Below are positions 1 to 64,000 of a stretch of 64,000 nucleotides of DNA, one piece after another (position 1 is the stretch's first letter; each line of letters begins with the position of its first letter). The position numbers and the translations under genes were made by a program. Below the pieces are notes generated by a model. The model searched no databases and was not told the DNA's origin. It saw nothing but the letters and a program-made list of their open reading frames with translations. Source of the stretch: Shewanella eurypsychrophilus (GTDB lineage: Bacteria; Pseudomonadota; Gammaproteobacteria; Enterobacterales; Shewanellaceae); assembly GCF_007004545.3 (NCBI RefSeq), contig NZ_CP045503.2:1210501-1274500 (forward strand), read 5' to 3'.

Positions 1-16
1 GTTTCTTCATTACGAT

Positions 17-60
17 TCCTATTATGACACCTGTCGATTTTGACTGGTGTCATAATAGGA
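17..60. repeat. Perfect 15-bp inverted repeat at the window edge
   Basis: Arms at 17-31 and 46-60 are exact reverse complements (TCCTATTATGACACC and its complement). After a T-T mismatch the stem gains 3 more pairs (33-35 with 42-44), leaving a 6-nt loop. No T-run follows on either strand close to the stem, so a simple intrinsic terminator is not obvious. The gene it belongs to lies outside the window. Confidence 0.7.
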
Positions 61-334
61 TTGGTGAGAGGGGGGAGCAAGCTACTCAGCTTGAGCTTGT
101 GATCTGGGTAGCAGGTTTCACGCTGTCAATAATGACTAGATATTAAATATTTGAAATGTTAGGTAGCGATTTGATATTTTTTGAACGCTATTTAACCGTA
201 TTAATAATTGTTTGCCAGTAGTTATAGTCAATTAATAAGTAGGAGTAGAATCAATTTATTAAATATTGCCTTTCGCTACCCCTTATTGTATCTGTCTTCG
301 GTAGTTTCAGTTCGAAGAGAGTACCTGCTTGTTA

Positions 335-445
335 ATAGCCAAGCGTAGATGCGGGTGCGACCTTCAAACACTCTTCCCAACAACCAGCCCCGCCAAATGA
401 ACCAAAACAAAAAATGTCTCCAAGCTTCATTCGAAGTTGGCCACT
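335..445 (+). repeat. Hairpin repeat family, copy R1 (short, internally deleted)
   Basis: This stretch joins the head motif of the family (like CAAGTGTAGATGC, here CAAGCGTAGATGC at 341) directly to the tail motifs (GACCTTCAAACAC at 359, CCAAATGAACCAAA at 396, CTTCATTCGAAG at 425). The hairpin-rich middle found in copies R2 to R4 is missing. It lies directly before the duplicated 3' end of the neighbouring gene. Confidence 0.65.
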
Positions 446-454
446 AATTTGCTG

Positions 455-587
455 TTAGAGCTGTTTTTGATAGATCCCTTCAGCGTCATCGGCGAGCTCA
501 AAGCCGATGTTGAATAGGTACTCTTTGTGTTCTACGGTTGCCGCTTTTGCGATGAGGGTATTCACTCCACGCTGTTTAATCTCATCG
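455..587 (-). pseudogene. Duplicated 3' end of the YgjV-acetyltransferase gene
   Basis: These 133 bases match 1283-1415 without gaps and with only about three mismatches. They encode the last 43 or so residues of the 206-aa protein, ending in a stop at 455-457. There is no start or upstream coding sequence. The match stops at 587, followed by a 13-bp tandem duplication (588-600 and 601-613). As in the intact gene, a family repeat tail sits just beyond the stop codon, so the repeat tail and gene end appear to have been copied together. Confidence 0.85.
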
Positions 588-630
588 AGCAAAGGGGTCG
601 AGCAAAGGGGTCGGAGCGAATAAGGTCAAA

Positions 631-888
631 CCTTCTTGTAAATCCACAAGTGTAGATACGGCTGCGAGCTTCCAAATCAGGGATGATTTGGCAGAGCTTC
701 CATGGATGGACTTGCAGCGTCTCGCAGAAGCATCTGCATAGCCCCCGCTGGGAAGCGTTAGGTTGCCATGAAAGTACGACTTTCAAACACACAGTCCAAC
801 AAATGCTGGATTCCGGCTCAAAAGCTCTGCCGGAAAGACGGTCGTATCAACGAAAATGTAATAGACCTTCATTCGAAGGCTAGCAAAC
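631..888 (+). repeat. Hairpin repeat family, copy R2
   Basis: Head CTTGTAAATCCACAAGTGTAG (21 nt, 634-654, in part quoted) leads to GGCTGCGAGCTTC and then a perfect hairpin, CCAAATCA (672-679) with TGATTTGG (684-691) and loop GGGA. It continues with CTTGCAGCG, TCTCGCAGAAG, a CCATGAAAGTACGAC-TTTCAAACACAC tail and ends at CCTTCATTCGAAGG (867-880). The order of motifs is shared with R3 and, on the other strand, R4. ORFs crossing it are not credible genes. Confidence 0.75.
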
Positions 889-944
889 TTTGGGGCAGAA
901 ACGAGCTAGCCACACAACCAGAAACACTAAATTCCAAGAGAGAC

Positions 945-1287
945 TATTCTTGTAAATCAGCAAGTGTAGATGCAGCTGCGAGCTTCGATTTCAGGGCCAA
1001 AAATGTTCCATACATTTTTCGGCATTTCCCACATCCGTGTGGGTCAGATGAAATCGCAGAGCCCACAGGGCCAATTTTATTCCATACAAAATTTGGCATT
1101 TCCTCCATCCGTGGAGGTCAGAGTGCTTGCGGCGACTCGCAGAACCTTCTCAAAGAAAAGAGCGCACATACCTCGCCGGACAGGTGTTAAACAAAAATGA
1201 AGATACGACCTTCAAACACACTTCCAAGTATCGAAGTAAGCCAAATGAACCAAAGTAAAAATGTATCTAGCTTCATTCGAAGCTAGA
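945..1287 (+). repeat. Hairpin repeat family, copy R3, with two inserted 51-bp modules
   Basis: The head motif is at 947-975 and the tail ends at CTTCATTCGAAG (1271-1282). The outer hairpin is GATTTCA (987-993) with TGAAATC (1049-1055). Two equal-length 51-bp modules (997-1047 and 1071-1121) interrupt it, each placed after GGG and before A. Each module folds into two hairpins separated by CATTTCC. The copy abuts the stop codon of the 206-aa gene (1283), so it forms that gene's 3' flank. Confidence 0.75.
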
Positions 1288-1903
1288 GCTGTTTTTGATA
1301 GATCCCTTCAGCGTCATCGGCGAGCTCAAAGCCGATGTTGAATAGGTACTCTTTGTGTTCTACGGTTGCCGCTTTTGCGATGAGGGTATTAACCCCACGC
1401 TGTTTAATCTCATCGGGGTGTGAGACAAAGTAATAATTTGCCAGTTTGAAGTCTCGATATTGTGGGGTGACATAGTCGAGCAGAATAGAGAGTTCACCCT
1501 TGTCATTATTGTTGCCAACTAATACACCGGCAATGCTGTTATCTCTTAGCATATAAAACGCTGTATTGGCCTTTCCGAGCTCACAGAGTGATGTCTGTGT
1601 CTCAATATCGGCCAGGTTTTCTGAGATAAAGTGGTCAAAATATTCAGTATTGACAGAGGCGGCAATCAGCTTGAACTGCTCATCGGTTGAATAAAATTTC
1701 CATAAATAATATACGTTTATTCCTGCTATACCTAAGTTCATAAACATCGTCGGGTAAGAGTTTATAAGGTAAGCAAAGCCTGCGAAGGCAAGGCAGCCAA
1801 CTAGGTTGATCAACCTCAGTTTTTTTATTGATGTCATTGTTAGAGAAACGAGGACGATTAACGACGCCAGATAACCAAACCACTCCACCCAATTAAAATC
1901 CAT
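1283..1903 (-). CDS. YgjV-family membrane protein fused to an acetyltransferase-like domain
   Basis: The 206-aa protein has a hydrophobic N-terminal half with about three membrane segments (near residues 8-27, 33-48 and 52-70) in the style of the YgjV inner-membrane family. The C-terminal half (about 85-206) resembles a small GNAT fold, with an ending of the LFNIGFELADDAEGIYQK type seen in acetyltransferases. The substrate is not predictable. An AGGGATA ribosome site precedes the ATG. The fusion suggests an enzyme tethered to the inner membrane. The last 43 codons exist again, nearly identical, at 455-587, and a structured repeat lies right after the stop. Confidence 0.75.
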   Translation of the reverse strand: MDFNWVEWFGYLASLIVLVSLTMTSIKKLRLINLVGCLAFAGFAYLINSYPTMFMNLGIAGINVYYLWKFYSTDEQFKLIAASVNTEYFDHFISENLADIETQTSLCELGKANTAFYMLRDNSIAGVLVGNNNDKGELSILLDYVTPQYRDFKLANYYFVSHPDEIKQRGVNTLIAKAATVEHKEYLFNIGFELADDAEGIYQKQL

Positions 1904-2054
1904 TTTCTATCCCTGTATGTTAGCGAACCTACTGGTAGTAACCAAACTGTTAAATACCTGCTAATTATTACTCCGGAATAAAAGCAGGGTCAAGACTCAA
2001 TTCAAATGACTGCCTTTTCTTAAAGGGTAAACTTTGAATGATTGAATGTAGATG

Positions 2055-2774
2055 TTACTTATCAGCTTTTGACATTATATTTGCCAGTGTGCCGTCATTT
2101 TTCAGTTCAACTAGGGTTTTTGAGAAGAGTAAAGCTAGTCGTTGACCCGTTTTATCTGATTGAAATGCGTAATAAACATTTTGGCGGGACAGTGGTTGTC
2201 CAGAATCGTAACTAATATTGTTTTTGCCACTTTGCTTTATTGCTTTGAGACCAGATTTCTCTTCAACTACAAAAACATCAATACGCCCTATATCTAACAT
2301 TAGTATGTTATTGATATCACTTGGAGCTGTGCTAATCGTAAAAGATGAATTTGCAGTTATTTCTTTTGAATATGGATATCCCAGTGTAATCCCAATATGT
2401 TTCCCGGTAAGGTCTGTAATCGATGTGATCAGAGGTTGACCCTGTTTAGTAAATCCAAAATCTTTTTTGATATAAATAGGTTCTGATTTGGATATTTTTT
2501 GAGAAACCATGACATCCAGAGCAGGAAAAAAACCATGGAGTTTATTTTCAGCGAAGTAGGTGGTGACTCTTACGGGGGGCATTACTTTTATAATGATATT
2601 TACTTTACTACGCTTGGCAATTTCTTTAGTTAACTCAACAAATATCCCAGTGTCTTTATCTTCTACCATTAATGGGATTGGAAATGTTCCAATCGTATAG
2701 ACTTCATCTTCAGCAAAGCTAACCCCAGTGAAAAAAAATAAAAAACCAAGTAAGAATAGGATATTTTTTTTCAT
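2055..2774 (-). CDS. Periplasmic solute-binding family 3 protein (orphan)
   Basis: The 239-aa protein starts with a clear signal peptide (about residues 1-21, cleavage after VSFA) and then a bacterial extracellular solute-binding family 3 fold, recognisable from IGTFPIPLMVEDKDTGIFVE near the mature start and the glycine-rich lobe around KHIGITLGYPYSKEI. Such proteins bind amino acids or similar small ligands. No permease or ATPase gene lies beside it, so it may be a sensor-like or scavenging orphan of the kind common in Shewanella. The ligand is unknown. The gene is monocistronic, with large gaps on both sides. Confidence 0.8.
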   Translation of the reverse strand: MKKNILFLLGFLFFFTGVSFAEDEVYTIGTFPIPLMVEDKDTGIFVELTKEIAKRSKVNIIIKVMPPVRVTTYFAENKLHGFFPALDVMVSQKISKSEPIYIKKDFGFTKQGQPLITSITDLTGKHIGITLGYPYSKEITANSSFTISTAPSDINNILMLDIGRIDVFVVEEKSGLKAIKQSGKNNISYDSGQPLSRQNVYYAFQSDKTGQRLALLFSKTLVELKNDGTLANIMSKADK

Positions 2775-3055
2775 GGGGAACCTAGCGACATTATGTCTAT
2801 TGTAAAAAAGCTCTGTGTATAGTTTAGTTTAGGTTAGAGCAACAATATAAGAAATCGTTCGAGTGGTCTTGGTCTCACACGTAGCTGTAATGACTCCTTA
2901 CACGGCGTATATTTTAGGTTTGTGAGCTTGTTCAAAGTCGTTCAATTGTGTCCCCCTGAGTATAATGTATGTCGAAGCTCTAACACTTATTTCCCAAGAA
3001 GACTGACTAAACGAGATGCACTGAAACCTAATTTTCACTCTGAATAATCCCGAAA

Positions 3056-3952
3056 TTACTCGACCTCAAGTAAGGAGATAACCCACTTTTGCAGTGGGTC
3101 ATCATTGTAGCGAGGGTGCCAAGCTGCAATCACATCAAAACTATCGGGTGAATGCTCTAAAGGAATCGTCACTATATCTAGGCCCTTGATGGCTCTTGAA
3201 GGTAAAAAGGCAATGGCGTCGGTTGTTTCAAGATACATAGGAACAATAGAGAAGCAGGGGGCTGATACGACAATATTTCTCTTTAATCCAAATTGCGAAA
3301 ACCAATCATCAATTGAGCCTTTAAAATTTGGCCGTGATGGCGAAGCGATGATTGTTGGATAACTTGCGACTTCAGCCAAAGTGGGCGTCGTTTGTGAGAT
3401 CGTTTGTGAAATGGTTGAATTTGCTGAGGCCACACAAACATGATGCTCTTCAAATAGCTTGATCATGGGGTAGCTAGCTGGAATGTGATCGGGGCAGGCG
3501 ATAGCTAAGTTCACTTTACCGCTTATCATTAACTCATGCAGCTTATCAATTTCAAAATCTCTGACGATCAATTTCAAATTTGGTGATTGCTTTCTTAGTT
3601 TTGCAATTAATGCTGGTAGCACTATTTGTTGTGCATAGTCGGTAGCTGAGATAACAAAGGTGCCACTGGTTTTTTCAGGAGAGAAGGTGTTTGGCGACAA
3701 GAGTAATTTGAAATCAATTAGCAGTTTTTCGACGTTTAACGATAGCTCTTTAGCAAATGGTGTAGGCACAAAGCCATTGGTTTTTCTAACAAATAACCTG
3801 TCATCAAACACATCTCGGAGTTTCTTTAAATGCTCACTAACCGCTTGCTGAGTTAAACCGAGTTGGTGTGCTGCTTTAGAGGCATTTTCTTCACGTATTA
3901 AGGCTTGAAAAACCCTCAACTGTTTGATGTCTAATCTGTCTAGCTTACTCAC
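3056..3952 (-). CDS. LysR-family transcriptional regulator
   Basis: The 298-aa protein has an N-terminal winged helix-turn-helix (residues about 8-66, ASKAAHQLGLTQQAVSEHLK) and a LysR effector-binding domain (about 92-297). It is divergent from the short-chain dehydrogenase gene at 4100, the classic layout in which a LysR protein controls its neighbour and itself. The 147-bp gap between them holds an 8-bp inverted repeat. The effector is unknown. Length and domain order are normal for the family. Confidence 0.9.
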   Translation of the reverse strand: MSKLDRLDIKQLRVFQALIREENASKAAHQLGLTQQAVSEHLKKLRDVFDDRLFVRKTNGFVPTPFAKELSLNVEKLLIDFKLLLSPNTFSPEKTSGTFVISATDYAQQIVLPALIAKLRKQSPNLKLIVRDFEIDKLHELMISGKVNLAIACPDHIPASYPMIKLFEEHHVCVASANSTISQTISQTTPTLAEVASYPTIIASPSRPNFKGSIDDWFSQFGLKRNIVVSAPCFSIVPMYLETTDAIAFLPSRAIKGLDIVTIPLEHSPDSFDVIAAWHPRYNDDPLQKWVISLLEVE

Positions 3953-4018
3953 AATGACTTTCCCTATGTATCAGTTTCTTCCTTAATGTAACTCATAACC
4001 ATAAAATATTGTATCACT

Positions 4019-4045
4019 AACAAATAAGCTTTGTTTCTATTTGTT
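4019..4045. promoter_or_regulatory. Candidate LysR operator between lysR-type gene and SDR gene
   Basis: AACAAATA (4019-4026) and TATTTGTT (4038-4045) form a perfect 8-bp inverted repeat with an 11-bp spacer in the divergent promoter region. LysR regulators usually bind dyads of about this geometry. The assignment is inference from position and symmetry. Confidence 0.45.
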
Positions 4046-4099
4046 CAAGACGGTTGTTAAAGTTATTGCATCAAGTTAATTCAACGATTGGAGACAAAA

Positions 4100-4705
4100 A
4101 TGAAGACAGTAATTTTAATTGGTGCACTAGGTAAAATGGGTCAGGCAGCGCTAACAGGGCTAGGAGCACACAAGGTTATCACGGCTGGCCGTTCTGGTGA
4201 TGTAGACCACCTCGTAGATATCACTGACGTACAATCTATTGAGGCACTCTATGACAAAGTGGGGCACTTCGACGCTGTGGTGAATACCGTTGGTTTTTGT
4301 GAGTATGCTAATTTTACCGAGATGACAGAAGCCCAGTGGATGACAACTGTTATGAGTAAAATGATGGGGCAGATTAACTTAGTTCGTATTGGTCAGAAGT
4401 ACATTGCTGAAGCTGGTTCATTTACCTTAATCAGCGGAATTTTAAACGTTAAGCCTATTCCATTCGCCATCGCTGATGCGACAACAAGCGGTGCGATTGA
4501 CACTTTTGTAAAATGTGTTGCGCTAGAGATGCCAAGAAATACCCGAATTAATGTTGTAAATCCTACAGTCCTTGAAGAGGCTTGGGATGTTTATGGTGAG
4601 ATGATGCCAGGGTTTGAGCCAGTTTCAGGGAAGCGAGTGGGCAAAGCATTCGAACGTTCTGTTGATGGGTTTCTTACCGGTGAGGTTATTTTTGTCGATG
4701 CTTAG
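4100..4705 (+). CDS. Atypical short-chain dehydrogenase/reductase
   Basis: The ATG at 4100 is chosen because GGAG lies 7 bases upstream; a TTG at 4088 would place the ribosome site inside the gene. The 201-aa protein opens with a Rossmann strand and glycine turn (VILIGALGKMGQ) and ends with an SDR-like strand (FLTGEVIFVDA). The usual catalytic Tyr-x-x-x-Lys is not seen: the expected region reads FAIADATTSGAIDTFVKC. This resembles a recognised SDR subgroup with a small-residue stretch there, so classical alcohol dehydrogenase chemistry should not be assumed. It is probably regulated by the divergent LysR protein and is followed by a strong terminator. Confidence 0.8.
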   Translation: MKTVILIGALGKMGQAALTGLGAHKVITAGRSGDVDHLVDITDVQSIEALYDKVGHFDAVVNTVGFCEYANFTEMTEAQWMTTVMSKMMGQINLVRIGQKYIAEAGSFTLISGILNVKPIPFAIADATTSGAIDTFVKCVALEMPRNTRINVVNPTVLEEAWDVYGEMMPGFEPVSGKRVGKAFERSVDGFLTGEVIFVDA

Positions 4706-4724
4706 CAATTCAGTGTCATAGTTT

Positions 4725-4756
4725 AAAAGCCAGTAGCTAAACACTGCTGGCTTTTT
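4725..4756 (+). terminator. Intrinsic terminator after the SDR gene
   Basis: The stem 4725-4736 pairs with 4744-4755 (12 bp with one G-T wobble) around a short loop. The right arm ends in a T-run. Confidence 0.85.
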
Positions 4757-4816
4757 CATTATGCACTTGGTTAAGTGTTTTCATTCCAAGTTAGTACTCG
4801 TTAGGTAAATAATGAT

Positions 4817-5020
4817 TCAATGGATTATCCTTAATCGGTATATCCCAGCTTCTGAGAGCACGCATTCGTCTTGACGAAGTTGGCTGGTGGGTGACTCACT
4901 ATACCTGTCGTTGGTAAAGGCGCGGTGGAAGTCCCAGTAGCCTTCTGAGTTTTCGACCCATTCTGGAAACTTTTTACCGCATAAATCTATGGTCAATGGA
5001 CCTTTTCTAAGTTTTTCCAT
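4817..5020 (-). CDS. Small protein of unknown function (67 aa)
   Basis: A near-ideal ribosome site (AGGAGA, 5027-5032 on the minus strand) lies 6 bases before the ATG, which is the main reason to accept this short gene. The protein is soluble, with a tryptophan- and aromatic-rich centre (GKKFPEWVENSEGYWDFHRAF) that looks like a compact fold rather than noise. No signal peptide or membrane segment is seen. I do not recognise the family. It stands alone between the SDR terminator and a repeat-bearing intergenic region. Confidence 0.6.
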   Translation of the reverse strand: MEKLRKGPLTIDLCGKKFPEWVENSEGYWDFHRAFTNDRYSESPTSQLRQDECVLSEAGIYRLRIIH

Positions 5021-5179
5021 AAGACTTCTCCTGTTTCCCTTTTCACAACTTTATCAAGGGCTTGGTCATTGTAAATGAATGCATGTCAATCTTGAATAAT
5101 CGAAGTGGAGCAATGAACCCTTTACCCTTGAGGAGACTAAACATAAGGATTAATGATAATGGTTCAATATTGATGGGTC

Positions 5180-5450
5180 TTATACCAATTGCACTAAGTA
5201 TTTGACCAATTCAGAGCGACTCAGGCTTTTCAATTCAATGTGCATTGGTGAAGAAATTGTTACTCCCTTTTGAGCCAGTGCAAAGCAGAAGTGGGAAGTC
5301 TGAGCCGCTCACGTAGTGCGGCTTTCAAAGCCATTTAAGCTTCGTTGTGGGCTTTCGATATAGAATTACTATTAGCTTCAATCCCCCGCCTCGCTTACAG
5401 GGCTCTGAATTCCCGCTGAATGGTCAAACTTTTAATGTAACTGGTATTAG
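5180..5450. mobile_element. MITE-like element with imperfect terminal inverted repeats
   Basis: The left end (TTATACCAATTGCACTAAG, 5180) and the reverse complement of the right end (TAATACCAGTTACATTAAA, from 5450) agree at most positions over about 27 bases. The roughly 270-bp interior has no coding potential and contains GTATTTGACCAATTCAGAGCG. A related half-element starts near 16425. The size, terminal repeats and lack of genes suggest a non-autonomous transposable element or its decayed remnant. It occupies most of the 626-bp gap at 5021-5646, where nothing else was recognised. Confidence 0.5.
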
Positions 5451-5646
5451 CTGGCTCTAAGTTGAATCTTTAATAAAGCCAGAAGTTAAACATAGGACAC
5501 TTTAGTCACTTTCACCCTAAGTGTTTTGACTGAAAGGTGGGCTGGGGCTAGCTTTTTTATTGAGTTAAACCTGTTTTAGATGGCTAGCCATTAAGAAATT
5601 ATGGCACAGCCAATGAGCCCTTAGATACTTGTTACCAGTCTCTATT

Positions 5647-6267
5647 TTATAAATCATTTAGATAACGCATGACCATTTCATCTTGATTTTCTGGTGTGTC
5701 AGTTATAGATAACTGCTCATTAATCATTTTTCCCATCGTTGGGAATGATGAACGATCAATATGGCTCTCCGCTGACCAGAGTTTGGAACGCATAAGCGCT
5801 TTAGCACAGTGCAAGAACACTTCGGTTATGGCTATCTCAATGCAAGTTTGAGGTGGATTTGCTTCATCTGAGAACAGCTCCAAATGTTCTCTCGATGTGG
5901 AGATTCGAGCCGTGCCGTTGACCCTTAAGGTTTCATCTATGCCGGGGATCAGAAACAGGCAGCCGATGCTGCCTGTCTCTATGATATTGATCAGACTATC
6001 GAGGCGATTGTTTCCCTTGGCATCGGGAATTAGTAGGCATGTATCATTGAGTATCTTGATAAAACCAGGCTTACCGCCACGAGGAGAGCAGTCGAGTGTG
6101 CCTGATTTCGTATTGGTAGGTTTTCCATAGGTAGAAATAGTGAGAAAGGGTGAGTGCTCAATAAAGTTAATTGAGTGCTTCTCTAGTGCATCAAGTTGTT
6201 TATCTTTACTGCGACCTTTAGCTGGGACATAGAGTTGTCTGAGCTGCTCTTGTGATTCTATATACAT
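5647..6267 (-). CDS. Pyridoxamine 5'-phosphate oxidase-family flavoprotein
   Basis: The ATG at 6267 (206 aa) is preferred because AAGGAT lies just upstream; an upstream extension to 6339 has no ribosome site and no family likeness. The split-barrel core carries DCSPRGGKPGF followed by LIPDAKGNNRLDSLINI and FLIPGIDETLRVNGTARI, the arrangement of the MSMEG_1061-like PPOX-class FMN proteins. Members bind FMN (or F420 in actinobacteria) and reduce unknown substrates. It is a stand-alone gene with no pathway context. Confidence 0.8.
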   Translation of the reverse strand: MYIESQEQLRQLYVPAKGRSKDKQLDALEKHSINFIEHSPFLTISTYGKPTNTKSGTLDCSPRGGKPGFIKILNDTCLLIPDAKGNNRLDSLINIIETGSIGCLFLIPGIDETLRVNGTARISTSREHLELFSDEANPPQTCIEIAITEVFLHCAKALMRSKLWSAESHIDRSSFPTMGKMINEQLSITDTPENQDEMVMRYLNDL

Positions 6268-6526
6268 GGCTATCCTTAATGATGCTTGTAGGCGTTGGCA
6301 GATGCTTTGATTTAGATGATATAGCGCTATTAACACCAACTGCTATGCAAAATTAGCATTACCTTATGGGGGTTTTCAAGCTTGGAACTTAATTGGTGAA
6401 TAAGAGCCCACAAGGAACTTCTTATGAAGTTAGCCGATCTTGTCTCGAAATCACCTGCACGGCACCGCTAGTAATTCGAAATGGCTAATACCAATCGGTA
6501 TAATACCTATCGACTAGACTCAATAG

Positions 6527-6919
6527 ATGAACAAGAGTCATCCAACTTTATATGTCCTTTATGATGGAGCCTGTCCTCGTTGTCTCAAGGACCGAGATAA
6601 CTACTTACGTGTAGCGGGGAAGTATGCCACGGGAGTGAACTGGTTCGATATCACAGATCAGGGTGTTCAGCTAAAGGCTTGGGGGATAGATCCGTTTCAG
6701 GCACTAACAGAGCTACATGTGATCATTGGCGAGTGTGATGATATTGATAAGCCAATAGTGGTGTCTGAGCTGGATGCATATATCATTTTAATGAGTAGGG
6801 TGCCAATGTTGCAGCCATTTGCTTGGTTAATTGGGCGAAAGTGTATCCGGCCGTTATTATCAATCTTGTACCGTAGGGCTGTTTATAGGCGGCTTAAATG
6901 CGAAGGAAGGCTAATGTGA
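6527..6919 (+). CDS. DCC-family (DUF393) thiol-disulfide oxidoreductase-like protein
   Basis: The 130-aa protein begins LYVLYDGACPRCLKDRD, the DGxCxxC motif that names the DCC family, a predicted thioredoxin-like redox group of unknown substrate. The C-terminal half (PMLQPFAWLIGRKCIRPLLSILYRRAVYR) is the usual amphipathic, membrane-near ending. The ribosome site is weak. The short VOC-type gene starts 14 bases after its stop, so the two may be co-transcribed. Confidence 0.85.
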   Translation: MNKSHPTLYVLYDGACPRCLKDRDNYLRVAGKYATGVNWFDITDQGVQLKAWGIDPFQALTELHVIIGECDDIDKPIVVSELDAYIILMSRVPMLQPFAWLIGRKCIRPLLSILYRRAVYRRLKCEGRLM

Positions 6920-6932
6920 ATGGTGGCTATAG

Positions 6933-7211
6933 ATGACGATTGCGCTGACTCATATCGCTTTGCACGTTGAGGATGTTTCTGCTTGCGTCGATTTCTATGC
7001 TTCATATGCTGGTATGCAAGTTATACATGAGCGTCCTTGCGGTCACAGCTCTGAGCTTTCTCGTAGTAATAACCCTGTTTGGCTTGGTAAAAACAGAATC
7101 GTCTGGCTGAGTGAACCGGGGCAAGAGTCACAATTTATTATTGTGCTAATTCCCGGAGGAAGAGAGCATAAACAGCAGATGGATGATTATTCCCATCTCA
7201 GTCAATATTAA
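6933..7211 (+). CDS. VOC (glyoxalase)-superfamily protein, apparently truncated
   Basis: The 92-aa product begins IALTHIALHVEDVSACVDFYASYAGMQV, a complete first beta-alpha-beta-beta-beta module of the vicinal oxygen chelate fold, including the first metal-ligand histidine (LTHIALHV). The second module stops after DDYSHLSQY, where full-length relatives (about 125-140 aa) normally continue with HLGFAV. The bases after the stop do not encode the missing part in any frame I could recognise. It is therefore probably a decaying gene rather than a sequencing frameshift, and activity is doubtful. Confidence 0.6.
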   Translation: MTIALTHIALHVEDVSACVDFYASYAGMQVIHERPCGHSSELSRSNNPVWLGKNRIVWLSEPGQESQFIIVLIPGGREHKQQMDDYSHLSQY

Positions 7212-7440
7212 AACTAGCAAAATAATTCCAGATTGAAAGTCTCGTTCTCCATATTTATCGTTTTGTAATAAGCTAATTATTTTTAACTACATAGCTTATT
7301 ATTAACCCTTGAATATTAACGTCTTAGGCTGACTTGTCTTTCCCCGGGTTTTCCTTGTGGTTTGATGTGTAGTCACGTGTCTAGTTTGGTTAGACTAACT
7401 GATGTATTATCAAACAGGAAACCAGTTTTCGAGGATTTTT

Positions 7441-8040
7441 ATGTTTGAAGCCATGACTGCTCAGAGTCGTTTTGTTCCTGATTTAGATTGTATCGATCTA
7501 CATAATGAAAGAGTGAGTGAACTCGTGACGATATTATCGCAAGCTATTGGTTTGGCCGAGCAAAAGATAAAAGAGTTCGCCTGGGCGGCGCGGGTTCATG
7601 ATGTCGGTAAACGATTTATCTCTGAGGATATTAGAAATAAGCCAGGTAAATTAAGCCAGCCTGAGTTCAATAAGATGCAAGCACACTGTGTGGCGGGATA
7701 TCAGATGCTCTACAGATTAGGTTATGACGAGATCTTTCTGAACACAGCTTTATATCATCACGAAAATTGGGATGGTTCAGGGTATCCTGATGGTTTGAGA
7801 GAAGACAATATTCCGTTAGAAGCGCAGGTATGTTCTATATGTGATGTATATGAAGCCCTAAGAGCCACTCGCTGTTATAAAGCCAGTAAGACGCATAAAG
7901 AAGCTGTGAAGATAATATTGGCTCTGTTTGGTTCAAAGTTTAACCCAAAGCTTAGGCCATTTTTTGTTAAAGCCCTGCCTGAATTTGAGAAGCTAGAATC
8001 CCTGATATTAGCAGATAGCCAAGCTCAGTTAAGCGTTTAG
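7441..8040 (+). CDS. HD-GYP domain protein, probable c-di-GMP phosphodiesterase
   Basis: The start at 7441 (199 aa) follows GAGGA at 7431-7435; an upstream ATG at 7402 lacks a comparable site. The domain is complete and stands alone: HDVGK (VHDVGKRFI), then HHENWDGSGYP with the GYP signature, then DVYEAL. HD-GYP enzymes hydrolyse c-di-GMP to GMP. No receiver or sensor domain is fused. Together with the REC-EAL protein at 21764 and the riboswitch at 29339, it shows an active c-di-GMP network. A strong shared terminator follows. Confidence 0.9.
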   Translation: MFEAMTAQSRFVPDLDCIDLHNERVSELVTILSQAIGLAEQKIKEFAWAARVHDVGKRFISEDIRNKPGKLSQPEFNKMQAHCVAGYQMLYRLGYDEIFLNTALYHHENWDGSGYPDGLREDNIPLEAQVCSICDVYEALRATRCYKASKTHKEAVKIILALFGSKFNPKLRPFFVKALPEFEKLESLILADSQAQLSV

Positions 8041-8061
8041 ACTCATTCTCTTTAGGGGAAT

Positions 8062-8095
8062 AAAAAAGGTGAAGACGCTGGTCTTCACCTTTTTT
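8062..8095. terminator. Bidirectional terminator between the HD-GYP gene and pepA
   Basis: A perfect 15-bp stem (8062-8076 with 8081-8095) and a GCTG tetraloop have an A-run on the left and a T-run on the right. It can therefore end transcription from both converging genes. Confidence 0.95.
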
Positions 8096-8127
8096 AGTGT
8101 TAAAGAGAGAATTCTTTAGCTAAGTAT

Positions 8128-9636
8128 TTATTCCCCTTGAGGAACACCAGCTCGGTTGATCAGGAACTGAGTCAATAGCGGTACCGGACGACCTGTAGAT
8201 CCCTTGTTCGCGCCACTGTTCCAAGCCGTACCAGCCACATCTAAGTGTGCCCAGTTGTACTTTTTAGTGAAGCGAGACAGGAAACAAGCCGCGGTGATAG
8301 CACCGCCAGCACGACCACCAAGGTTGGTCATATCTGCAAACGGGCTTTCAAGATGTTCTTGATACACATCCCATAAAGGCAGGCGCCATGCACGATCGCC
8401 ACTTTGCTCGCCCGCATTTAATAGTTCATGTGCGAGTGGGTTATGACCCGAGAATAGACCTGAAGCATGCTTACCCAGTGCAATAACACATGCACCTGTC
8501 AATGTGGCGGTATCGACAACTAACTCAGGGTCGAAACGCTCAACATAAGTGAGTACGTCACACAGTACCAAGCGACCTTCTGCATCAGTGTTTAATACTT
8601 CAACAGTTTGGCCAGACATCGTCGTGAGTATGTCTCCTGGGCGGTATGCATTGCTTGAAGGCATATTTTCACAGCCTGCAAGAATGCCGATGACATTGAT
8701 AGGTAGCTTCATGTCACATAGGGCTTTCATTGCACCGATAACACCGGCGGCTCCACCCATGTCGTACTTCATCTCATCCATGGCTTCGCCAGGCTTAAGA
8801 GAGATACCACCTGAATCAAATGTCAGACCTTTACCGACAAGCACAATTGGCTTTTCTGTATTATCTACAGCGCCCTTGTACTCCATCACAGTCATCACAG
8901 ATTCGTTATCACTACCCCGGCCAACTGCTAGGTATGAGTTCATTCCCAGTTTTGCCATCTGTTCTTCGCCAACCGTTGTTACCGTTAGCTCTTCACAAAC
9001 TTCACCCATCTGGCGTGCTTGAGAAGCTAGATAAGCTGGGTTACAGATGTTTGGCGGCATATTTGCCACGTCACGACAAAGGCGCATGCCAGCAGATACG
9101 GCCATACCATGCTCGATTGCGCGTTCACCCACGGCCAGTTCACGGCGTGTTGGTACATTGAAAACTAGCTTGCGTAGCGGACGGCGAGTCTCATCTTTGC
9201 TTGTTTTTAACGCGTCAAAACTGTAAAGACTGTTTTGTGTCGTTTCAACGGCTTCACGTACTTTCCAATATGTGTCGCGGCCTTTAACGTGCAGTTCAGT
9301 CAGGAAGCAAACGGCTTCCATTGATCCTGTCTCATTAAGTGTCTTGATGGTTTTAGTGATAATTTGCTTGTATTGACGCTCATCGAGTTCGCGTTCCTTA
9401 CCACAACCGACCAACAGAACGCGCTCACTGAGAACGTTAGGCACATGATGCAAGAGTAGCATCTGACCTGGCTTACCTTCTAAGTCCCCGCGACGAAGTA
9501 AGTTACTGATATAGCCTTCACTAATTTTATCGAGCTGCTCAGCAATACCCGAAAGGCGTCTTGGTTCATATACGCCAACCACTATGCAGGCCGAACGCTG
9601 TTTTTCCGGACTGCCGCTCTTAACGCTAAACTCCAT
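8128..9636 (-). CDS. pepA: Cytosol (leucyl) aminopeptidase PepA
   Basis: The 502-aa protein matches the M17 leucyl aminopeptidase family in length and motifs: [16 protein letters not shown] with metal-binding Lys and Asp, [10 protein letters not shown], and the signature [12 protein letters not shown]. The enzyme removes N-terminal residues from peptides with two metal ions in a hexamer. In Escherichia coli the homologue also binds DNA in Xer recombination and carAB control. It is divergent from lptF-lptG, a conserved gammaproteobacterial arrangement. Confidence 0.97.
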
Positions 9637-9856
9637 GAGCTCTCCTAGATTCTTAAAGACAAATTTTATTATTTATTAGATAATGTCTGCTTGTGCCCAA
9701 AAACGGGCCTAAATTTGGTACTTTAGAGTTTGTTTTTAGGTGTTTTTATACCATATTTAGTTAATAAATGGTTACAAAACTACCAAAAGTAGACAGTCTA
9801 CATGAAAGTTAGTCTGACACCAGCATAATTATAAGTTTAGGGACCGGATCCAGCCT

Positions 9857-10969
9857 GTGATTGTATTTAGATATTTGATTCGAGAAGTTTTCAAGGCCCA
9901 AATAGCCGTACTTTTAGTACTTTTAGCTATTTTTATTAGCCAACATTTTGTTCGAGTACTCGCAGACGCCTCTGACGGTGAGTTTCCTGCTGCGTTAGTC
10001 CTGACACTATTAGGACTCAATCTGCCTGAACTTACTGTTCTGGTCTTACCCTTGAGCCTATTTCTGGGGATTCTACTCGCCCATGGCCGTATGTATGCGG
10101 ACAGTGAAATGGTGATTTTTCATGGTGTAGGAGTCAGTGAGTGGTATATCACTCGAGTGACCTTGTTACTGGCTATCGGGAATATGATATTTACCCTTAT
10201 GTTGTCAGTTTATGTCACTCCTTGGGCAGAAGAGAAGCAGAATCAGGTACTCGAGCATGCTCAGTCTGAAGCGGGATTGGCCGCTATCACTCAGGGACGA
10301 TTTCAGACCAGCCCCAACGGTAGAGCTGTATTATTTGTTGAACGTATTGGTCGTGATAATCAGCTTAATAAAGTCTTTGTGGCCCAATTACCCGATCCAG
10401 AAGATGAATCGGGGATCAGTAATATTGTCGTTGCCCAGGGGGGCAAAGTCATCGAAGATGATACCGGTGGACAACGTCTTCAACTGAGTGATGGTGTGCA
10501 GTATCAGGCTACGCCTAAGCAAGTTGATTTTCAGATAATCGAATTTGGCGGTTATCAGATGCAGATAAAAGATCAGGAGGTCGATGAGCGTCGACGCAAA
10601 CTTTCTGCGTTACCTGTTGATGAGCTGATGGAACTTGATGGTCCGGCAGCTACGGCTGAGTTCCATTGGCGTCTGGCCATTCCTTTGGCTATTCCCTTGA
10701 TGACATTGATTGCTGTACCTATGGCAAGGGTTAATGTGCGTCAGGGCAAGTTTGCTAAAATGTTCCCGGCGATACTACTTTATCTTGGTTACTTCGGCTT
10801 AATGGTTGCTGGGCGTAAAGCCCTGGAAGATGGTGTGATACCTGAGTATCTAGGGATGTGGTGGATACATGGCTCCGCACTCTTAATTGGCATCTTACTT
10901 TTAGGCAAAGAGCGCCCTGCCGGCGCTAAGCTATCAGGCATATTTAAGCGCAAGAGGGTTGCAGCGTGA
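9857..10969 (+). CDS. lptF: LPS export system permease LptF
   Basis: The 370-aa protein starts at GTG (9857) and has the YjgP/YjgQ layout: three membrane helices near residues 10-120, a periplasmic beta-jellyroll (about 135-265), then three more helices (about 270-355). LptF pairs with LptG and the LptB ATPase to pull lipopolysaccharide from the inner membrane and push it onto the LptC-LptA bridge. It overlaps lptG by four bases (GTGA), which indicates translational coupling. Confidence 0.95.
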   Translation: MIVFRYLIREVFKAQIAVLLVLLAIFISQHFVRVLADASDGEFPAALVLTLLGLNLPELTVLVLPLSLFLGILLAHGRMYADSEMVIFHGVGVSEWYITRVTLLLAIGNMIFTLMLSVYVTPWAEEKQNQVLEHAQSEAGLAAITQGRFQTSPNGRAVLFVERIGRDNQLNKVFVAQLPDPEDESGISNIVVAQGGKVIEDDTGGQRLQLSDGVQYQATPKQVDFQIIEFGGYQMQIKDQEVDERRRKLSALPVDELMELDGPAATAEFHWRLAIPLAIPLMTLIAVPMARVNVRQGKFAKMFPAILLYLGYFGLMVAGRKALEDGVIPEYLGMWWIHGSALLIGILLLGKERPAGAKLSGIFKRKRVAA

Positions 10970-12024
10970 AAATATTAGACCTATATATTGCACGAACTTT
11001 AGTAAGCACCTCGGCGCTTTGTTTGCTTATTCTGACGGGTTTATCAGGCATTATTAAATGGGTCGATCAGCTTAGAGTCGTGGGGCGTGGTAGCTATACT
11101 ATGCTCGATGCTGGCATCTATGTACTGTTTCTAATTCCTCGTGATATTGAGATGTTTTTCCCTATGGCGGTGCTACTTGGTGCCTTAATTGGTATGGGGA
11201 TGCTGGCGTCTAATTCTGAGTTAGTGGTGATGCAATCTTCGGGGCTATCTCGCTTTCAGATCACCATTTCAGCGATGAAAACCGCGGTCCCCTTGATGCT
11301 GATTATTATGGCATTAGGAGAGTGGGGCGCTCCTGCTGCAGAAAGACGAGCTAATGAGTTGCAGGCTTTCAAAGTATCAGGAGGCAGCCTTATCAAGTCT
11401 AGTCGGGGGATTTGGGCTAAAGATGGCGATCTGTTCGTCAACATTGGTGAAGTTGAAAACATTAATAGCTTAAAAAATATTACCCTGTATGAGTTTGATA
11501 ATACCTTAACCTTAGTTAAAACTATCCATGCCGAGCGTGGCATCTATTCTAATGACCATTGGCGTTTAATTGATGTTAGGCAAACAGATCTGACACCCGA
11601 TAAGGTGACATTAACGGATACGACCCTATATCGCTGGGAGTCGACACTTACGCCAGATAAGCTGAGTGTGGTGTCGGTGAAACCTGAATCTTTATCAATT
11701 CAAGGATTAATAGGCTATCTGGATTACCTGAAAGCCAATAATCAAGACTCTGGTCGTTATGAACTGGCACTATGGCGAAAAGTGATGCAACCTATCACCG
11801 TCGCCGTAATGATGCTGGTAGCATTATCATTTGTATTTGGCCCACTGAGAACAGTGACTATGGGCGCTCGGGTATTGCTTGGAGTGATAGCGGGTTTCAC
11901 CTTCTACATTAGCAGTGAAATATTTGGCCCATTGACGCTGGTGTATGGTCTACCCGCTTTTATCGGTGCCATGATGCCTGCTTTAATCTTCAGTATTATC
12001 GCAATCTACTTTATTAGAAAATAG
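10966..12024 (+). CDS. lptG: LPS export system permease LptG
   Basis: The 352-aa protein starts at the GTG that overlaps the lptF stop. It has the same six-helix plus periplasmic-domain plan (helices near 12-120 and 265-350) and the conserved opening LDLYIARTL. It forms the LptB2FG transporter with LptF. No terminator follows: a CTAG-rich repeat and then the IS3 element lie directly downstream, 66 bases after the stop. The insertion therefore spares the gene. Confidence 0.95.
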   Translation: MKILDLYIARTLVSTSALCLLILTGLSGIIKWVDQLRVVGRGSYTMLDAGIYVLFLIPRDIEMFFPMAVLLGALIGMGMLASNSELVVMQSSGLSRFQITISAMKTAVPLMLIIMALGEWGAPAAERRANELQAFKVSGGSLIKSSRGIWAKDGDLFVNIGEVENINSLKNITLYEFDNTLTLVKTIHAERGIYSNDHWRLIDVRQTDLTPDKVTLTDTTLYRWESTLTPDKLSVVSVKPESLSIQGLIGYLDYLKANNQDSGRYELALWRKVMQPITVAVMMLVALSFVFGPLRTVTMGARVLLGVIAGFTFYISSEIFGPLTLVYGLPAFIGAMMPALIFSIIAIYFIRK

Positions 12025-12029
12025 ACTTT

Positions 12030-12082
12030 GAGTTCCTAGGGCCTAGTTCCTAGTTTCTAGGGGTTAGTTCCTAGTTCCTAGA
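12030..12082. repeat. CTAG-rich mosaic repeat after lptG
   Basis: Short units such as GTTCCTAG and CCTAG recur about six times in roughly 50 bases. Similar patches follow other genes at 45352-45374 and 51654-51715. CTAG is usually scarce in enterobacterial-type genomes, so such density is not random. Confidence 0.6.
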
Positions 12083-12138
12083 TGTGCAAATGATATGACC
12101 CCCTAAAAGTGGACACCTTATATAAGCGATAAGGTGCC

Positions 12139-12453
12139 ATGAAAATATTAACTCGTAAGACCCACACAGCAGCCTTCAAATTGGCTGCTGTTCAACAATC
12201 CTTAAACTCTCCCGATACAGTAAAGGCTTTAGCTGGTAAATTAGGTATCCATCCCGCTTTGCTCAGTAAATGGAGAGCTCAATTGACGTCGAAGAAACAC
12301 ACTTCTAAACCTATTAAAAATGTCGGTCCTAATAAGGGGCTAGCTGAACTTGAACGTGAAAACCGTGGGCTAAAAAAACGATTAGAGCGTGCAGAGTTGG
12401 AGAACGATATCTTAAAAAAGGCGAAGGAGTTCTTCGACAAACACCAGGGATAA
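12139..12453 (+). CDS. IS3-family transposase OrfA
   Basis: The 104-aa protein has an N-terminal helix-turn-helix (TAAFKLAAVQQ...VKALAGKLGIHPALLSKWR) that binds the IS ends, and a C-terminal leucine-zipper stretch (ELERENRGLKKRLERAELENDILKKA, in two heptad blocks). Near its end the codons TTA AAA AAG contain the slippery heptamer A-AAA-AAG (12414-12420). A fraction of ribosomes can slip into the -1 frame there and make the OrfAB transposase. Confidence 0.95.
   Translation: MKILTRKTHTAAFKLAAVQQSLNSPDTVKALAGKLGIHPALLSKWRAQLTSKKHTSKPIKNVGPNKGLAELERENRGLKKRLERAELENDILKKAKEFFDKHQG
12414..12420 (+). promoter_or_regulatory. Programmed -1 frameshift site (A6G) of the IS3 element
   Basis: AAAAAAG falls in the OrfA frame as xxA AAA AAG. 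Reading from 12414 in the -1 frame is open all the way into OrfB with no stop. This is the known mechanism for making OrfAB in IS3-family elements. Confidence 0.85.
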
Positions 12454-12500
12454 AGTTTCAGTTTATCCAAGGTTATTGCTCAACTCGAAGAACGATAAAA

Positions 12501-13310
12501 TTGCTCTGTGATATTTTTGGTGTATCTCGCTCAGGCTATTACAGCTGGCTTGTTCGTAAGCCTTCTCAACGCGATAAAGATAACGAAGTACTGTCTGACT
12601 TTCTCAAAGAAAAGATAGCTGAGCACAGGAGCATAGCGGGTTATAGGAAGTTATGGCTGGATGCTGTAGCTAATGGTTTCGATTGTAATAAAAAGCGAGT
12701 ACAAAGCTTGTTACAGGTGTTTGATTACAGGTCTAAAGCATGTAAAAGGAAGTTCGGTGTAGTGAAGCCTAGGTTGATTGAAACAAGAGCGCCGAATTAC
12801 TTAAACAGAGAGTTTGAAGTAGCTAAACCTAATACTGTTTGGGTATCAGATATTACACAAATTAGGTGCAAAGAGGGCTGGCAGTATCTATGTGTCATCA
12901 TCGATTTGTACTCACGTAAAGTGGTGGGCTGGGCAACGAGCTACATAAATTCGAGCGAACTGGTGATGAAGTCACTCAAACAAGCTTGGGTAGAACGAAG
13001 GCCAAATGGGAGTGAGCTGATGTTTCACTCTGACCAGGGGGCTCAATACAGAAGCTTTGAAGTACTTAAGTGGCTAACGAAGCGTAAGGTCACAGTGAGT
13101 ATGTCGAGAAAGGGGAATTGCTGGGATAATGCTTGCTCAGAAAGCTTTTTTGCTCAGTTAAAGAAAGAATGGTTCTCTAACTTAGAAGAGCTAAGCAGAA
13201 AAGAAATGACAACACAGTGTCGATTTTATATCGATGATTATTATAATATGGTGAGAAGACATGGGACTCTAAATGGAGTGAGTCCCATAGTATTTGAATC
13301 AAGAATTTAA
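12501..13310 (+). CDS. IS3-family transposase OrfB (DDE integrase)
   Basis: The catalytic triad is intact: first Asp in VWVSDITQI, second in MFHSDQGAQYRS, and Glu in CWDNACSESFFAQLKKE, the DDE core of the rve superfamily. The upstream region SRSGYYSWLVR is the usual HTH_21-like start. The listed start is the first ATG, but the natural product is probably the OrfAB fusion made by frameshifting at 12414, so coding sense extends from there. The gene ends 31 bases before the right end of the element. Confidence 0.93.
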   Translation: MLCDIFGVSRSGYYSWLVRKPSQRDKDNEVLSDFLKEKIAEHRSIAGYRKLWLDAVANGFDCNKKRVQSLLQVFDYRSKACKRKFGVVKPRLIETRAPNYLNREFEVAKPNTVWVSDITQIRCKEGWQYLCVIIDLYSRKVVGWATSYINSSELVMKSLKQAWVERRPNGSELMFHSDQGAQYRSFEVLKWLTKRKVTVSMSRKGNCWDNACSESFFAQLKKEWFSNLEELSRKEMTTQCRFYIDDYYNMVRRHGTLNGVSPIVFESRI

Positions 13311-13446
13311 ACCCTGTGTCCACTTTACTGGGGTCATATCAAAAAGAGGAAGGGTTTCGAGCTAGAAGTTGCGAGCTACGAGCTAACTTTCTCGTTTTAG
13401 CTCGCACCTTGTGACTTTCTTTGCTGTTAAAAAGCTCGAGACTGAA

Positions 13447-13971
13447 TTAAACGCCGCGCCAGTTGCGCATCTGGTTGGCTTCTTTTGAGAGTACAACAAC
13501 TTCTGAGCGGGTCATCATATCTTGCAGTGCGAGCTTATCGCCATTGATCAATATCCACAGGTTGCCAATCCCTAGTAGAGACCAAACGAGTCTGGCGCCA
13601 GCGGTTATCATGCTGAGACTCTGACCATTGGGATGTTGAATTTTCAACTTCCAGGCTCTCATGCCGAGAGTCTGACCACCATAGCTCCAGAAAGAGATAT
13701 AAAACAGACCGACACACAGCGCAATCCAGAATTGGTAGATCCCCTTATACAAGGAATTACCATTGAGAAGATCGGATACGTGTTCATAATTTCCCATCTC
13801 CACCATGCCCGAGGAGGTGAGTGCGGTGAAAATGCCAAATCCAATCGCACCAGCAATCATATAGACAGCAACAGCGAGTAACAGATCATAAACAATGGCA
13901 CCACAGCGACGAAAGAATCCGGCACGAGGAAAGTTAGCATGTTCGCTGTTTGGCATTGAGCTTTCAGTCAT
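13447..13971 (-). CDS. RDD-family membrane protein
   Basis: The 174-aa protein shows the RDD pattern: a basic-aromatic entry (FFRRCGAIVYDLLLAVAVYMIAG) followed by two further hydrophobic segments and the WKLKIQHPNGQ-like motif between them. Members are inner-membrane proteins, some linked to ion transport, and mostly of unknown function. It is the last gene of a minus-strand run, and the IS3 element has inserted on its downstream side about 100 bases after the stop. Confidence 0.85.
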   Translation of the reverse strand: MTESSMPNSEHANFPRAGFFRRCGAIVYDLLLAVAVYMIAGAIGFGIFTALTSSGMVEMGNYEHVSDLLNGNSLYKGIYQFWIALCVGLFYISFWSYGGQTLGMRAWKLKIQHPNGQSLSMITAGARLVWSLLGIGNLWILINGDKLALQDMMTRSEVVVLSKEANQMRNWRGV

Positions 13972-14055
13972 TTTAGGGGCTCTCTAGCATTGAGATAATG
14001 TTCACTGATATCGATTGATATAGACTGTACAGTCGACGATAAAGGTGGCACTCGG

Positions 14056-14310
14056 TTACTTGTTCTTAGGATCATCTTTAATGTAATAGATGTCACGAAA
14101 TCCCATACGAGCAAATTCTTTATCTCTAAAGTCTCTGACAGCTGCAGAGCCTTTCGAAGTCATCGCTACTTGTTGCTCCATCATATGGTAGCTGGTCAGA
14201 TCGACGCCTTCTGCGGCGGCAATCGCCTCATGAATATCGTGATGTTTATCATAAGCAAAATTGATCTCTTTCGCTTGCTTCTTATATGTATAGGTGACTC
14301 GTACTGCCAT
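14056..14310 (-). CDS. DUF2960 small protein
   Basis: The 84-aa protein (RVTYTYKKQAKEINFAYDKHHD, then EAIAAAEGVDL, then MEQQVAMTS) matches my memory of DUF2960, a short conserved gammaproteobacterial family of unknown role. It is charged and soluble, without signal peptide or membrane segment. It sits between the GNAT and RDD genes on the same strand, with gaps of 54 and 84 bases. Confidence 0.7.
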   Translation of the reverse strand: MAVRVTYTYKKQAKEINFAYDKHHDIHEAIAAAEGVDLTSYHMMEQQVAMTSKGSAAVRDFRDKEFARMGFRDIYYIKDDPKNK

Positions 14311-14364
14311 AATTTTCTCTACTGATTCTTTATCTAATATGTGATGTGTTAATTAAAGTAAATG

Positions 14365-14853
14365 CTAATCTGTCTGGATATCGAGCACCATGTAGCATGC
14401 ATCTGCTGTGTAGCTCTGTAAGTTTTTGTCGATGACTTTTTCAACAAAACCTTGCTTTTCCCAGTAGCTACTGGCGCCTTGAACGGCAACTAATGAGAGC
14501 GTTTGGTACATAAATTGTTGTGCGAGCCCAATAAGCTTTTCAAGTGCAGCTTGTCCAGCCCCTTTGCCCTGAGCCTTGGCCGATAACGCAATATCATGCA
14601 GATATAAAGTGTCGGCTTGCTCCACTTTGGTTATCACTTGCTCCAGTGAAGGAGGGCTACCTAGTTGCCACGGATGAGCTAAACAATAGCCGACAACCTG
14701 ATTATCGGCCTCTATGACGAAGCAGCTCATAGAAGAGACCTGCCATTTGCTTTGTAAGGTCTGCAAAGATTCAGGTTCGATTTCAGGATAGCATTCCTCT
14801 TGAATCAATAGGATGGCTGTCCAATCATTATCTGTGATACTTCTCAGTTGCAT
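14365..14853 (-). CDS. GNAT-family N-acetyltransferase
   Basis: The 162-aa protein has the GNAT core in order: an N-terminal strand-helix (LRSITDNDWTAILLIQEECY), central CFVIEADNQVVGYCL, and the acetyl-CoA pyrophosphate loop QGKGAG within ALSAKAQGKGAGQAALEK. The C-terminal part ends with the expected SSYWEKQGFVEK motif. The acceptor substrate is unknown. It is 41 bases downstream of the M32 carboxypeptidase gene and probably co-transcribed with it. Confidence 0.9.
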   Translation of the reverse strand: MQLRSITDNDWTAILLIQEECYPEIEPESLQTLQSKWQVSSMSCFVIEADNQVVGYCLAHPWQLGSPPSLEQVITKVEQADTLYLHDIALSAKAQGKGAGQAALEKLIGLAQQFMYQTLSLVAVQGASSYWEKQGFVEKVIDKNLQSYTADACYMVLDIQTD

Positions 14854-14894
14854 AACTTCGTCCTAGCTGCGCTATTTCGTGGCCGTATGATACG

Positions 14895-16385
14895 TTATTT
14901 CAGATATCTTTGCTCTAGATGACGCCTAAAGAATTTAGGGTTTAATGTTTCGCCGGTAGCATGCTTAACCAGTTCATCGGTCGTTAATAGGCTGCCTTGA
15001 GACCAGATATTCTTATCTAGCCAGTCAAATACCAGCTCAATCTTACCTTGAGCCAGCAGATCATCGACCGAACCAAGACTGGCTTCCATGGAATATCTGA
15101 ACTGAGCAGCATACATGGCACCTAAGGTGTAACTAGGAAAGTAGCCTAATTCACCTACCGCCCAGTGTATATCTTGCATGCAGCCGTTACGGTAATCATC
15201 TTGGATATCGATACCGAGTAAAGATTGCATCTGCTGTGTCCAAAAGTCGGGGAGATCGGCGACGCTAAGGCTACCGTCAACTAGACCCTTCTCGGCTTCG
15301 AAGCGCAAGAGTATATGGCAAGGGTAAGTCACTTCGTCGGCATCGACTCTGATGAGACCTGGTTTGACTCGGGTGTAGATTTGGCTTAAATCTTCGATAC
15401 TAAGCTGACTGCCTAAATGCTGCTGTAATTTAGGTTGGATTTGAGTCAGAAACCCTTTACCTCGGCCCAGTTGCATCTCACAAAATAGGCTCTGGCTTTC
15501 ATGTATCGCCATAGATCGATGGCCACCGGCGGGTTGTCCGCGCCACTCTTTTGGTAAGCCTTGCTCATATCTGGCATGGCCAGTTTCATGGACTATCCCC
15601 ATTAAACCGCTGGTAAAGTCAGCTTCATCGTATCGTGTGGTTAAACGAATATCTCCAGGAACACCACCACAAAAAGGATGACTACTGACATCTAAACGAC
15701 CTTGATTAAAATCGAAGCCGAGATACTTCATCACATCGCGCCCTAACGCTTCTTGAGTGTGGGCCGAATACTTAGCCAAGGCTATTGGCTGAACATTTTT
15801 TTGCTGGCCTTGTACTGTTTCTATCAAGCCGGGTAACCAAGATTTTAGATCGCCAAATAGCAGTTCTAATCGGGCAGTGGTCATGCCTGGTTCAAATTTA
15901 TTCAGTAAGGCATCGTAGGGTGAAAGGTCTTGAGCCTGTGCGCGGATCGAGGCTTCCTCTCTGACGAGTTTCATTAAGGCTTCTAGGTTAGGCTTAAATC
16001 CTTGCCAATCATTGTTTTTACGCTGATCTCGCCAAGCGTGTTCGCAACGGTATGCTAGTTGTGTCTTAGCTTGAACTAAGTCTGCAGGCACCACATTGGC
16101 TTGCATAAACTGATAGCGGATCTCTCTGAGATTGGAGATCTGATGGCTGTTGAGTAACTCTTCTTCCGCTTGCTCAATACTGGTTTCAATAAAGGGTTCT
16201 GTCTTTAACTCATGGATATGACGAGCCAGTTCTGCCATAGCTGCACCGCGGCTTTCGCTACCACCTAATGGCATCATAGTGGCCTGATCCCAATCACCTA
16301 AAGCGCTGAGATGCTCGAAGTGAGCTATCTTCTGGAAGTGTTCGGTTAAACTATGATAATGCGGCGTGTTTTTTGAGTGGGTCAT
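14895..16385 (-). CDS. M32-family metallocarboxypeptidase (Taq type)
   Basis: The 496-aa protein has the M32 hallmarks: HEXXH zinc motif HETGH at residues 266-270, the upstream HPFCGGVPGDIRLTTRYDE block, the HESQSLFCE motif supplying a further glutamate, and a C-terminal DIQDDYRNGCMQDIHW block. The enzyme removes C-terminal residues with broad specificity in the cytoplasm. Length is normal for the family. It appears to head the minus-strand run that includes the GNAT, DUF2960 and RDD genes. Confidence 0.95.
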   Translation of the reverse strand: MTHSKNTPHYHSLTEHFQKIAHFEHLSALGDWDQATMMPLGGSESRGAAMAELARHIHELKTEPFIETSIEQAEEELLNSHQISNLREIRYQFMQANVVPADLVQAKTQLAYRCEHAWRDQRKNNDWQGFKPNLEALMKLVREEASIRAQAQDLSPYDALLNKFEPGMTTARLELLFGDLKSWLPGLIETVQGQQKNVQPIALAKYSAHTQEALGRDVMKYLGFDFNQGRLDVSSHPFCGGVPGDIRLTTRYDEADFTSGLMGIVHETGHARYEQGLPKEWRGQPAGGHRSMAIHESQSLFCEMQLGRGKGFLTQIQPKLQQHLGSQLSIEDLSQIYTRVKPGLIRVDADEVTYPCHILLRFEAEKGLVDGSLSVADLPDFWTQQMQSLLGIDIQDDYRNGCMQDIHWAVGELGYFPSYTLGAMYAAQFRYSMEASLGSVDDLLAQGKIELVFDWLDKNIWSQGSLLTTDELVKHATGETLNPKFFRRHLEQRYLK

Positions 16386-16424
16386 AACATCTCGTCAGCA
16401 GTTTTATCTTTGATCCTATCTTAT

Positions 16425-16545
16425 ACCAATTCCATTAAACATATGATCAATTCAGAGCTTTCTCAGGGCTTTAAATTCAAGGCGCATTGTTGATGAATGG
16501 TTATTCCCTTTAGAGTTAATACAAGCTCCAATCTTCAATGCCGCT
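16425..16545. repeat. Partial copy of the 5.2-kb MITE-like repeat
   Basis: This stretch begins TTATACCAATTCCATTAAAC and continues with ATCAATTCAGAGC and a CGCATTG block. The motifs occur in the same order as in the left half of the element at 5180. No matching right end was found, so it is a fragment. It lies in the 328-bp gap upstream of yqiJ. Confidence 0.5.
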
Positions 16546-16713
16546 TAACCATAAATGAAAGCTTGATCTGTTTGTTAATGTTAATAAGGTTTCCATATTG
16601 AATTGGCTTTGCTATATTTTATAGAATATATGAATTGGTATTGTGGACAAGGCTGTTCACTCATCACATTTAGTTTCAATAAAATGGATGCTGTAATACA
16701 CATGGAGGCGACT

Positions 16714-17340
16714 ATGGTGGAGTTTCTGCTCACCCAAGCTAATTTACCTTTTACTCTTTCTCTTTTCTTTGTACTCATGCTCGGCGTATTTGAAGCACTC
16801 TCCTTGTGTATCGGTTACAGCCTAGTTGGTGCGCTTGATGATTGGGCGCCCATCGATATTGATGCAGACAGCGCCACAGGCTTAACGGGTGTTGCCGGAT
16901 GGCTCTGCTTAAATCGGTTACCCTTACTTATCTGGTTCGTACTGGTATTAATTAGTTTCTCTGTTGCCGGATACACGGCTAATTATTTGTCGCTGATATT
17001 TAACCGCGAGTTACTTCCCCAGAGTGCAACCTTGCCCATCGCTCTTTTCATTACAGCAGTTTCTTGTCGTTATCTTGGTGCTGCAATTGCCAGAATATTA
17101 CCTAAGAATGAGTCCAGTGCTATCTCTATTGACGGTCTGCTTGGCAGTGTCGGAACTGTGACCATAGGTTGTGCAATTAAAGGCAATCCAAGTGAAGCCC
17201 TAGTACAAGATCAGTACCACCAAAAGCACTATGTGCTGGTTGAACCTGAGTCGGCCGGTATCGAATTCAATAGTGGCACCCAGGTTGTACTGCTTAAACG
17301 AGAAGGTACTGTGTGGTCTGCTGCCCGTTTTGACTCTTAA
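16714..17340 (+). CDS. yqiJ: YqiJ-like membrane protein with C-terminal OB fold
   Basis: The start at 16714 (208 aa) is set by GGAGG at 16704-16708; longer upstream starts have no ribosome site. The protein has an N-terminal membrane segment (about residues 9-35), two more near 70-95 and 105-125, then an OB-fold-like soluble end (SIDGLLGSVGTVTIG to AARFDS). This is the NfeD/YqiJ architecture. It is directly followed by a flotillin-like gene, and NfeD-type proteins with flotillins are a conserved pair linked to membrane microdomains and envelope stress. Confidence 0.85.
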   Translation: MVEFLLTQANLPFTLSLFFVLMLGVFEALSLCIGYSLVGALDDWAPIDIDADSATGLTGVAGWLCLNRLPLLIWFVLVLISFSVAGYTANYLSLIFNRELLPQSATLPIALFITAVSCRYLGAAIARILPKNESSAISIDGLLGSVGTVTIGCAIKGNPSEALVQDQYHQKHYVLVEPESAGIEFNSGTQVVLLKREGTVWSAARFDS

Positions 17341-17432
17341 TCATCTGGCTCAATGCATGTGCTAATTGACGTAAATAATAACAAATTGTAGTAATAAAGA
17401 TCGCTTTCGGTCGTAATTTTAAGGGAAGTAAA

Positions 17433-19235
17433 ATGGATCAGATTCAAGAGATAGGCTCAGGTTTTGGCGGTAGTTTTGTGCTACTAGTTGTAGGTTCAGC
17501 CTTACTCGGTATGTTGGTTATCGGGCTCATTTTTGCCAAGCTATATCGCAGAGCCTCGAAAGAGACAGCCTTTGTTCGTACGGGATTTGGTGGCGAAAAA
17601 ATAGTTAAAGACGGTGGAGCCATAGTATTGCCTGTGCTGCATGAAACTATTTCCGTCAATATGAATACCCTTCGCATCGAAGTTGAGAAGATGCAGAAAG
17701 ATGCACTAATCACTAAAGACAGAATGCGTGTTGATGTGAAAGCCGATTTTTATCTGCGTGTTGCGCCTACTGCTGATGGGATCTCGATGGCGGCTCAAAC
17801 CTTAGGTTCTAGAACGACTCGAGTCGAAGAAGTGAAGAAGCTGATGGAGTCAAAGTTTGTCGATGTATTGCGCGCTGTCGCAGCAGAGATGAGCATGACA
17901 GAGATGCATGAGCAGAGAGCTGACTTCGTTCAGCGTGTACAGAACAATGTCGCCAATGATTTGGAGAAGAACGGCTTAGAGCTGGAGTCTGTGTCTTTGA
18001 CTGGGTTTGATCAGACTGATCTGCAGTATTTTAATGAAAATAATGCCTTCGACGCCGAAGGTCGTGCTCGACTTGCTAAGATTATCGAAGAAAAGCGCAA
18101 AGAAACTAACGATATTGAACAAGAGAACCGCATTAAGATCGAGCTGCGAAACCTAGAAGCTGAGAAAGAATCTCTTGAGATTGAGCAGTCGGAAGAGGAA
18201 GCTAGACTGATCCAGCAGCAGGCGCTTGAATTTAAACGTGCGGAGCAAAAAGCTGAAATTCTGAAGAAGCAAGAGCAGAAGACTCGTGAAGAGCGTGAGG
18301 CTGAAATTGCTAGAGAGCGTGCAGTAGAAACTGCAGAGATTGAGAAGACTAAAGATATTGAGACCCGTGAAATAGAGAAGTGTAAAGCGATTGAACAGTC
18401 TCGAATTCAGCAACAAAGAGACATAGAGGTTGCTGAGCAGGAGAAGCAGATTGCCGTCGCAGTTAAATCGGAAGAAGAATCAGCAGCCAGAGCTAAAGCG
18501 GCTGAAGCGGAGAAGATTAAGGTAGAGAAAGAGGAAGCGGTGATCACCACGCGTCAGGTTGCAGAAGCTAACCGTCGTAAGGAGATCGAAGTTATCGATG
18601 CACGTAAAGAAGCTGAGAGAGAAGCGGTGGGGGTCACGGTTGAAGCTGAAGCCGAGAAGCGTGCAGCTGAAGATAGGTCCAGTGCAATATTGACCGAGGC
18701 GAGAGCTGCTGCGGATGCGAAGAAACTAAAGGCTGAAGCTGATGAAAAGGTGTATGCGGTAGAAGCTGCAGGTAAGCAGGCGCTGCATGAAGCTGAAAAC
18801 GTACTAAGCGATGAGCAAATTGAGCTGCAACGTGCGATGGCGATTTTAGCTGCATTACCTGAAGTGGTTAAACAATCTGTTAAGCCTTTAGAAAATATTG
18901 AAGGTATTAAAATATTACAGGGCTACGGCGCTGGCGGCAATGGAATGTCCCAAGATGGGGCTGTTATGGCTCAAACTGGTCAGGCGGGCATTGCTGAGCA
19001 AGTCACTAATGCAGCATTAAATTATCGTGCTAACGCACCTGTGGTCGATGCCATGTTACAAGAGCTAGGACTGGTAGATGCCGATAAGGGCAGTTTAAAC
19101 GATCTCTTAACTGGCAAGAGTCCATTAACAGCTAATGCAATTTCAGCAATCCAGTCAGACAGTGCTAAGAGTAAGCTAAATGGTAATAGCCACTTTGGGG
19201 AAAGTCATTTAGGTGAAGAGCTTCAAGAGCAGTAA
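17433..19235 (+). CDS. yqiK: Flotillin-like protein YqiK
   Basis: The 600-aa protein has one membrane anchor (about residues 12-36), a band-7/PHB domain (about 40-190, with ETAFVRTGFGGEKIVKDGGA), and a very long Glu/Lys/Ala-rich coiled coil (about 220-460) typical of flotillins. The C-terminal flotillin region includes AALPEVVKQSVKPLENIEGIKI (in part). Flotillins oligomerise into scaffolds that order the membrane. AAGGGAAG precedes the ATG, and the gene is 92 bases after yqiJ, so an operon is likely. It is slightly longer than the E. coli protein. Confidence 0.92.
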   Translation: MDQIQEIGSGFGGSFVLLVVGSALLGMLVIGLIFAKLYRRASKETAFVRTGFGGEKIVKDGGAIVLPVLHETISVNMNTLRIEVEKMQKDALITKDRMRVDVKADFYLRVAPTADGISMAAQTLGSRTTRVEEVKKLMESKFVDVLRAVAAEMSMTEMHEQRADFVQRVQNNVANDLEKNGLELESVSLTGFDQTDLQYFNENNAFDAEGRARLAKIIEEKRKETNDIEQENRIKIELRNLEAEKESLEIEQSEEEARLIQQQALEFKRAEQKAEILKKQEQKTREEREAEIARERAVETAEIEKTKDIETREIEKCKAIEQSRIQQQRDIEVAEQEKQIAVAVKSEEESAARAKAAEAEKIKVEKEEAVITTRQVAEANRRKEIEVIDARKEAEREAVGVTVEAEAEKRAAEDRSSAILTEARAAADAKKLKAEADEKVYAVEAAGKQALHEAENVLSDEQIELQRAMAILAALPEVVKQSVKPLENIEGIKILQGYGAGGNGMSQDGAVMAQTGQAGIAEQVTNAALNYRANAPVVDAMLQELGLVDADKGSLNDLLTGKSPLTANAISAIQSDSAKSKLNGNSHFGESHLGEELQEQ

Positions 19236-19267
19236 TAAGCCAATAAGTCATACGGTATAAAGTTAAT

Positions 19268-19296
19268 AAAAAAGCACCTTAAAGGTGCTTTTTTAT
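19268..19296. terminator. Bidirectional terminator between yqiK and the DUF2913-like gene
   Basis: An A-run, GCACC, a TTAAA loop, GGTGC and a T-run form an intrinsic terminator usable from both strands. Confidence 0.9.
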
Positions 19297-19317
19297 ATAA
19301 CTCAATGCTTTCTCGCT

Positions 19318-19944
19318 TTAGCTAACCAGCAAGGCCATCTCTGCTTGCTGATTGTTAGGGCATAGCTTATACGCTTTATGGTGTTTGATCAGGCTGGCTT
19401 TCTTATCGCCTTGGCTGAGTAACAGACCATGTTTAGCGGCTATCTGTGCTAACTCTTGCTCATTACTACGAACATAAAGAGTGATTGATTTTGATAGATT
19501 ATCACCCTTAATGTGTCCTTCATACTGCTCATCAGAGATGACTAAGCTGTTTTGACCATTGCTGTCGAGTTTGAGCTTAGTGGTGACTTCACTGTCTACA
19601 ATGACTAACCAGTTATTGTCATTTAGTTCTAGCAACATGGCATTGAGCGACGCGCCAATAGCTTGGTTTTCTTCTGCTGCCTGATATTGGCTGCTGATAC
19701 GTTGCAATAGAGAAGCCAGCTGAGCATTTGCGCCCATGCTTCTTCCATCTCTAACCCACTTGCTCAGCTCTTTGGCGATCAGCTTAGAGAAACGACGCTC
19801 CTTTAACGCTTGTGCCATCCAATTGCAGAGGAAATGGCTTTCAGCATCTGCCGTTTTGACGACATTTTTACTTTGGCTGCGTGTTTCTAATGCTGCAAGA
19901 CCCGCTTGAGCAAATTCGATGATAGCCTGATTGTAAGTGGCCAT
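19318..19944 (-). CDS. DUF2913-like protein of unknown function
   Basis: The 208-aa protein is predicted mainly helical in its first half (YNQAIIEFAQAGLAALETR, ESHFLCNWMAQALKERRF, WVRDGRSMGANAQLASLLQR) with a more mixed second half. These motifs resemble the DUF2913 family of Vibrio and Shewanella, from memory only. No enzyme motif is visible. It starts 19 bases after the DEAD-box helicase stop on the same strand, so it is almost certainly the second gene of that operon. A role near RNA metabolism is only a guess from position. Confidence 0.6.
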   Translation of the reverse strand: MATYNQAIIEFAQAGLAALETRSQSKNVVKTADAESHFLCNWMAQALKERRFSKLIAKELSKWVRDGRSMGANAQLASLLQRISSQYQAAEENQAIGASLNAMLLELNDNNWLVIVDSEVTTKLKLDSNGQNSLVISDEQYEGHIKGDNLSKSITLYVRSNEQELAQIAAKHGLLLSQGDKKASLIKHHKAYKLCPNNQQAEMALLVS

Positions 19945-19963
19945 AAATCTATTCCCTTATCAG

Positions 19964-21271
19964 TTAGCGGATCTTCTTGATTTTAGTTGCTGGTCTGTTT
20001 GAGGTGTTTTTTACTTTAACACGGCGACCTTGCATGTTTCTTTCGCCCACGATCTGTGCACCAACATTGTCTTCGCGTTGCTGTTTCTTAGCAAAGCTAC
20101 GACGTTTTTGAAGCTGTTTGATCAGCATGTCACGACTACCGACTTCATAACCTGGGATTGTGATACGGCTGATTTTTTTTCCTATCAGCTTTTCGATATC
20201 ATATAGCGTGCGTTCTTCTTCGCGGCTCACTAATGAGATGGCCACACCTGACTTACCAGCACGTCCAGTACGTCCGATACGGTGAACGTAATCTTCTGCC
20301 AGGAAAGGTAGATCATAGTTAACCACATACTCAAGATTTTGAATGTCCAGACCACGGGCTGCTACTTCAGTAGCGACTAAGGCACGAACTTTACCCTCTT
20401 TAAATTCACGTAGCGCACGGCGGCGATTGCCTTGTGCTTTCTCGCCATGAACCACAGATGCAGAAATGCCATCTAGGTTAAGTTCTTTAACGAGTTTATC
20501 AGCAGCGTCGCGTGTGGCGGTAAAGACTAAAACCTGTTGCCAATTCTTCTTACCAATAAGCTCTGATAATAGTTCACGCTTACGGCGTTGCTCAACGGGG
20601 TAGACAACTTGGCTGACGGTATCAGCAGTACTGTTTTGGCTGTCAACGGCGATAAGCTTAGGCTTTACTAACATATCGTTGGCAAGCTTTTTCACTGCGC
20701 TTGAGAAGGTGGCAGAGAAAAGTAAATTTTGACGATTCTTGTTAACGGCCTGCATGATTTTCTGGATATCGCTGATAAAGCCCATATCGAGCATACGATC
20801 GGCTTCATCTAGCACCATAAAATCAACATTTGAGAGGTTCAAGTTACAGGCTTGAAGATGCTCTAGCAGACGACCTGGGGTAGCGACGATAATATCTGCA
20901 CCGCGTTTAATCTTCTGCGCTTGGCTTTCTAGCTTAACACCACCGTAGATAGTCAGTACTGAGACGTCCATATACTTACTGTAATCGTTAATGTTATCAG
21001 CGATCTGCGAGGCAAGTTCGCGTGTGGGCGTTAGGATAAGTGCTCGCGTATTAGATCTTTGTGTTTCAGCCGGGTTATCGAACATCTTTTGCAAAATAGG
21101 TAACGCGAAAGCCGCGGTTTTACCTGTTCCGGTCTGGGCGCTGGCTAAAACATCTTGGCCACGGCGAATGGCTGGAATAGCTTCTTGTTGGACGGGGGTC
21201 ATTTTTTGATAACCGCATTCAGAGATCGCACGCAAAATCTCAGGAGCAAAACTAAAAGATTCAAATCTCAT
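19964..21271 (-). CDS. DEAD-box ATP-dependent RNA helicase (RhlE-like)
   Basis: All helicase motifs are present in the 435-aa protein: Q motif (GYQKMTPVQQEAIP), Walker A ASAQTGTGKT, PTRELASQ, TPGRLLEH, DEAD box VLDEADRMLDMGF, SAT, and HRIGRTGRAG. A short basic tail (RRVKVKNTSNRPATKIKKIR) probably adds RNA affinity. The short linker and IPGYEV after the core point to the RhlE group. Such helicases remodel ribosomal or messenger RNA and are often cold-induced. The leader holds two small hairpins. Confidence 0.93.
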   Translation of the reverse strand: MRFESFSFAPEILRAISECGYQKMTPVQQEAIPAIRRGQDVLASAQTGTGKTAAFALPILQKMFDNPAETQRSNTRALILTPTRELASQIADNINDYSKYMDVSVLTIYGGVKLESQAQKIKRGADIIVATPGRLLEHLQACNLNLSNVDFMVLDEADRMLDMGFISDIQKIMQAVNKNRQNLLFSATFSSAVKKLANDMLVKPKLIAVDSQNSTADTVSQVVYPVEQRRKRELLSELIGKKNWQQVLVFTATRDAADKLVKELNLDGISASVVHGEKAQGNRRRALREFKEGKVRALVATEVAARGLDIQNLEYVVNYDLPFLAEDYVHRIGRTGRAGKSGVAISLVSREEERTLYDIEKLIGKKISRITIPGYEVGSRDMLIKQLQKRRSFAKKQQREDNVGAQIVGERNMQGRRVKVKNTSNRPATKIKKIR

Positions 21272-21335
21272 CTTGGGGCCTCTATTTAACTAATTCATTT
21301 ACCTGGCTAGATGCAGGTATGTCCACTATCCGTTA

Positions 21336-21369
21336 GGCATTTATTGCCTTTCCGCTAATAAATTAGCGG
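21336..21369 (-). promoter_or_regulatory. Two hairpins in the leader of the DEAD-box helicase gene
   Basis: AGGCA/TGCCT (21336-21350) and CCGCTAAT/ATTAGCGG with a 2-base gap (21352-21369) lie in tandem 65-100 bases upstream of the helicase start. Neither has a T-run. They may form structure in the 5' untranslated region or an operator, and the role is unproven. Confidence 0.4.
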
Positions 21370-21615
21370 CGGCGGAGTATAGCAAGTTCACGCTGGTTTT
21401 AACAGCATATCATTTTACAGGGAGTGAAATGAATCATACTTGGCTAACACTAGTCCTAATGGCTGATTATTTATGATTATTGTGGAGATTAAACGTCGTC
21501 ATTTGACAGTATGGAACTGTGGTCTAGGCTTTATTGGACTCATACACATCCTGTTAAATACAAGTTTATATCTAAGTTTGTATTCAATGAGATTGGTATT
21601 ATGCATGGAGGCAAT

Positions 21616-21774
21616 ATGAGACTTTATCTGTGTTATTTATCAAGGAAGATCAGCGTTATTCTGAGTGAGATTTCTTCATTCGCTATTCGTATACTTCTTG
21701 CCTGTCGTCAGGCTTTCTCTCGTCACCTTTCTTGGTTCACTTTTATTTTATTAGAGAACCAATATGTCTATTAA
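21616..21774 (+). CDS. Possible 52-aa leader or small membrane-associated protein
   Basis: An ATG at 21616 is preceded by GGAGG at 21607-21611. The product (MRLYLCYLSRKISVILSEIS...) is basic with hydrophobic stretches, and its end overlaps the start of the REC-EAL gene by 11 bases. Translational coupling is possible, because the REC-EAL ribosome site is weak. The codon pattern is not clearly coding and no family is recognised, so this may be chance. Confidence 0.25.
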   Translation: MRLYLCYLSRKISVILSEISSFAIRILLACRQAFSRHLSWFTFILLENQYVY

Positions 21775-23047
21775 TGTACTCGTTATCGATGATTCTCTCG
21801 CATACTGCCGTGTGTTAAGCGAACACTTAATGCAGCTGAATGTTAATCGTGTGGAATATTGTACTGATGGCGCATCAGCGGTAAAAATTTTGACTCGATA
21901 TGCACAAGATTATCAGGTGGTGGTTGTAGATCTACATATGCCAAATATTGATGGCATTGAGCTCTTAATGCAGCTTAATGACATAGGTTATCGAGGAGGG
22001 GTAATTATAGCTTCGGCGATGGAGAGCAGGATTATTGAAGCTGCCTCACAGGTCGTGATTAATTCAAAGTTGCGTCTGTTAGGGGCGTTAACGAAGCCAG
22101 TTACCACTAAGCAACTTAAGTTGTGCATCGAACGATTATTTATGATGGACCCGCAGTTGGTGAAGAAGCCTGCACCTATCTCACTCGATGAGTTACGCGA
22201 GGCCTTGAATAACGATAGGGTCATTCCTTATTTTCAACCACAGATGGATGCAGTGACTGGCAATGTTGTTGGATTTGAAGTCTTATGCCGTATTCAGCTA
22301 GGCAATCAATTGCAGCTGCTTTCTCCAGAACGTTTTCTTGAACTAGCGGAATCAAATCAGTTAATCGATGAATTGACCGATAACTTGCTTGAAAAAGCGA
22401 TGTCACAGTGGAAGATTATTTGCCAAGATGATGCTTATCTCGATAGTAGTCTTTCTATCAACTTGAGTCCAAGCCAGCTTACTGAAATGAGTTGGCCTAA
22501 TCGCTTACGTAAGTATTGTGATGATAACCAAATAGACGCCGCTAAACTCACTATCGAGATCACCGAGAATCAAGCCTTGAGTGAGCAGAGCCAATATTCG
22601 AATATCAGTCGGCTGAGGCTAAATGATTTTGGTGTAGCGATCGATGACTTTGGTACGGGGTACACTAACCTGACTCAGCTTTGCTGCTTACCTATCAGTG
22701 AGCTGAAATTAGACATGAGTTTTGTCAGAGGGATCCATCATGACCCATTAGCTCAGACTATTTTGCAATCTTTGCAAGATATCAGCCGAAAGCTGGGTAT
22801 TAAGTTAGTCGCTGAAGGGGTAGAAGATCTCAGGGATCTAAATTATCTGGAGAAATTTGAAAATTTACGTTTACAAGGTTATTTAATTTGCCGGCCTAAA
22901 CCTTTTTCAGAGTTGATTCGTTGGCTTAAAGCCCATAAGAAAGTCGGTCAGACGAACACTGAGGCGGCCATTGAAACCAGCTCTGAGCCAAACAATGTTA
23001 TCTCGGCTGAATTCTCCCAAGAGCGGTTATCAAATTATACGATCTAG
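21764..23047 (+). CDS. Response regulator with EAL domain (c-di-GMP phosphodiesterase)
   Basis: The 427-aa protein has a receiver domain (residues about 1-125, acidic pocket VIDDS and phospho-acceptor Asp in VVVDLHMPN) followed by an EAL domain (about 140-400). The EAL signature is EVLCR, within the allowed ExLxR pattern. The metal and catalytic motifs NLSPSQL, ITENQAL, DDFGTGYTNL, KLD and AEGVED are retained, so hydrolysis of c-di-GMP to pGpG is plausible. No partner kinase gene is adjacent. A strong terminator follows. Confidence 0.92.
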   Translation: MSINVLVIDDSLAYCRVLSEHLMQLNVNRVEYCTDGASAVKILTRYAQDYQVVVVDLHMPNIDGIELLMQLNDIGYRGGVIIASAMESRIIEAASQVVINSKLRLLGALTKPVTTKQLKLCIERLFMMDPQLVKKPAPISLDELREALNNDRVIPYFQPQMDAVTGNVVGFEVLCRIQLGNQLQLLSPERFLELAESNQLIDELTDNLLEKAMSQWKIICQDDAYLDSSLSINLSPSQLTEMSWPNRLRKYCDDNQIDAAKLTIEITENQALSEQSQYSNISRLRLNDFGVAIDDFGTGYTNLTQLCCLPISELKLDMSFVRGIHHDPLAQTILQSLQDISRKLGIKLVAEGVEDLRDLNYLEKFENLRLQGYLICRPKPFSELIRWLKAHKKVGQTNTEAAIETSSEPNNVISAEFSQERLSNYTI

Positions 23048-23083
23048 TGATATCGATTGGTATTAATTGAAAGTTTACTAAAG

Positions 23084-23113
23084 AAAAAGCAGGCATTTAT
23101 AGCCTGCTTTTTT
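23084..23113. terminator. Bidirectional terminator after the REC-EAL gene
   Basis: AAAAAGCAGGC (23084-23094) pairs with GCCTGCTTTTT (23102-23112) around a 7-nt loop. It also serves the converging M24 peptidase gene. Confidence 0.92.
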
Positions 23114-23135
23114 GGTTTATACCGAATAGCCTAAG

Positions 23136-24923
23136 TTAGATGGCCTTGGTGGCATTTTCGAGCCAAGCCAATTCTGTACCTTGCATCAAGGGAGATAACG
23201 TCTGGTAAACCTGCTGGTGATAATCATTAAACCATTTTAATTCGGTATCGGTTAACAGATCCTTGTCGATAAGACGGGAATCCATAGGAATAAAGGTAAG
23301 GGCTTCAAACTCAAATATCTCACGCTCGGCATTTGCCAAAGCTTGACATGGTCGTACTGCGATAAGGTTTTCGAGACGAATACCAAACTCATCTGCGCGA
23401 TAGTAACCAGGTTCATTAGAAACAACCATTCCAGGAAGTAACGCAACGTCGTTACTATTTTTAGCTATCCGTTGAGGGCCCTCATGGACGCTGAGGAAGT
23501 GCCCTACACCATGACCGGTACCGTGATCATAATCGAAGCCATGTTGCCAAAGGTGCTGGCGAGCGAAAGCATCGAGCTGTTGTCCCGTTGTGCCACGTGG
23601 AAATCTGGCTTGATCTAAGGCGATATGCCCCTTAAGCACTAAGGTGACCATCTTCTTATGTTCCTGGGTGACTTCACCTATCGCTATGGTGCGGGTGACA
23701 TCGGTTGTGCCGTCGAGATATTGTGCGCCAGAGTCAACCAGATAGAGGCTGTTATTGGTCATGGTCGCAGGGATACCATTGTTGTGATTGTAGTGACACA
23801 TAGCGGCGTTGGCGCCAACAGCCGATATGGTATCGAAACTTGGTTCTTGATAGAGGCTGTCTTTAAGACGGAAACTCTCGAGTTTGTCGGCCAGTACTGC
23901 TTCATCATGAAAACGGCTCGCTGCAACTTCTGCATCTAACCAAGATAAAAATCGAGTCACTGCGGCTCCATCGCGTATATGACAGGCACGCATGCCATCT
24001 AACTCAGTGTCATTCTTTTGTGCTTTTGACAGTGAAACTGGATCGAAGCCTGCGATTAATGTGGCTCCTGCTTGTTTCGCTGTTAGCTGTGTCCAGGCAT
24101 TACTGCTGTTTGGATCGGCCAGTAGTTTAACTCCGCTAAGTTCACCCAGTGCATCTTTAAGCGCTATCTCGGCTTTAAAATTGACACCAGACCCGACATG
24201 ATCGGATATCCCCACTGGCAGCTTTTCAATATCAGTAAAGAGGGTCATGTCGCCATTGCTTGATAAGAGCGCTGCGCCGAGAATAACGGGTAATCTTGGG
24301 ACATCATTACCACGAATGTTGAGTAGCCAACAAAAAGAATCCAAGGAGGTTATAAGCGCCATATCGGCACCTGTTTTAGCCACCAAGGCGCCTATCTCTT
24401 TACGTTTTAGTTGGCTCGTTTTACCCGCTCGCTTCTCATCGAATAGAATAGCTGGTGCGGTTGAAATTAACGGTCTGTCTTGCCAATGCAGATCGATGGG
24501 GTTTTCATCTACAGCCACTAGAGACATTCGTGACTGAGTTAATTGGCTATCAGCTGTTTTTTGCCAGCTTAATGGATGTAGACGTGGATCGTAACCAACT
24601 CGTGCATTAGCCGTTAAGGTTTCTGTTAGCCATTGGATTTGTGGGGTATCGCTTAGGCTCATGTACTGAAATAACTCACCATCAACCTGTAGTTTAACTT
24701 GTACCGTGTAACGACCATCAACAAAAATTGCCGCACTGTCTTTGAGCACGATGATCATGCCTGCCGAGCCTGTGAATTGACTGATCCATTCCATACGTTC
24801 ATTTCGCGCAGGAACATATTCGCCTAAGTATTCATCGGCACGTGGGATGATAAAAGCATCGAGGTTGGCTTTGGCCATCTCTGAGCGGACGGCGCTGAGA
24901 CGAGCAGCAATAGATTGAGGCAT
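23136..24923 (-). CDS. M24-family Xaa-Pro aminopeptidase (long form)
   Basis: The 595-aa protein has two creatinase-like N-terminal domains and a C-terminal pita-bread M24 domain. Metal ligands are visible in VDSGAQYLDGTTDVTRT (two Asp), GTGHGVGHFLSVHEGP (His), SNEPGYY (Glu) and GIRLENL (Glu). This is the long aminopeptidase P architecture with an extra C-terminal block. It releases N-terminal residues preceding proline, probably in the cytoplasm since no signal peptide is present. A second, shorter M24 gene lies at 27749. Confidence 0.93.
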   Translation of the reverse strand: MPQSIAARLSAVRSEMAKANLDAFIIPRADEYLGEYVPARNERMEWISQFTGSAGMIIVLKDSAAIFVDGRYTVQVKLQVDGELFQYMSLSDTPQIQWLTETLTANARVGYDPRLHPLSWQKTADSQLTQSRMSLVAVDENPIDLHWQDRPLISTAPAILFDEKRAGKTSQLKRKEIGALVAKTGADMALITSLDSFCWLLNIRGNDVPRLPVILGAALLSSNGDMTLFTDIEKLPVGISDHVGSGVNFKAEIALKDALGELSGVKLLADPNSSNAWTQLTAKQAGATLIAGFDPVSLSKAQKNDTELDGMRACHIRDGAAVTRFLSWLDAEVAASRFHDEAVLADKLESFRLKDSLYQEPSFDTISAVGANAAMCHYNHNNGIPATMTNNSLYLVDSGAQYLDGTTDVTRTIAIGEVTQEHKKMVTLVLKGHIALDQARFPRGTTGQQLDAFARQHLWQHGFDYDHGTGHGVGHFLSVHEGPQRIAKNSNDVALLPGMVVSNEPGYYRADEFGIRLENLIAVRPCQALANAEREIFEFEALTFIPMDSRLIDKDLLTDTELKWFNDYHQQVYQTLSPLMQGTELAWLENATKAI

Positions 24924-25182
24924 AAATACTCCGGTGATTTCTGACTCTACGCTTCCATATAAATGGTATGCAGTTGAGCAGAATTACTCTTATTGATTAT
25001 TTGGGGATAAGCGAGCGATTATCGCAGTTGCTGCGAGTTGTGGGAAGTCAAAGTGCTGGTTAAACTCCCAAATTGGTAAGAGATGTAAACTTTGAAACAT
25101 AATATCTGTTACAACTGTTGTTAAATCAATTAGATTATTAGCTGCTAATCAGTATCAATGTTTGCTTTAACGGAATGAAATA

Positions 25183-26394
25183 ATGGAAACAGCAAGAATG
25201 CCGTTTAATGTGTGGGTGCTTACCTTAGCGCAGGCTTTTGCCATGAGCGCCGCACCTATGATGATGTTACTGGGCGGGATCATCGGTGCCGAACTCGCTC
25301 CTAGCCCCATTTTAGCGACTCTGCCCATAGCATCTATGGTGGTCGGTGTTGCCATCTCAATTTTACCTGTGACTCAATTAATGCGCCGTTTTGGTCGAAA
25401 GAAAGTGTTTATTGGTGGATCGGTACTGGCGGGAGTGGCTGGGTTGGTTGCGGCCTATGCGGCTCAGGAACACAATTTTATACTTTTTTGTTTCAGCGGC
25501 ACTCTTCTGGGTTCTGCTGGCGCGATTATCCAACAATACCGCTTCGCAGCGATGGAGTCGGTGGCGCCTGAATTGGGTGCTAAGGCGACATCGAGAGTCT
25601 TGTTGGGCGGTTTGGTTGCAGCATTTCTAGGGCCTGAGCTGGCGGTACTAGGTGGGGATCTCGTCGAGACTCCATATGTCGGGGCTTTTCTGTTTCTGAC
25701 TATGGTGAGTCTGCTTGCCGGGGTGACACTGAGTTTTTATCGAGAAGATAAACCTGCCTCATCTCAAACTCGTAATGAGGCTCAGGGTGATACGAGGCCA
25801 TTAAGGCTCATATTGAATCAGGAGCAGATCTGGGTCGCGATTGCTGGGGCCATGATAGGGTTTGCCATGATGAGTTTCGTGATGACGGCCACGCCACTGC
25901 ATATGCATCATATAGAGCACCACTCCTTAGCGGATACTAAATGGGTGATTCAGAGTCATATTATCGCCATGTATCTGCCGTCTCTGTTTACCGGTTATCT
26001 AGTGGAAAAATTGGGAGTGTCTAGGATGATGCTTACAGGTTTACTGGCCTATTTCGTGACCATAGTAACTGCCTTGATGGGCAATGATGTACTCAACTAT
26101 TGGGCCGCACTGGTATTACTTGGCTTGGGCTGGAATCTGCTATTCGTGGGAGGTACTGTGTTGCTGCCCCGTTGTTATCGCCCCAATGAGCGTTTTAAGG
26201 TTCAGGCGTTTAATGACACCTTAGTATTTGGCTCTCAAGCGATAGCCTCTCTCAGTGCTGGTTGGGTCATTCATCAACTTGGCTGGCAAGTGTTACTCGT
26301 TATCTGCATTCCGTTTATCGGGATTCAGTTGATCTTGATCGCTTGGTGGAAATTCAATAAAAGTAAAATCTTAGGCAGCAAAGTGAGTGAATAA
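25183..26394 (+). CDS. Major facilitator superfamily transporter
   Basis: The 403-aa protein has about 12 membrane helices and the MFS motif between helices 2 and 3 (MRRFGRKKVFIGG). It is of the short drug/sugar efflux type with a central cytoplasmic loop around residues 190-205. The substrate cannot be read from the sequence. It is followed by a ROK-family gene 81 bases later on the same strand, so a role in sugar or glycoside handling is conceivable but unproven. Confidence 0.9.
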   Translation: METARMPFNVWVLTLAQAFAMSAAPMMMLLGGIIGAELAPSPILATLPIASMVVGVAISILPVTQLMRRFGRKKVFIGGSVLAGVAGLVAAYAAQEHNFILFCFSGTLLGSAGAIIQQYRFAAMESVAPELGAKATSRVLLGGLVAAFLGPELAVLGGDLVETPYVGAFLFLTMVSLLAGVTLSFYREDKPASSQTRNEAQGDTRPLRLILNQEQIWVAIAGAMIGFAMMSFVMTATPLHMHHIEHHSLADTKWVIQSHIIAMYLPSLFTGYLVEKLGVSRMMLTGLLAYFVTIVTALMGNDVLNYWAALVLLGLGWNLLFVGGTVLLPRCYRPNERFKVQAFNDTLVFGSQAIASLSAGWVIHQLGWQVLLVICIPFIGIQLILIAWWKFNKSKILGSKVSE

Positions 26395-26475
26395 CTTATG
26401 CCTTAGCCTAGGTGATAATATGTTAATATTTTGCTCATAAAAATTCAAACAATACGAATTTAAATGGAGCAATAG

Positions 26476-27252
26476 ATGCAAACGATTACGGTCGATATAG
26501 GTGGTTCTAAGGCATTGTTTGAGATGCATCTAGGAGACAGAGTTGAGCAATATAAGATCCCAACCGGTGTAGGTTTTGGGATTGAAAGCTTAAATCAACA
26601 GCTGTCAGAGCTTGAAGCCGATTATGGACTCGTTGACTACAAGCTTGCCATTGCCGTGCCAGGATTGGTAAAAAACAGTCAATTAATTTCGAGTAAATCA
26701 CTGCCTTGCTTAAATGGCTTTTCACGTGAAGATCTGCATTCTCAGGCTAAGACTATCTTACTGAGTAATGATATCGATGCAGGTATGCAGGCCGTTTTAG
26801 ATCCCAAGCTTGATTGTGAGTTACTGATAATGTGTGGTACCGGCATTGGTATGGCGATATCAATTAATGGCAAAATGTTCTCAGGAACGACGGGGTTCGC
26901 CGGCGAGCTAGGCCACTGCCGGGTGATGACCGAATCTGGTGAGTTTAGCCTAGAGCAGCTTGCTAGTGGTGACTCCATTCGAATCCGTGAACTGAAAAGT
27001 TCGAAAGATCTTCATCGTGCCGGTCGTTATCTCGGTATGGGGCTCGCTTGGTCGGTGAATCTGTTTAACCCTGATCGTATTTGGTTGGCTGGTGGCATGA
27101 TGAATAATGCTGATTACTACAAGGGGTGTATCAGTTCACTCAATGACATGGCACTGACAGCACCGCTATCAGAAGCAAAGGTAGCCCGTGTCGATGATAT
27201 GGAAACACTGGTCTGCCGAGGATTGAAAGTGTTGTTGGATAAGCAGGTCTAG
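26476..27252 (+). CDS. ROK-family protein lacking the zinc motif
   Basis: The 258-aa protein has the ROK/ASKHA phosphate-binding start (TVDIGGSKALFEM), the ND catalytic region (LSNDIDAGMQ), and CGTGIGMAISINGK. After GFAGELGHCRV, where ROK kinases carry the CxCGxxGCxE zinc loop, the sequence reads MTESGEFSLEQLASG with no cysteine cluster. It is also shorter than usual ROK sugar kinases (about 300 aa), so sugar kinase activity is uncertain. The final 26 codons belong to a tandemly repeated segment, which changes the C-terminal residues (see repeat at 27175). Confidence 0.8.
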   Translation: MQTITVDIGGSKALFEMHLGDRVEQYKIPTGVGFGIESLNQQLSELEADYGLVDYKLAIAVPGLVKNSQLISSKSLPCLNGFSREDLHSQAKTILLSNDIDAGMQAVLDPKLDCELLIMCGTGIGMAISINGKMFSGTTGFAGELGHCRVMTESGEFSLEQLASGDSIRIRELKSSKDLHRAGRYLGMGLAWSVNLFNPDRIWLAGGMMNNADYYKGCISSLNDMALTAPLSEAKVARVDDMETLVCRGLKVLLDKQV

Positions 27253-27509
27253 ATAGGCAGGCTTAACTATTTAATCGATATGACCAACAGCACTCTCATT
27301 GTAAAAAGCAAAGGTAGCCCGTGTCGATGATATGGAAACGCTGGTCTGCCGAGGATTGAAAGTGTTGTTGGATAAGCAGGCTTAGCTATTTAATCGATAT
27401 GACCAACAGCACTTCTCATTGTAAAAAAGCAAAGGTAGCCCGTGTCGATGATATGGAAACACTGGTCTGCAGAGGATTGAAAGTGCTCATTGATAAAATA
27501 ATATAGGTT
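27175..27509 (+). repeat. Tandem repeat of the ROK gene 3' end (three copies)
   Basis: Units begin with GCAAAGGTAGCCCG at 27175, 27308 and 27429. Each encodes VARVDDMETLVCRGLKVL in the unit's own frame. Units 1 and 2 continue with LDKQ and a shared non-coding spacer containing AATCGATATGACCAACAGCA. Unit 3 continues with IDKII and a stop, and joins different downstream sequence, so it probably keeps the original gene end. Unit 1 has an extra 14 bases after AAGCAGG. The intact gene now stops in unit 1. Confidence 0.9.
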
Positions 27510-27748
27510 ACCTCTGCTTGATGAACTGTGCGACACAGCTCATTTCATTCCTATGTTCTGCTGCAAATTTCAATTATTCTGAAAATATTTCTACTGACCC
27601 TTTGTATATTTTATGCTAAAAAGTAGCTCTAATTTCTGTATCGGCATCTTGCTTCATTTATTAATGAAGTAACGGAGCCGAACAAGGCATAAAATCTGGC
27701 AAAGCGTTACGCTTCGAGTGTTAGATTAAAAATATAAAGGGTAACCCT

Positions 27749-28966
27749 ATGACCTTAGGTGTGGGCGGTTCAACCGCAGTGCAAGAGCTAGCAAAACTGA
27801 GTGATATGACCAAGGGCACTAAGCCTATCTCCGAGAGTGAATATCGTATTCGTATTGAGAAGGCCCAGGAACTGATGAAGGCCCAGGGACTTGAAGCCAT
27901 CTATATCAATGCTGGAACTAACTTGTATTACTATACGGGTACACGCTGGTACGCCAGTGAGCGTATGGTTGGCGCCATCATTCCAGCCGATGGCGAGTTG
28001 GAATATATCGCGCCGGCATTCGAAGTCGATACGCTATTAGGTTATATGGTTATCGAAGGTAAGGTGAATACCTGGCAAGAAGATGAGAGTCCTTTTGCCC
28101 TGTTCGGTGAGGTGCTCAAGCAGATGGGCATAGATAGTGGCAAAGTGGGTATCGATGAGTCTGCGGCCTTCTTTATCTTCGATGGTGTCCGTCTGGCACA
28201 TGACCAGTTTGATTATGTTAATGCTAAGCCTGTGACAGCCGGTTGCCGGATGATCAAATCTGATACCGAACTGAGCTTATTGCAACGCGCTAAAGATATG
28301 ACTCTTGAGGTACATAAAGCAGCGGCGCGTATCTTGCGAGAAGGGATCACAGTCGGTGAAATAGAAGCTTTTATCAATGATGCCCATAAAGCCGTGGGTG
28401 CACCTGCTGGTTCCTATTTCTGTATCGTGTTATTCGGTGAAGACAGTGCCTATCCCCATGGTGTTAAGTCGCCTAAAGCGCTAGATCTTAATGATACGGT
28501 TCTGATTGATACTGGTTGTCAGCTGCAAGGTTACAACTCAGATATCACCCGTACCTTTGTGTTCGGTAAACCGAGCGATCGTCAGCGTGAGATTTGGCAA
28601 CATGAGCAAGATGCTCAGATTGCAGCATTCGATGCGGCTCAGATTGGTGCAACCTGTGCTAGTGTCGATAGAGCGGCCCGTGATTTGCTTGAAGCCGCAG
28701 GTTTTGGCCCTGGCTACGATGTACCGGGCTTGCCACATAGAACTGGTCATGGTGTCGGCTTAGACATTCATGAATGGCCTTATTTAGTCCTTAACGATCA
28801 TACGCCTCTGGCTGCAGGCATGTGTTTCAGTAACGAACCAATGTTGTGTGTACCTGGTGAGTTTGGCGTGCGTCATGAAGATCATTTCTATATGACAAAT
28901 GACGGACCTGTGTGGTTCACCAAGCCAATGTTTTCCATCGATGATCCTTTTGGATATGAAGCTTGA
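27749..28966 (+). CDS. M24-family peptidase, Xaa-Pro dipeptidase/creatinase type
   Basis: The 405-aa protein has one N-terminal creatinase domain and the M24 catalytic domain. Ligands are seen in LIDTGCQLQGYNSDITRTF, RTGHGVGLDIHEWPYL, FSNEPMLC and GVRHEDHF. It is shorter than the paralogue at 23136 and differs in its active-site loops, so it is probably a dipeptidase or another M24 hydrolase rather than a second aminopeptidase P. GGGTAACCCT precedes the ATG, so the ribosome site is modest. Downstream is a 635-bp gap carrying the chitinase riboswitch. Confidence 0.92.
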   Translation: MTLGVGGSTAVQELAKLSDMTKGTKPISESEYRIRIEKAQELMKAQGLEAIYINAGTNLYYYTGTRWYASERMVGAIIPADGELEYIAPAFEVDTLLGYMVIEGKVNTWQEDESPFALFGEVLKQMGIDSGKVGIDESAAFFIFDGVRLAHDQFDYVNAKPVTAGCRMIKSDTELSLLQRAKDMTLEVHKAAARILREGITVGEIEAFINDAHKAVGAPAGSYFCIVLFGEDSAYPHGVKSPKALDLNDTVLIDTGCQLQGYNSDITRTFVFGKPSDRQREIWQHEQDAQIAAFDAAQIGATCASVDRAARDLLEAAGFGPGYDVPGLPHRTGHGVGLDIHEWPYLVLNDHTPLAAGMCFSNEPMLCVPGEFGVRHEDHFYMTNDGPVWFTKPMFSIDDPFGYEA

Positions 28967-29338
28967 ATTTAGGTCTCTAGCCGAGAGTTACGAGTCGCTA
29001 GAATCTAGTCATTAGAAGCAAAAAATAGAGAGTGGGTATTGCCTAGAGTGATCCCGCTTTTTTCTTTGTTTTTATCCTAAAACTCATTTTTCTTATGTTA
29101 CTTCATTCAATTTATTGTCAGTTTTAGATATCTTTCCTCAAATCGTATTTAGTGAAATATTCCTGTTTAGATATATTCCCCTTCTTAAAATCTTGCCAAA
29201 CGTTAGATTGTTAACTGTTTAAACCATTAATAATCATTGCTTTGCGTTAATGTAAAACTAGGAGTTGCATTTTTGTGCAACTTAAGTCTATGCTAAATAA
29301 GTGATGACAGCGTTGTCATTGCTCTGTGTAAATTTTGA
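28967..29338. other. Non-coding region upstream of the riboswitch
   Basis: The first 50 bases hold a CTAG-rich patch (CTCTAGCCGAG, GCTAGAATCTAG). The rest is AT-rich and should contain the chitinase promoter, though I could not fix its -35 and -10 boxes with confidence. No ORF is credible here. Confidence 0.5.
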
Positions 29339-29455
29339 ATGAAAGGCAAACCAATCGAAAGGTTGGGACGCAAAGCCACCGGTCTAAGGGGATAGTATTG
29401 AAAAGGTCGCATTTTCAGTGTTATCGCAGTACCTAAGATAGCGGGGATGTTTCAG
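29339..29455 (+). ncRNA. GEMM-I cyclic di-GMP riboswitch upstream of the chitinase gene
   Basis: The aptamer shows the family signature in order: AGGCAAACC at 29343, a P2 hairpin CCAA-TCGAAAG-GTTGG with GAAA tetraloop, GGACGCAAAGCCACCGG, and the 3' landmark AAGATAGCGGGG at 29435. The P3 helix is extended by 14 pairs including G-T wobbles (29391-29404 with 29412-29425, loop GGTCGCA). GEMM-I RNAs bind c-di-GMP and control chitin and motility genes in vibrios and Shewanella. It lies about 150 bases before the chitinase start. Confidence 0.93.
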
Positions 29456-29475
29456 GAATTTCTTCGTGTGATGTG

Positions 29476-29507
29476 ATGGTATCAAGAGCCGAAAAGGTCG
29501 CTACCAT
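29476..29507 (+). promoter_or_regulatory. Possible expression platform of the riboswitch
   Basis: ATGGTA (29476-29481) can pair with TACCAT (29502-29507). The 11-base string GAAAAGGTCGC inside this loop (29491-29501) repeats the P3 strand at 29400-29410. A competing fold between the two copies is possible. No T-run follows, so control by simple termination is not evident here. Confidence 0.35.
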
Positions 29508-29592
29508 TAGTATCTATGGTATTAAGAATAGGTTTGTATCCTGTTCACGCTTTGTTTGCCTTATTGATTATTTTAAAAATAAAAAACAATAA

Positions 29593-32193
<2,601 letters not shown>

Positions 32194-32214
32194 GTCGTCG
32201 TTCTTATTCTCATA

Positions 32215-32238
32215 AGGGGGAGCAATCCCCCTCTTTTT
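32215..32238 (+). terminator. Intrinsic terminator after the GH18 chitinase gene
   Basis: AGGGGGA (32215-32221), loop GCAA, and TCCCCCT (32226-32232) are followed by CTTTTT. It separates the two chitinase genes into distinct transcripts. Confidence 0.88.
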
Positions 32239-32337
32239 CCTTTGAACATACCTAAATATCAGATCAGGCATTTGAGCTAGGTTAATCATTATCTATCTTG
32301 CGCGTGTGTCTATATTTAGGTGTTAAGAGAGTTTCTA

Positions 32338-34038
32338 ATGAAGCATCATCAATTAGCCATTTCTATCCTAACATCTGTCATGGCATTTCCCCTGTTAGCT
32401 GTCGAACCTGTACATTTCACCCAAGCCGAGATTGACGCTAAAGAAGCGGAGTTGACTGATTCTCCCTTGATGCGGGCGGTTAAGTCATCCATAGCGACCA
32501 GAGATAACGCTATCGTCGAAGTTATCACACCGTTAAACGCTAATAATCCAGACAATGTCAGACGCCTCGAATCTGTATTAAGTGAAGCGCAATTTGAATT
32601 TCTGTTTCCGGTTCGAGCTGCCGAATACACTTACCTTGGCTTGTTACAATCCGCGGCTAAGTTTCCAGCTTTATGTGGCTCTTACACGGATGCCCGTGAT
32701 GCAGAAGCAATATGTCGTAAATCGTTAGCGACTATGTTTGCTCATTTTGCCCAAGAAACTGGTGCCCATGATAAGTGGATGACTGAGCCTCAATGGCGAC
32801 AAGGTTTATATTGGGTGAGGGAAGTTGGTTGGGATGAAACCAAGCGTGGCGGTTACAATATGGAATGTAATCCTGACATCTGGCAGGGACAAGTTTGGCC
32901 TTGTGGTACGTTTGATGATGGTAGCTACAAGAGCTATTTTGGACGTGGGGCAAAGCAGCTATCTTATAATTACAACTATGGGCCCTTCTCTGATGCCATG
33001 TTCGGTGATGTAACAACACTGTTGAATAATCCCGAAATGGTCGCCGATACCTGGTTAAACTTAGCCAGCGCAGTATTTTTCTTCACCTACCCTCAGCCAC
33101 CTAAAGCTTCCATGTTGCATGTTATTGATGGTACCTGGCAGCCCAATGCCAGAGATCTGCAAAACGGCTTACAAGCAGGATTTGGGATAACCACCCATAT
33201 CATTAACGGCGGCATTGAGTGTGGCGCTGGCAGCGAAAAACCTCAGTCCCTCAACCGTATCGAATACTATCAAGCGCTGGCGCAATATATGGGGGTGCCC
33301 ATTGAGGCGAACGAGGAGTTAGGTTGTAAAGATATGAAACCCTTCGACAGTCAAGGTGCAGGAGCCATGCAGATATACTGGGAGCAGGACTGGTCCTATA
33401 TCCCGGGTAACCCAAATGGTGGTAAGAGCTATTCTTGTAAACTGGTTGGTTATCAGACGCGTTATAGTGCATTTAAAGGTGGAGATTATGTACAGTGTCT
33501 CCAGCATTTCTTCCCGGAGATAGTGATTGATGACTCAGGTACACCAACGGATCCCACGGATCCGGTCAATCAAGCACCGCAGGTTCTGATCCAAGGTCCC
33601 TCAGAGGGAGATGCCGGCGCTGTTATCTCACTCTCGGCTGCTGAGTCTAGTGATCCAGAGGGAGGTGCTTTGAGTTACCAGTGGCTACTGCCTGTTGGCA
33701 GTACGGCTCCGGCACTTAATCTAGTGACTCTAGAGCTGACCTTACCAACACCAAGTAGCAGTGAGAGTGTCTCCGTGATGCTCACGGTGACAGATGAGGC
33801 GGGAGCGACTGCTGTTAACTCTCACAATGTCTTGGTTAAGGTTAGTGGCGAGACTCCACCAGATGGAACAAACCCTTATCAGGCGGGCTACGCCTATATT
33901 GCGGGGGATATAGTCAGTAATGCTGGTGGTTTATATGAGTGTAAACCTTTCCCCTATACAGCTTGGTGTGCGGGAGCTGCATGGGCCTATGAGCCGGGAG
34001 TCGGGGCCGCTTGGGAAGATGCCTGGATAGCCAGATAA
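32338..34038 (+). CDS. Secreted GH19 chitinase with C-terminal chitin-binding domain
   Basis: The ATG at 32338 (566 aa) gives a clean signal peptide (about 1-21) and follows AGAGAG. The GH19 core runs from about 85 to 395: HFAQETGAH with catalytic E140, second acidic residue near E150, and the signature YFGRGAKQLSYNYNYG (200-215). A PKD-like Ig domain (about 415-510) and a short Trp/Tyr-rich chitin-binding module (about 515-566) follow. GH19 uses an inverting mechanism and complements the retaining GH18 enzyme next door. Several cysteines suggest disulfides in the exported form. Confidence 0.93.
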   Translation: MKHHQLAISILTSVMAFPLLAVEPVHFTQAEIDAKEAELTDSPLMRAVKSSIATRDNAIVEVITPLNANNPDNVRRLESVLSEAQFEFLFPVRAAEYTYLGLLQSAAKFPALCGSYTDARDAEAICRKSLATMFAHFAQETGAHDKWMTEPQWRQGLYWVREVGWDETKRGGYNMECNPDIWQGQVWPCGTFDDGSYKSYFGRGAKQLSYNYNYGPFSDAMFGDVTTLLNNPEMVADTWLNLASAVFFFTYPQPPKASMLHVIDGTWQPNARDLQNGLQAGFGITTHIINGGIECGAGSEKPQSLNRIEYYQALAQYMGVPIEANEELGCKDMKPFDSQGAGAMQIYWEQDWSYIPGNPNGGKSYSCKLVGYQTRYSAFKGGDYVQCLQHFFPEIVIDDSGTPTDPTDPVNQAPQVLIQGPSEGDAGAVISLSAAESSDPEGGALSYQWLLPVGSTAPALNLVTLELTLPTPSSSESVSVMLTVTDEAGATAVNSHNVLVKVSGETPPDGTNPYQAGYAYIAGDIVSNAGGLYECKPFPYTAWCAGAAWAYEPGVGAAWEDAWIAR

Positions 34039-34056
34039 TCATAAGCTCTTGAAAGT

Positions 34057-34084
34057 AAAAACGCGCCCTTGAGGCGCGTTTTTG
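34057..34084. terminator. Bidirectional terminator after the GH19 chitinase gene
   Basis: AAAAACGCGCC (34057-34067), loop CTTGA, and GGCGCGTTTTT form a strong GC stem with A and T runs. It also serves the converging FKBP gene. Confidence 0.93.
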
Positions 34085-34108
34085 ATTTTGTAGAGGTTGC
34101 GTAGGAGA

Positions 34109-34579
34109 TTAATCTATGCTGATGAGTTCAACATCAAAAATAAGTACTGAACCACCAACTATCTTTCCTGTTGAGCTATTACCATAAGCTAGAGTACTTG
34201 GAATAAAGAAGCGGACCTTCTCTCCTGTTACCATCAACTGCACGCCCTCAGTCCAACCTTTAATGACACGGTTTAATGGGAAGTCAATTGGCTCACCGCG
34301 CTCTACCGAGCTATCGAATACAGTGCCATCGATCAGAGTACCGTGATAATGAACGGTAACGGTATCGCTAGCTTTAGGATGAGCTGTGCCGTCGCCTTTG
34401 TTTAGCACTTGATATTGCAGACCCGATAGGGTTTCTATCACGCCCTCTTTAGCTTTGTTTTCGGCGAGAAAGGCATTGCCGATAGCAATATTTTCTTTAG
34501 ATATTTTTTGATTATTCATCGAAGTGAAAAAGTAAAATATCACCCCAGCGATCACAACAACTGCAAGCAGCATTTTCAT
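34109..34579 (-). CDS. FKBP-type peptidyl-prolyl isomerase, membrane-anchored
   Basis: The 156-aa protein has one N-terminal hydrophobic anchor (about residues 2-18) and an FKBP domain (about 55-156) with VTVHYHGTLIDGTVFDSS, the conserved RGEPIDFPLNRVIKGWTEG block and AYGNSSTG. It resembles FklB/FKBP22-like enzymes that speed proline isomerisation during folding, here facing the periplasm. The dimerising N-terminal domain of FkpA is absent. It is a single gene. Confidence 0.92.
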   Translation of the reverse strand: MKMLLAVVVIAGVIFYFFTSMNNQKISKENIAIGNAFLAENKAKEGVIETLSGLQYQVLNKGDGTAHPKASDTVTVHYHGTLIDGTVFDSSVERGEPIDFPLNRVIKGWTEGVQLMVTGEKVRFFIPSTLAYGNSSTGKIVGGSVLIFDVELISID

Positions 34580-34870
34580 AGCGTATATTTGTCCCTTAGA
34601 ATTTGTTCTCTATAGTAGCGAATCAGCTGGTAGAGGTAAATTGTGACTGAGGTTTTATTACGTATTTGGCGGGAGTCCATACTTAGGTTGAGTTCTAAAC
34701 GATTCTGGTATGATTCACAAGACCAAACTGTGATACCCTTGCTTGTTAGCTTACCAAATAATTGGTTTGTAAACTAAAATTTCATAGTTGTACCATTTGG
34801 CTAAATCGGGTCAAATCGCAATTTATTAGACTTTATGTCACCTCCTTTTGCAGAATAAGGATTCATTCTG

Positions 34871-37800
34871 ATGAAGTATGTCAACTCCATCTATAGCTAC
34901 CTTCTTTTTATTACTCTGGTATTTCTTTCTGGCTGTGGAGGCGATAATGATGGCTTTCCTACCGGTGGTTGTGGCGGTGAGGGGGACCCTTGTCCCGCAT
35001 ATGCTGTTGAGCTAACAGTAACACCGCAGTTGAATACCTTAGCGGTAGCAACTGATGAGCAGTATTTGGCTCGAGCGACATACAGCGATGGTACGCAAAG
35101 AGAGGTAACCGCTGAGGTTACCTGGTCAAGCAGCACGCCAAAAATAGCTTCAATTACAGCCGGTGGAATTGCGAGTGCTGAAACTGTAGGCATGACAGAG
35201 ATTATTGCGACACTTGTAGCAAGCCAAGCGGGCCCTGAAGTCAGCGATAGTGCAATTCTTAATGTCACTGATGCGGCTATTACCTCTTTGACGATTGAAC
35301 CAGGTCAAGCCGAAACCTTAGTGGGTTTGACTCAAGCGTTTAAAGCGGTGGCATTGTTCGCCGACTCCCACAAACAAGATGTAACCCGCTACACTGATTG
35401 GAGTACATCTGAGCCAACTGTCGCAACGATTTCCAATGAGGAATTAACTAAAGGTCTAGCCACAGGTGTAATGCCAGGTACCACACAAGTGCTTGGCAGT
35501 TACGCCAGCATGACTGCACAAGCTCAATTAGTCGTACTCGATTCAGCAGTCGAAAAACTTGTTATTAGTCCTGTGGATGTCAGCTTTCCGGTTGGAACCG
35601 GACAGCAATATCGTGCCGATCTGATTTTTGAAGATGGTCTGAGCATGGATGTAACCGCTCAATCTAGTTGGCAAAGCAGTGTAACGGCTGTGGCCAGTAT
35701 GAATTCTGAGGCGCGTTTATTAGGTTTAGAAGTGGGTGTGACCCAAGTGTCAGCCAGCTTAATTTTTGCCGATGTGAATGTGTCTGATTCGACCTCTGCC
35801 ACAGTTACCCAAAGTGTTATGACTCAGCTGGTGGTCAGCCCTGATAACCTTGTTAAACCTATAGGTACACAAGGTGATTACAGTGCTACGGCCTACTATT
35901 CTGATGGTAGTACTGCCGATGTCACCCATGACGCAATATGGTCAGTTGATGATAAAAGCATTGCTGTGATTGTCGAGTCAGGTGAAATGGCAGGGCATGC
36001 TACGGCTGTCTCTGCTGGTACTTTGACTGTGACGGCGGCATTTGAAGGCTTGAGTGGAGTCGTTAATGCCGAAGTCACCGATGCTGTTATTGAAAGTATA
36101 GAACTCACTCCGCTGGATTATATTACTCCTGCTGGAACGCAAGTTAAGTACACGTCCAGAGCAAGGTTTTCCGATGCAAGTGTTCACGATATCACCTTAT
36201 TGGGTTATTGGCAGAGTAGTGAACTCTCGGTGGCGAATATTGGTATTAGCGGTGCTAAAGCTGGGGTAGCACATGCCAAAGCTGTAGGCGTAACAGAGAT
36301 AAGCATAGATTATATGGGGCTTAAGCAGACGACCACTTTGACGGTGACTGATGCTGCTGTTTCAGGCTTACAAGTGACGCCCAAGAACCTGCGAAAACCT
36401 CAAGGTACGCGTGGTCAATATAGCGCAATCGCTAATTACACCGACGGTCATACTCAAGATGTCACTTCCATTGCAACATGGAGCTCTGCGAATTCGAATA
36501 TTGTCAGTATAGTGACCTCAGGCATAAACGGAGGTTATGCAACAGCAAATGATGTTGGCACTACAGTTATCCAAGCTACCTATGCAGGTTTTAAGGCATC
36601 ATCTGGTCAGCTTGCTCCATCAAGCTCTAGTGTACAATCAACTGCTAGTTCGATATCAGACTCGACTTCAGCAACAGTCACAAATGCAGTGCTTGAAAAA
36701 TTAATTCTCTCTCCATTAACGGCAAGTATATCGGCAGGAAATACCCAGCAATATAATTTGACGGGCATATTTTCAGATGGCAGTAGTAAAGAGGTGACTG
36801 AGTTTGCCGATTGGCAGGTTGAAAGCTCAAATATTGCAGTTATTGATGGTAAAGGAAATGCCTTAGGTTTAGTTCCTGGCTGGACAGCGATATTGGCTTC
36901 ATATTTAGGAGCTCAAGCTAAAGCAGCACTGATAGTGACAGATGCTGTTATTGAAAGCCTGCAAGTGACGCCGATACAGAATCAATTACCAGTAGGAGAG
37001 AAGCAGCAGTTAATTGCTACCGCTTTTTACTCGGATGGTCATTCTAGTGATGTAACCCAAGTGTCGACTTGGTCATCAGATGGTTCAAGTATCGTAGAGG
37101 TCGTGTCATTTGGCATCGATGCGGGTTTAGCCCATGCCTTGAGTGCTGGGGATACGAGTATCACTGCCAATTTCGATGGGTTGCAAGCCAGTGCTGCATT
37201 CGTGGTGACAGACGCTATTTTGGAGTCTGTGACGCTTTCTCCTGTTCATTCATCTGTTGCAGCGGGTAATAGCCAGCAGTATCAATTTACAGGGATATTT
37301 TCTGATGGCTCAAATCGAGACCTGACCAAGGTCTCCAACTGGCAGTCTAGTGAAGGCTCTGTGGCAAGTGTAAATCGGTTCGGGCTGGCACAAACTTATA
37401 TCGATGGCACCACTCAGGTTAAAGCCAGCTACATAGGTTTTAGTGCTAAGGCGACTCTGGATGTAACCGATGCAAGTCTGACTGGGCTTCAAGTGACTCC
37501 AGCGAATGAATCTGTGCCATTAGGCACTAGTGGCCAATATATTGCGATGGCATTCTACTCAGATGGTCATAGTAGTGATGTAACTCAGTTGGCGACTTGG
37601 TCTGCAGTTGACAGTTCAATTGTGAATATCATAGCGACTGGTGTTACAGGAGGTTTTGCCGAGGCGATTGGCGTTGGTGGCACTCAGGTGCAAGCGAGCT
37701 TTGAGACACTAGCTGATTCGGTCGAGGTATCAGTGACCGATGTGGTGCTAGAGAGTTATGTTGTCAGTCCTGTATCGGCCACTGTTGCCGCGGGTCTTAC

Positions 37801-39865
37801 CCAGACTTATCAAGCGACAGGCATATTTTCCGATGGTAGCAATAAGGACTTAACCCACTTTTCAAATTGGCAGAGCTCTGAACCTAGCATTGCCACACTA
37901 GATCGAAAGGGATTAGCGACTAGCTACACCGCTGGAAAAGTGACCGTGACGGCCAAGTATATTGGCTTTACCGCTACTGCAAAGTTAACGGTTACCGATG
38001 CTGAATTAAGCTTTATTCAAGTGACCCCAGCCAATGTCAAAGTACCCGTTGCAACAGAGGGGCAATTTGAAGCATGGGCCTTTTATTCGGATAACCACTC
38101 AGAGGAGATCACTAAAGTCGCTAGCTGGACTAGTTTAAATGAAGATATTGTTCATATTGGAACTGGCAGTGTCGCTGGTGGCTTTGCCAGTGCATTAACC
38201 GCTGGGAATACTCAGATTAAGGCTCAGTTTAATGGCATGAGTTCAACCGCTAATGTTGAAGTAACAGCAGCCGAAGTACTTGAACTGACCATCTCTCCGG
38301 AAAATAAGACAGTTGCTTCTGGCCTTAATCAAGCTTATCAAGCGTTTGCCCGTTTCTCTGATGGCACCAGTAAAGAGGTGACTCTAGAATCAAGTTGGCA
38401 GAGTTCAAACCTCAATGCCGCTACCATAGATATGGATGGCTTAGCGCAAACGACAATCGGTGGTGAATATAAAACTGTCATTAAGGCCACATATAAAGGC
38501 TTAACAGCTGAGACTAATCTCTATGTAGGCGAGTCGGTTCTGGTAGAGATACAGGTAACACCTGTGACATCTAAGGTGAATATCAACGAGATCCAGCAAT
38601 ATGTTGCCATGGCGTATTATAGCGATGGTTTTTCAATGGACCTCACCACCAGCTCTACCTGGACAATAGGTGATGACAGTATTGCGCATGTGGTGCCGAG
38701 TGGGCCTGCAGCAGGCCAAGTCACAGGCGATATGCATGGGGTCACCAATGTTAGCGCTGTACTACAAGGAAAAACAGATAGCGCCGAAGTTGTGGTGACT
38801 GATCTTGAGTACCTAGGAGTCGATGTTGAACCTGCCGATAGTCATGTAATTGTTAATGAGACTGCGCAAATGCAGGCTTTAGCGGCATACCAAGATAGTA
38901 GCGGCAACATTATTCGCAAGGATGTCACAGCTCAGAGCTTATGGTCTGTTGGAGACCGAAATAAGATATCCATCAACTCCACAGGACTTGTTACTGGGAT
39001 TGAGGTGGGGGAGTCTGCCGTATACGCTGACTTTCAGGAATTCCGTGGCGAGGGGCGGTTAAATGTCATAGATAGTGAAGTAATAAGCCTTAAGGTGACG
39101 CCTAAAAATTTAGAAGCCCCAGTCGGTACAAAAGGACGCTATAAGGCGACTGCGACTATGTATAACTATGCTGAAGTCGATGTGACCGATAAGGCGACCT
39201 GGTCTTCGAGCAATACTGACGTGATCCATATGGTGACGACTGGTTATAATGGAGGCATGGGAACTGCTAACTCGGTAGGCAGTAGCCAAATAACGGCTGA
39301 GTTTGATAAGTCGAGCAGTACAGTGTCTACAACTGTAACACCCGCTGTACTCGAGTGGATTGAGATCACACCGAAGATAGATGTGATTTATGCTCAAGTC
39401 CCAGTCCAGTTCACGGCTACGGCCTATTTTTCTGATGATACCAGCGTTGATGTAACCTTAGATGCGAGTTGGAAGAGCGATAGCCCACAGAATGCTGAGA
39501 TGTTTCACTCGATTCCTGGCGAGGCAGTTGGGCTCACGATAGGCACTTCGGCGACAATTAGCGCGACATACCAAGGTCAAAGTGATTCACGCTTGTTATC
39601 GGTAGAGGAGAATTATGCGGTCTCCGTGGAAGTTAAGCCTGCTGACATCAGTCTAGCTGTTGGAGGTTATCAGAGTGTCGAAGTATGGGTGACCTTTGCC
39701 GATGGGACTTCACTCAATTATGCTGACTACGTTGAATGGAGTAGCACTGATTCTAATGTGGCTACGGGTAGAAAAGATATTATTAGTGGTCATAAAGCTG
39801 GCTCGGCTGTAGTTACAGCAACGTTCGATGGAGAGTCTGGCTCAGCCAATGTCACGGTGAACTAA
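34871..39865 (+). CDS. Giant lipoprotein with about 18 bacterial Ig-like (Big_2) repeats
   Basis: The 1664-aa protein begins with a lipoprotein signal (lipobox LSGC, Cys22, next residue Gly, so probably outer-membrane sorted). It then consists almost wholly of roughly 18 Ig-like units of about 85-90 aa, each with a -VTP or -SP start, a YSDGxxxDVT or FSDGSxKxLT centre, a W-S turn and a closing VTDA. Two unit types alternate through the middle (8, 10 versus 7, 9, 11), which points to duplication in pairs. No catalytic domain is seen. A surface adhesin or spacer role is inferred. A serine-rich insertion follows unit 6. Confidence 0.85.
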   Translation: MKYVNSIYSYLLFITLVFLSGCGGDNDGFPTGGCGGEGDPCPAYAVELTVTPQLNTLAVATDEQYLARATYSDGTQREVTAEVTWSSSTPKIASITAGGIASAETVGMTEIIATLVASQAGPEVSDSAILNVTDAAITSLTIEPGQAETLVGLTQAFKAVALFADSHKQDVTRYTDWSTSEPTVATISNEELTKGLATGVMPGTTQVLGSYASMTAQAQLVVLDSAVEKLVISPVDVSFPVGTGQQYRADLIFEDGLSMDVTAQSSWQSSVTAVASMNSEARLLGLEVGVTQVSASLIFADVNVSDSTSATVTQSVMTQLVVSPDNLVKPIGTQGDYSATAYYSDGSTADVTHDAIWSVDDKSIAVIVESGEMAGHATAVSAGTLTVTAAFEGLSGVVNAEVTDAVIESIELTPLDYITPAGTQVKYTSRARFSDASVHDITLLGYWQSSELSVANIGISGAKAGVAHAKAVGVTEISIDYMGLKQTTTLTVTDAAVSGLQVTPKNLRKPQGTRGQYSAIANYTDGHTQDVTSIATWSSANSNIVSIVTSGINGGYATANDVGTTVIQATYAGFKASSGQLAPSSSSVQSTASSISDSTSATVTNAVLEKLILSPLTASISAGNTQQYNLTGIFSDGSSKEVTEFADWQVESSNIAVIDGKGNALGLVPGWTAILASYLGAQAKAALIVTDAVIESLQVTPIQNQLPVGEKQQLIATAFYSDGHSSDVTQVSTWSSDGSSIVEVVSFGIDAGLAHALSAGDTSITANFDGLQASAAFVVTDAILESVTLSPVHSSVAAGNSQQYQFTGIFSDGSNRDLTKVSNWQSSEGSVASVNRFGLAQTYIDGTTQVKASYIGFSAKATLDVTDASLTGLQVTPANESVPLGTSGQYIAMAFYSDGHSSDVTQLATWSAVDSSIVNIIATGVTGGFAEAIGVGGTQVQASFETLADSVEVSVTDVVLESYVVSPVSATVAAGLTQTYQATGIFSDGSNKDLTHFSNWQSSEPSIATLDRKGLATSYTAGKVTVTAKYIGFTATAKLTVTDAELSFIQVTPANVKVPVATEGQFEAWAFYSDNHSEEITKVASWTSLNEDIVHIGTGSVAGGFASALTAGNTQIKAQFNGMSSTANVEVTAAEVLELTISPENKTVASGLNQAYQAFARFSDGTSKEVTLESSWQSSNLNAATIDMDGLAQTTIGGEYKTVIKATYKGLTAETNLYVGESVLVEIQVTPVTSKVNINEIQQYVAMAYYSDGFSMDLTTSSTWTIGDDSIAHVVPSGPAAGQVTGDMHGVTNVSAVLQGKTDSAEVVVTDLEYLGVDVEPADSHVIVNETAQMQALAAYQDSSGNIIRKDVTAQSLWSVGDRNKISINSTGLVTGIEVGESAVYADFQEFRGEGRLNVIDSEVISLKVTPKNLEAPVGTKGRYKATATMYNYAEVDVTDKATWSSSNTDVIHMVTTGYNGGMGTANSVGSSQITAEFDKSSSTVSTTVTPAVLEWIEITPKIDVIYAQVPVQFTATAYFSDDTSVDVTLDASWKSDSPQNAEMFHSIPGEAVGLTIGTSATISATYQGQSDSRLLSVEENYAVSVEVKPADISLAVGGYQSVEVWVTFADGTSLNYADYVEWSSTDSNVATGRKDIISGHKAGSAVVTATFDGESGSANVTVN

Positions 39866-39897
39866 TTTTACTGGTGATGACAAGAGCTATCATGAAG

Positions 39898-39922
39898 AAG
39901 GCGCCTAGGGCGCCTTTTCTTT
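39898..39922 (+). terminator. Intrinsic terminator after the Ig-repeat lipoprotein gene
   Basis: AAGGCGCC (39898-39905) and GGCGCCTT (39909-39916) with loop TAG are followed by TTCTTTTT. Confidence 0.9.
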
Positions 39923-39938
39923 TTGCAAAAGATAGTCT

Positions 39939-40307
39939 TTAAAATATTGGGAGGTATGCTTGTCCTTGAGGGGATATAGACCAGCCTAAACCTGCGGTAT
40001 TTAGGACTATCATGCACCATAAACCCACTCTAAAGCTTAATTTTTGCGATTTATGTCTTAAATATTGCTGAGCGATCACAGCGCCTGGCCAGCCACAACA
40101 AAGGGACAGCAGATGCAAGGTGCTCTCCTTGATTCTCCACTGACCATTTCGCGCGGCAGACTTATCTCTAGCATAAGCAATATAAGTTATGATACTGATG
40201 CTTAGGTAAGTCACAATGACAAACAAGGGCAGCCTTTCTGAGATCACACCCGCAGTGACTAACACTAAAAAGAGTAGTGTACCGCCAATTTTAATTCTTG
40301 AATTCAT
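39939..40307 (-). CDS. DUF1294 inner-membrane protein
   Basis: The 122-aa protein has three to four hydrophobic segments and the DUF1294 signature: YARDKSAARNGQWRIKEST, then LHLLSLCCGWPGAVIAQQ, then LRHKSQKLSFR. In many relatives this domain follows a cold-shock domain; here it stands alone. Function is unknown. It converges on the giant lipoprotein gene across a shared terminator. Confidence 0.88.
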   Translation of the reverse strand: MNSRIKIGGTLLFLVLVTAGVISERLPLFVIVTYLSISIITYIAYARDKSAARNGQWRIKESTLHLLSLCCGWPGAVIAQQYLRHKSQKLSFRVGLWCMIVLNTAGLGWSISPQGQAYLPIF

Positions 40308-40378
40308 GGGGGGTTACTTAAATTAGTTAATTAAATTAGTTAGTTAAATCAATTACTTAAATCAAAGTGTTGAGTTTA

Positions 40379-41839
40379 TCAGAAATACTCTATCTCTAAT
40401 TCATACATCTGTGCATCTTCCTCATCGGTTTCGTATTTTGCCACTAAAGCAAAGTCATCGCGATATAGGTCCACCATATCGAAGTTATCACTGGCGTCTG
40501 TGTATTGCTTTAGGAACGATTGTTTATCTGTTGGTAAACCTAAACTCTCAATCGATGATAGGTAGCTAGCAAGCGTATCCTCTTGTACAAACACTGGGGG
40601 CGATACACGTAATTTAGTCAGTTTATCATCCTGAAACTGAACTTGTATGTGATTTCCTATCAGCCACCACACGCCAGAACCGGAGATGTTCAAGCGACTC
40701 ATTGCTGGGTAAATATGTTGCAATTGATTTAAGCTCGGTTTGCTACTCTCTCGCTTAATATTGAGGAGAGAAGTTAATCTACCCAGTTCTGAAGTCGTGG
40801 GAAGGTGAGCAGAGTAAAGCTGTTTTTTATTCACATTACCTTGGATTTGTAACCGATATTCAGTGAGTAGGCTAATAGGCTCCTCTAAACTGTTAGGGTG
40901 AAACTTCTCAAAAGTTAATTGAAGTTGTGAGTCTACATTGGATAACTTGAGCGTGTTATTACGGGTTAACTTTTTTGCCTTAGGCAGGAGTTTACTTGCA
41001 GTATCCATATCTGTTTTTTGAGCTACTGTGCCATTAACTTTCCAGCTAACATCATCGAATCCATCTCTGGGTTCGATAAGGTTGCGGCCATAAGCGGTAA
41101 TGAATGCGGCATGGCTTTTGATTTCGATTAATTGATTGTCTGAGAATATAAACCAATGGGAACGACCATATCCCCATGCCGACTTATTACTCTCTAAGCC
41201 AATTTCTATACTAGGAGGCCCAAGATAAGCGCTAACTTGCTCGGCCTGCATACCTAATGTTATGCCGTATGCACCTGATGCCAAAGATATCTCTGCAGCT
41301 GGCACTATGATGTTTTTGGCTAAACTTGCCGGAGACTGATCGATTGGTAGTGCCATGGTATAGGCATAGCTAAAACTTTGTATTGGGTAACCTTGAGAGT
41401 TAAATTTTGTTCGCTTGCTGGTGAGGCTAGTATCATGGGGGCAAAGCTTGAATAGGTCAGCTTCTAGGTGAGTCGTAAGCCGAGTGCTGGTTTTCTCATG
41501 CTTGCTGACCGAATTAGTATAGTTAACTGTAAGCTGCTTAGTTGCACGCATTAGATGATTTTTGACACTGGTTAAGGCGATGGCATTCGCTCCCAGTTGT
41601 GAGGCTTGAGCCTGCAACTCCTGCAGTGCCTGCTTAAAAGCTATACTCTCCTCTGTTGTGCCAGGGTCCACATAGTCTTGTGCAATAACGTCGATGGCTA
41701 ATGGCGATAATCGCTCTGAGATGCAGCTAGGTTGATAATCTAAAATAGTCGCCAGTGTTTTAGCTTGGGCTGAAGTCGATATGCAGGCTAATATCGCCAC
41801 TTTAGTTAGACAGGTTAGGATAAATCTATGTCTGTTCAC
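40379..41839 (-). CDS. Exported protein of unknown function (486 aa)
   Basis: A signal peptide (about 1-26, cleavage after AQA) is followed by a soluble periplasmic protein. Residues around 85-115 (LQELQAQASQLGANAIALTSVKNH) look like the GANAI stretch of heavy-metal-binding YbjQ-type folds. The middle (about 185-265) contains SGAYGITLGMQAEQVSAYLGPPS, resembling an SmpA/OmlA-like lid domain. These are weak resemblances. There is no adjacent gene on the same strand close enough to prove an operon. I do not recognise a named family. Confidence 0.75.
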   Translation of the reverse strand: MNRHRFILTCLTKVAILACISTSAQAKTLATILDYQPSCISERLSPLAIDVIAQDYVDPGTTEESIAFKQALQELQAQASQLGANAIALTSVKNHLMRATKQLTVNYTNSVSKHEKTSTRLTTHLEADLFKLCPHDTSLTSKRTKFNSQGYPIQSFSYAYTMALPIDQSPASLAKNIIVPAAEISLASGAYGITLGMQAEQVSAYLGPPSIEIGLESNKSAWGYGRSHWFIFSDNQLIEIKSHAAFITAYGRNLIEPRDGFDDVSWKVNGTVAQKTDMDTASKLLPKAKKLTRNNTLKLSNVDSQLQLTFEKFHPNSLEEPISLLTEYRLQIQGNVNKKQLYSAHLPTTSELGRLTSLLNIKRESSKPSLNQLQHIYPAMSRLNISGSGVWWLIGNHIQVQFQDDKLTKLRVSPPVFVQEDTLASYLSSIESLGLPTDKQSFLKQYTDASDNFDMVDLYRDDFALVAKYETDEEDAQMYELEIEYF

Positions 41840-41923
41840 TGGTTTAGCATCCTTGAGGCCATTGAATTTTACCAGTGTTAACTAGGTAAACTAAGGTGTC
41901 AATGGCCTAATTTGTAACCTTGC

Positions 41924-42415
41924 TCATCCATAGATGAAAGTATAACCATGTGATCCTACCGTTGCGCCTGCAACGGCAATAAGGCTTAAACTCAGCAAAA
42001 CAATGTGCATGATGTGGACTATTCTGAAAGTCTTTTCACTATCTTGGGCTGCTTTTTTATGGAACCACTGATGTAAGAAAAGGGGTTCTAATACAAAGAG
42101 GACTAAGGTAAAAATCCCCCAAACTAATGTCATTAGGTGCATCCACCAAAACTGTGGATAGAGGTAGCGATCCCAACCATTGATAATCTCTAACATCACA
42201 TAGCCAGAGATCCCAGTCGCTAAGGTGACGAACTTAGCTTGAAAAGAGAACTTACTCTCTAACTGCTCAAAAAGTGCGAGTCGTTTCTCTGGTGAGGTGA
42301 GCTGCTTGATTGCAGGCAGTAGAATGGTGGTAACAAACGCCACGCCTCCAATCCAAAGCACAACCCCTAAAACATGGATGGCTCTAGCAATAACAAAATA
42401 GTGATGTTGTTCCAT
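41924..42415 (-). CDS. CopD-like four-helix membrane protein
   Basis: The 163-aa protein has four predicted membrane helices. The first (ARAIHVLGVVLWIGGVAFVTTI) carries the His, Trp and Gly-Gly pattern of CopD/YtpP-like families, and the last includes HIMHIVLLSLSLIAVAGATVG. Copper export or heme-related roles are known for relatives, but no copper gene is nearby. The function remains open. Confidence 0.65.
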   Translation of the reverse strand: MEQHHYFVIARAIHVLGVVLWIGGVAFVTTILLPAIKQLTSPEKRLALFEQLESKFSFQAKFVTLATGISGYVMLEIINGWDRYLYPQFWWMHLMTLVWGIFTLVLFVLEPLFLHQWFHKKAAQDSEKTFRIVHIMHIVLLSLSLIAVAGATVGSHGYTFIYG

Positions 42416-42528
42416 AATCTATGTTTATCCAAAGCTGCTAACGCTAATAATATGCATTTACAATACAGGTTATAAGCGGTTGCTTCTATGGCATAAGTCA
42501 AACTTTAAGCAATTTAACTGATCTGAAT

Positions 42529-42969
42529 CTAATTAGGTTTTATAGCCGATAGTTTTCGACCTGCAAGGGCGTTCTGTCCAAGTAAAAACAGGTTGCAGCC
42601 GCCAGCAATAAGTTCAAGAGCTTGTAGTAGATAGAAGTCAGTATCAAATTGCCCAGCTTGGGCCCAGCGGCTCAAAACTATGGCGCTGGGAAGCAAGATG
42701 AGTAAGCCATTTGCAGCAATGAGTTTCATCCTAAACTGCTTCTGCCTAATCAATTTATTGTTTTTCCCTTTCGCTAACAGGTTTCCGGTGATACCTGTTA
42801 TTGCCATCGCAGGAATTAATATAAATAGGCCTGGAAACAAAATACTGGCTTTTATCTGAGTCACTAGCTGCAAACTACCTAACAGTTCACTCAATAAACT
42901 AGCAGTGAAGAACGTTGTGATACATAGGCTAGCTAGAATCGCTGCAATAAGATGAATTTTAAGTTTCAT
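42529..42969 (-). CDS. Four-helix membrane protein, likely MarR-controlled
   Basis: The 146-aa protein has about four hydrophobic helices and a basic linker ([21 protein letters not shown]). I do not recognise the family. It is divergent from a MarR-type gene, and the 204-bp gap holds three TGACA-N6-TGTCA-type dyads. Regulation by that MarR protein is therefore likely and may be its best functional clue: MarR targets are often membrane or stress proteins. Confidence 0.7.
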
Positions 42970-42996
42970 TGGTTAACCTCAGGCTGCTCTTGATTG

Positions 42997-43069
42997 TGAC
43001 AGTGTATTGTCAATGTCCGTAGCCTAGCTTATCTGACAGCAGGCTGTCAAACTTGACAGCTTGTTGTCG
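42997..43069. promoter_or_regulatory. Three MarR-type operator dyads
   Basis: TGACAGTGTATTGTCA (42997-43012), TGACAGCAGGCTGTCA (43034-43049, a perfect palindrome) and TGACAGCTTGTTGTCG (43054-43069) share a TGACA-N6-TGTCA pattern between the two divergent genes. The second and third are 20 bases apart, about two helical turns. Sharing one regulator is inferred. Confidence 0.75.
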
Positions 43070-43173
43070 TATTTTGGTTCTGCTGCTATAGTCCAAGCTC
43101 TTATTAGGAATAGGCAAATGTTTCAATTGGCTATTTCCAATTGCAGTGATTAAGTTGGAGCATGAGAAATTAA

Positions 43174-43605
43174 ATGGCAGAAGATGAAGGTTTTACCCAG
43201 TTGGTGTTGAGTATATTTAGGCTCAATGGCTTATTGATCAATGAAGGTGATGCACTCAGTCAACCCCTTGGCTTAACGAGTGCGCGCTGGAAAGTATTAG
43301 GTGCGATAGAGCATAGTGCGCAAACTGCTTCTGAAATTGCCCGGACGATGGGACAGACTCGCCAAAGTGTTCAACGTATCGCTAATGAGTTGGAAAAGTT
43401 AGATATTGTACGCTTCGATGATAACCCTAACCATAAAACCGCTAAGCTGATTACCAGAACACAAAAGGGAGTCATGCTGTTTGAACAACTCACTATCTTG
43501 CTGCCTGATTGGAGCGCTGCTGCGATGGAGGGAATAACTGAAGAGGAGTTAGCGATCACTTTGAAGGTGATCGCTAGGCTTGTTACTCACTTTGATAATC
43601 GATGA
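43174..43605 (+). CDS. MarR-family transcriptional regulator
   Basis: The 143-aa protein has a winged helix (about residues 30-105) with GLTSARWKVLGAIEHSAQTASEIARTMGQTRQSVQRIANELEKL, in order, and the wing GVMLFEQL. These dimers usually repress a divergent gene and are released by a ligand. Dyads in the upstream gap are its probable sites. The ligand is unknown. Confidence 0.9.
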   Translation: MAEDEGFTQLVLSIFRLNGLLINEGDALSQPLGLTSARWKVLGAIEHSAQTASEIARTMGQTRQSVQRIANELEKLDIVRFDDNPNHKTAKLITRTQKGVMLFEQLTILLPDWSAAAMEGITEEELAITLKVIARLVTHFDNR

Positions 43606-43643
43606 GTTGGATGCAGCTCATCGGTTATTAGCTCATTAGCTCA

Positions 43644-44123
43644 TCAGGACTTAGGAGGCTTAGCCGAGATCCACAGTTTTATATGACCTTTAACGACGAT
43701 AACGCCTTGGTCATCATATGCTGTGACAGGCACGAGTAGATCACCTTCCACCCAGTCTTCAGGTGTGACTTCGGCGACGCAGCGAATGTCACTGCCAGCT
43801 TTGGCGGTATAGTCCAGTGACATGCCTTTGGGGATCCATCTTAGATGGTGGGGGATTGACGCTTCAGCCATGACGCCCATAGCCATCTCTAAGCCGTTGC
43901 AGATAGCGATGACGTGCACCGTTTTTATATGATTATGTACAGCATGGCGTTTTTTGACAAAACATTCACAGTAGTTTGGTTTTAATTCGGTGATGAGTGG
44001 CTTAATCGTACCGAAATAGGGGGCCATGCGAGAGACCATGATGGAGAAGATCTTGTTGCCAAAAGGGTAGCGAGTAACCTTGTTATACAGCGCCATAACT
44101 TTAGTTGGTTTCTGTTGTGTCAT
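43644..44123 (-). CDS. DUF4442 hotdog-fold protein (thioesterase-like)
   Basis: The 159-aa protein has the DUF4442/YiiD C-terminal type hotdog layout: MVSRMAPYFGTIKPLITELKP, the NHIKTVHVIAICNGLEMAMG central helix with the Asn/His active region, and a C-terminal strand set ending VKGHIKLWIS. Hotdog proteins hydrolyse acyl thioesters, but this branch is uncharacterised. It stands alone, converging with the MarR gene. Confidence 0.82.
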   Translation of the reverse strand: MTQQKPTKVMALYNKVTRYPFGNKIFSIMVSRMAPYFGTIKPLITELKPNYCECFVKKRHAVHNHIKTVHVIAICNGLEMAMGVMAEASIPHHLRWIPKGMSLDYTAKAGSDIRCVAEVTPEDWVEGDLLVPVTAYDDQGVIVVKGHIKLWISAKPPKS

Positions 44124-44285
44124 CGATTTAGCCTACTGTTTTTTATTCTTGTATTACAAGCTTGATTAGAGGCAGTAATGGTTCACCAGTTTTGGTTTAC
44201 TCAGTTACTCATCCATTCTGGTCGGATGAGTTTAGATTATATTGATAACATAAAAGTAACAAGCGATATTTCGATCTCGAGTAAT

Positions 44286-44331
44286 ATCCAATAATGGAAA
44301 ATGAATCAAAGTTCATTTTCCATTATTGGAT
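44286..44331. repeat. Perfect 20-bp inverted repeat upstream of DUF368/PopT
   Basis: ATCCAATAATGGAAAATGAA (44286-44305) is the exact reverse complement of 44312-44331, with a 6-base TCAAAG loop. It lies in the divergent 269-bp gap, 61 bases before the start of the DUF368 gene. No T-run follows, so it is not a normal terminator. It could be an operator or a structured leader. Confidence 0.9.
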
Positions 44332-44392
44332 GCTGACCCGTATAATCACCACGCAATAAACAGATGTTAATTTATTAAAATAGGGCTGAAAA

Positions 44393-45319
44393 TTGAAATA
44401 CCTACTTACCTACCTTAAAGGCATGGCGATGGGCGCTGCCGATGTTGTACCTGGCGTTTCCGGAGGCACCATTGCATTTATTACTGGTATTCTCGATACC
44501 CTGCTTGAGAGCATTAAACGGATAAACCCTAATCTGATTGGCGTGATTAAAGCGCAAGGTATTAAAGGCGCTTTTAATCATATTAACGGTCCATTTTTAC
44601 TGTGTGTTTTTAGTGGCATTCTAACCAGTATTTTTACGCTCTCTAAAGTCATCTCCTATCTTCTGGTTACTCATCCAATCCCTGTGTGGTCCTTCTTTTT
44701 CGGTCTGATCCTGATCTCTGTGGTGCATATGCTTAAGCAAGTAAAAGGCTTCTCGATTATTCGGCTAGTCTTATTTGGTATAGGTGTTGTGTTTGCTTGG
44801 GGGATCACCATGCTCAATCCTATTGCGTTAGAGATGACTTATCTGAATATTTTTCTTGGTGGTACTATCGCTATCTGCGCCATGCTATTACCCGGGATCT
44901 CCGGTAGTTTTATTCTACTGTTACTGGGACTTTATCCTTCGGTGCTTGCAGCGGCTAAGAATTTAGATATTGCAGTGCTCGCCATTTTTGCCTCTGGTTG
45001 TGTGGTAGGTCTGTTGACATTTAGTCATCTTCTTTCGGCATTATTGCGTAAGTTTCACGACGCGACCTTGATATTTCTTACTGGGCTAATGCTAGGAACG
45101 TTAGGTAAAATTTGGCCATGGAAAGAGGTGGTTTCTTGGCGTGAAAACTCATCAGGCGAGCAAGTACCTTTATTGGAGCAGAATCTCTCTCCCATGCAAT
45201 TTGAACAGCTCACAGGTCAGAGCGCCAATATTGGCTGGGCTATTTTTGCGCTCTGCTGCGGTATCTTACTCGTTTGGGGAATGGAAAAAATTGCAGAAAG
45301 AAATAAGCCGAATGACTAA
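44393..45319 (+). CDS. popT: DUF368-family undecaprenyl-phosphate translocase (PopT type)
   Basis: The 308-aa protein starts at TTG (44393), giving the normal family beginning KYLLTYLKGMAMGAADVVPG with the VSGGT motif. It has about eight membrane helices and the second glycine motif LLPGISGSFILLLLGLY. DUF368 proteins have been shown to flip the lipid carrier undecaprenyl phosphate back across the cytoplasmic membrane for wall and O-antigen synthesis, in parallel with DedA proteins. In Vibrio the family matters under alkaline, sodium-rich conditions. Confidence 0.9.
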   Translation: MKYLLTYLKGMAMGAADVVPGVSGGTIAFITGILDTLLESIKRINPNLIGVIKAQGIKGAFNHINGPFLLCVFSGILTSIFTLSKVISYLLVTHPIPVWSFFFGLILISVVHMLKQVKGFSIIRLVLFGIGVVFAWGITMLNPIALEMTYLNIFLGGTIAICAMLLPGISGSFILLLLGLYPSVLAAAKNLDIAVLAIFASGCVVGLLTFSHLLSALLRKFHDATLIFLTGLMLGTLGKIWPWKEVVSWRENSSGEQVPLLEQNLSPMQFEQLTGQSANIGWAIFALCCGILLVWGMEKIAERNKPND

Positions 45320-45351
45320 CTATTCGACTTAGTTGTCATCTTCTATCCTCT

Positions 45352-45374
45352 TAGGTGCTAGTCACTAGCACCTA
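45352..45374. repeat. CTAG-containing hairpin between convergent genes
   Basis: TAGGTGCTAG (45352-45361) and CTAGCACCTA (45365-45374) are perfect complements with a TCA loop. No T-run follows. It belongs to the same CTAG-rich theme as the patches at 12030 and 51654. Confidence 0.6.
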
Positions 45375-45382
45375 GGAACTTG

Positions 45383-45730
45383 TTACCCAGCCTGACGACT
45401 ATTGTCGACCTGTTTCTTATCATAGTATTCGAAGGGAAACAGGTTACGAATTCTCTGTGTGAGTCCATCATTAACATTGGCAGAAACATGTAATCTTATA
45501 GCGCCTGATAGTTTTTCACATCTGATAGAGCAGGTGAGTTTTTCTGATTTTGCGATAGCGCGGCAATCTTTCTGAAACTTCTCAGGGATCTTGCCTTTAT
45601 GGGAAGTGAGCCTACCATCCTTAAAGTGCATCTCAAAAACCTTCAGTCCTTTCTTACCACTAAAGATCAGTTTATAGGCAAGAATAAGTCCAATAATGAT
45701 GAACAATACTTTTAACAATGTTGGCGTCAT
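45383..45730 (-). CDS. DUF3634-like small membrane-anchored protein
   Basis: The 115-aa protein has one N-terminal helix (about residues 5-22) and a soluble domain with KVFEMHFKDGRLTSHKGKIP, CRAIAKSEKL and RLHVSANVNDGLTQRIRN. These fit DUF3634 as I recall it from Shewanella and Vibrio. Function is unknown. It converges with the DUF368 gene across the CTAG hairpin. Confidence 0.62.
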   Translation of the reverse strand: MTPTLLKVLFIIIGLILAYKLIFSGKKGLKVFEMHFKDGRLTSHKGKIPEKFQKDCRAIAKSEKLTCSIRCEKLSGAIRLHVSANVNDGLTQRIRNLFPFEYYDKKQVDNSRQAG

Positions 45731-45898
45731 CTGAAATTTCCTTATTACTGTTTACTTAACAATACGCTTGTCAGACGAGATTTTAAAGTGCGCGAGTGCA
45801 CACTTTGCAACAGACCAAGCTTTATATTAGCTTGCTTGAGATTTTGAATCAGTGGACTATGCTTACTCATCAGGATAGTAGTTAATCAAGGATGGCTT

Positions 45899-46087
45899 AT
45901 GTTTTTATCAAATGCTCAGCGTTGGGCGCAGATCTGTGAACGTCAGGCTGAGATCATTGAAAACCTTTCAAAAACATTTCCAGAGCGTAGAGATAATCAC
46001 AGTGATATAGGGATCAGCTGGCGACGTTTAGGCGATCAAGTTAGCCGTGGACAGTCGCTAAACACGTTGGATTTATCAAATAAATAA
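45899..46087 (+). CDS. Small soluble protein of unknown function (62 aa)
   Basis: AAGGAT (45888-45893) lies 5 bases before the ATG, and a strong terminator follows the stop, so this looks like a genuine short gene. The product (NAQRWAQICERQAEIIENLSKTF, then helical GISWRRLGDQVSRG) is predicted helical and charged. No family is recognised. Confidence 0.62.
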   Translation: MFLSNAQRWAQICERQAEIIENLSKTFPERRDNHSDIGISWRRLGDQVSRGQSLNTLDLSNK

Positions 46088-46099
46088 GCGAATAATAAA

Positions 46100-46126
46100 T
46101 AAAAAACCGCCTAATAGGCGGTTTTT
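46100..46126. terminator. Bidirectional terminator between the 62-aa gene and the porin gene
   Basis: Six A, CCGCC, loop TAATA, GGCGG, six T. Confidence 0.93.
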
Positions 46127-46143
46127 TAATGACTAATGAAACG

Positions 46144-46863
46144 TTAGAAGGCGTAGCTGGCGGTAGCCAATACCGTGCCATCATTTTGCCATGGACCATC
46201 TTTAATGATGTTGTCATCACTTAAGTTAGTATCGAGCCAAGCAAGGGATAGCCCAACACCACCTAGCTCTGTAGAGATACCTATGGAGTAATCAATGTAA
46301 TCTTCGCCCCAGTCTAGATCGGCACCATCACCATAGCTGTAACCTGCATGAGCATCTATGCTCCAGTTATCAGCAAATTCAAACGAGTAGTTAAGCTCTG
46401 AGTAATGCAGTGACACGTCGGCATTAGCGTAGTCATTGGTATACCATTGGGCGAAATGGAACCCTGCATAATAGAAACCGACATTAGCCTCTAGATACTT
46501 GCTGCTTTCATCTTGGCCTGGGTAAGTGTAATAGGTCAGAGTGACATCGTATTCGAACTCTTCATCCTCACCAAGTGCGCCCCAATAACCAGCGTAAATA
46601 TCAATCTCAATATCTGAATCATAGCTTTCATCGTCGACATTACTTCCCCAAGCGCCGAAGAAGAAGCCGCTTTCGGTGCTGTAATCTATTCCTGCTTGTA
46701 GGGCAAAGTCTCCTGCTGTTTGTGATACACCACGAAAGCGATAATCGTTAGTGACACTGACTTCGCCAGAAACTTCGGCTTGGGCAATAGGAGCGATTAG
46801 CGCTGCAGCCAAGGTGAGGCCGGTAAGTTGGGCAATCCGTTTATTATTCAATTTTTTATACAC
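46144..46863 (-). CDS. TorF-family outer-membrane porin-like protein
   Basis: The 239-aa protein has a signal peptide (about 1-29, ending AQA) and then alternating beta strands with a final Phe (TVLATASYAF), the outer-membrane insertion signal. VSVTNDYRFRGVSQTAGDFALQ, in two parts, is the TorF family opening; the family is common in Shewanella. It probably forms a small beta-barrel. Substrate is unknown. It is a single gene. Confidence 0.85.
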   Translation of the reverse strand: MYKKLNNKRIAQLTGLTLAAALIAPIAQAEVSGEVSVTNDYRFRGVSQTAGDFALQAGIDYSTESGFFFGAWGSNVDDESYDSDIEIDIYAGYWGALGEDEEFEYDVTLTYYTYPGQDESSKYLEANVGFYYAGFHFAQWYTNDYANADVSLHYSELNYSFEFADNWSIDAHAGYSYGDGADLDWGEDYIDYSIGISTELGGVGLSLAWLDTNLSDDNIIKDGPWQNDGTVLATASYAF

Positions 46864-46985
46864 GGTAGTTTCTCCATTTTACTTTATTGACATAAATGTC
46901 TTTAACAAGAACATCTATTGTTTGCCAAACATCAGCATCAATGCTGAGACCTCATGGCTTATGTTTTGAAACCTGAGCTTCAATT

Positions 46986-48491
46986 CTATTTCATTGTTGG
47001 CATCACGAACTCGGCTTTAGCATCTTTTGCTTTAGGCCAGCGAGCAGTGATCGCTTTGCGCTTAGTGTAGAAACGAACGCCATCTGGACCATGCATATGC
47101 AGTGGACCAAACAAAGAGCGCTTCCAACCACCGAAGCTGTGGAACGCCATTGGCACAGGGATGGGTACGTTGACACCCACCATGCCCACTTGTACGTGGT
47201 GACAGAAATGACGGGCAGCCTCGCCACTCTGTGTAAAGATAGCGGTGCCGTTACCGAATTCATGCTCGTTGATAAGTTCCAGTGCTTCGGCATAATCATT
47301 GACTCGTACGATGGCGAGCACTGGACCAAAGATCTCTTCTTTATAAATGGTCATCTCAGGGGTGACATTGTCAAATAAGCAGCCACCAAGGAAATAACCT
47401 TGCTCATGATCCGCAACACTGAGCTCACGACCATCGGCGAGTAAAGTTGCGCCTTCGGCAACACCGGTATCTACATAGCCTCTGACCTTGTCTAAGTGTT
47501 GAGCCGAGATAAGCGGACCCATATCCATATCAGGTGTAACACCATTACCTATGCGCAAGGCTGTAATTTGAGGCAGTAGCTTTTCGACTAGGGCATCGCC
47601 AGAATCTCCGACGGCGAGGACTACGGATATTGCCATACAGCGCTCACCCGCCGAGCCAAAGGCTGCGCCCATGAGTGCACCGACCGCTTGATCCATATCT
47701 GCATCTGGCATGAGTAGCATGTGGTTCTTCGCGCCGCCGAGAGCTTGAACTCGCTTGCCATGCTTAGAGGCTGTTTCATAGATATATTCAGCGATTGGGG
47801 TTGAGCCGACAAAGCTAACTGCTTGAATGTCTTTATGAGTTAACAGAGCATCAACCGCTTCTTTATCGCCGTTGACCACATTGAAGACACCATCTGGTAG
47901 GCCTGCTTCGGTAAGTAACTCAGCAATGCGCATCACTGAGCTTGGATCTTTCTCAGAAGGCTTCATGATGAAAGTGTTACCCGCGGCAATCGCGATAGGG
48001 AACATCCACATAGGTACCATGACAGGAAAGTTAAATGGTGCGATACCTGCGACGACACCGAGTGATTGATTGACAGTCCAGGCATCGACACCACCACCAA
48101 CCTGTTCGGTATGCTCACCTTTTAACAGGTGCGGAATACCACAGGCGAACTCGACGACTTCTAAGCCACGAATTATTTCGCCTTTAGCATCATCGATCAC
48201 CTTGCCATGCTCACGGGTGATAAGCTCGGCCATCTCGTCCATATTGGCTTCTACTAGCGCCTTAAATTTGAACAGTACACGGGCGCGGTTGAGGGGGGAA
48301 ACCTGAGACCAAGTTTTATGGGCTTTCTTGGCAAGCTCGATAGCACCATCGACTTCTGCGGCACTGGCGAGTGATACTTTCGCTTTATGCTCTCCGGTTG
48401 CAGGCTCAAATATCTGACCAGTTCGTTCGCTGGGGGCTGTATGTCTGCCGTTGATATAATGGTTGATAACTTGCGTATTAGCAGCTTGCAT
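46986..48491 (-). CDS. mmsA: Methylmalonate/malonate-semialdehyde dehydrogenase (CoA-acylating)
   Basis: The 501-aa product (ATG at 48491 preferred; ATG at 48497 is 3 bases from AGGA) has the MmsA motifs IAPFNFPVMVPMWMFPIA, KPSEKDPS, and the active cysteine in GSAGERCMAISV. It oxidises malonate or methylmalonate semialdehyde to acetyl- or propionyl-CoA with release of CO2. It follows a class III aminotransferase on the same strand by 92 bases. The pair fits beta-alanine or valine-type semialdehyde disposal and joins the polyamine region. Confidence 0.94.
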   Translation of the reverse strand: MQAANTQVINHYINGRHTAPSERTGQIFEPATGEHKAKVSLASAAEVDGAIELAKKAHKTWSQVSPLNRARVLFKFKALVEANMDEMAELITREHGKVIDDAKGEIIRGLEVVEFACGIPHLLKGEHTEQVGGGVDAWTVNQSLGVVAGIAPFNFPVMVPMWMFPIAIAAGNTFIMKPSEKDPSSVMRIAELLTEAGLPDGVFNVVNGDKEAVDALLTHKDIQAVSFVGSTPIAEYIYETASKHGKRVQALGGAKNHMLLMPDADMDQAVGALMGAAFGSAGERCMAISVVLAVGDSGDALVEKLLPQITALRIGNGVTPDMDMGPLISAQHLDKVRGYVDTGVAEGATLLADGRELSVADHEQGYFLGGCLFDNVTPEMTIYKEEIFGPVLAIVRVNDYAEALELINEHEFGNGTAIFTQSGEAARHFCHHVQVGMVGVNVPIPVPMAFHSFGGWKRSLFGPLHMHGPDGVRFYTKRKAITARWPKAKDAKAEFVMPTMK

Positions 48492-48583
48492 AAACATCAA
48501 TCCTATTTAGTCATTGCAGCCTTCGGCGGTAGCCAAAGGCATAAAAGTTCAATTATGGGTACTTTGGGTTAAATCGATTTGTA

Positions 48584-49915
48584 CTAATCAGTGGCTCTGA
48601 TCGCATCACTCAGGGTATTGACTATCTGATCTATCTCTTGCTTGTCGATAATTAAAGGCGGGGAGATCGCGATAATATCCGCGGTGGCTCTGACGAGCGT
48701 GCCATTGGCATAGCAACGTTCGAAAATATCGAAGCCGCGTTTGCCTAGGCCTTTATCGCTGGGAGAAAACTGAACTGCGCCAACAAGACCTGTGTTACGG
48801 ATATCGATAATGTTAGGCAGGCCCTTGAGGCTGTGCATCGCATCTTCGAAATAGCCTTCGAGTTCTCGGCTACGATCAAACAGATTTTCATTGTGATAGA
48901 TATCTAATGTGGCTAAGGCGGCGGCTGCGGCAACGGGATGGCCCGAATAGGTATAACCATGAAATAGCTCTATGCCGTCCGGACCTTGCATACACGCATC
49001 ATAAATCTTGTCATCGATAAGCACGGCGCCCATGGGGATTGCGCCATTATTAAGTGCTTTTGCTGTGGTGATTAAGTCAGGCGTAACGCCCCAACGTTGG
49101 CTAGCAAAAGCGTCTCCCACACGTCCAAAGCCGGTAATGACCTCATCAAAGATGAGTAAGATGCCATATTTTTGAGTGATTTCACGTAGGCGTTTAAGGT
49201 AGCCTTCTGGCGGTAAGATGACACCAGCAGAGCCAGACATAGGCTCGACAATTACAGCGGCAATATTCTCTGCGCCATGAAGGGCCACCAGTTGCTCAAG
49301 CGCATCAGCCTTCTCGGCTCCCGTTTGTGGTAGGCCTTTGGTATAAGCATTTTGCTGCATATCTAGTGTATGAGGCAGGTGGTCAACACCGGGTAGTAAT
49401 TGCTGGCTAAAGGTTTTTCGATTACCGCCAATGCCACCCACAGATATTCCGCCAAATCCGACACCGTGATAACCGAGCTCGCGACCGATAAAGCGTGTTC
49501 GTGTCGCTTCGCCATTGGCTCTGTGATAGTTAATGGCAATCTTCAAGGCACTATCGACAGACTCTGACCCCGAGTTTGTAAAGAAGACCTTGTTTAAGCC
49601 ATCGGGACTGATCTGGGCTAAACGTTCGGCAAGCTCAAAGGCGAGGGGATGACCCATCTGAAAGGATGGTGCGTAATCCATCTGGTGGATCTGCTTACTC
49701 ACAGCTTCAGAGATCTCTCTTCTGCCGTGACCCGCATTACAACACCACAGGCCTGCTGTGCCATCGAGTACAGCTCTACCGGAAGTATCTTTGTAATACA
49801 TGCCATCGGCTTCGGCGAGCATTCGGGGATTAGCTTTAAACTGTCTGTTTGCCGTGAAAGGCATCCAGTAATGTTCTAAAGACTGAGCGTCGCTTTTATT
49901 CTGATTATCTGCCAT
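48584..49915 (-). CDS. Class III omega-amino-acid aminotransferase
   Basis: The 443-aa PLP enzyme has HYWMPFTANRQFKANPRML at the start, the PLP-Asp region LLIFDEVITGFGRVG, and the Schiff-base lysine in TTAKALNNGAIPMG. It belongs to the omega-amino-acid:pyruvate aminotransferase group (beta-alanine or GABA donors). With mmsA downstream, beta-alanine to malonate semialdehyde is the most direct reading. GABA from the Puu pathway is an alternative substrate. It is divergent from puuC. Confidence 0.92.
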   Translation of the reverse strand: MADNQNKSDAQSLEHYWMPFTANRQFKANPRMLAEADGMYYKDTSGRAVLDGTAGLWCCNAGHGRREISEAVSKQIHQMDYAPSFQMGHPLAFELAERLAQISPDGLNKVFFTNSGSESVDSALKIAINYHRANGEATRTRFIGRELGYHGVGFGGISVGGIGGNRKTFSQQLLPGVDHLPHTLDMQQNAYTKGLPQTGAEKADALEQLVALHGAENIAAVIVEPMSGSAGVILPPEGYLKRLREITQKYGILLIFDEVITGFGRVGDAFASQRWGVTPDLITTAKALNNGAIPMGAVLIDDKIYDACMQGPDGIELFHGYTYSGHPVAAAAALATLDIYHNENLFDRSRELEGYFEDAMHSLKGLPNIIDIRNTGLVGAVQFSPSDKGLGKRGFDIFERCYANGTLVRATADIIAISPPLIIDKQEIDQIVNTLSDAIRATD

Positions 49916-50135
49916 ATCATCTACCCTAATCCGTTATTAGTTGTTTTTGTGAGCGGTTGATATTTTTCATGCTATGTCAGAAATAATGAACATGAAAGCT
50001 TTTTGTGCATTTATTTATAGCAAAAAAGCTCTTTTTGTAAAAAATATTGAATTTTTATTGAAAGTTAGCCCATTTAAAGCGTAATCTGACAATCTACTTA
50101 TCACCCGTAAGAGTATTACCCGTTAAGAGGTCATC

Positions 50136-51647
50136 ATGAGTACACCGAACAATCGTGAACAGTGGCAGAGCCTAGCCGACAGACTTATTTCCAATGCAGA
50201 GATCCAGGCTGATGCCTTTATTAATGGAGAGTATCTCGCTGCTGTGTCGGGTGAGCGCTTCGATTGTGTTAGCCCCATTGATGGCCGTGTGGTTTGTCAG
50301 GTTGCCAGCTGTGATCGTGAAGATGCCAATCTGGCGGTCACTAATGCTAGGCAAACCTTCGACTCTGGAGTTTGGTCTGAGCTTGCACCAGTTAAACGTA
50401 AACAGATTATGATACGTTTTGCTGAACTGCTTGAAGAGAATCAAGATGAGCTCTCTTTGCTGGAAACCTTAGATATGGGCAAGCCTATTCGTTATTCTGG
50501 CTCTGTCGATGTCGCGGGTGCTGCGCGAGCTATCCGTTGGTCTGGTGAAGCTATCGATAAGATTTATGATGAATTAGCGCCTACGGCTCATAATGAAATC
50601 GGCATGATCACCCGTGAGCCTGTAGGTGTCGTCGCTGCCATCGTGCCTTGGAATTTTCCTATCTTGATGGCATGTTGGAAGCTTGGCCCCGCCTTAGCAA
50701 CGGGTAACTCGGTAGTACTTAAACCCTCTGAAAAGTCTCCTCTAACTGCGATTCGTATGGCGCAAATAGCCATAGAAGCGGGCATCCCCAAAGGCGTGCT
50801 CAATGTCTTGCCTGGTTTTGGTCACACGGTAGGTAAGGCCTTAGCACTACATATGGATGTCGATACCTTGGTCTTCACTGGCTCTACTAAGATAGCCAAA
50901 CAGCTGATGATCTATGCCGGTGAGTCGAACATGAAACGTGTCTGGCTCGAGGCGGGTGGCAAGAGCCCGAATATCGTCTTCAATGATGCCCCTGATCTGC
51001 AAAAAGCCGCCGAGGCAGCCGCAGCTGCCATTGCCTTTAATCAGGGCGAGGTCTGCACCGCGGGTTCGCGTCTGCTGGTGGAGGAGGGGGTCAAAGATGA
51101 GCTACTCACATTGATAGCCAAAGAGATGCAGGCCTGGCAGCCGGGACATCCGCTGGACCCAGCCACCACTTGTGGCGCCGTGGTGGATAAACAGCAGTTG
51201 GATAATGTCCTTAGTTATATAAAGTCCGGTGTCGATGAAGGCGCAAAACTCATACAAGGTGGCGAGCAGGTGATGGCAGAGTGTGGCGGCGTCTATGTAC
51301 AGCCGACTATATTCAGTGAAGTGAATAACAAGATGACAATTGCCAAAGAGGAGATATTTGGACCTGTGTTATCTGTTATCAGCTTCGATGGCATGGAGCA
51401 GGCAATATCAATTGGCAACGACAGCATCTACGGTCTTGCCGCTGGCGTGTGGACCTCAGATATTAGTAAAGCCCACAAAACAGCTAAGGCGCTGCGCAGC
51501 GGTATGGTATGGATCAACCACTATGACGGCGGTGACATGACAGCGCCTTTCGGTGGTTATAAACAGTCAGGCAATGGTCGTGACAAGTCACTGCATGCAT
51601 TTGATAAATATACTGAAATAAAAGCGACTTGGATTATGTTGGATTAA
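50136..51647 (+). CDS. puuC: Gamma-glutamyl-gamma-aminobutyraldehyde dehydrogenase PuuC
   Basis: The 503-aa aldehyde dehydrogenase matches PuuC closely in pattern: RAIRWSGEAIDKIYDEL, the Glu in RVWLEAGGKSPNIVF, and the active Cys in FNQGEVCTAGSRLLVEE. It oxidises gamma-glutamyl-gamma-aminobutyraldehyde to gamma-glutamyl-GABA, the third step of putrescine breakdown. AAGAGG precedes the start. It is split from the other puu genes by a symporter and a chemoreceptor. Confidence 0.94.
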   Translation: MSTPNNREQWQSLADRLISNAEIQADAFINGEYLAAVSGERFDCVSPIDGRVVCQVASCDREDANLAVTNARQTFDSGVWSELAPVKRKQIMIRFAELLEENQDELSLLETLDMGKPIRYSGSVDVAGAARAIRWSGEAIDKIYDELAPTAHNEIGMITREPVGVVAAIVPWNFPILMACWKLGPALATGNSVVLKPSEKSPLTAIRMAQIAIEAGIPKGVLNVLPGFGHTVGKALALHMDVDTLVFTGSTKIAKQLMIYAGESNMKRVWLEAGGKSPNIVFNDAPDLQKAAEAAAAAIAFNQGEVCTAGSRLLVEEGVKDELLTLIAKEMQAWQPGHPLDPATTCGAVVDKQQLDNVLSYIKSGVDEGAKLIQGGEQVMAECGGVYVQPTIFSEVNNKMTIAKEEIFGPVLSVISFDGMEQAISIGNDSIYGLAAGVWTSDISKAHKTAKALRSGMVWINHYDGGDMTAPFGGYKQSGNGRDKSLHAFDKYTEIKATWIMLD

Positions 51648-51653
51648 AGGAAG

Positions 51654-51715
51654 GGACGAGAACCTAGGAACTAGATCCTAGGATCTCGTCCCTAGAACCT
51701 AGCGACTAATATTTA
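51654..51715. repeat. CTAG-rich hairpin repeat after puuC
   Basis: GGGACGAGA (51654-51662) pairs exactly with TCTCGTCCC (51685-51693). The loop and the right flank hold CCTAGG, ACTAG, CCTAGG, CCTAG and CCTAG. It lies between two convergent genes and may replace a conventional terminator. Confidence 0.7.
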
Positions 51716-51724
51716 TGATTATGA

Positions 51725-52951
51725 CTACTTATTTTCTGGACTGAATCTATCCATTACTACAGCGCAGACTGCGTCGCCGGTAATGTTCAGAGAAGTACGG
51801 ATCATGTCAAATATACGATCCAGGGCGAACAAGAGTGGCAGACCGTCAATCGGGATCCCGGCTGCAAGTAGCACGGCGACAACGAGGAAGGAGGGCCCTG
51901 GCACGCCGGCTTGACCGATTGCGCCCAATGTCGAAGTGAAAATAATGGCAACATAGGCTGTCATGGTCAGATCGATATGATACATCTGAGCGAAGAACAT
52001 GGCGACTAAGCCATAGTAGATAGCGTTCCCCGTCATGTTGATGGTCGCGCCCAGTGGTAATACAAAGGCAGTGGTTGCCTTGGAGACATTGAGCTCCTCT
52101 TCACAGGTTTCCATGGTGACAGGCAATGTCGCCATAGATGACGCGGTAGATAGTGCCATGGCCTGAGGTTTTTTCATCGCCGAGACGAACTTCATCACAG
52201 GGACGTTAGAGAAAAACTTCACGACTAACGGAAAGAAGATGAAGGCGTAGATAAGAATTGCCACCACGAATACCACGAATAGCTTCAATACGACTTCTAG
52301 AGCCTGAAATCCGAATGAACCCACTGATTCAGCCATCAGACCAAATACACCCAGAGGCGCGATGATCATCACGCAATTGATCATCCATACGAAGGCTTCA
52401 ACGATAGTATTGAGACCCTTAATTATCGGCTTAGCACCTTCGCCTTTCACTTTACTTAATGCGATACCAAAGAAGATACAGAAGACCAAGATCTGCAGAA
52501 TATTTCCCGAGGTCATAGACTCAAACACATTGGTTGGGATCATCCCTATCAAGGTATCTATGGCGCCTGGAAGTGCGCCTTGCTCGGCGGTGACTTGGGT
52601 TAGTGATTGGCCTTGCGTACTAAAGTCTATGCCAGCTCCGGGCTTAAAAATATTACCCATGACCAGTGCCAGCGTGACGGCAACGCCTGAGGTGATAATG
52701 AAGAAGGCAAAAGTGCCGATACCTATCTTACCCGCAGAAGGGCTATCACCTAAGCTTGCGGCGCCAGCGATGATGGATACCACGACTAAGGGAATGACCA
52801 GCATCTTAATCAGATGAATAAAGATGGTACCCAGAGGTCCAAATATGGCGGCATCCTCTCCCATGTAGAGGCCCACTAAGGCACCAATTATCATGGCGAT
52901 AACCACCTGAATACCTATGTTATTGATTAATTTTTTATCTCGAATTGCCAC
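51725..52951 (-). CDS. Dicarboxylate/amino acid:cation symporter (DAACS)
   Basis: The 408-aa protein has about eight helices, the re-entrant serine-rich loop (ALSTASSMATLPVTME) and the ATINMTGNAIYYG motif of GltP/DctA-type carriers. It uses Na+ or H+ to bring in acidic amino acids or dicarboxylates. The position inside the polyamine region suggests glutamate supply for PuuA, which is inference. It is monocistronic. Confidence 0.92.
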   Translation of the reverse strand: MAIRDKKLINNIGIQVVIAMIIGALVGLYMGEDAAIFGPLGTIFIHLIKMLVIPLVVVSIIAGAASLGDSPSAGKIGIGTFAFFIITSGVAVTLALVMGNIFKPGAGIDFSTQGQSLTQVTAEQGALPGAIDTLIGMIPTNVFESMTSGNILQILVFCIFFGIALSKVKGEGAKPIIKGLNTIVEAFVWMINCVMIIAPLGVFGLMAESVGSFGFQALEVVLKLFVVFVVAILIYAFIFFPLVVKFFSNVPVMKFVSAMKKPQAMALSTASSMATLPVTMETCEEELNVSKATTAFVLPLGATINMTGNAIYYGLVAMFFAQMYHIDLTMTAYVAIIFTSTLGAIGQAGVPGPSFLVVAVLLAAGIPIDGLPLLFALDRIFDMIRTSLNITGDAVCAVVMDRFSPENK

Positions 52952-53384
52952 GCTAACCCCATTATTGAATTGGAACTGATCTGTAAAGCCTTTTTGAAGG
53001 GGCGTAAAGTTATCACACCAGTGTATCTGACACTGTGAAACAGCACTTAACTAGGGGATTAATTCATCCTTATGTAAACAAACTCATATTTCACTGAGTT
53101 ATCCTCAATAAAGGTGGGGTAAATCATTTAAAACGTTAAAACCAACTCGGTTTTAGGCGATTTGATTCTCATATCTGTATTTGTTGCTTCTTATTTATAC
53201 TGTGACTTCTTGTGGTTAAAGTTTGATCTGTATCAATTAATAGTCGTTAACTACCTTGAGTTATAGGGGATGTGTACGACCATTAAAAAGTTGCTCATAA
53301 AGAAGGTATGGGCAAACAAGGTTTATTTCATTAATACGTTACCGCCTGTTAGCTTTATCACACAGAGATGCAAAAGGAACTTGT
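52952..53384. other. Divergent intergenic region with candidate operators
   Basis: Within these 433 bases a dyad CAGTGT-ATCTG-ACACTG (53019-53035) lies near the symporter start, and an Fnr/EtrA-type site lies at 53223. No credible ORF or stable RNA was seen. Confidence 0.45.
53223..53236. promoter_or_regulatory. Fnr/EtrA-type binding site
   Basis: TTGATCTGTATCAA matches the Fnr consensus TTGAT-N4-ATCAA exactly. It lies 149 bases upstream of the chemoreceptor start and 271 bases from the symporter start, so anaerobic control of one or both is plausible. Confidence 0.65.
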
Positions 53385-55016
53385 ATGAAGGCTCACCTTA
53401 CGATTAGAAAGAAGATAGTGCTGATGGTTTCACTCATCTTGATGCTCATTACGGTTTGTGGCGGTTATCTATTGCTTTCAATTTCCCCTATCTCCACAAG
53501 CTGGAGCGATTACCAAGCACAAGCCGCTAAGCGACAGCAGTTGTTGATGAGTATTAAGGCTAACTTTGGCTATGGGGGGATGATCCATAACTTTAAAAAT
53601 TACGTATTGCGTGGGCAGGATAAGTATCTACCTAAGGTTGAAAATAATTATCGTGCGCTGCAGGCTGATGTTAGGGAGTATCAGCAATTAAGTGATGTGA
53701 GTTCAAGTGAGCAAACTGCTTTGGCTGCAATTACCGAAGTAGCGACAAACTATTACGATAATAGCACGCGCATTAGCAAGCTATTTGCTGATGGGAAAAC
53801 TCCTGAATATGTAGACTCTGTAGTGAAGATAAGTGATAAAGCTGCACTAGAGGGTTTTGAGGTGCTTGATAAGCATTACCAAGCAATGACTGCGGTGTAC
53901 AGCTCCCAGATTAATGGCACTATCGACTCGGCCAAGAAGGCGGTATTCTCTGGCCTTCTGCTTGTTGCGTTAATTATTACCTTTGTATTAACTTGGCTAT
54001 ATCGTTCGCTTATACCTCCACTATTGACCTTGAATCAGACCATGACGGAGATAGCCGATGGTGATGGTGACTTGAGTGTGAGATTAAAGGTTGAGAAAGA
54101 TGATGAGTTAGGAGGTGTTGCAACAGCATTTAATCTATTCGTTTCTAAGCTTGAGATGATTATTGCTGAGGAGAAGGAGATCATTGAGCAGATTAACTTA
54201 AGTGCAGAAGAGCTACTGCTGGTCACTAAAGGCAGTAATAGTGCCATCGAATCCCAATTAAGTAATACTGAGGTGCTCGCTACGGCGATTAATGAGATGA
54301 CTGCCACTGTTCAAGATGTTGCACAAAATGCAGTGATGGCCTCAGATGCTGCTGTCAGTGTTAATACAGCAGCTCATGAGGGACATCAAGCTGTCAATAA
54401 TACAGTGGAGCAGATCCTCAATATACATAGACATATCGACCAAGCATCTCAAGTGATTCATGAGGTGAACTTAGCATCTGATGATATCGGTCAGGTACTC
54501 AATGTTATCTCTGCCATTGCTGAGCAGACCAACTTGCTTGCCCTTAATGCGGCAATAGAGGCGGCCAGAGCCGGAGAATCAGGACGCGGTTTTGCGGTTG
54601 TTGCAGATGAGGTAAGGGGACTTGCCCAGAGAACATCAACCTCACTGGGTGATATCAAACAGATCATTGAGAAGTTACAAACTGGTGCCAGCAGTGCAGT
54701 AAAATCGATTGAGCTTGGTGTGAGTGAGGCTCAAGAGGGGTCAGATATAGCCCGTGTTGCAGGCAAGAGCATCGATGGCATTGTCGACTCTATCCAAGCG
54801 GTAGAGAGTATGAACCTGCAGATAGCAACGGCAACGGAGGAGCAAAATACGGTCGCCGAAGAGATGAACCAAAGTGTTCATGATATCTCCACCATGTCCT
54901 CATCTATCTATGCTGGCTCACAGCAGATAACCCAGCAGAGTCATCAGTTAGCTCTGATGACAACGAGACTCAAGCAGTTAGTGGGTAACTTTAGGACCCT
55001 AGAAAAGGTTACTTGA
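53385..55016 (+). CDS. Methyl-accepting chemotaxis protein
   Basis: The 543-aa receptor has a first membrane helix (about 12-32), a short periplasmic helical sensor (about 33-185), a second helix (about 186-208), a HAMP domain (about 209-262) and the signalling hairpin with [20 protein letters not shown] and [19 protein letters not shown]. The sensor looks like a four-helix bundle, and the ligand is unknown. Its place among polyamine and amino-acid genes hints at a nutrient attractant. AAGGAA precedes the start. The C-terminus lacks an obvious CheR-tethering NWETF peptide. Confidence 0.93.
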
Positions 55017-55019
55017 TAA

Positions 55020-55352
55020 CTTCGAATGAAGTTAGATGACATTATTCTATTTTAGCTTCTGGCTGAGTAGTTATTGGGAGGTGTGTTTGAAAGTCTTACT
55101 TTCATTGCAATCTACCGCCTGTCCGGCGAGGCGCTACAGAATTGGCTATCTTCGAGTGAAAGCGGCTCCTTTTTTCCTTTATTGGTATTGGATAGATAGT
55201 AGAAGGTCATACCTTCATGGCTATCTATCGCTTGCAGCGGGCTTTTATGCAGTTACTTCTGCGAGTCGCTGCAAGTCCGTCCCTGGAAGCTCTACCAAAA
55301 CGTCCATGTTTTGGAAGCTCGCAGCCGCAGCTACACTTGATGATTTACAAGA
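55020..55352 (-). repeat. Hairpin repeat family, copy R4 (reverse orientation)
   Basis: Read on the minus strand, it starts with CTTGTAAATCATCAAGTGTAG-type head (55351), then GGCTGCGAGCTTC, hairpin CCAAAAC / GTTTTGG (plus coordinates 55295-55301 and 55308-55314), CTTGCAGCG, ACTCGCAGAAG, a second hairpin GATAGATAG/CTATCTATC, TCAAACACAC and ends CTTCATTCGAAG at 55020. The motif order equals R2 and R3 near the left end of the window. The 147-aa ORF at 55036 is inside it and is not a gene. Confidence 0.75.
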
Positions 55353-55481
55353 AAAGTCCCTCTTCAATTTGAGCTATATTGTTAATTTGATTACCCATGT
55401 TCAAGGTAGAAATACACCACTCATTTCAGTCCAAAATCCAGTTATGGTTCACCAAATCTTCAATCGAAGAGACAAATAACT

Positions 55482-55668
55482 AGGTGTGAACGCGGCTGTG
55501 ACCTTCGGTTTCAGGGATGAAACCGCAGAGCGTATAGGGATATATTCACAGCGTGTCGCAGAAGTGTTTGCACATCCCTCGCCGGGCAGGCGTTTGATAA
55601 CAATACTGTATTGGTGACCTGAAAACTGCCAAACACCAAACCTGCCCAATGAAACCAATACAAAATTT
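55482..55668 (+). repeat. Hairpin repeat family, copy R5 (degenerate, forward)
   Basis: It has GGTGTGAACGCGGCTG in place of the head, hairpin GGTTTCA (55507-55513) / TGAAACC (55518-55524) with loop GGGA, GTGTCGCAGAAG, CACATCCCTCGCCGG, and ends near CCAATGAAACCAATAC. The loop is the same as in R2, but the stem is different. It lies between R4 and puuB, so the 664-bp gap is largely repeat material. Confidence 0.6.
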
Positions 55669-55680
55669 AAAGATATTTTT

Positions 55681-56991
55681 CTAAAAAATATCCAAAAATC
55701 TATGATAGAGCATACCCGCCGCCAACATCGGCGATCTAAACGTGGGTCCGCCGGGGAAGGTCATATGCTGCACTTTATCGAAGATATCGAAGCGTTCAGC
55801 CTGGGCTGTTAATGCTTCGGCGATTAACTTAGCCGCCATATGAGTCGCGTTAACCCCATGGCCTGCGTAGGCCTGAGCATAGAGGATATTGGGGCAATCC
55901 GGCAGTCTGCCAATTTGTGGCAGTCTATTAGCGCCTATACCGATCATACCGCCCCATTCGAAATCTATTTTAACCCCTTTTAACTGAGGGAAGACCTTTT
56001 CAAGGTTTGGCCTGAGCGCCGCTTCAATATCTTTGGGATCTTTGCCTGAGTAAGTGCAGAGTCCACCGAAGAGTAGGCGGTTGTCTTCAGAGAGATGGAA
56101 GTAATCTAGGTCGATGCGCAGATCGGCGAAAGCCATATTCTGCGGGATGATATCTTTACACTGCTCATCGGTTAAAGGCTCGGTGGCGAGTAGGTAACTT
56201 CCGGCTGGCAGCACTTTACCACCGACATAACTTTCTAATTCATGGCCGATATAAGCATTACCCGCTAATACGACATATTGGCAGTTCACTTCACCTTTTG
56301 CGGTAATTACTTTTGGCTTGTTACCTTTTATTATTTTATCTGCGGCGCTGTATTCATACATTTTTACCCCGAGCATTCGCGCGACTCGGGCTTCACCTAG
56401 AGCTAAATTGAGCGGGTGAAGATGGCCGCTGTTCATATCGATTAAGGCACCTTCATAGCAGTCTGAGCCTATGACCTGTTGGATATCTTGTTTTTGAAGC
56501 AGAGTAAAACCCTCGCCTCGCCCTTGGGAAAGCAGGTCTTCATAATCCTCTTGTAACTCTGTCATATGGCGGGGTTTTATTGCTAAGTCGCAATAGCCCA
56601 TCTGCAAGTTACAATCGATTTGGTGATCTTTAACCCTTTGCCTGACGATGTCGACAGCTTCAAAGCCCATCTGGTTGATGGCTTGCACACCTTCTGCGCC
56701 GATGATATTGCTAAATTGTTCAATATTATGGCCAATGCCTCGAATTAACTCACCGCCATTACGTCCTGAAGCGCCCCAACCAATACGTTTAGCCTCTAAT
56801 AAGGCAACAGAAAAGCCTTTCTGCGCGAGTTCAATGGCGGTGTTAATTCCGCTAAATCCCCCACCGACAATACAGACATCTACTGAGATAGGCTCCTCAA
56901 GTTGAGGGTGTTGGTAAAGCTCCTTGGCGCTATCAAAATAGTATGACGGGGGGTATTGGTCACTGTGGACTGGGCGCTTTGCTTGCATCAT
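55681..56991 (-). CDS. puuB: Gamma-glutamylputrescine oxidoreductase PuuB
   Basis: The 436-aa FAD enzyme has the dinucleotide motif VDVCIVGGGFSGINTAIEL, KRIGWGASGRNGGELIRG, and a C-terminal YAQAYAGHGVNATHMAAKL block, as in PuuB/OrdL. It oxidises gamma-glutamylputrescine to the aldehyde used by PuuC. Two adjacent ATGs exist (56991 and 56988); GGAG is better spaced for 56988. It is divergent from the puuR-type gene. Confidence 0.93.
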   Translation of the reverse strand: MMQAKRPVHSDQYPPSYYFDSAKELYQHPQLEEPISVDVCIVGGGFSGINTAIELAQKGFSVALLEAKRIGWGASGRNGGELIRGIGHNIEQFSNIIGAEGVQAINQMGFEAVDIVRQRVKDHQIDCNLQMGYCDLAIKPRHMTELQEDYEDLLSQGRGEGFTLLQKQDIQQVIGSDCYEGALIDMNSGHLHPLNLALGEARVARMLGVKMYEYSAADKIIKGNKPKVITAKGEVNCQYVVLAGNAYIGHELESYVGGKVLPAGSYLLATEPLTDEQCKDIIPQNMAFADLRIDLDYFHLSEDNRLLFGGLCTYSGKDPKDIEAALRPNLEKVFPQLKGVKIDFEWGGMIGIGANRLPQIGRLPDCPNILYAQAYAGHGVNATHMAAKLIAEALTAQAERFDIFDKVQHMTFPGGPTFRSPMLAAGMLYHRFLDIF

Positions 56992-57243
56992 ATCTCCGGG
57001 TATTTGTTATTATTAGCCCAAATATAAGCGGCTTTAGTTATTAGTTATGCCTTTTTCACCTTGAGAATGTTTTCTGGTTAGCTCAGTATGCGTTTGTTTT
57101 GCAATTGAGTAAGAGTGCTATATAATTCACGGGTGTTGTTTATATTTAACATGCTTTTTTATCAGATACAAATTAGTATGTAGATTAATTTGTACACAAT
57201 TTTAAATAAGTTTATAGCGGTAACGTATATTCTTACAGGAGAT

Positions 57244-57798
57244 ATGCATTTGGATATTGGAGCTAGCCTTAAGACAGTCCGTAAAATTAAGGGCTTGTCG
57301 CAACGTGAACTTGCAAAAAGAGCTGGAGTGACCAATAGCACTATCTCTATGATCGAGAAAAATAGTGTCAGTCCATCGGTAAGTTCATTAAAGAAAGTGT
57401 TATCTGGCTTACCTATGTCGCTAGTCGATTTTTTCTCTATGGGAGAAAGTGGTGACAGTGAAGCTAAGGTGGTTTATCGCAGTGATGAATTACTCGATAT
57501 TGGCGATGGCAACTTAGATTACAAATTGATTGGTCGCGACTACCCAAATCGCGCGATGTCTGTCATGAGTGAGACCTATCCACCAGGTTCAGATACGGGT
57601 CTGGAAATGCTTAAACACGAAGGTGAAGAAGCGGCTATGGTCATTCATGGTAAGTTAGAGCTCACTGTGGGCGAAGAGGTATTCGTTTTAGAGGCCGGTG
57701 ATAGTTACTACTTTAATAGCGAGTCTCCCCATAGATTTCGAAATCCATTCGATGAAGAGTGCCGTATTGTTAGTGCGACAACACCTGCAAATTTTTAA
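57244..57798 (+). CDS. puuR: PuuR-type regulator: HTH plus cupin
   Basis: The ATG at 57244 (184 aa, the length of E. coli PuuR) follows AGGAGA, while a longer frame from 57190 has no ribosome site. It has a Cro/C1-type helix-turn-helix (about 8-62, GLSQRELAKRAGVTNSTISM) and a C-terminal cupin (about 105-180, EGEEAAMVIHGKLELTVGEE). PuuR represses putrescine genes and is released by putrescine. Divergent puuB and downstream puuD-puuA are its likely targets. Confidence 0.92.
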   Translation: MHLDIGASLKTVRKIKGLSQRELAKRAGVTNSTISMIEKNSVSPSVSSLKKVLSGLPMSLVDFFSMGESGDSEAKVVYRSDELLDIGDGNLDYKLIGRDYPNRAMSVMSETYPPGSDTGLEMLKHEGEEAAMVIHGKLELTVGEEVFVLEAGDSYYFNSESPHRFRNPFDEECRIVSATTPANF

Positions 57799-58392
57799 TA
57801 CCAATTGGCTTCATTGGATGATTTACTTTTAGATACAATAAACTCAATATCATCTGGGTGCGGTTTTGCCGCACTTTTCACCTTACTCCTTGATTCCTCC
57901 TGATCCTATCTTGTTTCATTGCTTCCCCTAGTTGTGTGATCCATTCCGTCATAGTCATATTTTTCAGCTGATTTAAACTTTGTTGTTTTTATTGTTAGTT
58001 CTTTATGCTGAGAATTTGATAATTATCAGCAAAAATCACGCTTGTTAAGATGTTCTAGATTCAAAAGTGTTTACATTAAATGTAAATAATATTGGTCAAT
58101 GTCAAGCTGTAACTGTGATCTTTATCGCTAAAGATAAGTCAAGATGTCTGTATTTAAAAACGACTTATTTGCGTGGTATTAGTAACGGATAAATATTGGC
58201 TTGTGTATAAGTCGTTGTTATTTTTGTGTTTATATTATTTGTCGTTAGCATTTTAAATTGTATTCATTTAGCCTATTGCCTGTTCGCTATTTTCAGTGTA
58301 GTGTTTGAAAAACTGAACAGGCGGTTAAGATGTCTTCACATGTTAATTGCTTGGTTAAAATAAATATAAAAATATAATAACAAAGGTGATTT
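57799..58392. other. Long region between puuR and puuD
   Basis: A weak terminator (GTGCGG / CCGCAC, 57858-57874, followed by TTTT) closes puuR. A fragment TAATACCAATTGGC-like motif lies at 57800. The rest is AT-rich and probably holds the puuDA promoter. I found no clear PuuR box, since no reference site could be aligned, and no ORF. Confidence 0.5.
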
Positions 58393-59154
58393 ATGTCGGA
58401 TGCAGGGCTTGCTGTGATTGGGGTGACGGCGTGCAATCAAAATTTAGGCTTACATCCGTTCAATATTGTCGGTGAGAAATACCTGCTCAGTATTGCCGAT
58501 GCAACCAAGGCTTGGCCACTGGTTATTCCTGCATTGGGGCACTGTCCTGCAGAGCTTATCTTGCCTCGTCTAGATGGCATTCTCTTTACCGGCTCTCCTT
58601 CAAATATCGAGCCTCATCATTTTCAGGGTGCGCCAAGCGGGCCTGATTCTCATCACGACCCAAAGCGTGATGCCACCACACTCCCTCTACTGAAAGCTGC
58701 TATTGATGCGGGCATTCCTGTATTAGCCATTTGTCGTGGTTTTCAGGAGATGAATGTCGTCTTTGGCGGCAGCTTGCATCAAAAGCTTCATGAAGTGGAC
58801 GGCTTTATCGAGCATAGGGAAGACAAAAGTGCGTCGGTGGATGTGCAATACGGTCTGTCACATGAGGTCAAGATAGAGCCTGGGGGATTGCTCCACGAGG
58901 CATGGGGCCGTAGCTCTGCAGAGGTGAACTCTGTGCATACTCAAGGCGTTGATCGCCTGGGTGTTGGGTTACGGCCAGAAGCATATGCCCCGGATGGTTT
59001 AGTAGAGGCTTTCTCTATTAAAAATGCAAAGAATTTTGCACTAGGTGTGCAGTGGCATCCTGAATGGAAGGTGTTAGACAATTCGTTTTACACCGCTATT
59101 TTTAAAGCTTTTAGTGATGCGTGTGAGCGTCGTGCAAACAGCCGAACGAGATAA
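58393..59154 (+). CDS. puuD: Gamma-glutamyl-GABA hydrolase PuuD
   Basis: The 253-aa class I glutamine amidotransferase-like enzyme has the nucleophile in LAICRGFQEMNVVFGG and the His-Glu pair in GVQWHPEWK. It opens gamma-glutamyl-GABA to GABA and glutamate. Opening residues GVTACNQNLGLHPFNIVGEKY fit PuuD. It starts the puuD-puuA unit, with a 5-base gap to puuA that suggests tight coupling. Confidence 0.94.
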   Translation: MSDAGLAVIGVTACNQNLGLHPFNIVGEKYLLSIADATKAWPLVIPALGHCPAELILPRLDGILFTGSPSNIEPHHFQGAPSGPDSHHDPKRDATTLPLLKAAIDAGIPVLAICRGFQEMNVVFGGSLHQKLHEVDGFIEHREDKSASVDVQYGLSHEVKIEPGGLLHEAWGRSSAEVNSVHTQGVDRLGVGLRPEAYAPDGLVEAFSIKNAKNFALGVQWHPEWKVLDNSFYTAIFKAFSDACERRANSRTR

Positions 59155-59159
59155 TAATA

Positions 59160-60509
59160 ATGAAGAAATTAACAGCGTACTTGAAAGAACAAAAAATTAC
59201 CGAAGTAGAATGTGTCATCAGTGATATGACGGGGATTGCCCGTGGAAAGATCGCGCCAGTCGGTAAGTTTATCGACGAAAAGGGCATGCGAATGCCTGAG
59301 AGTGTGTTATTGCAAACGGTCACCGGTGACTATGTTGAAGACGAACCTTATGATGCGCTCTTAGATAAAGCCGATATCGATTTTATCTGTGTGCCTGACG
59401 AGAATGCCGTATTTAAACTCCCGTGGACCATAGAGGCAACGGCTCAAGTTATCCACGATACCTTCGACAAGATGGGTAACCCCATTGAACTTTCTCCACG
59501 AAACGTGTTGAAGAAAGTGCTCAAACTTTATGATGACAAAGGTTGGAAGCCTGTTGTTGCTCCTGAGATGGAGTTTTACCTGACTCGCCGTAATGAAGAT
59601 CCCGATCAGGCTCTTATTCCGCCAGTGGGTCGCAGTGGTCGTCAAGAGTCTGGCAGGCAGTCATTCTCAATTGATGCTGCTAATGAGTATGATCCGCTAT
59701 TTGAAGATATGTATGATTGGTGTGAGATCCAAGGCTTAGACATTGATACCTTGATCCATGAAGAGGGAACTGCCCAGATGGAGATAAACTTCAGTCATGG
59801 TGATGCTCTGTCTCTTGCGGATCAGGTGTTTGTGTTTAAACGTACCCTTCGTGAAGCTGCGTTAAAGCATAATGTTTGTGCCACCTTTATGGCAAAGCCG
59901 GTTGCCGATGAGCCGGGTAGTGCCATGCACTTACACCAAAGCATTGTGGATTCAAAAACTGGTAAAAATATTTTTTCACTGGAAAACGGTACTAAGGGGC
60001 CACTGTTTTATAGTTATATTGGTGGGTTACAGAAATACATCCCTGAGCTATTGCCTTTACTGGCTCCTACAGTGAACTCATTTCGACGCTTTCTTCCTGG
60101 CACCTCTGCGCCTATTAACCTCGAATGGGGTGAAGAAAATCGTACTTGTGGCTTACGTATTCCAGAATCCTCGCCGCAAAACCTGAGAGTTGAGAACCGT
60201 ATCGCCGGTGCCGACGCCAATAGCTACCTGTGTATTGCAGCAAGCTTACTGGCTGGCTATATCGGTATGGTGGATGATGTTAAACCATCGACGCCAGTGC
60301 AGGGCCGTGCTAATGAGAGTCGCCAAAGTATTAGTTTGCCGCTGACATTGGAAGAAGCCTTGGCGGTAATGTCTGAAAGCACAGCTTGTCGTGAGTACTT
60401 AGGCCAAGCATTCACAACGGGTTATATCGCGGTTAAGCAGGCAGATCTTGCCAGTTATAAGCGAGTGATTAGCTCATGGGAACGTGAGTTCCTATTACTG
60501 ACAGTTTAA
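59160..60509 (+). CDS. puuA: Gamma-glutamylputrescine synthetase PuuA
   Basis: The 449-aa protein is a glutamine synthetase-fold ligase: substrate and metal motifs APEMEFYLTRR, HEEGTAQMEINFSHGD, MAKPVADEPGSAMHLHQS and NRTCGLRIPESSPQNLRVENR. It joins glutamate to putrescine with ATP, the first step of the pathway. It follows puuD by 5 bases and a hairpin ends the unit. Length and motifs are normal. Confidence 0.95.
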   Translation: MKKLTAYLKEQKITEVECVISDMTGIARGKIAPVGKFIDEKGMRMPESVLLQTVTGDYVEDEPYDALLDKADIDFICVPDENAVFKLPWTIEATAQVIHDTFDKMGNPIELSPRNVLKKVLKLYDDKGWKPVVAPEMEFYLTRRNEDPDQALIPPVGRSGRQESGRQSFSIDAANEYDPLFEDMYDWCEIQGLDIDTLIHEEGTAQMEINFSHGDALSLADQVFVFKRTLREAALKHNVCATFMAKPVADEPGSAMHLHQSIVDSKTGKNIFSLENGTKGPLFYSYIGGLQKYIPELLPLLAPTVNSFRRFLPGTSAPINLEWGEENRTCGLRIPESSPQNLRVENRIAGADANSYLCIAASLLAGYIGMVDDVKPSTPVQGRANESRQSISLPLTLEEALAVMSESTACREYLGQAFTTGYIAVKQADLASYKRVISSWEREFLLLTV

Positions 60510-60514
60510 TCCTT

Positions 60515-60537
60515 ACGGGAGTGCAAAGTGCTCCCGT
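60515..60537 (+). terminator. Hairpin after puuA
   Basis: ACGGGAG (60515-60521) pairs with CTCCCGT (60531-60537). The downstream T content is weak (GACTTCCCTTGTTTT), so termination is plausible but partial. Confidence 0.5.
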
Positions 60538-60634
60538 GACTTCCCTTGTTTTAGTCAACATTTTTAACCATCAAAGAGATAGATAGGTTTGGTGTGAAGA
60601 AACGACATGTTAGCAGTTTTACATGGCAATCAGT

Positions 60635-60661
60635 CGATGCAGTTTTTAGGTGTAGCATTGG
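60635..60661 (+). promoter_or_regulatory. Element upstream of potF1, repeated before potF2
   Basis: A 27-base stretch from CGATGC to TAGCATTGG differs from 61885-61911 at only two positions. Both lie about 90-100 bases upstream of a potF start and share GTGTAGCATTGG. Either it is a common promoter or operator, or it was copied when potF duplicated. Confidence 0.55.
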
Positions 60662-60754
60662 ATATTAGAATAACAAAATCGATTTTATATCGGTAATACA
60701 ATGACTAACAGATATGTTTTACATTGTCTGTAACACGCTAGAATGGAGAGATAA

Positions 60755-61855
<1,101 letters not shown>

Positions 61856-61884
61856 TAGATTTGAAACGATTAGCAGGGCACTGC

Positions 61885-61911
61885 CGATGCGGTTTTAAGG
61901 TGTAGCATTGG
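61885..61911 (+). promoter_or_regulatory. Element upstream of potF2, copy of 60635-60661
   Basis: It has the same 27-base motif and ends TGTAGCATTGG as before potF1. The bases around it are not otherwise conserved, except TTAGCAG just before it. Confidence 0.55.
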
Positions 61912-61939
61912 TTAATAATAAAAACTAAAACCGGTTTAA

Positions 61940-63100
<1,161 letters not shown>

Positions 63101-63108
63101 GCAGTATT

Positions 63109-63136
63109 AAGGACAAGCTTAGGCTTGTCCTTTTTT
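63109..63136 (+). terminator. Terminator between potF2 and potG
   Basis: AAGGACAAGC (63109-63118) pairs with GCTTGTCCTT (63123-63132) around loop TTAG and is followed by TTTT. It probably allows partial readthrough or gives potG its own promoter. Confidence 0.9.
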
Positions 63137-63225
63137 AGTCTAATACCGATAGGTATCAATCTCTTTTGTTATTCAATTTTATATTACCGTAGGCACAGTC
63201 ACTGTGCTTGTTGTGGAGAAGTAAT

Positions 63226-64000
63226 ATGGTTAGCAACGCAGGCGTCGTCAATAAACCAACAACAAAGACGCAAGGTGAGCTACTGCTTAAGGTTGAGCGG
63301 GTCAGCAAATTATTCGATGAGGTCCGAGCCGTCGATGATGTGTCACTGAACATATATAAGGGAGAGATCTTCGCCCTGCTTGGTGGCTCAGGCTCAGGTA
63401 AGTCTACCTTGTTGCGTATGCTGGCGGGGTTCGAGAAGCCCTCCGAGGGGCGCATTATCCTTGACGGCGTCGACATCACCGACATGCCGCCCCACGAGCG
63501 CCCGATCAACATGATGTTCCAATCCTACGCCCTGTTCCCCCATATGACGGTGGAAAAAAATATCGCCTTTGGCTTGCAGCAGGACAAGCTGCCTAAAGAG
63601 GAGATAGCGCAAAGAGTTAAGGAGATGCTCAAGCTAGTGCATATGGAAGACTATGCCAAGCGCAAGCCAAATCAGCTCTCTGGCGGACAGCGTCAACGAG
63701 TCGCCTTGGCTCGCTCTCTGGCTAAGCGACCTAAATTACTGTTACTCGATGAGCCAATGGGCGCATTGGATAAGAAGCTTAGAACCGAAATGCAGCTGGA
63801 GGTGGTCGATATCCTCGAAGAGGTTGGGGTGACTTGTGTGATGGTAACCCATGACCAAGAAGAAGCCATGACCATGGCGGAGCGCATTGCCATCATGCAT
63901 GAAGGCAAGATAGTGCAGACCGGCTCACCCATGGATATCTATGAGAGTCCTACCTGTCGTATGGTGGCTGAATTTATTGGTTCTGTGAACCTGTTCGAGG
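63226..64000 (+). CDS. potG: Putrescine ABC transporter ATPase PotG (cut off by window end)
   Basis: The frame opens at ATG 63226 after GGAG (63215-63218) and runs off the end without a stop (258 codons seen). Walker A is LLGGSGSGKSTLLRML, the Q-loop FQSYALFPHM, the signature LSGGQRQRVALARSLAKRPKLLL (in part), Walker B LLLLDEPMGALD, and the switch His in VMVTHDQEEAMT. It powers putrescine import with the PotF proteins. The C-terminal regulatory domain and potH-potI should lie beyond the window. Bases 63420-63540 are richer in GC than the neighbours. Confidence 0.95.
   Translation, partial: MVSNAGVVNKPTTKTQGELLLKVERVSKLFDEVRAVDDVSLNIYKGEIFALLGGSGSGKSTLLRMLAGFEKPSEGRIILDGVDITDMPPHERPINMMFQSYALFPHMTVEKNIAFGLQQDKLPKEEIAQRVKEMLKLVHMEDYAKRKPNQLSGGQRQRVALARSLAKRPKLLLLDEPMGALDKKLRTEMQLEVVDILEEVGVTCVMVTHDQEEAMTMAERIAIMHEGKIVQTGSPMDIYESPTCRMVAEFIGSVNLFE

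Follow-up and report, generated by a model that had tools for sequence, protein, structure and literature searches.

A 51-bp twin-hairpin repeat seated in hairpin tips of Shewanella genomes: a candidate very small mobile element

Two neighbouring modules in the genome of Shewanella eurypsychrophilus are copies of a repeated 51-bp twin-hairpin element, which confirms an observation made earlier from the sequence alone (the sequence-only reading). The small size of the module, the drift of its stems and its place in the tips of other hairpins suggest a very small mobile element. Probably, though by no means certainly, the modules represent a non-autonomous mobile DNA element of 51 bp that inserts at hairpin tips and is moved by an enzyme acting in trans on folded DNA.

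Materials and Methods

The window, i.e. the whole stretch of DNA analysed here, comprises 64,000 nucleotides (C1:1210501-1274500) of a 5.85-Mb genome. A covariance model (R1) was built from 25 own-genome copies (set A1). These were selected from 39 pattern matches, 14 of which were dropped as unrelated, truncated or nested; modules 1 and 2 of the window are both among the sequences used. The carrier set comprised 41 of 42 near-full copies found among 148 nhmmer matches (one with a foreign insert was dropped). Copies for the empty-site, flank and joint tests were collected with a pattern allowing up to four mismatches (n=111), and copies for the flank-identity and bulge tests with the same kind of pattern over 307 loci (n=192); neither set consists of independent events because close relatives are among the copies. 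Whether two copies share a genome was taken from the record grouping. Genomes with at least 20 scored modules are called element-rich (43 of the 146 family genomes). Reverse transcriptases and IS110 were surveyed in 36 hand-chosen genomes, namely 20 of the 43 element-rich ones and 16 with zero or one module.

Results

Direct reading of the sequence bears out that 997-1047 and 1071-1121 align without gaps, that both are preceded by GGG (994-996 and 1068-1070) and followed by A (1048 and 1122), and that the loops TTCCATA and TCCG as well as the linker CATTTCC are the same in both. The five paired changes described in the sequence-only reading are real: in hairpin 1 three A-T pairs became T-A, and in hairpin 2 one C-G pair became T-A and one A-T pair became C-G. 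Two differences had been overlooked. In module 2, the G-C pair that adjoins the hairpin-1 loop is replaced by A.C without compensation, and the bulge base is not constant (C versus T). Comparison with the hosts gives an insert length of 51 bp, for which 996-1046 and 997-1047 are equally valid because one G is common to both. Module 1 is placed here at 996-1046 on the forward strand (R1 match 992-1052, 86.3 bits; joint against empty sites). Its hairpin 1 spans 996-1023, with the loop TTCCATA at 1006-1012 and the bulge at about 1020 (fold and family covariation), and its hairpin 2 spans 1028-1043, with the loop TCCG at 1034-1037 (fold, family covariation and nested copies), both on the forward strand. 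Module 2, the second copy, lies at 1070-1120 on the same strand, with 1071-1121 equally valid (R1 match 1066-1126, 73.4 bits). Folded as DNA, modules 1 and 2 beat their dinucleotide shuffles with z of -6.60 and -3.45, respectively, none of 200 shuffles being as good.

Module 1 fills host hairpin A (CGATTTCA ... TGAAATCG, 986-1056, forward strand), whose empty counterpart at L103 of a different genome is 94% identical over 89 nt. Module 2 fills host hairpin B (CAC ... GTG, 1064-1125, forward strand), which was read from the sequence and is imperfect here; its empty counterpart (L102) shows 87% identity over 84 nt with one gap at the joint. Both belong to a carrier repeat at 964-1142 (forward strand; delimited by eye and by carrier covariation), with an outer 5' arm at 964-973, an inner stem at 976-982 and 1136-1142, and an outer 3' arm that is unrecognisable here. 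Another copy of the carrier, empty at both tips, lies at 650-739 on the forward strand, its hairpin A at 672-691 and its hairpin B at 700-709. Positions 447-587 and 1275-1415 form a 141-nt direct repeat (96% identical), in which the gene at 1283-1903 (reverse strand) has its 3' end duplicated across the repeat cluster, and a tandem 13-bp unit, TCGAGCAAAGGGG, borders the duplicated gene end at 585-610. Outside the repeat region, a c-di-GMP-I riboswitch at 29335-29454 (68.1 bits) is the sole Rfam match in the window at or above gathering score.

The modules belong to a large family. A query of 211 bases around them found 49 places in the own genome, where R1 gave at least 72 matches (E<=0.1); 25 of these places built R1, and the nesting of copies makes some of the matches overlap on opposite strands. 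R1 matches occur in at least 123 of the 146 Shewanellaceae genomes (E<=0.001) and, in the order, in at least 58 of 295 genomes and at least 14 of 99 genera (E<=1e-4). All module counts are lower bounds, with up to 150 candidates scored in the own genome, up to 37 per genome in the family survey and up to 18 in the order survey. A strict exact pattern occurs in 64 named stretches, 63 from Shewanella and one from Thalassolituus. Degenerate patterns yielded 111 matches for hairpin 1 and 98 for hairpin 2 in four genomes, and 0 when read backwards. A same-strand R1 match encloses 110 of the former and all 98 of the latter; the lone exception (G133, 5943040) is a hairpin-1 pattern beside an opposite-strand R1 match, and one own-genome pattern match sits in a weak R1 match of 47 nt.

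The consensus reads GYC, a 7-nt arm, TTCCNKA, an arm of 8 or 9 nt, GRC, ATTYCC, a second stem of 6 bp with a TCCRT-like tip, and GGTCA. Hairpin 1 has its bulge on the 3' side, where the arm exceeds its partner by one or two nucleotides, in 142 of 149 distinct copies; the 5' arm is longer in four copies and the arms are equal in three. At L113, L114, L121 and L131 we noticed by eye that terminator-like T-runs precede a TGTCTGGAACA(T/C)TTATG motif, which resembles (also by eye) one half of an opposite-strand hairpin 1.

Covariation of the stems is strong. In the 25 copies of set A1, 93.5% of the stem cells are paired against 77.7% after shuffling, changes on both sides affect 11 of 16 pairs (54 cells versus 15.3 shuffled), and pairing falls to 33-47% when the partner is slid by one to three columns. 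A larger alignment (A2; input 85 loci), which was fitted to the model and hence favours its structure, holds 129 aligned matches (101 distinct) with 93.5% of the stem cells paired against 75.4% shuffled. The covariance-model search of Shewanella proposed in the sequence-only reading has thereby turned up further copies with paired stem changes: in the 101 distinct rows of A2, 13 of 16 pairs are affected, and 271 cells are changed on both sides against 83.8 shuffled. The claim that structure and not sequence is conserved is supported by the covariation over these distinct copies.

The hosts of the modules are often larger multi-hairpin repeats, and host and insert covary in like manner. Over the 41 copies of the carrier set, hairpin A is paired in 97.6% of the cells against 68.7% shuffled (both-side changes in 93 cells versus 34), the inner stem in 91.6% against 75.0% (50 versus 14), hairpin B in 88.3% against 67.2% (35 versus 11) and the outer stem in 95.4% against 91.2% (19 versus 3). 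Another carrier family (L092-L099, G088) holds the module in ACTGCAT..GATGCAG; an adjoining segment of about 45 bases is present or absent there.

The module is a discrete insert of 51 bp. An empty counterpart, i.e. a match of the joined flanks elsewhere in the loci collected, with up to five gap positions tolerated at the joint, was found for 85 of the 111 copies. Control cuts gave 80 and 83 of 111 when shifted by -5 and +5, 66 and 71 at 10, 13 and 14 at 30, and, far off, 3 of 111 at -100 and 16 of 110 at +100. Since slightly shifted cuts also match, the joint itself was tested, and it is this test that provides the sharp evidence: among 47 gap-free 51-bp pairs, 44 fit best (or tied for best) at shift 0 and 45 at +1, and no other shift was best in more than five. 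The insert shows no target duplication, or one common G. One locus (L102, G133) contains both a filled and an empty carrier (93% over 161 nt). The dnaN-recF region was rejected as a clean empty site; a longer stretch was gained or lost there, not 51 bp.

A fixed insertion target, as postulated in the earlier reading on the basis of GGG^A, is likewise supported, yet the target is more than that: it is the CANG|GATG tip of a host hairpin. The host flanks mostly read CANG|GATG at the joint. Among 74 distinct copies, flank-flank pairing at stem positions 4-6 amounts to 0.69, 0.69 and 0.53 versus 0.48, 0.35 and 0.33 shuffled, and at positions 1-3 and 7 it is little above shuffled. The same arrangement exists in other families of the order, e.g. 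TGCCATG|GATGGCA in L208. The 10 loci in which one host hairpin is filled, two of them the same place, represent one place in the own genome (G000) and eight in G088; in a genome from a different family this hairpin stands empty, at two places of L211. Family-wide, the tip of hairpin 2 comes close to the insertion target in reverse complement. Five of the 129 matches, with lengths of 111-114 nt, enclose an opposite-strand module (L005, L011, L017, L019, L129); the inner copy is placed in the second hairpin of the outer copy, at the tip and in opposite orientation.

From sequence comparison we infer movement of the modules. Among the 192 copies, 20 pairs show at most one difference in 51 and an ungapped flank identity below 45% on both sides. 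Four of these pairs are within one genome, e.g. the L212 copies, which lie 652 bases apart and outside the Shewanella carrier. Relaxing the search to at most four differences, with small shifts allowed, gives 199 pairs with near-identical modules and unrelated flanks, 26 of them within one genome; about 173 are between genomes, and a single carrier family with its two hairpins is involved in many. Fully identical modules with both flanks below 60% identity were not found among the 192 copies, so that very recent movement is not shown.

Discussion

The mobile-element reading would work as follows. The element would insert into DNA hairpins at a tip with the sequence CANG|GATG. Its mover would recognise shape, bulge, loops and end motifs and not the stem sequence, and for this reason the stems could drift freely. 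Movement may proceed via folded single strands of DNA, as with HUH enzymes of the IS200/IS605 type or others, and the enzyme would presumably be supplied in trans; the bulge and the fixed loops resemble the substrates of TnpA-REP and IS608/ISDra2, and with moderate confidence this likeness favours a folded-DNA enzyme in trans. Because hairpin 2 would present a similar target on the opposite strand and every insertion would bring more hairpins, elements would stack within each other. We extend this only tentatively, and lean slightly against the extension, to a bacterial class of "shape-read" mobile DNA that would build nested repeats in Shewanella and other gammaproteobacteria, would be moved by a candidate folded-DNA enzyme, and would have left the covarying carriers as older products of the same process.

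Two rivals do without a DNA transposase. In the first there would be no dedicated mobility at all: gene conversion or template switching between repeats would use the 4-base matches CANG and GATG, and quasi-palindrome correction, not selection, would keep the stems paired. Many copies do occur within one carrier family, no fully identical pair of modules among the 192 copies had unrelated flanks, and the paired changes would then require no selection. Other hairpins nevertheless hold inserts too, as do other families of the order, and the four same-genome pairs with one difference in 51 have unrelated flanks; the fixed length, the 3' bulge (142/149) and the constant loops and ends suggest recognition. 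We regard gene conversion as unlikely. Somewhat less probable still is a structured RNA, or an element moving through RNA by reverse insertion and reverse transcription, as has been proposed for some cyanobacterial repeats. The strong covariation would suit it, and some copies come after terminator-like sequences (by eye). In an RNA fold, G.U is expected above A.C. Over all 16 module pairs G.T does exceed A.C (54 versus 40), but with the two bulge-side pairs excluded the module holds 1269 Watson-Crick, 31 G.T, 34 A.C and 34 other cells, and this near-equality of G.T and A.C favours DNA hairpins over RNA. The hint at transcripts in the sequence-only reading is accordingly less favoured. In the carrier, G.T is above A.C (92 versus 21; 40 versus 18 minus two near-fixed pairs), so that the carrier may fold as RNA or as one strand. 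At gathering score, Rfam gave no match in the repeat region, the four weak matches within 250-1450 having E values of 0.48-2.8. Reverse transcriptase (RVT_1) was rejected as the mover; it is missing in 6 of 20 element-rich genomes and present in 6 of 16 poor ones.

A RAYT (Y1) transposase moving an element of the REP/REPIN type would account for bulged hairpins in many copies, and Y1_Tnp (PF01797) is present in 84 of the 146 family genomes, with two genes in the own genome. Against this, the GTAG or CGTC tag is missing from the consensus, and 12 of the 43 element-rich genomes lack a PF01797 match. Among 34 stretches around 32 Y1 genes a module was present in two, one each and on a single side, at about 0.7 kb from the gene in L157 and about 4.8 kb in the 10-kb stretch L031; 16 further RAYT-like loci, picked by length and with a weaker Pfam score, contained 0 modules. 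With these counts RAYT/Y1 was rejected as the mover, and we consider the REP/REPIN reading very unlikely. L031 itself carries at 6731-7472 (G000:C1:1090817) a RAYT-like Y1 frame of 247 codons with no module directly adjoining. The least probable reading, in our opinion a far-fetched one, is a mini-element that descends from IS110/IS1111 transposases or is mobilised by them. Two IS110 types (at L224-L228 and L233-L235) do use like hairpin tips: 5/5 copies of the type in G130 lie in the tip of carrier hairpin B, and 3/3 copies of the type in G000 lie in hairpin 2 of module-like repeats, one right flank diverging. Their ends, however, are unlike the module (by eye), and two other types, G048 (4 copies) and G000B (3), are away from such tips in a tally that leaves out types G000C, G000D and G030. 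IS110, which 7 of 20 element-rich genomes lack and 9 of 16 poor genomes have, was rejected as the mover.

Exact patterns, which divergent ends could escape, revealed in four genomes no autonomous version in which the two hairpins flank a gene. One strict exact pattern gave 0 viral contigs, and no plasmid match was obtained at E 1e-5. The replication-strand bias, with the terminus taken as opposite the origin, is weak (84 vs 49 of 133 places in four genomes, p 0.003); it is significant in only one of the four genomes and confounded by gene direction, and G000 contributed 57 of its 72 matches.

If the mobile-element reading is right, the module would be a very small bacterial mobile DNA unit whose target is set by hairpin shape, and a bacterial counterpart of the mitochondrial double-hairpin elements. 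The many filled and empty Shewanella sites make the question of movement testable. A rule of hairpins in hairpin tips would also help to read the confusing nested intergenic repeats of these genomes.

A published description of the 51-bp element was not found in the literature searched, which was largely without subscription papers. Insertion sequences that target palindromic repeats are known, and two IS110 types use the module's kind of tip; the module differs in that it carries no gene and has ends unlike theirs. Set beside a mini-element of the IS200/IS605 group (PATE type), the module shows the absence of target duplication, the fixed target and the bulge; its strand bias is weak, G.T is about equal to A.C, and exact patterns in four genomes revealed no autonomous tnpA partner with the module's hairpin ends.

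Judged by analogy, the nearest kinds appear to be the mitochondrial double-hairpin elements, the cyanobacterial small repeats and the REPINs. REPs and REPINs are short hairpin repeats in many copies, some of them bulged (PMC3733652, PMC8266576), GTAG repeats are reported from some Shewanella species (PMC3733652), and the TnpA-REP, IS608 and ISDra2 enzymes read hairpin bulges and mismatches (PMC8266576). The module is likewise a short hairpin repeat in many copies (at least 72 own-genome matches), but its 25-copy consensus is without a GTAG or CGTC tag and it has little or no RAYT linkage. By the features compared, it is not a REP/REPIN.

The cyanobacterial small dispersed repeats (Elhai 2008) are said to be very small (reportedly 21-27 nt) and mobile, with compensatory stem changes and nested insertions. 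Compared by description only, the module shares the compensatory changes and the self-nesting; in contrast to these repeats, it measures 51 nt, has two hairpins, is gammaproteobacterial and has a hairpin-tip target.

We know of no explanation for the mover of the mitochondrial double-hairpin elements. These elements of Allomyces and fission yeasts are small, have two hairpins and are potentially mobile (PMC10085805, PMC5910586), those of fission yeasts being GC-rich (PMC10085805). The 51-bp module is likewise small, has two hairpins and shows evidence of mobility, which is a likeness of form. The double-hairpin elements are organellar and have other sequences, and it is on the module's side of the comparison that hairpin-tip targeting and self-nesting are shown.
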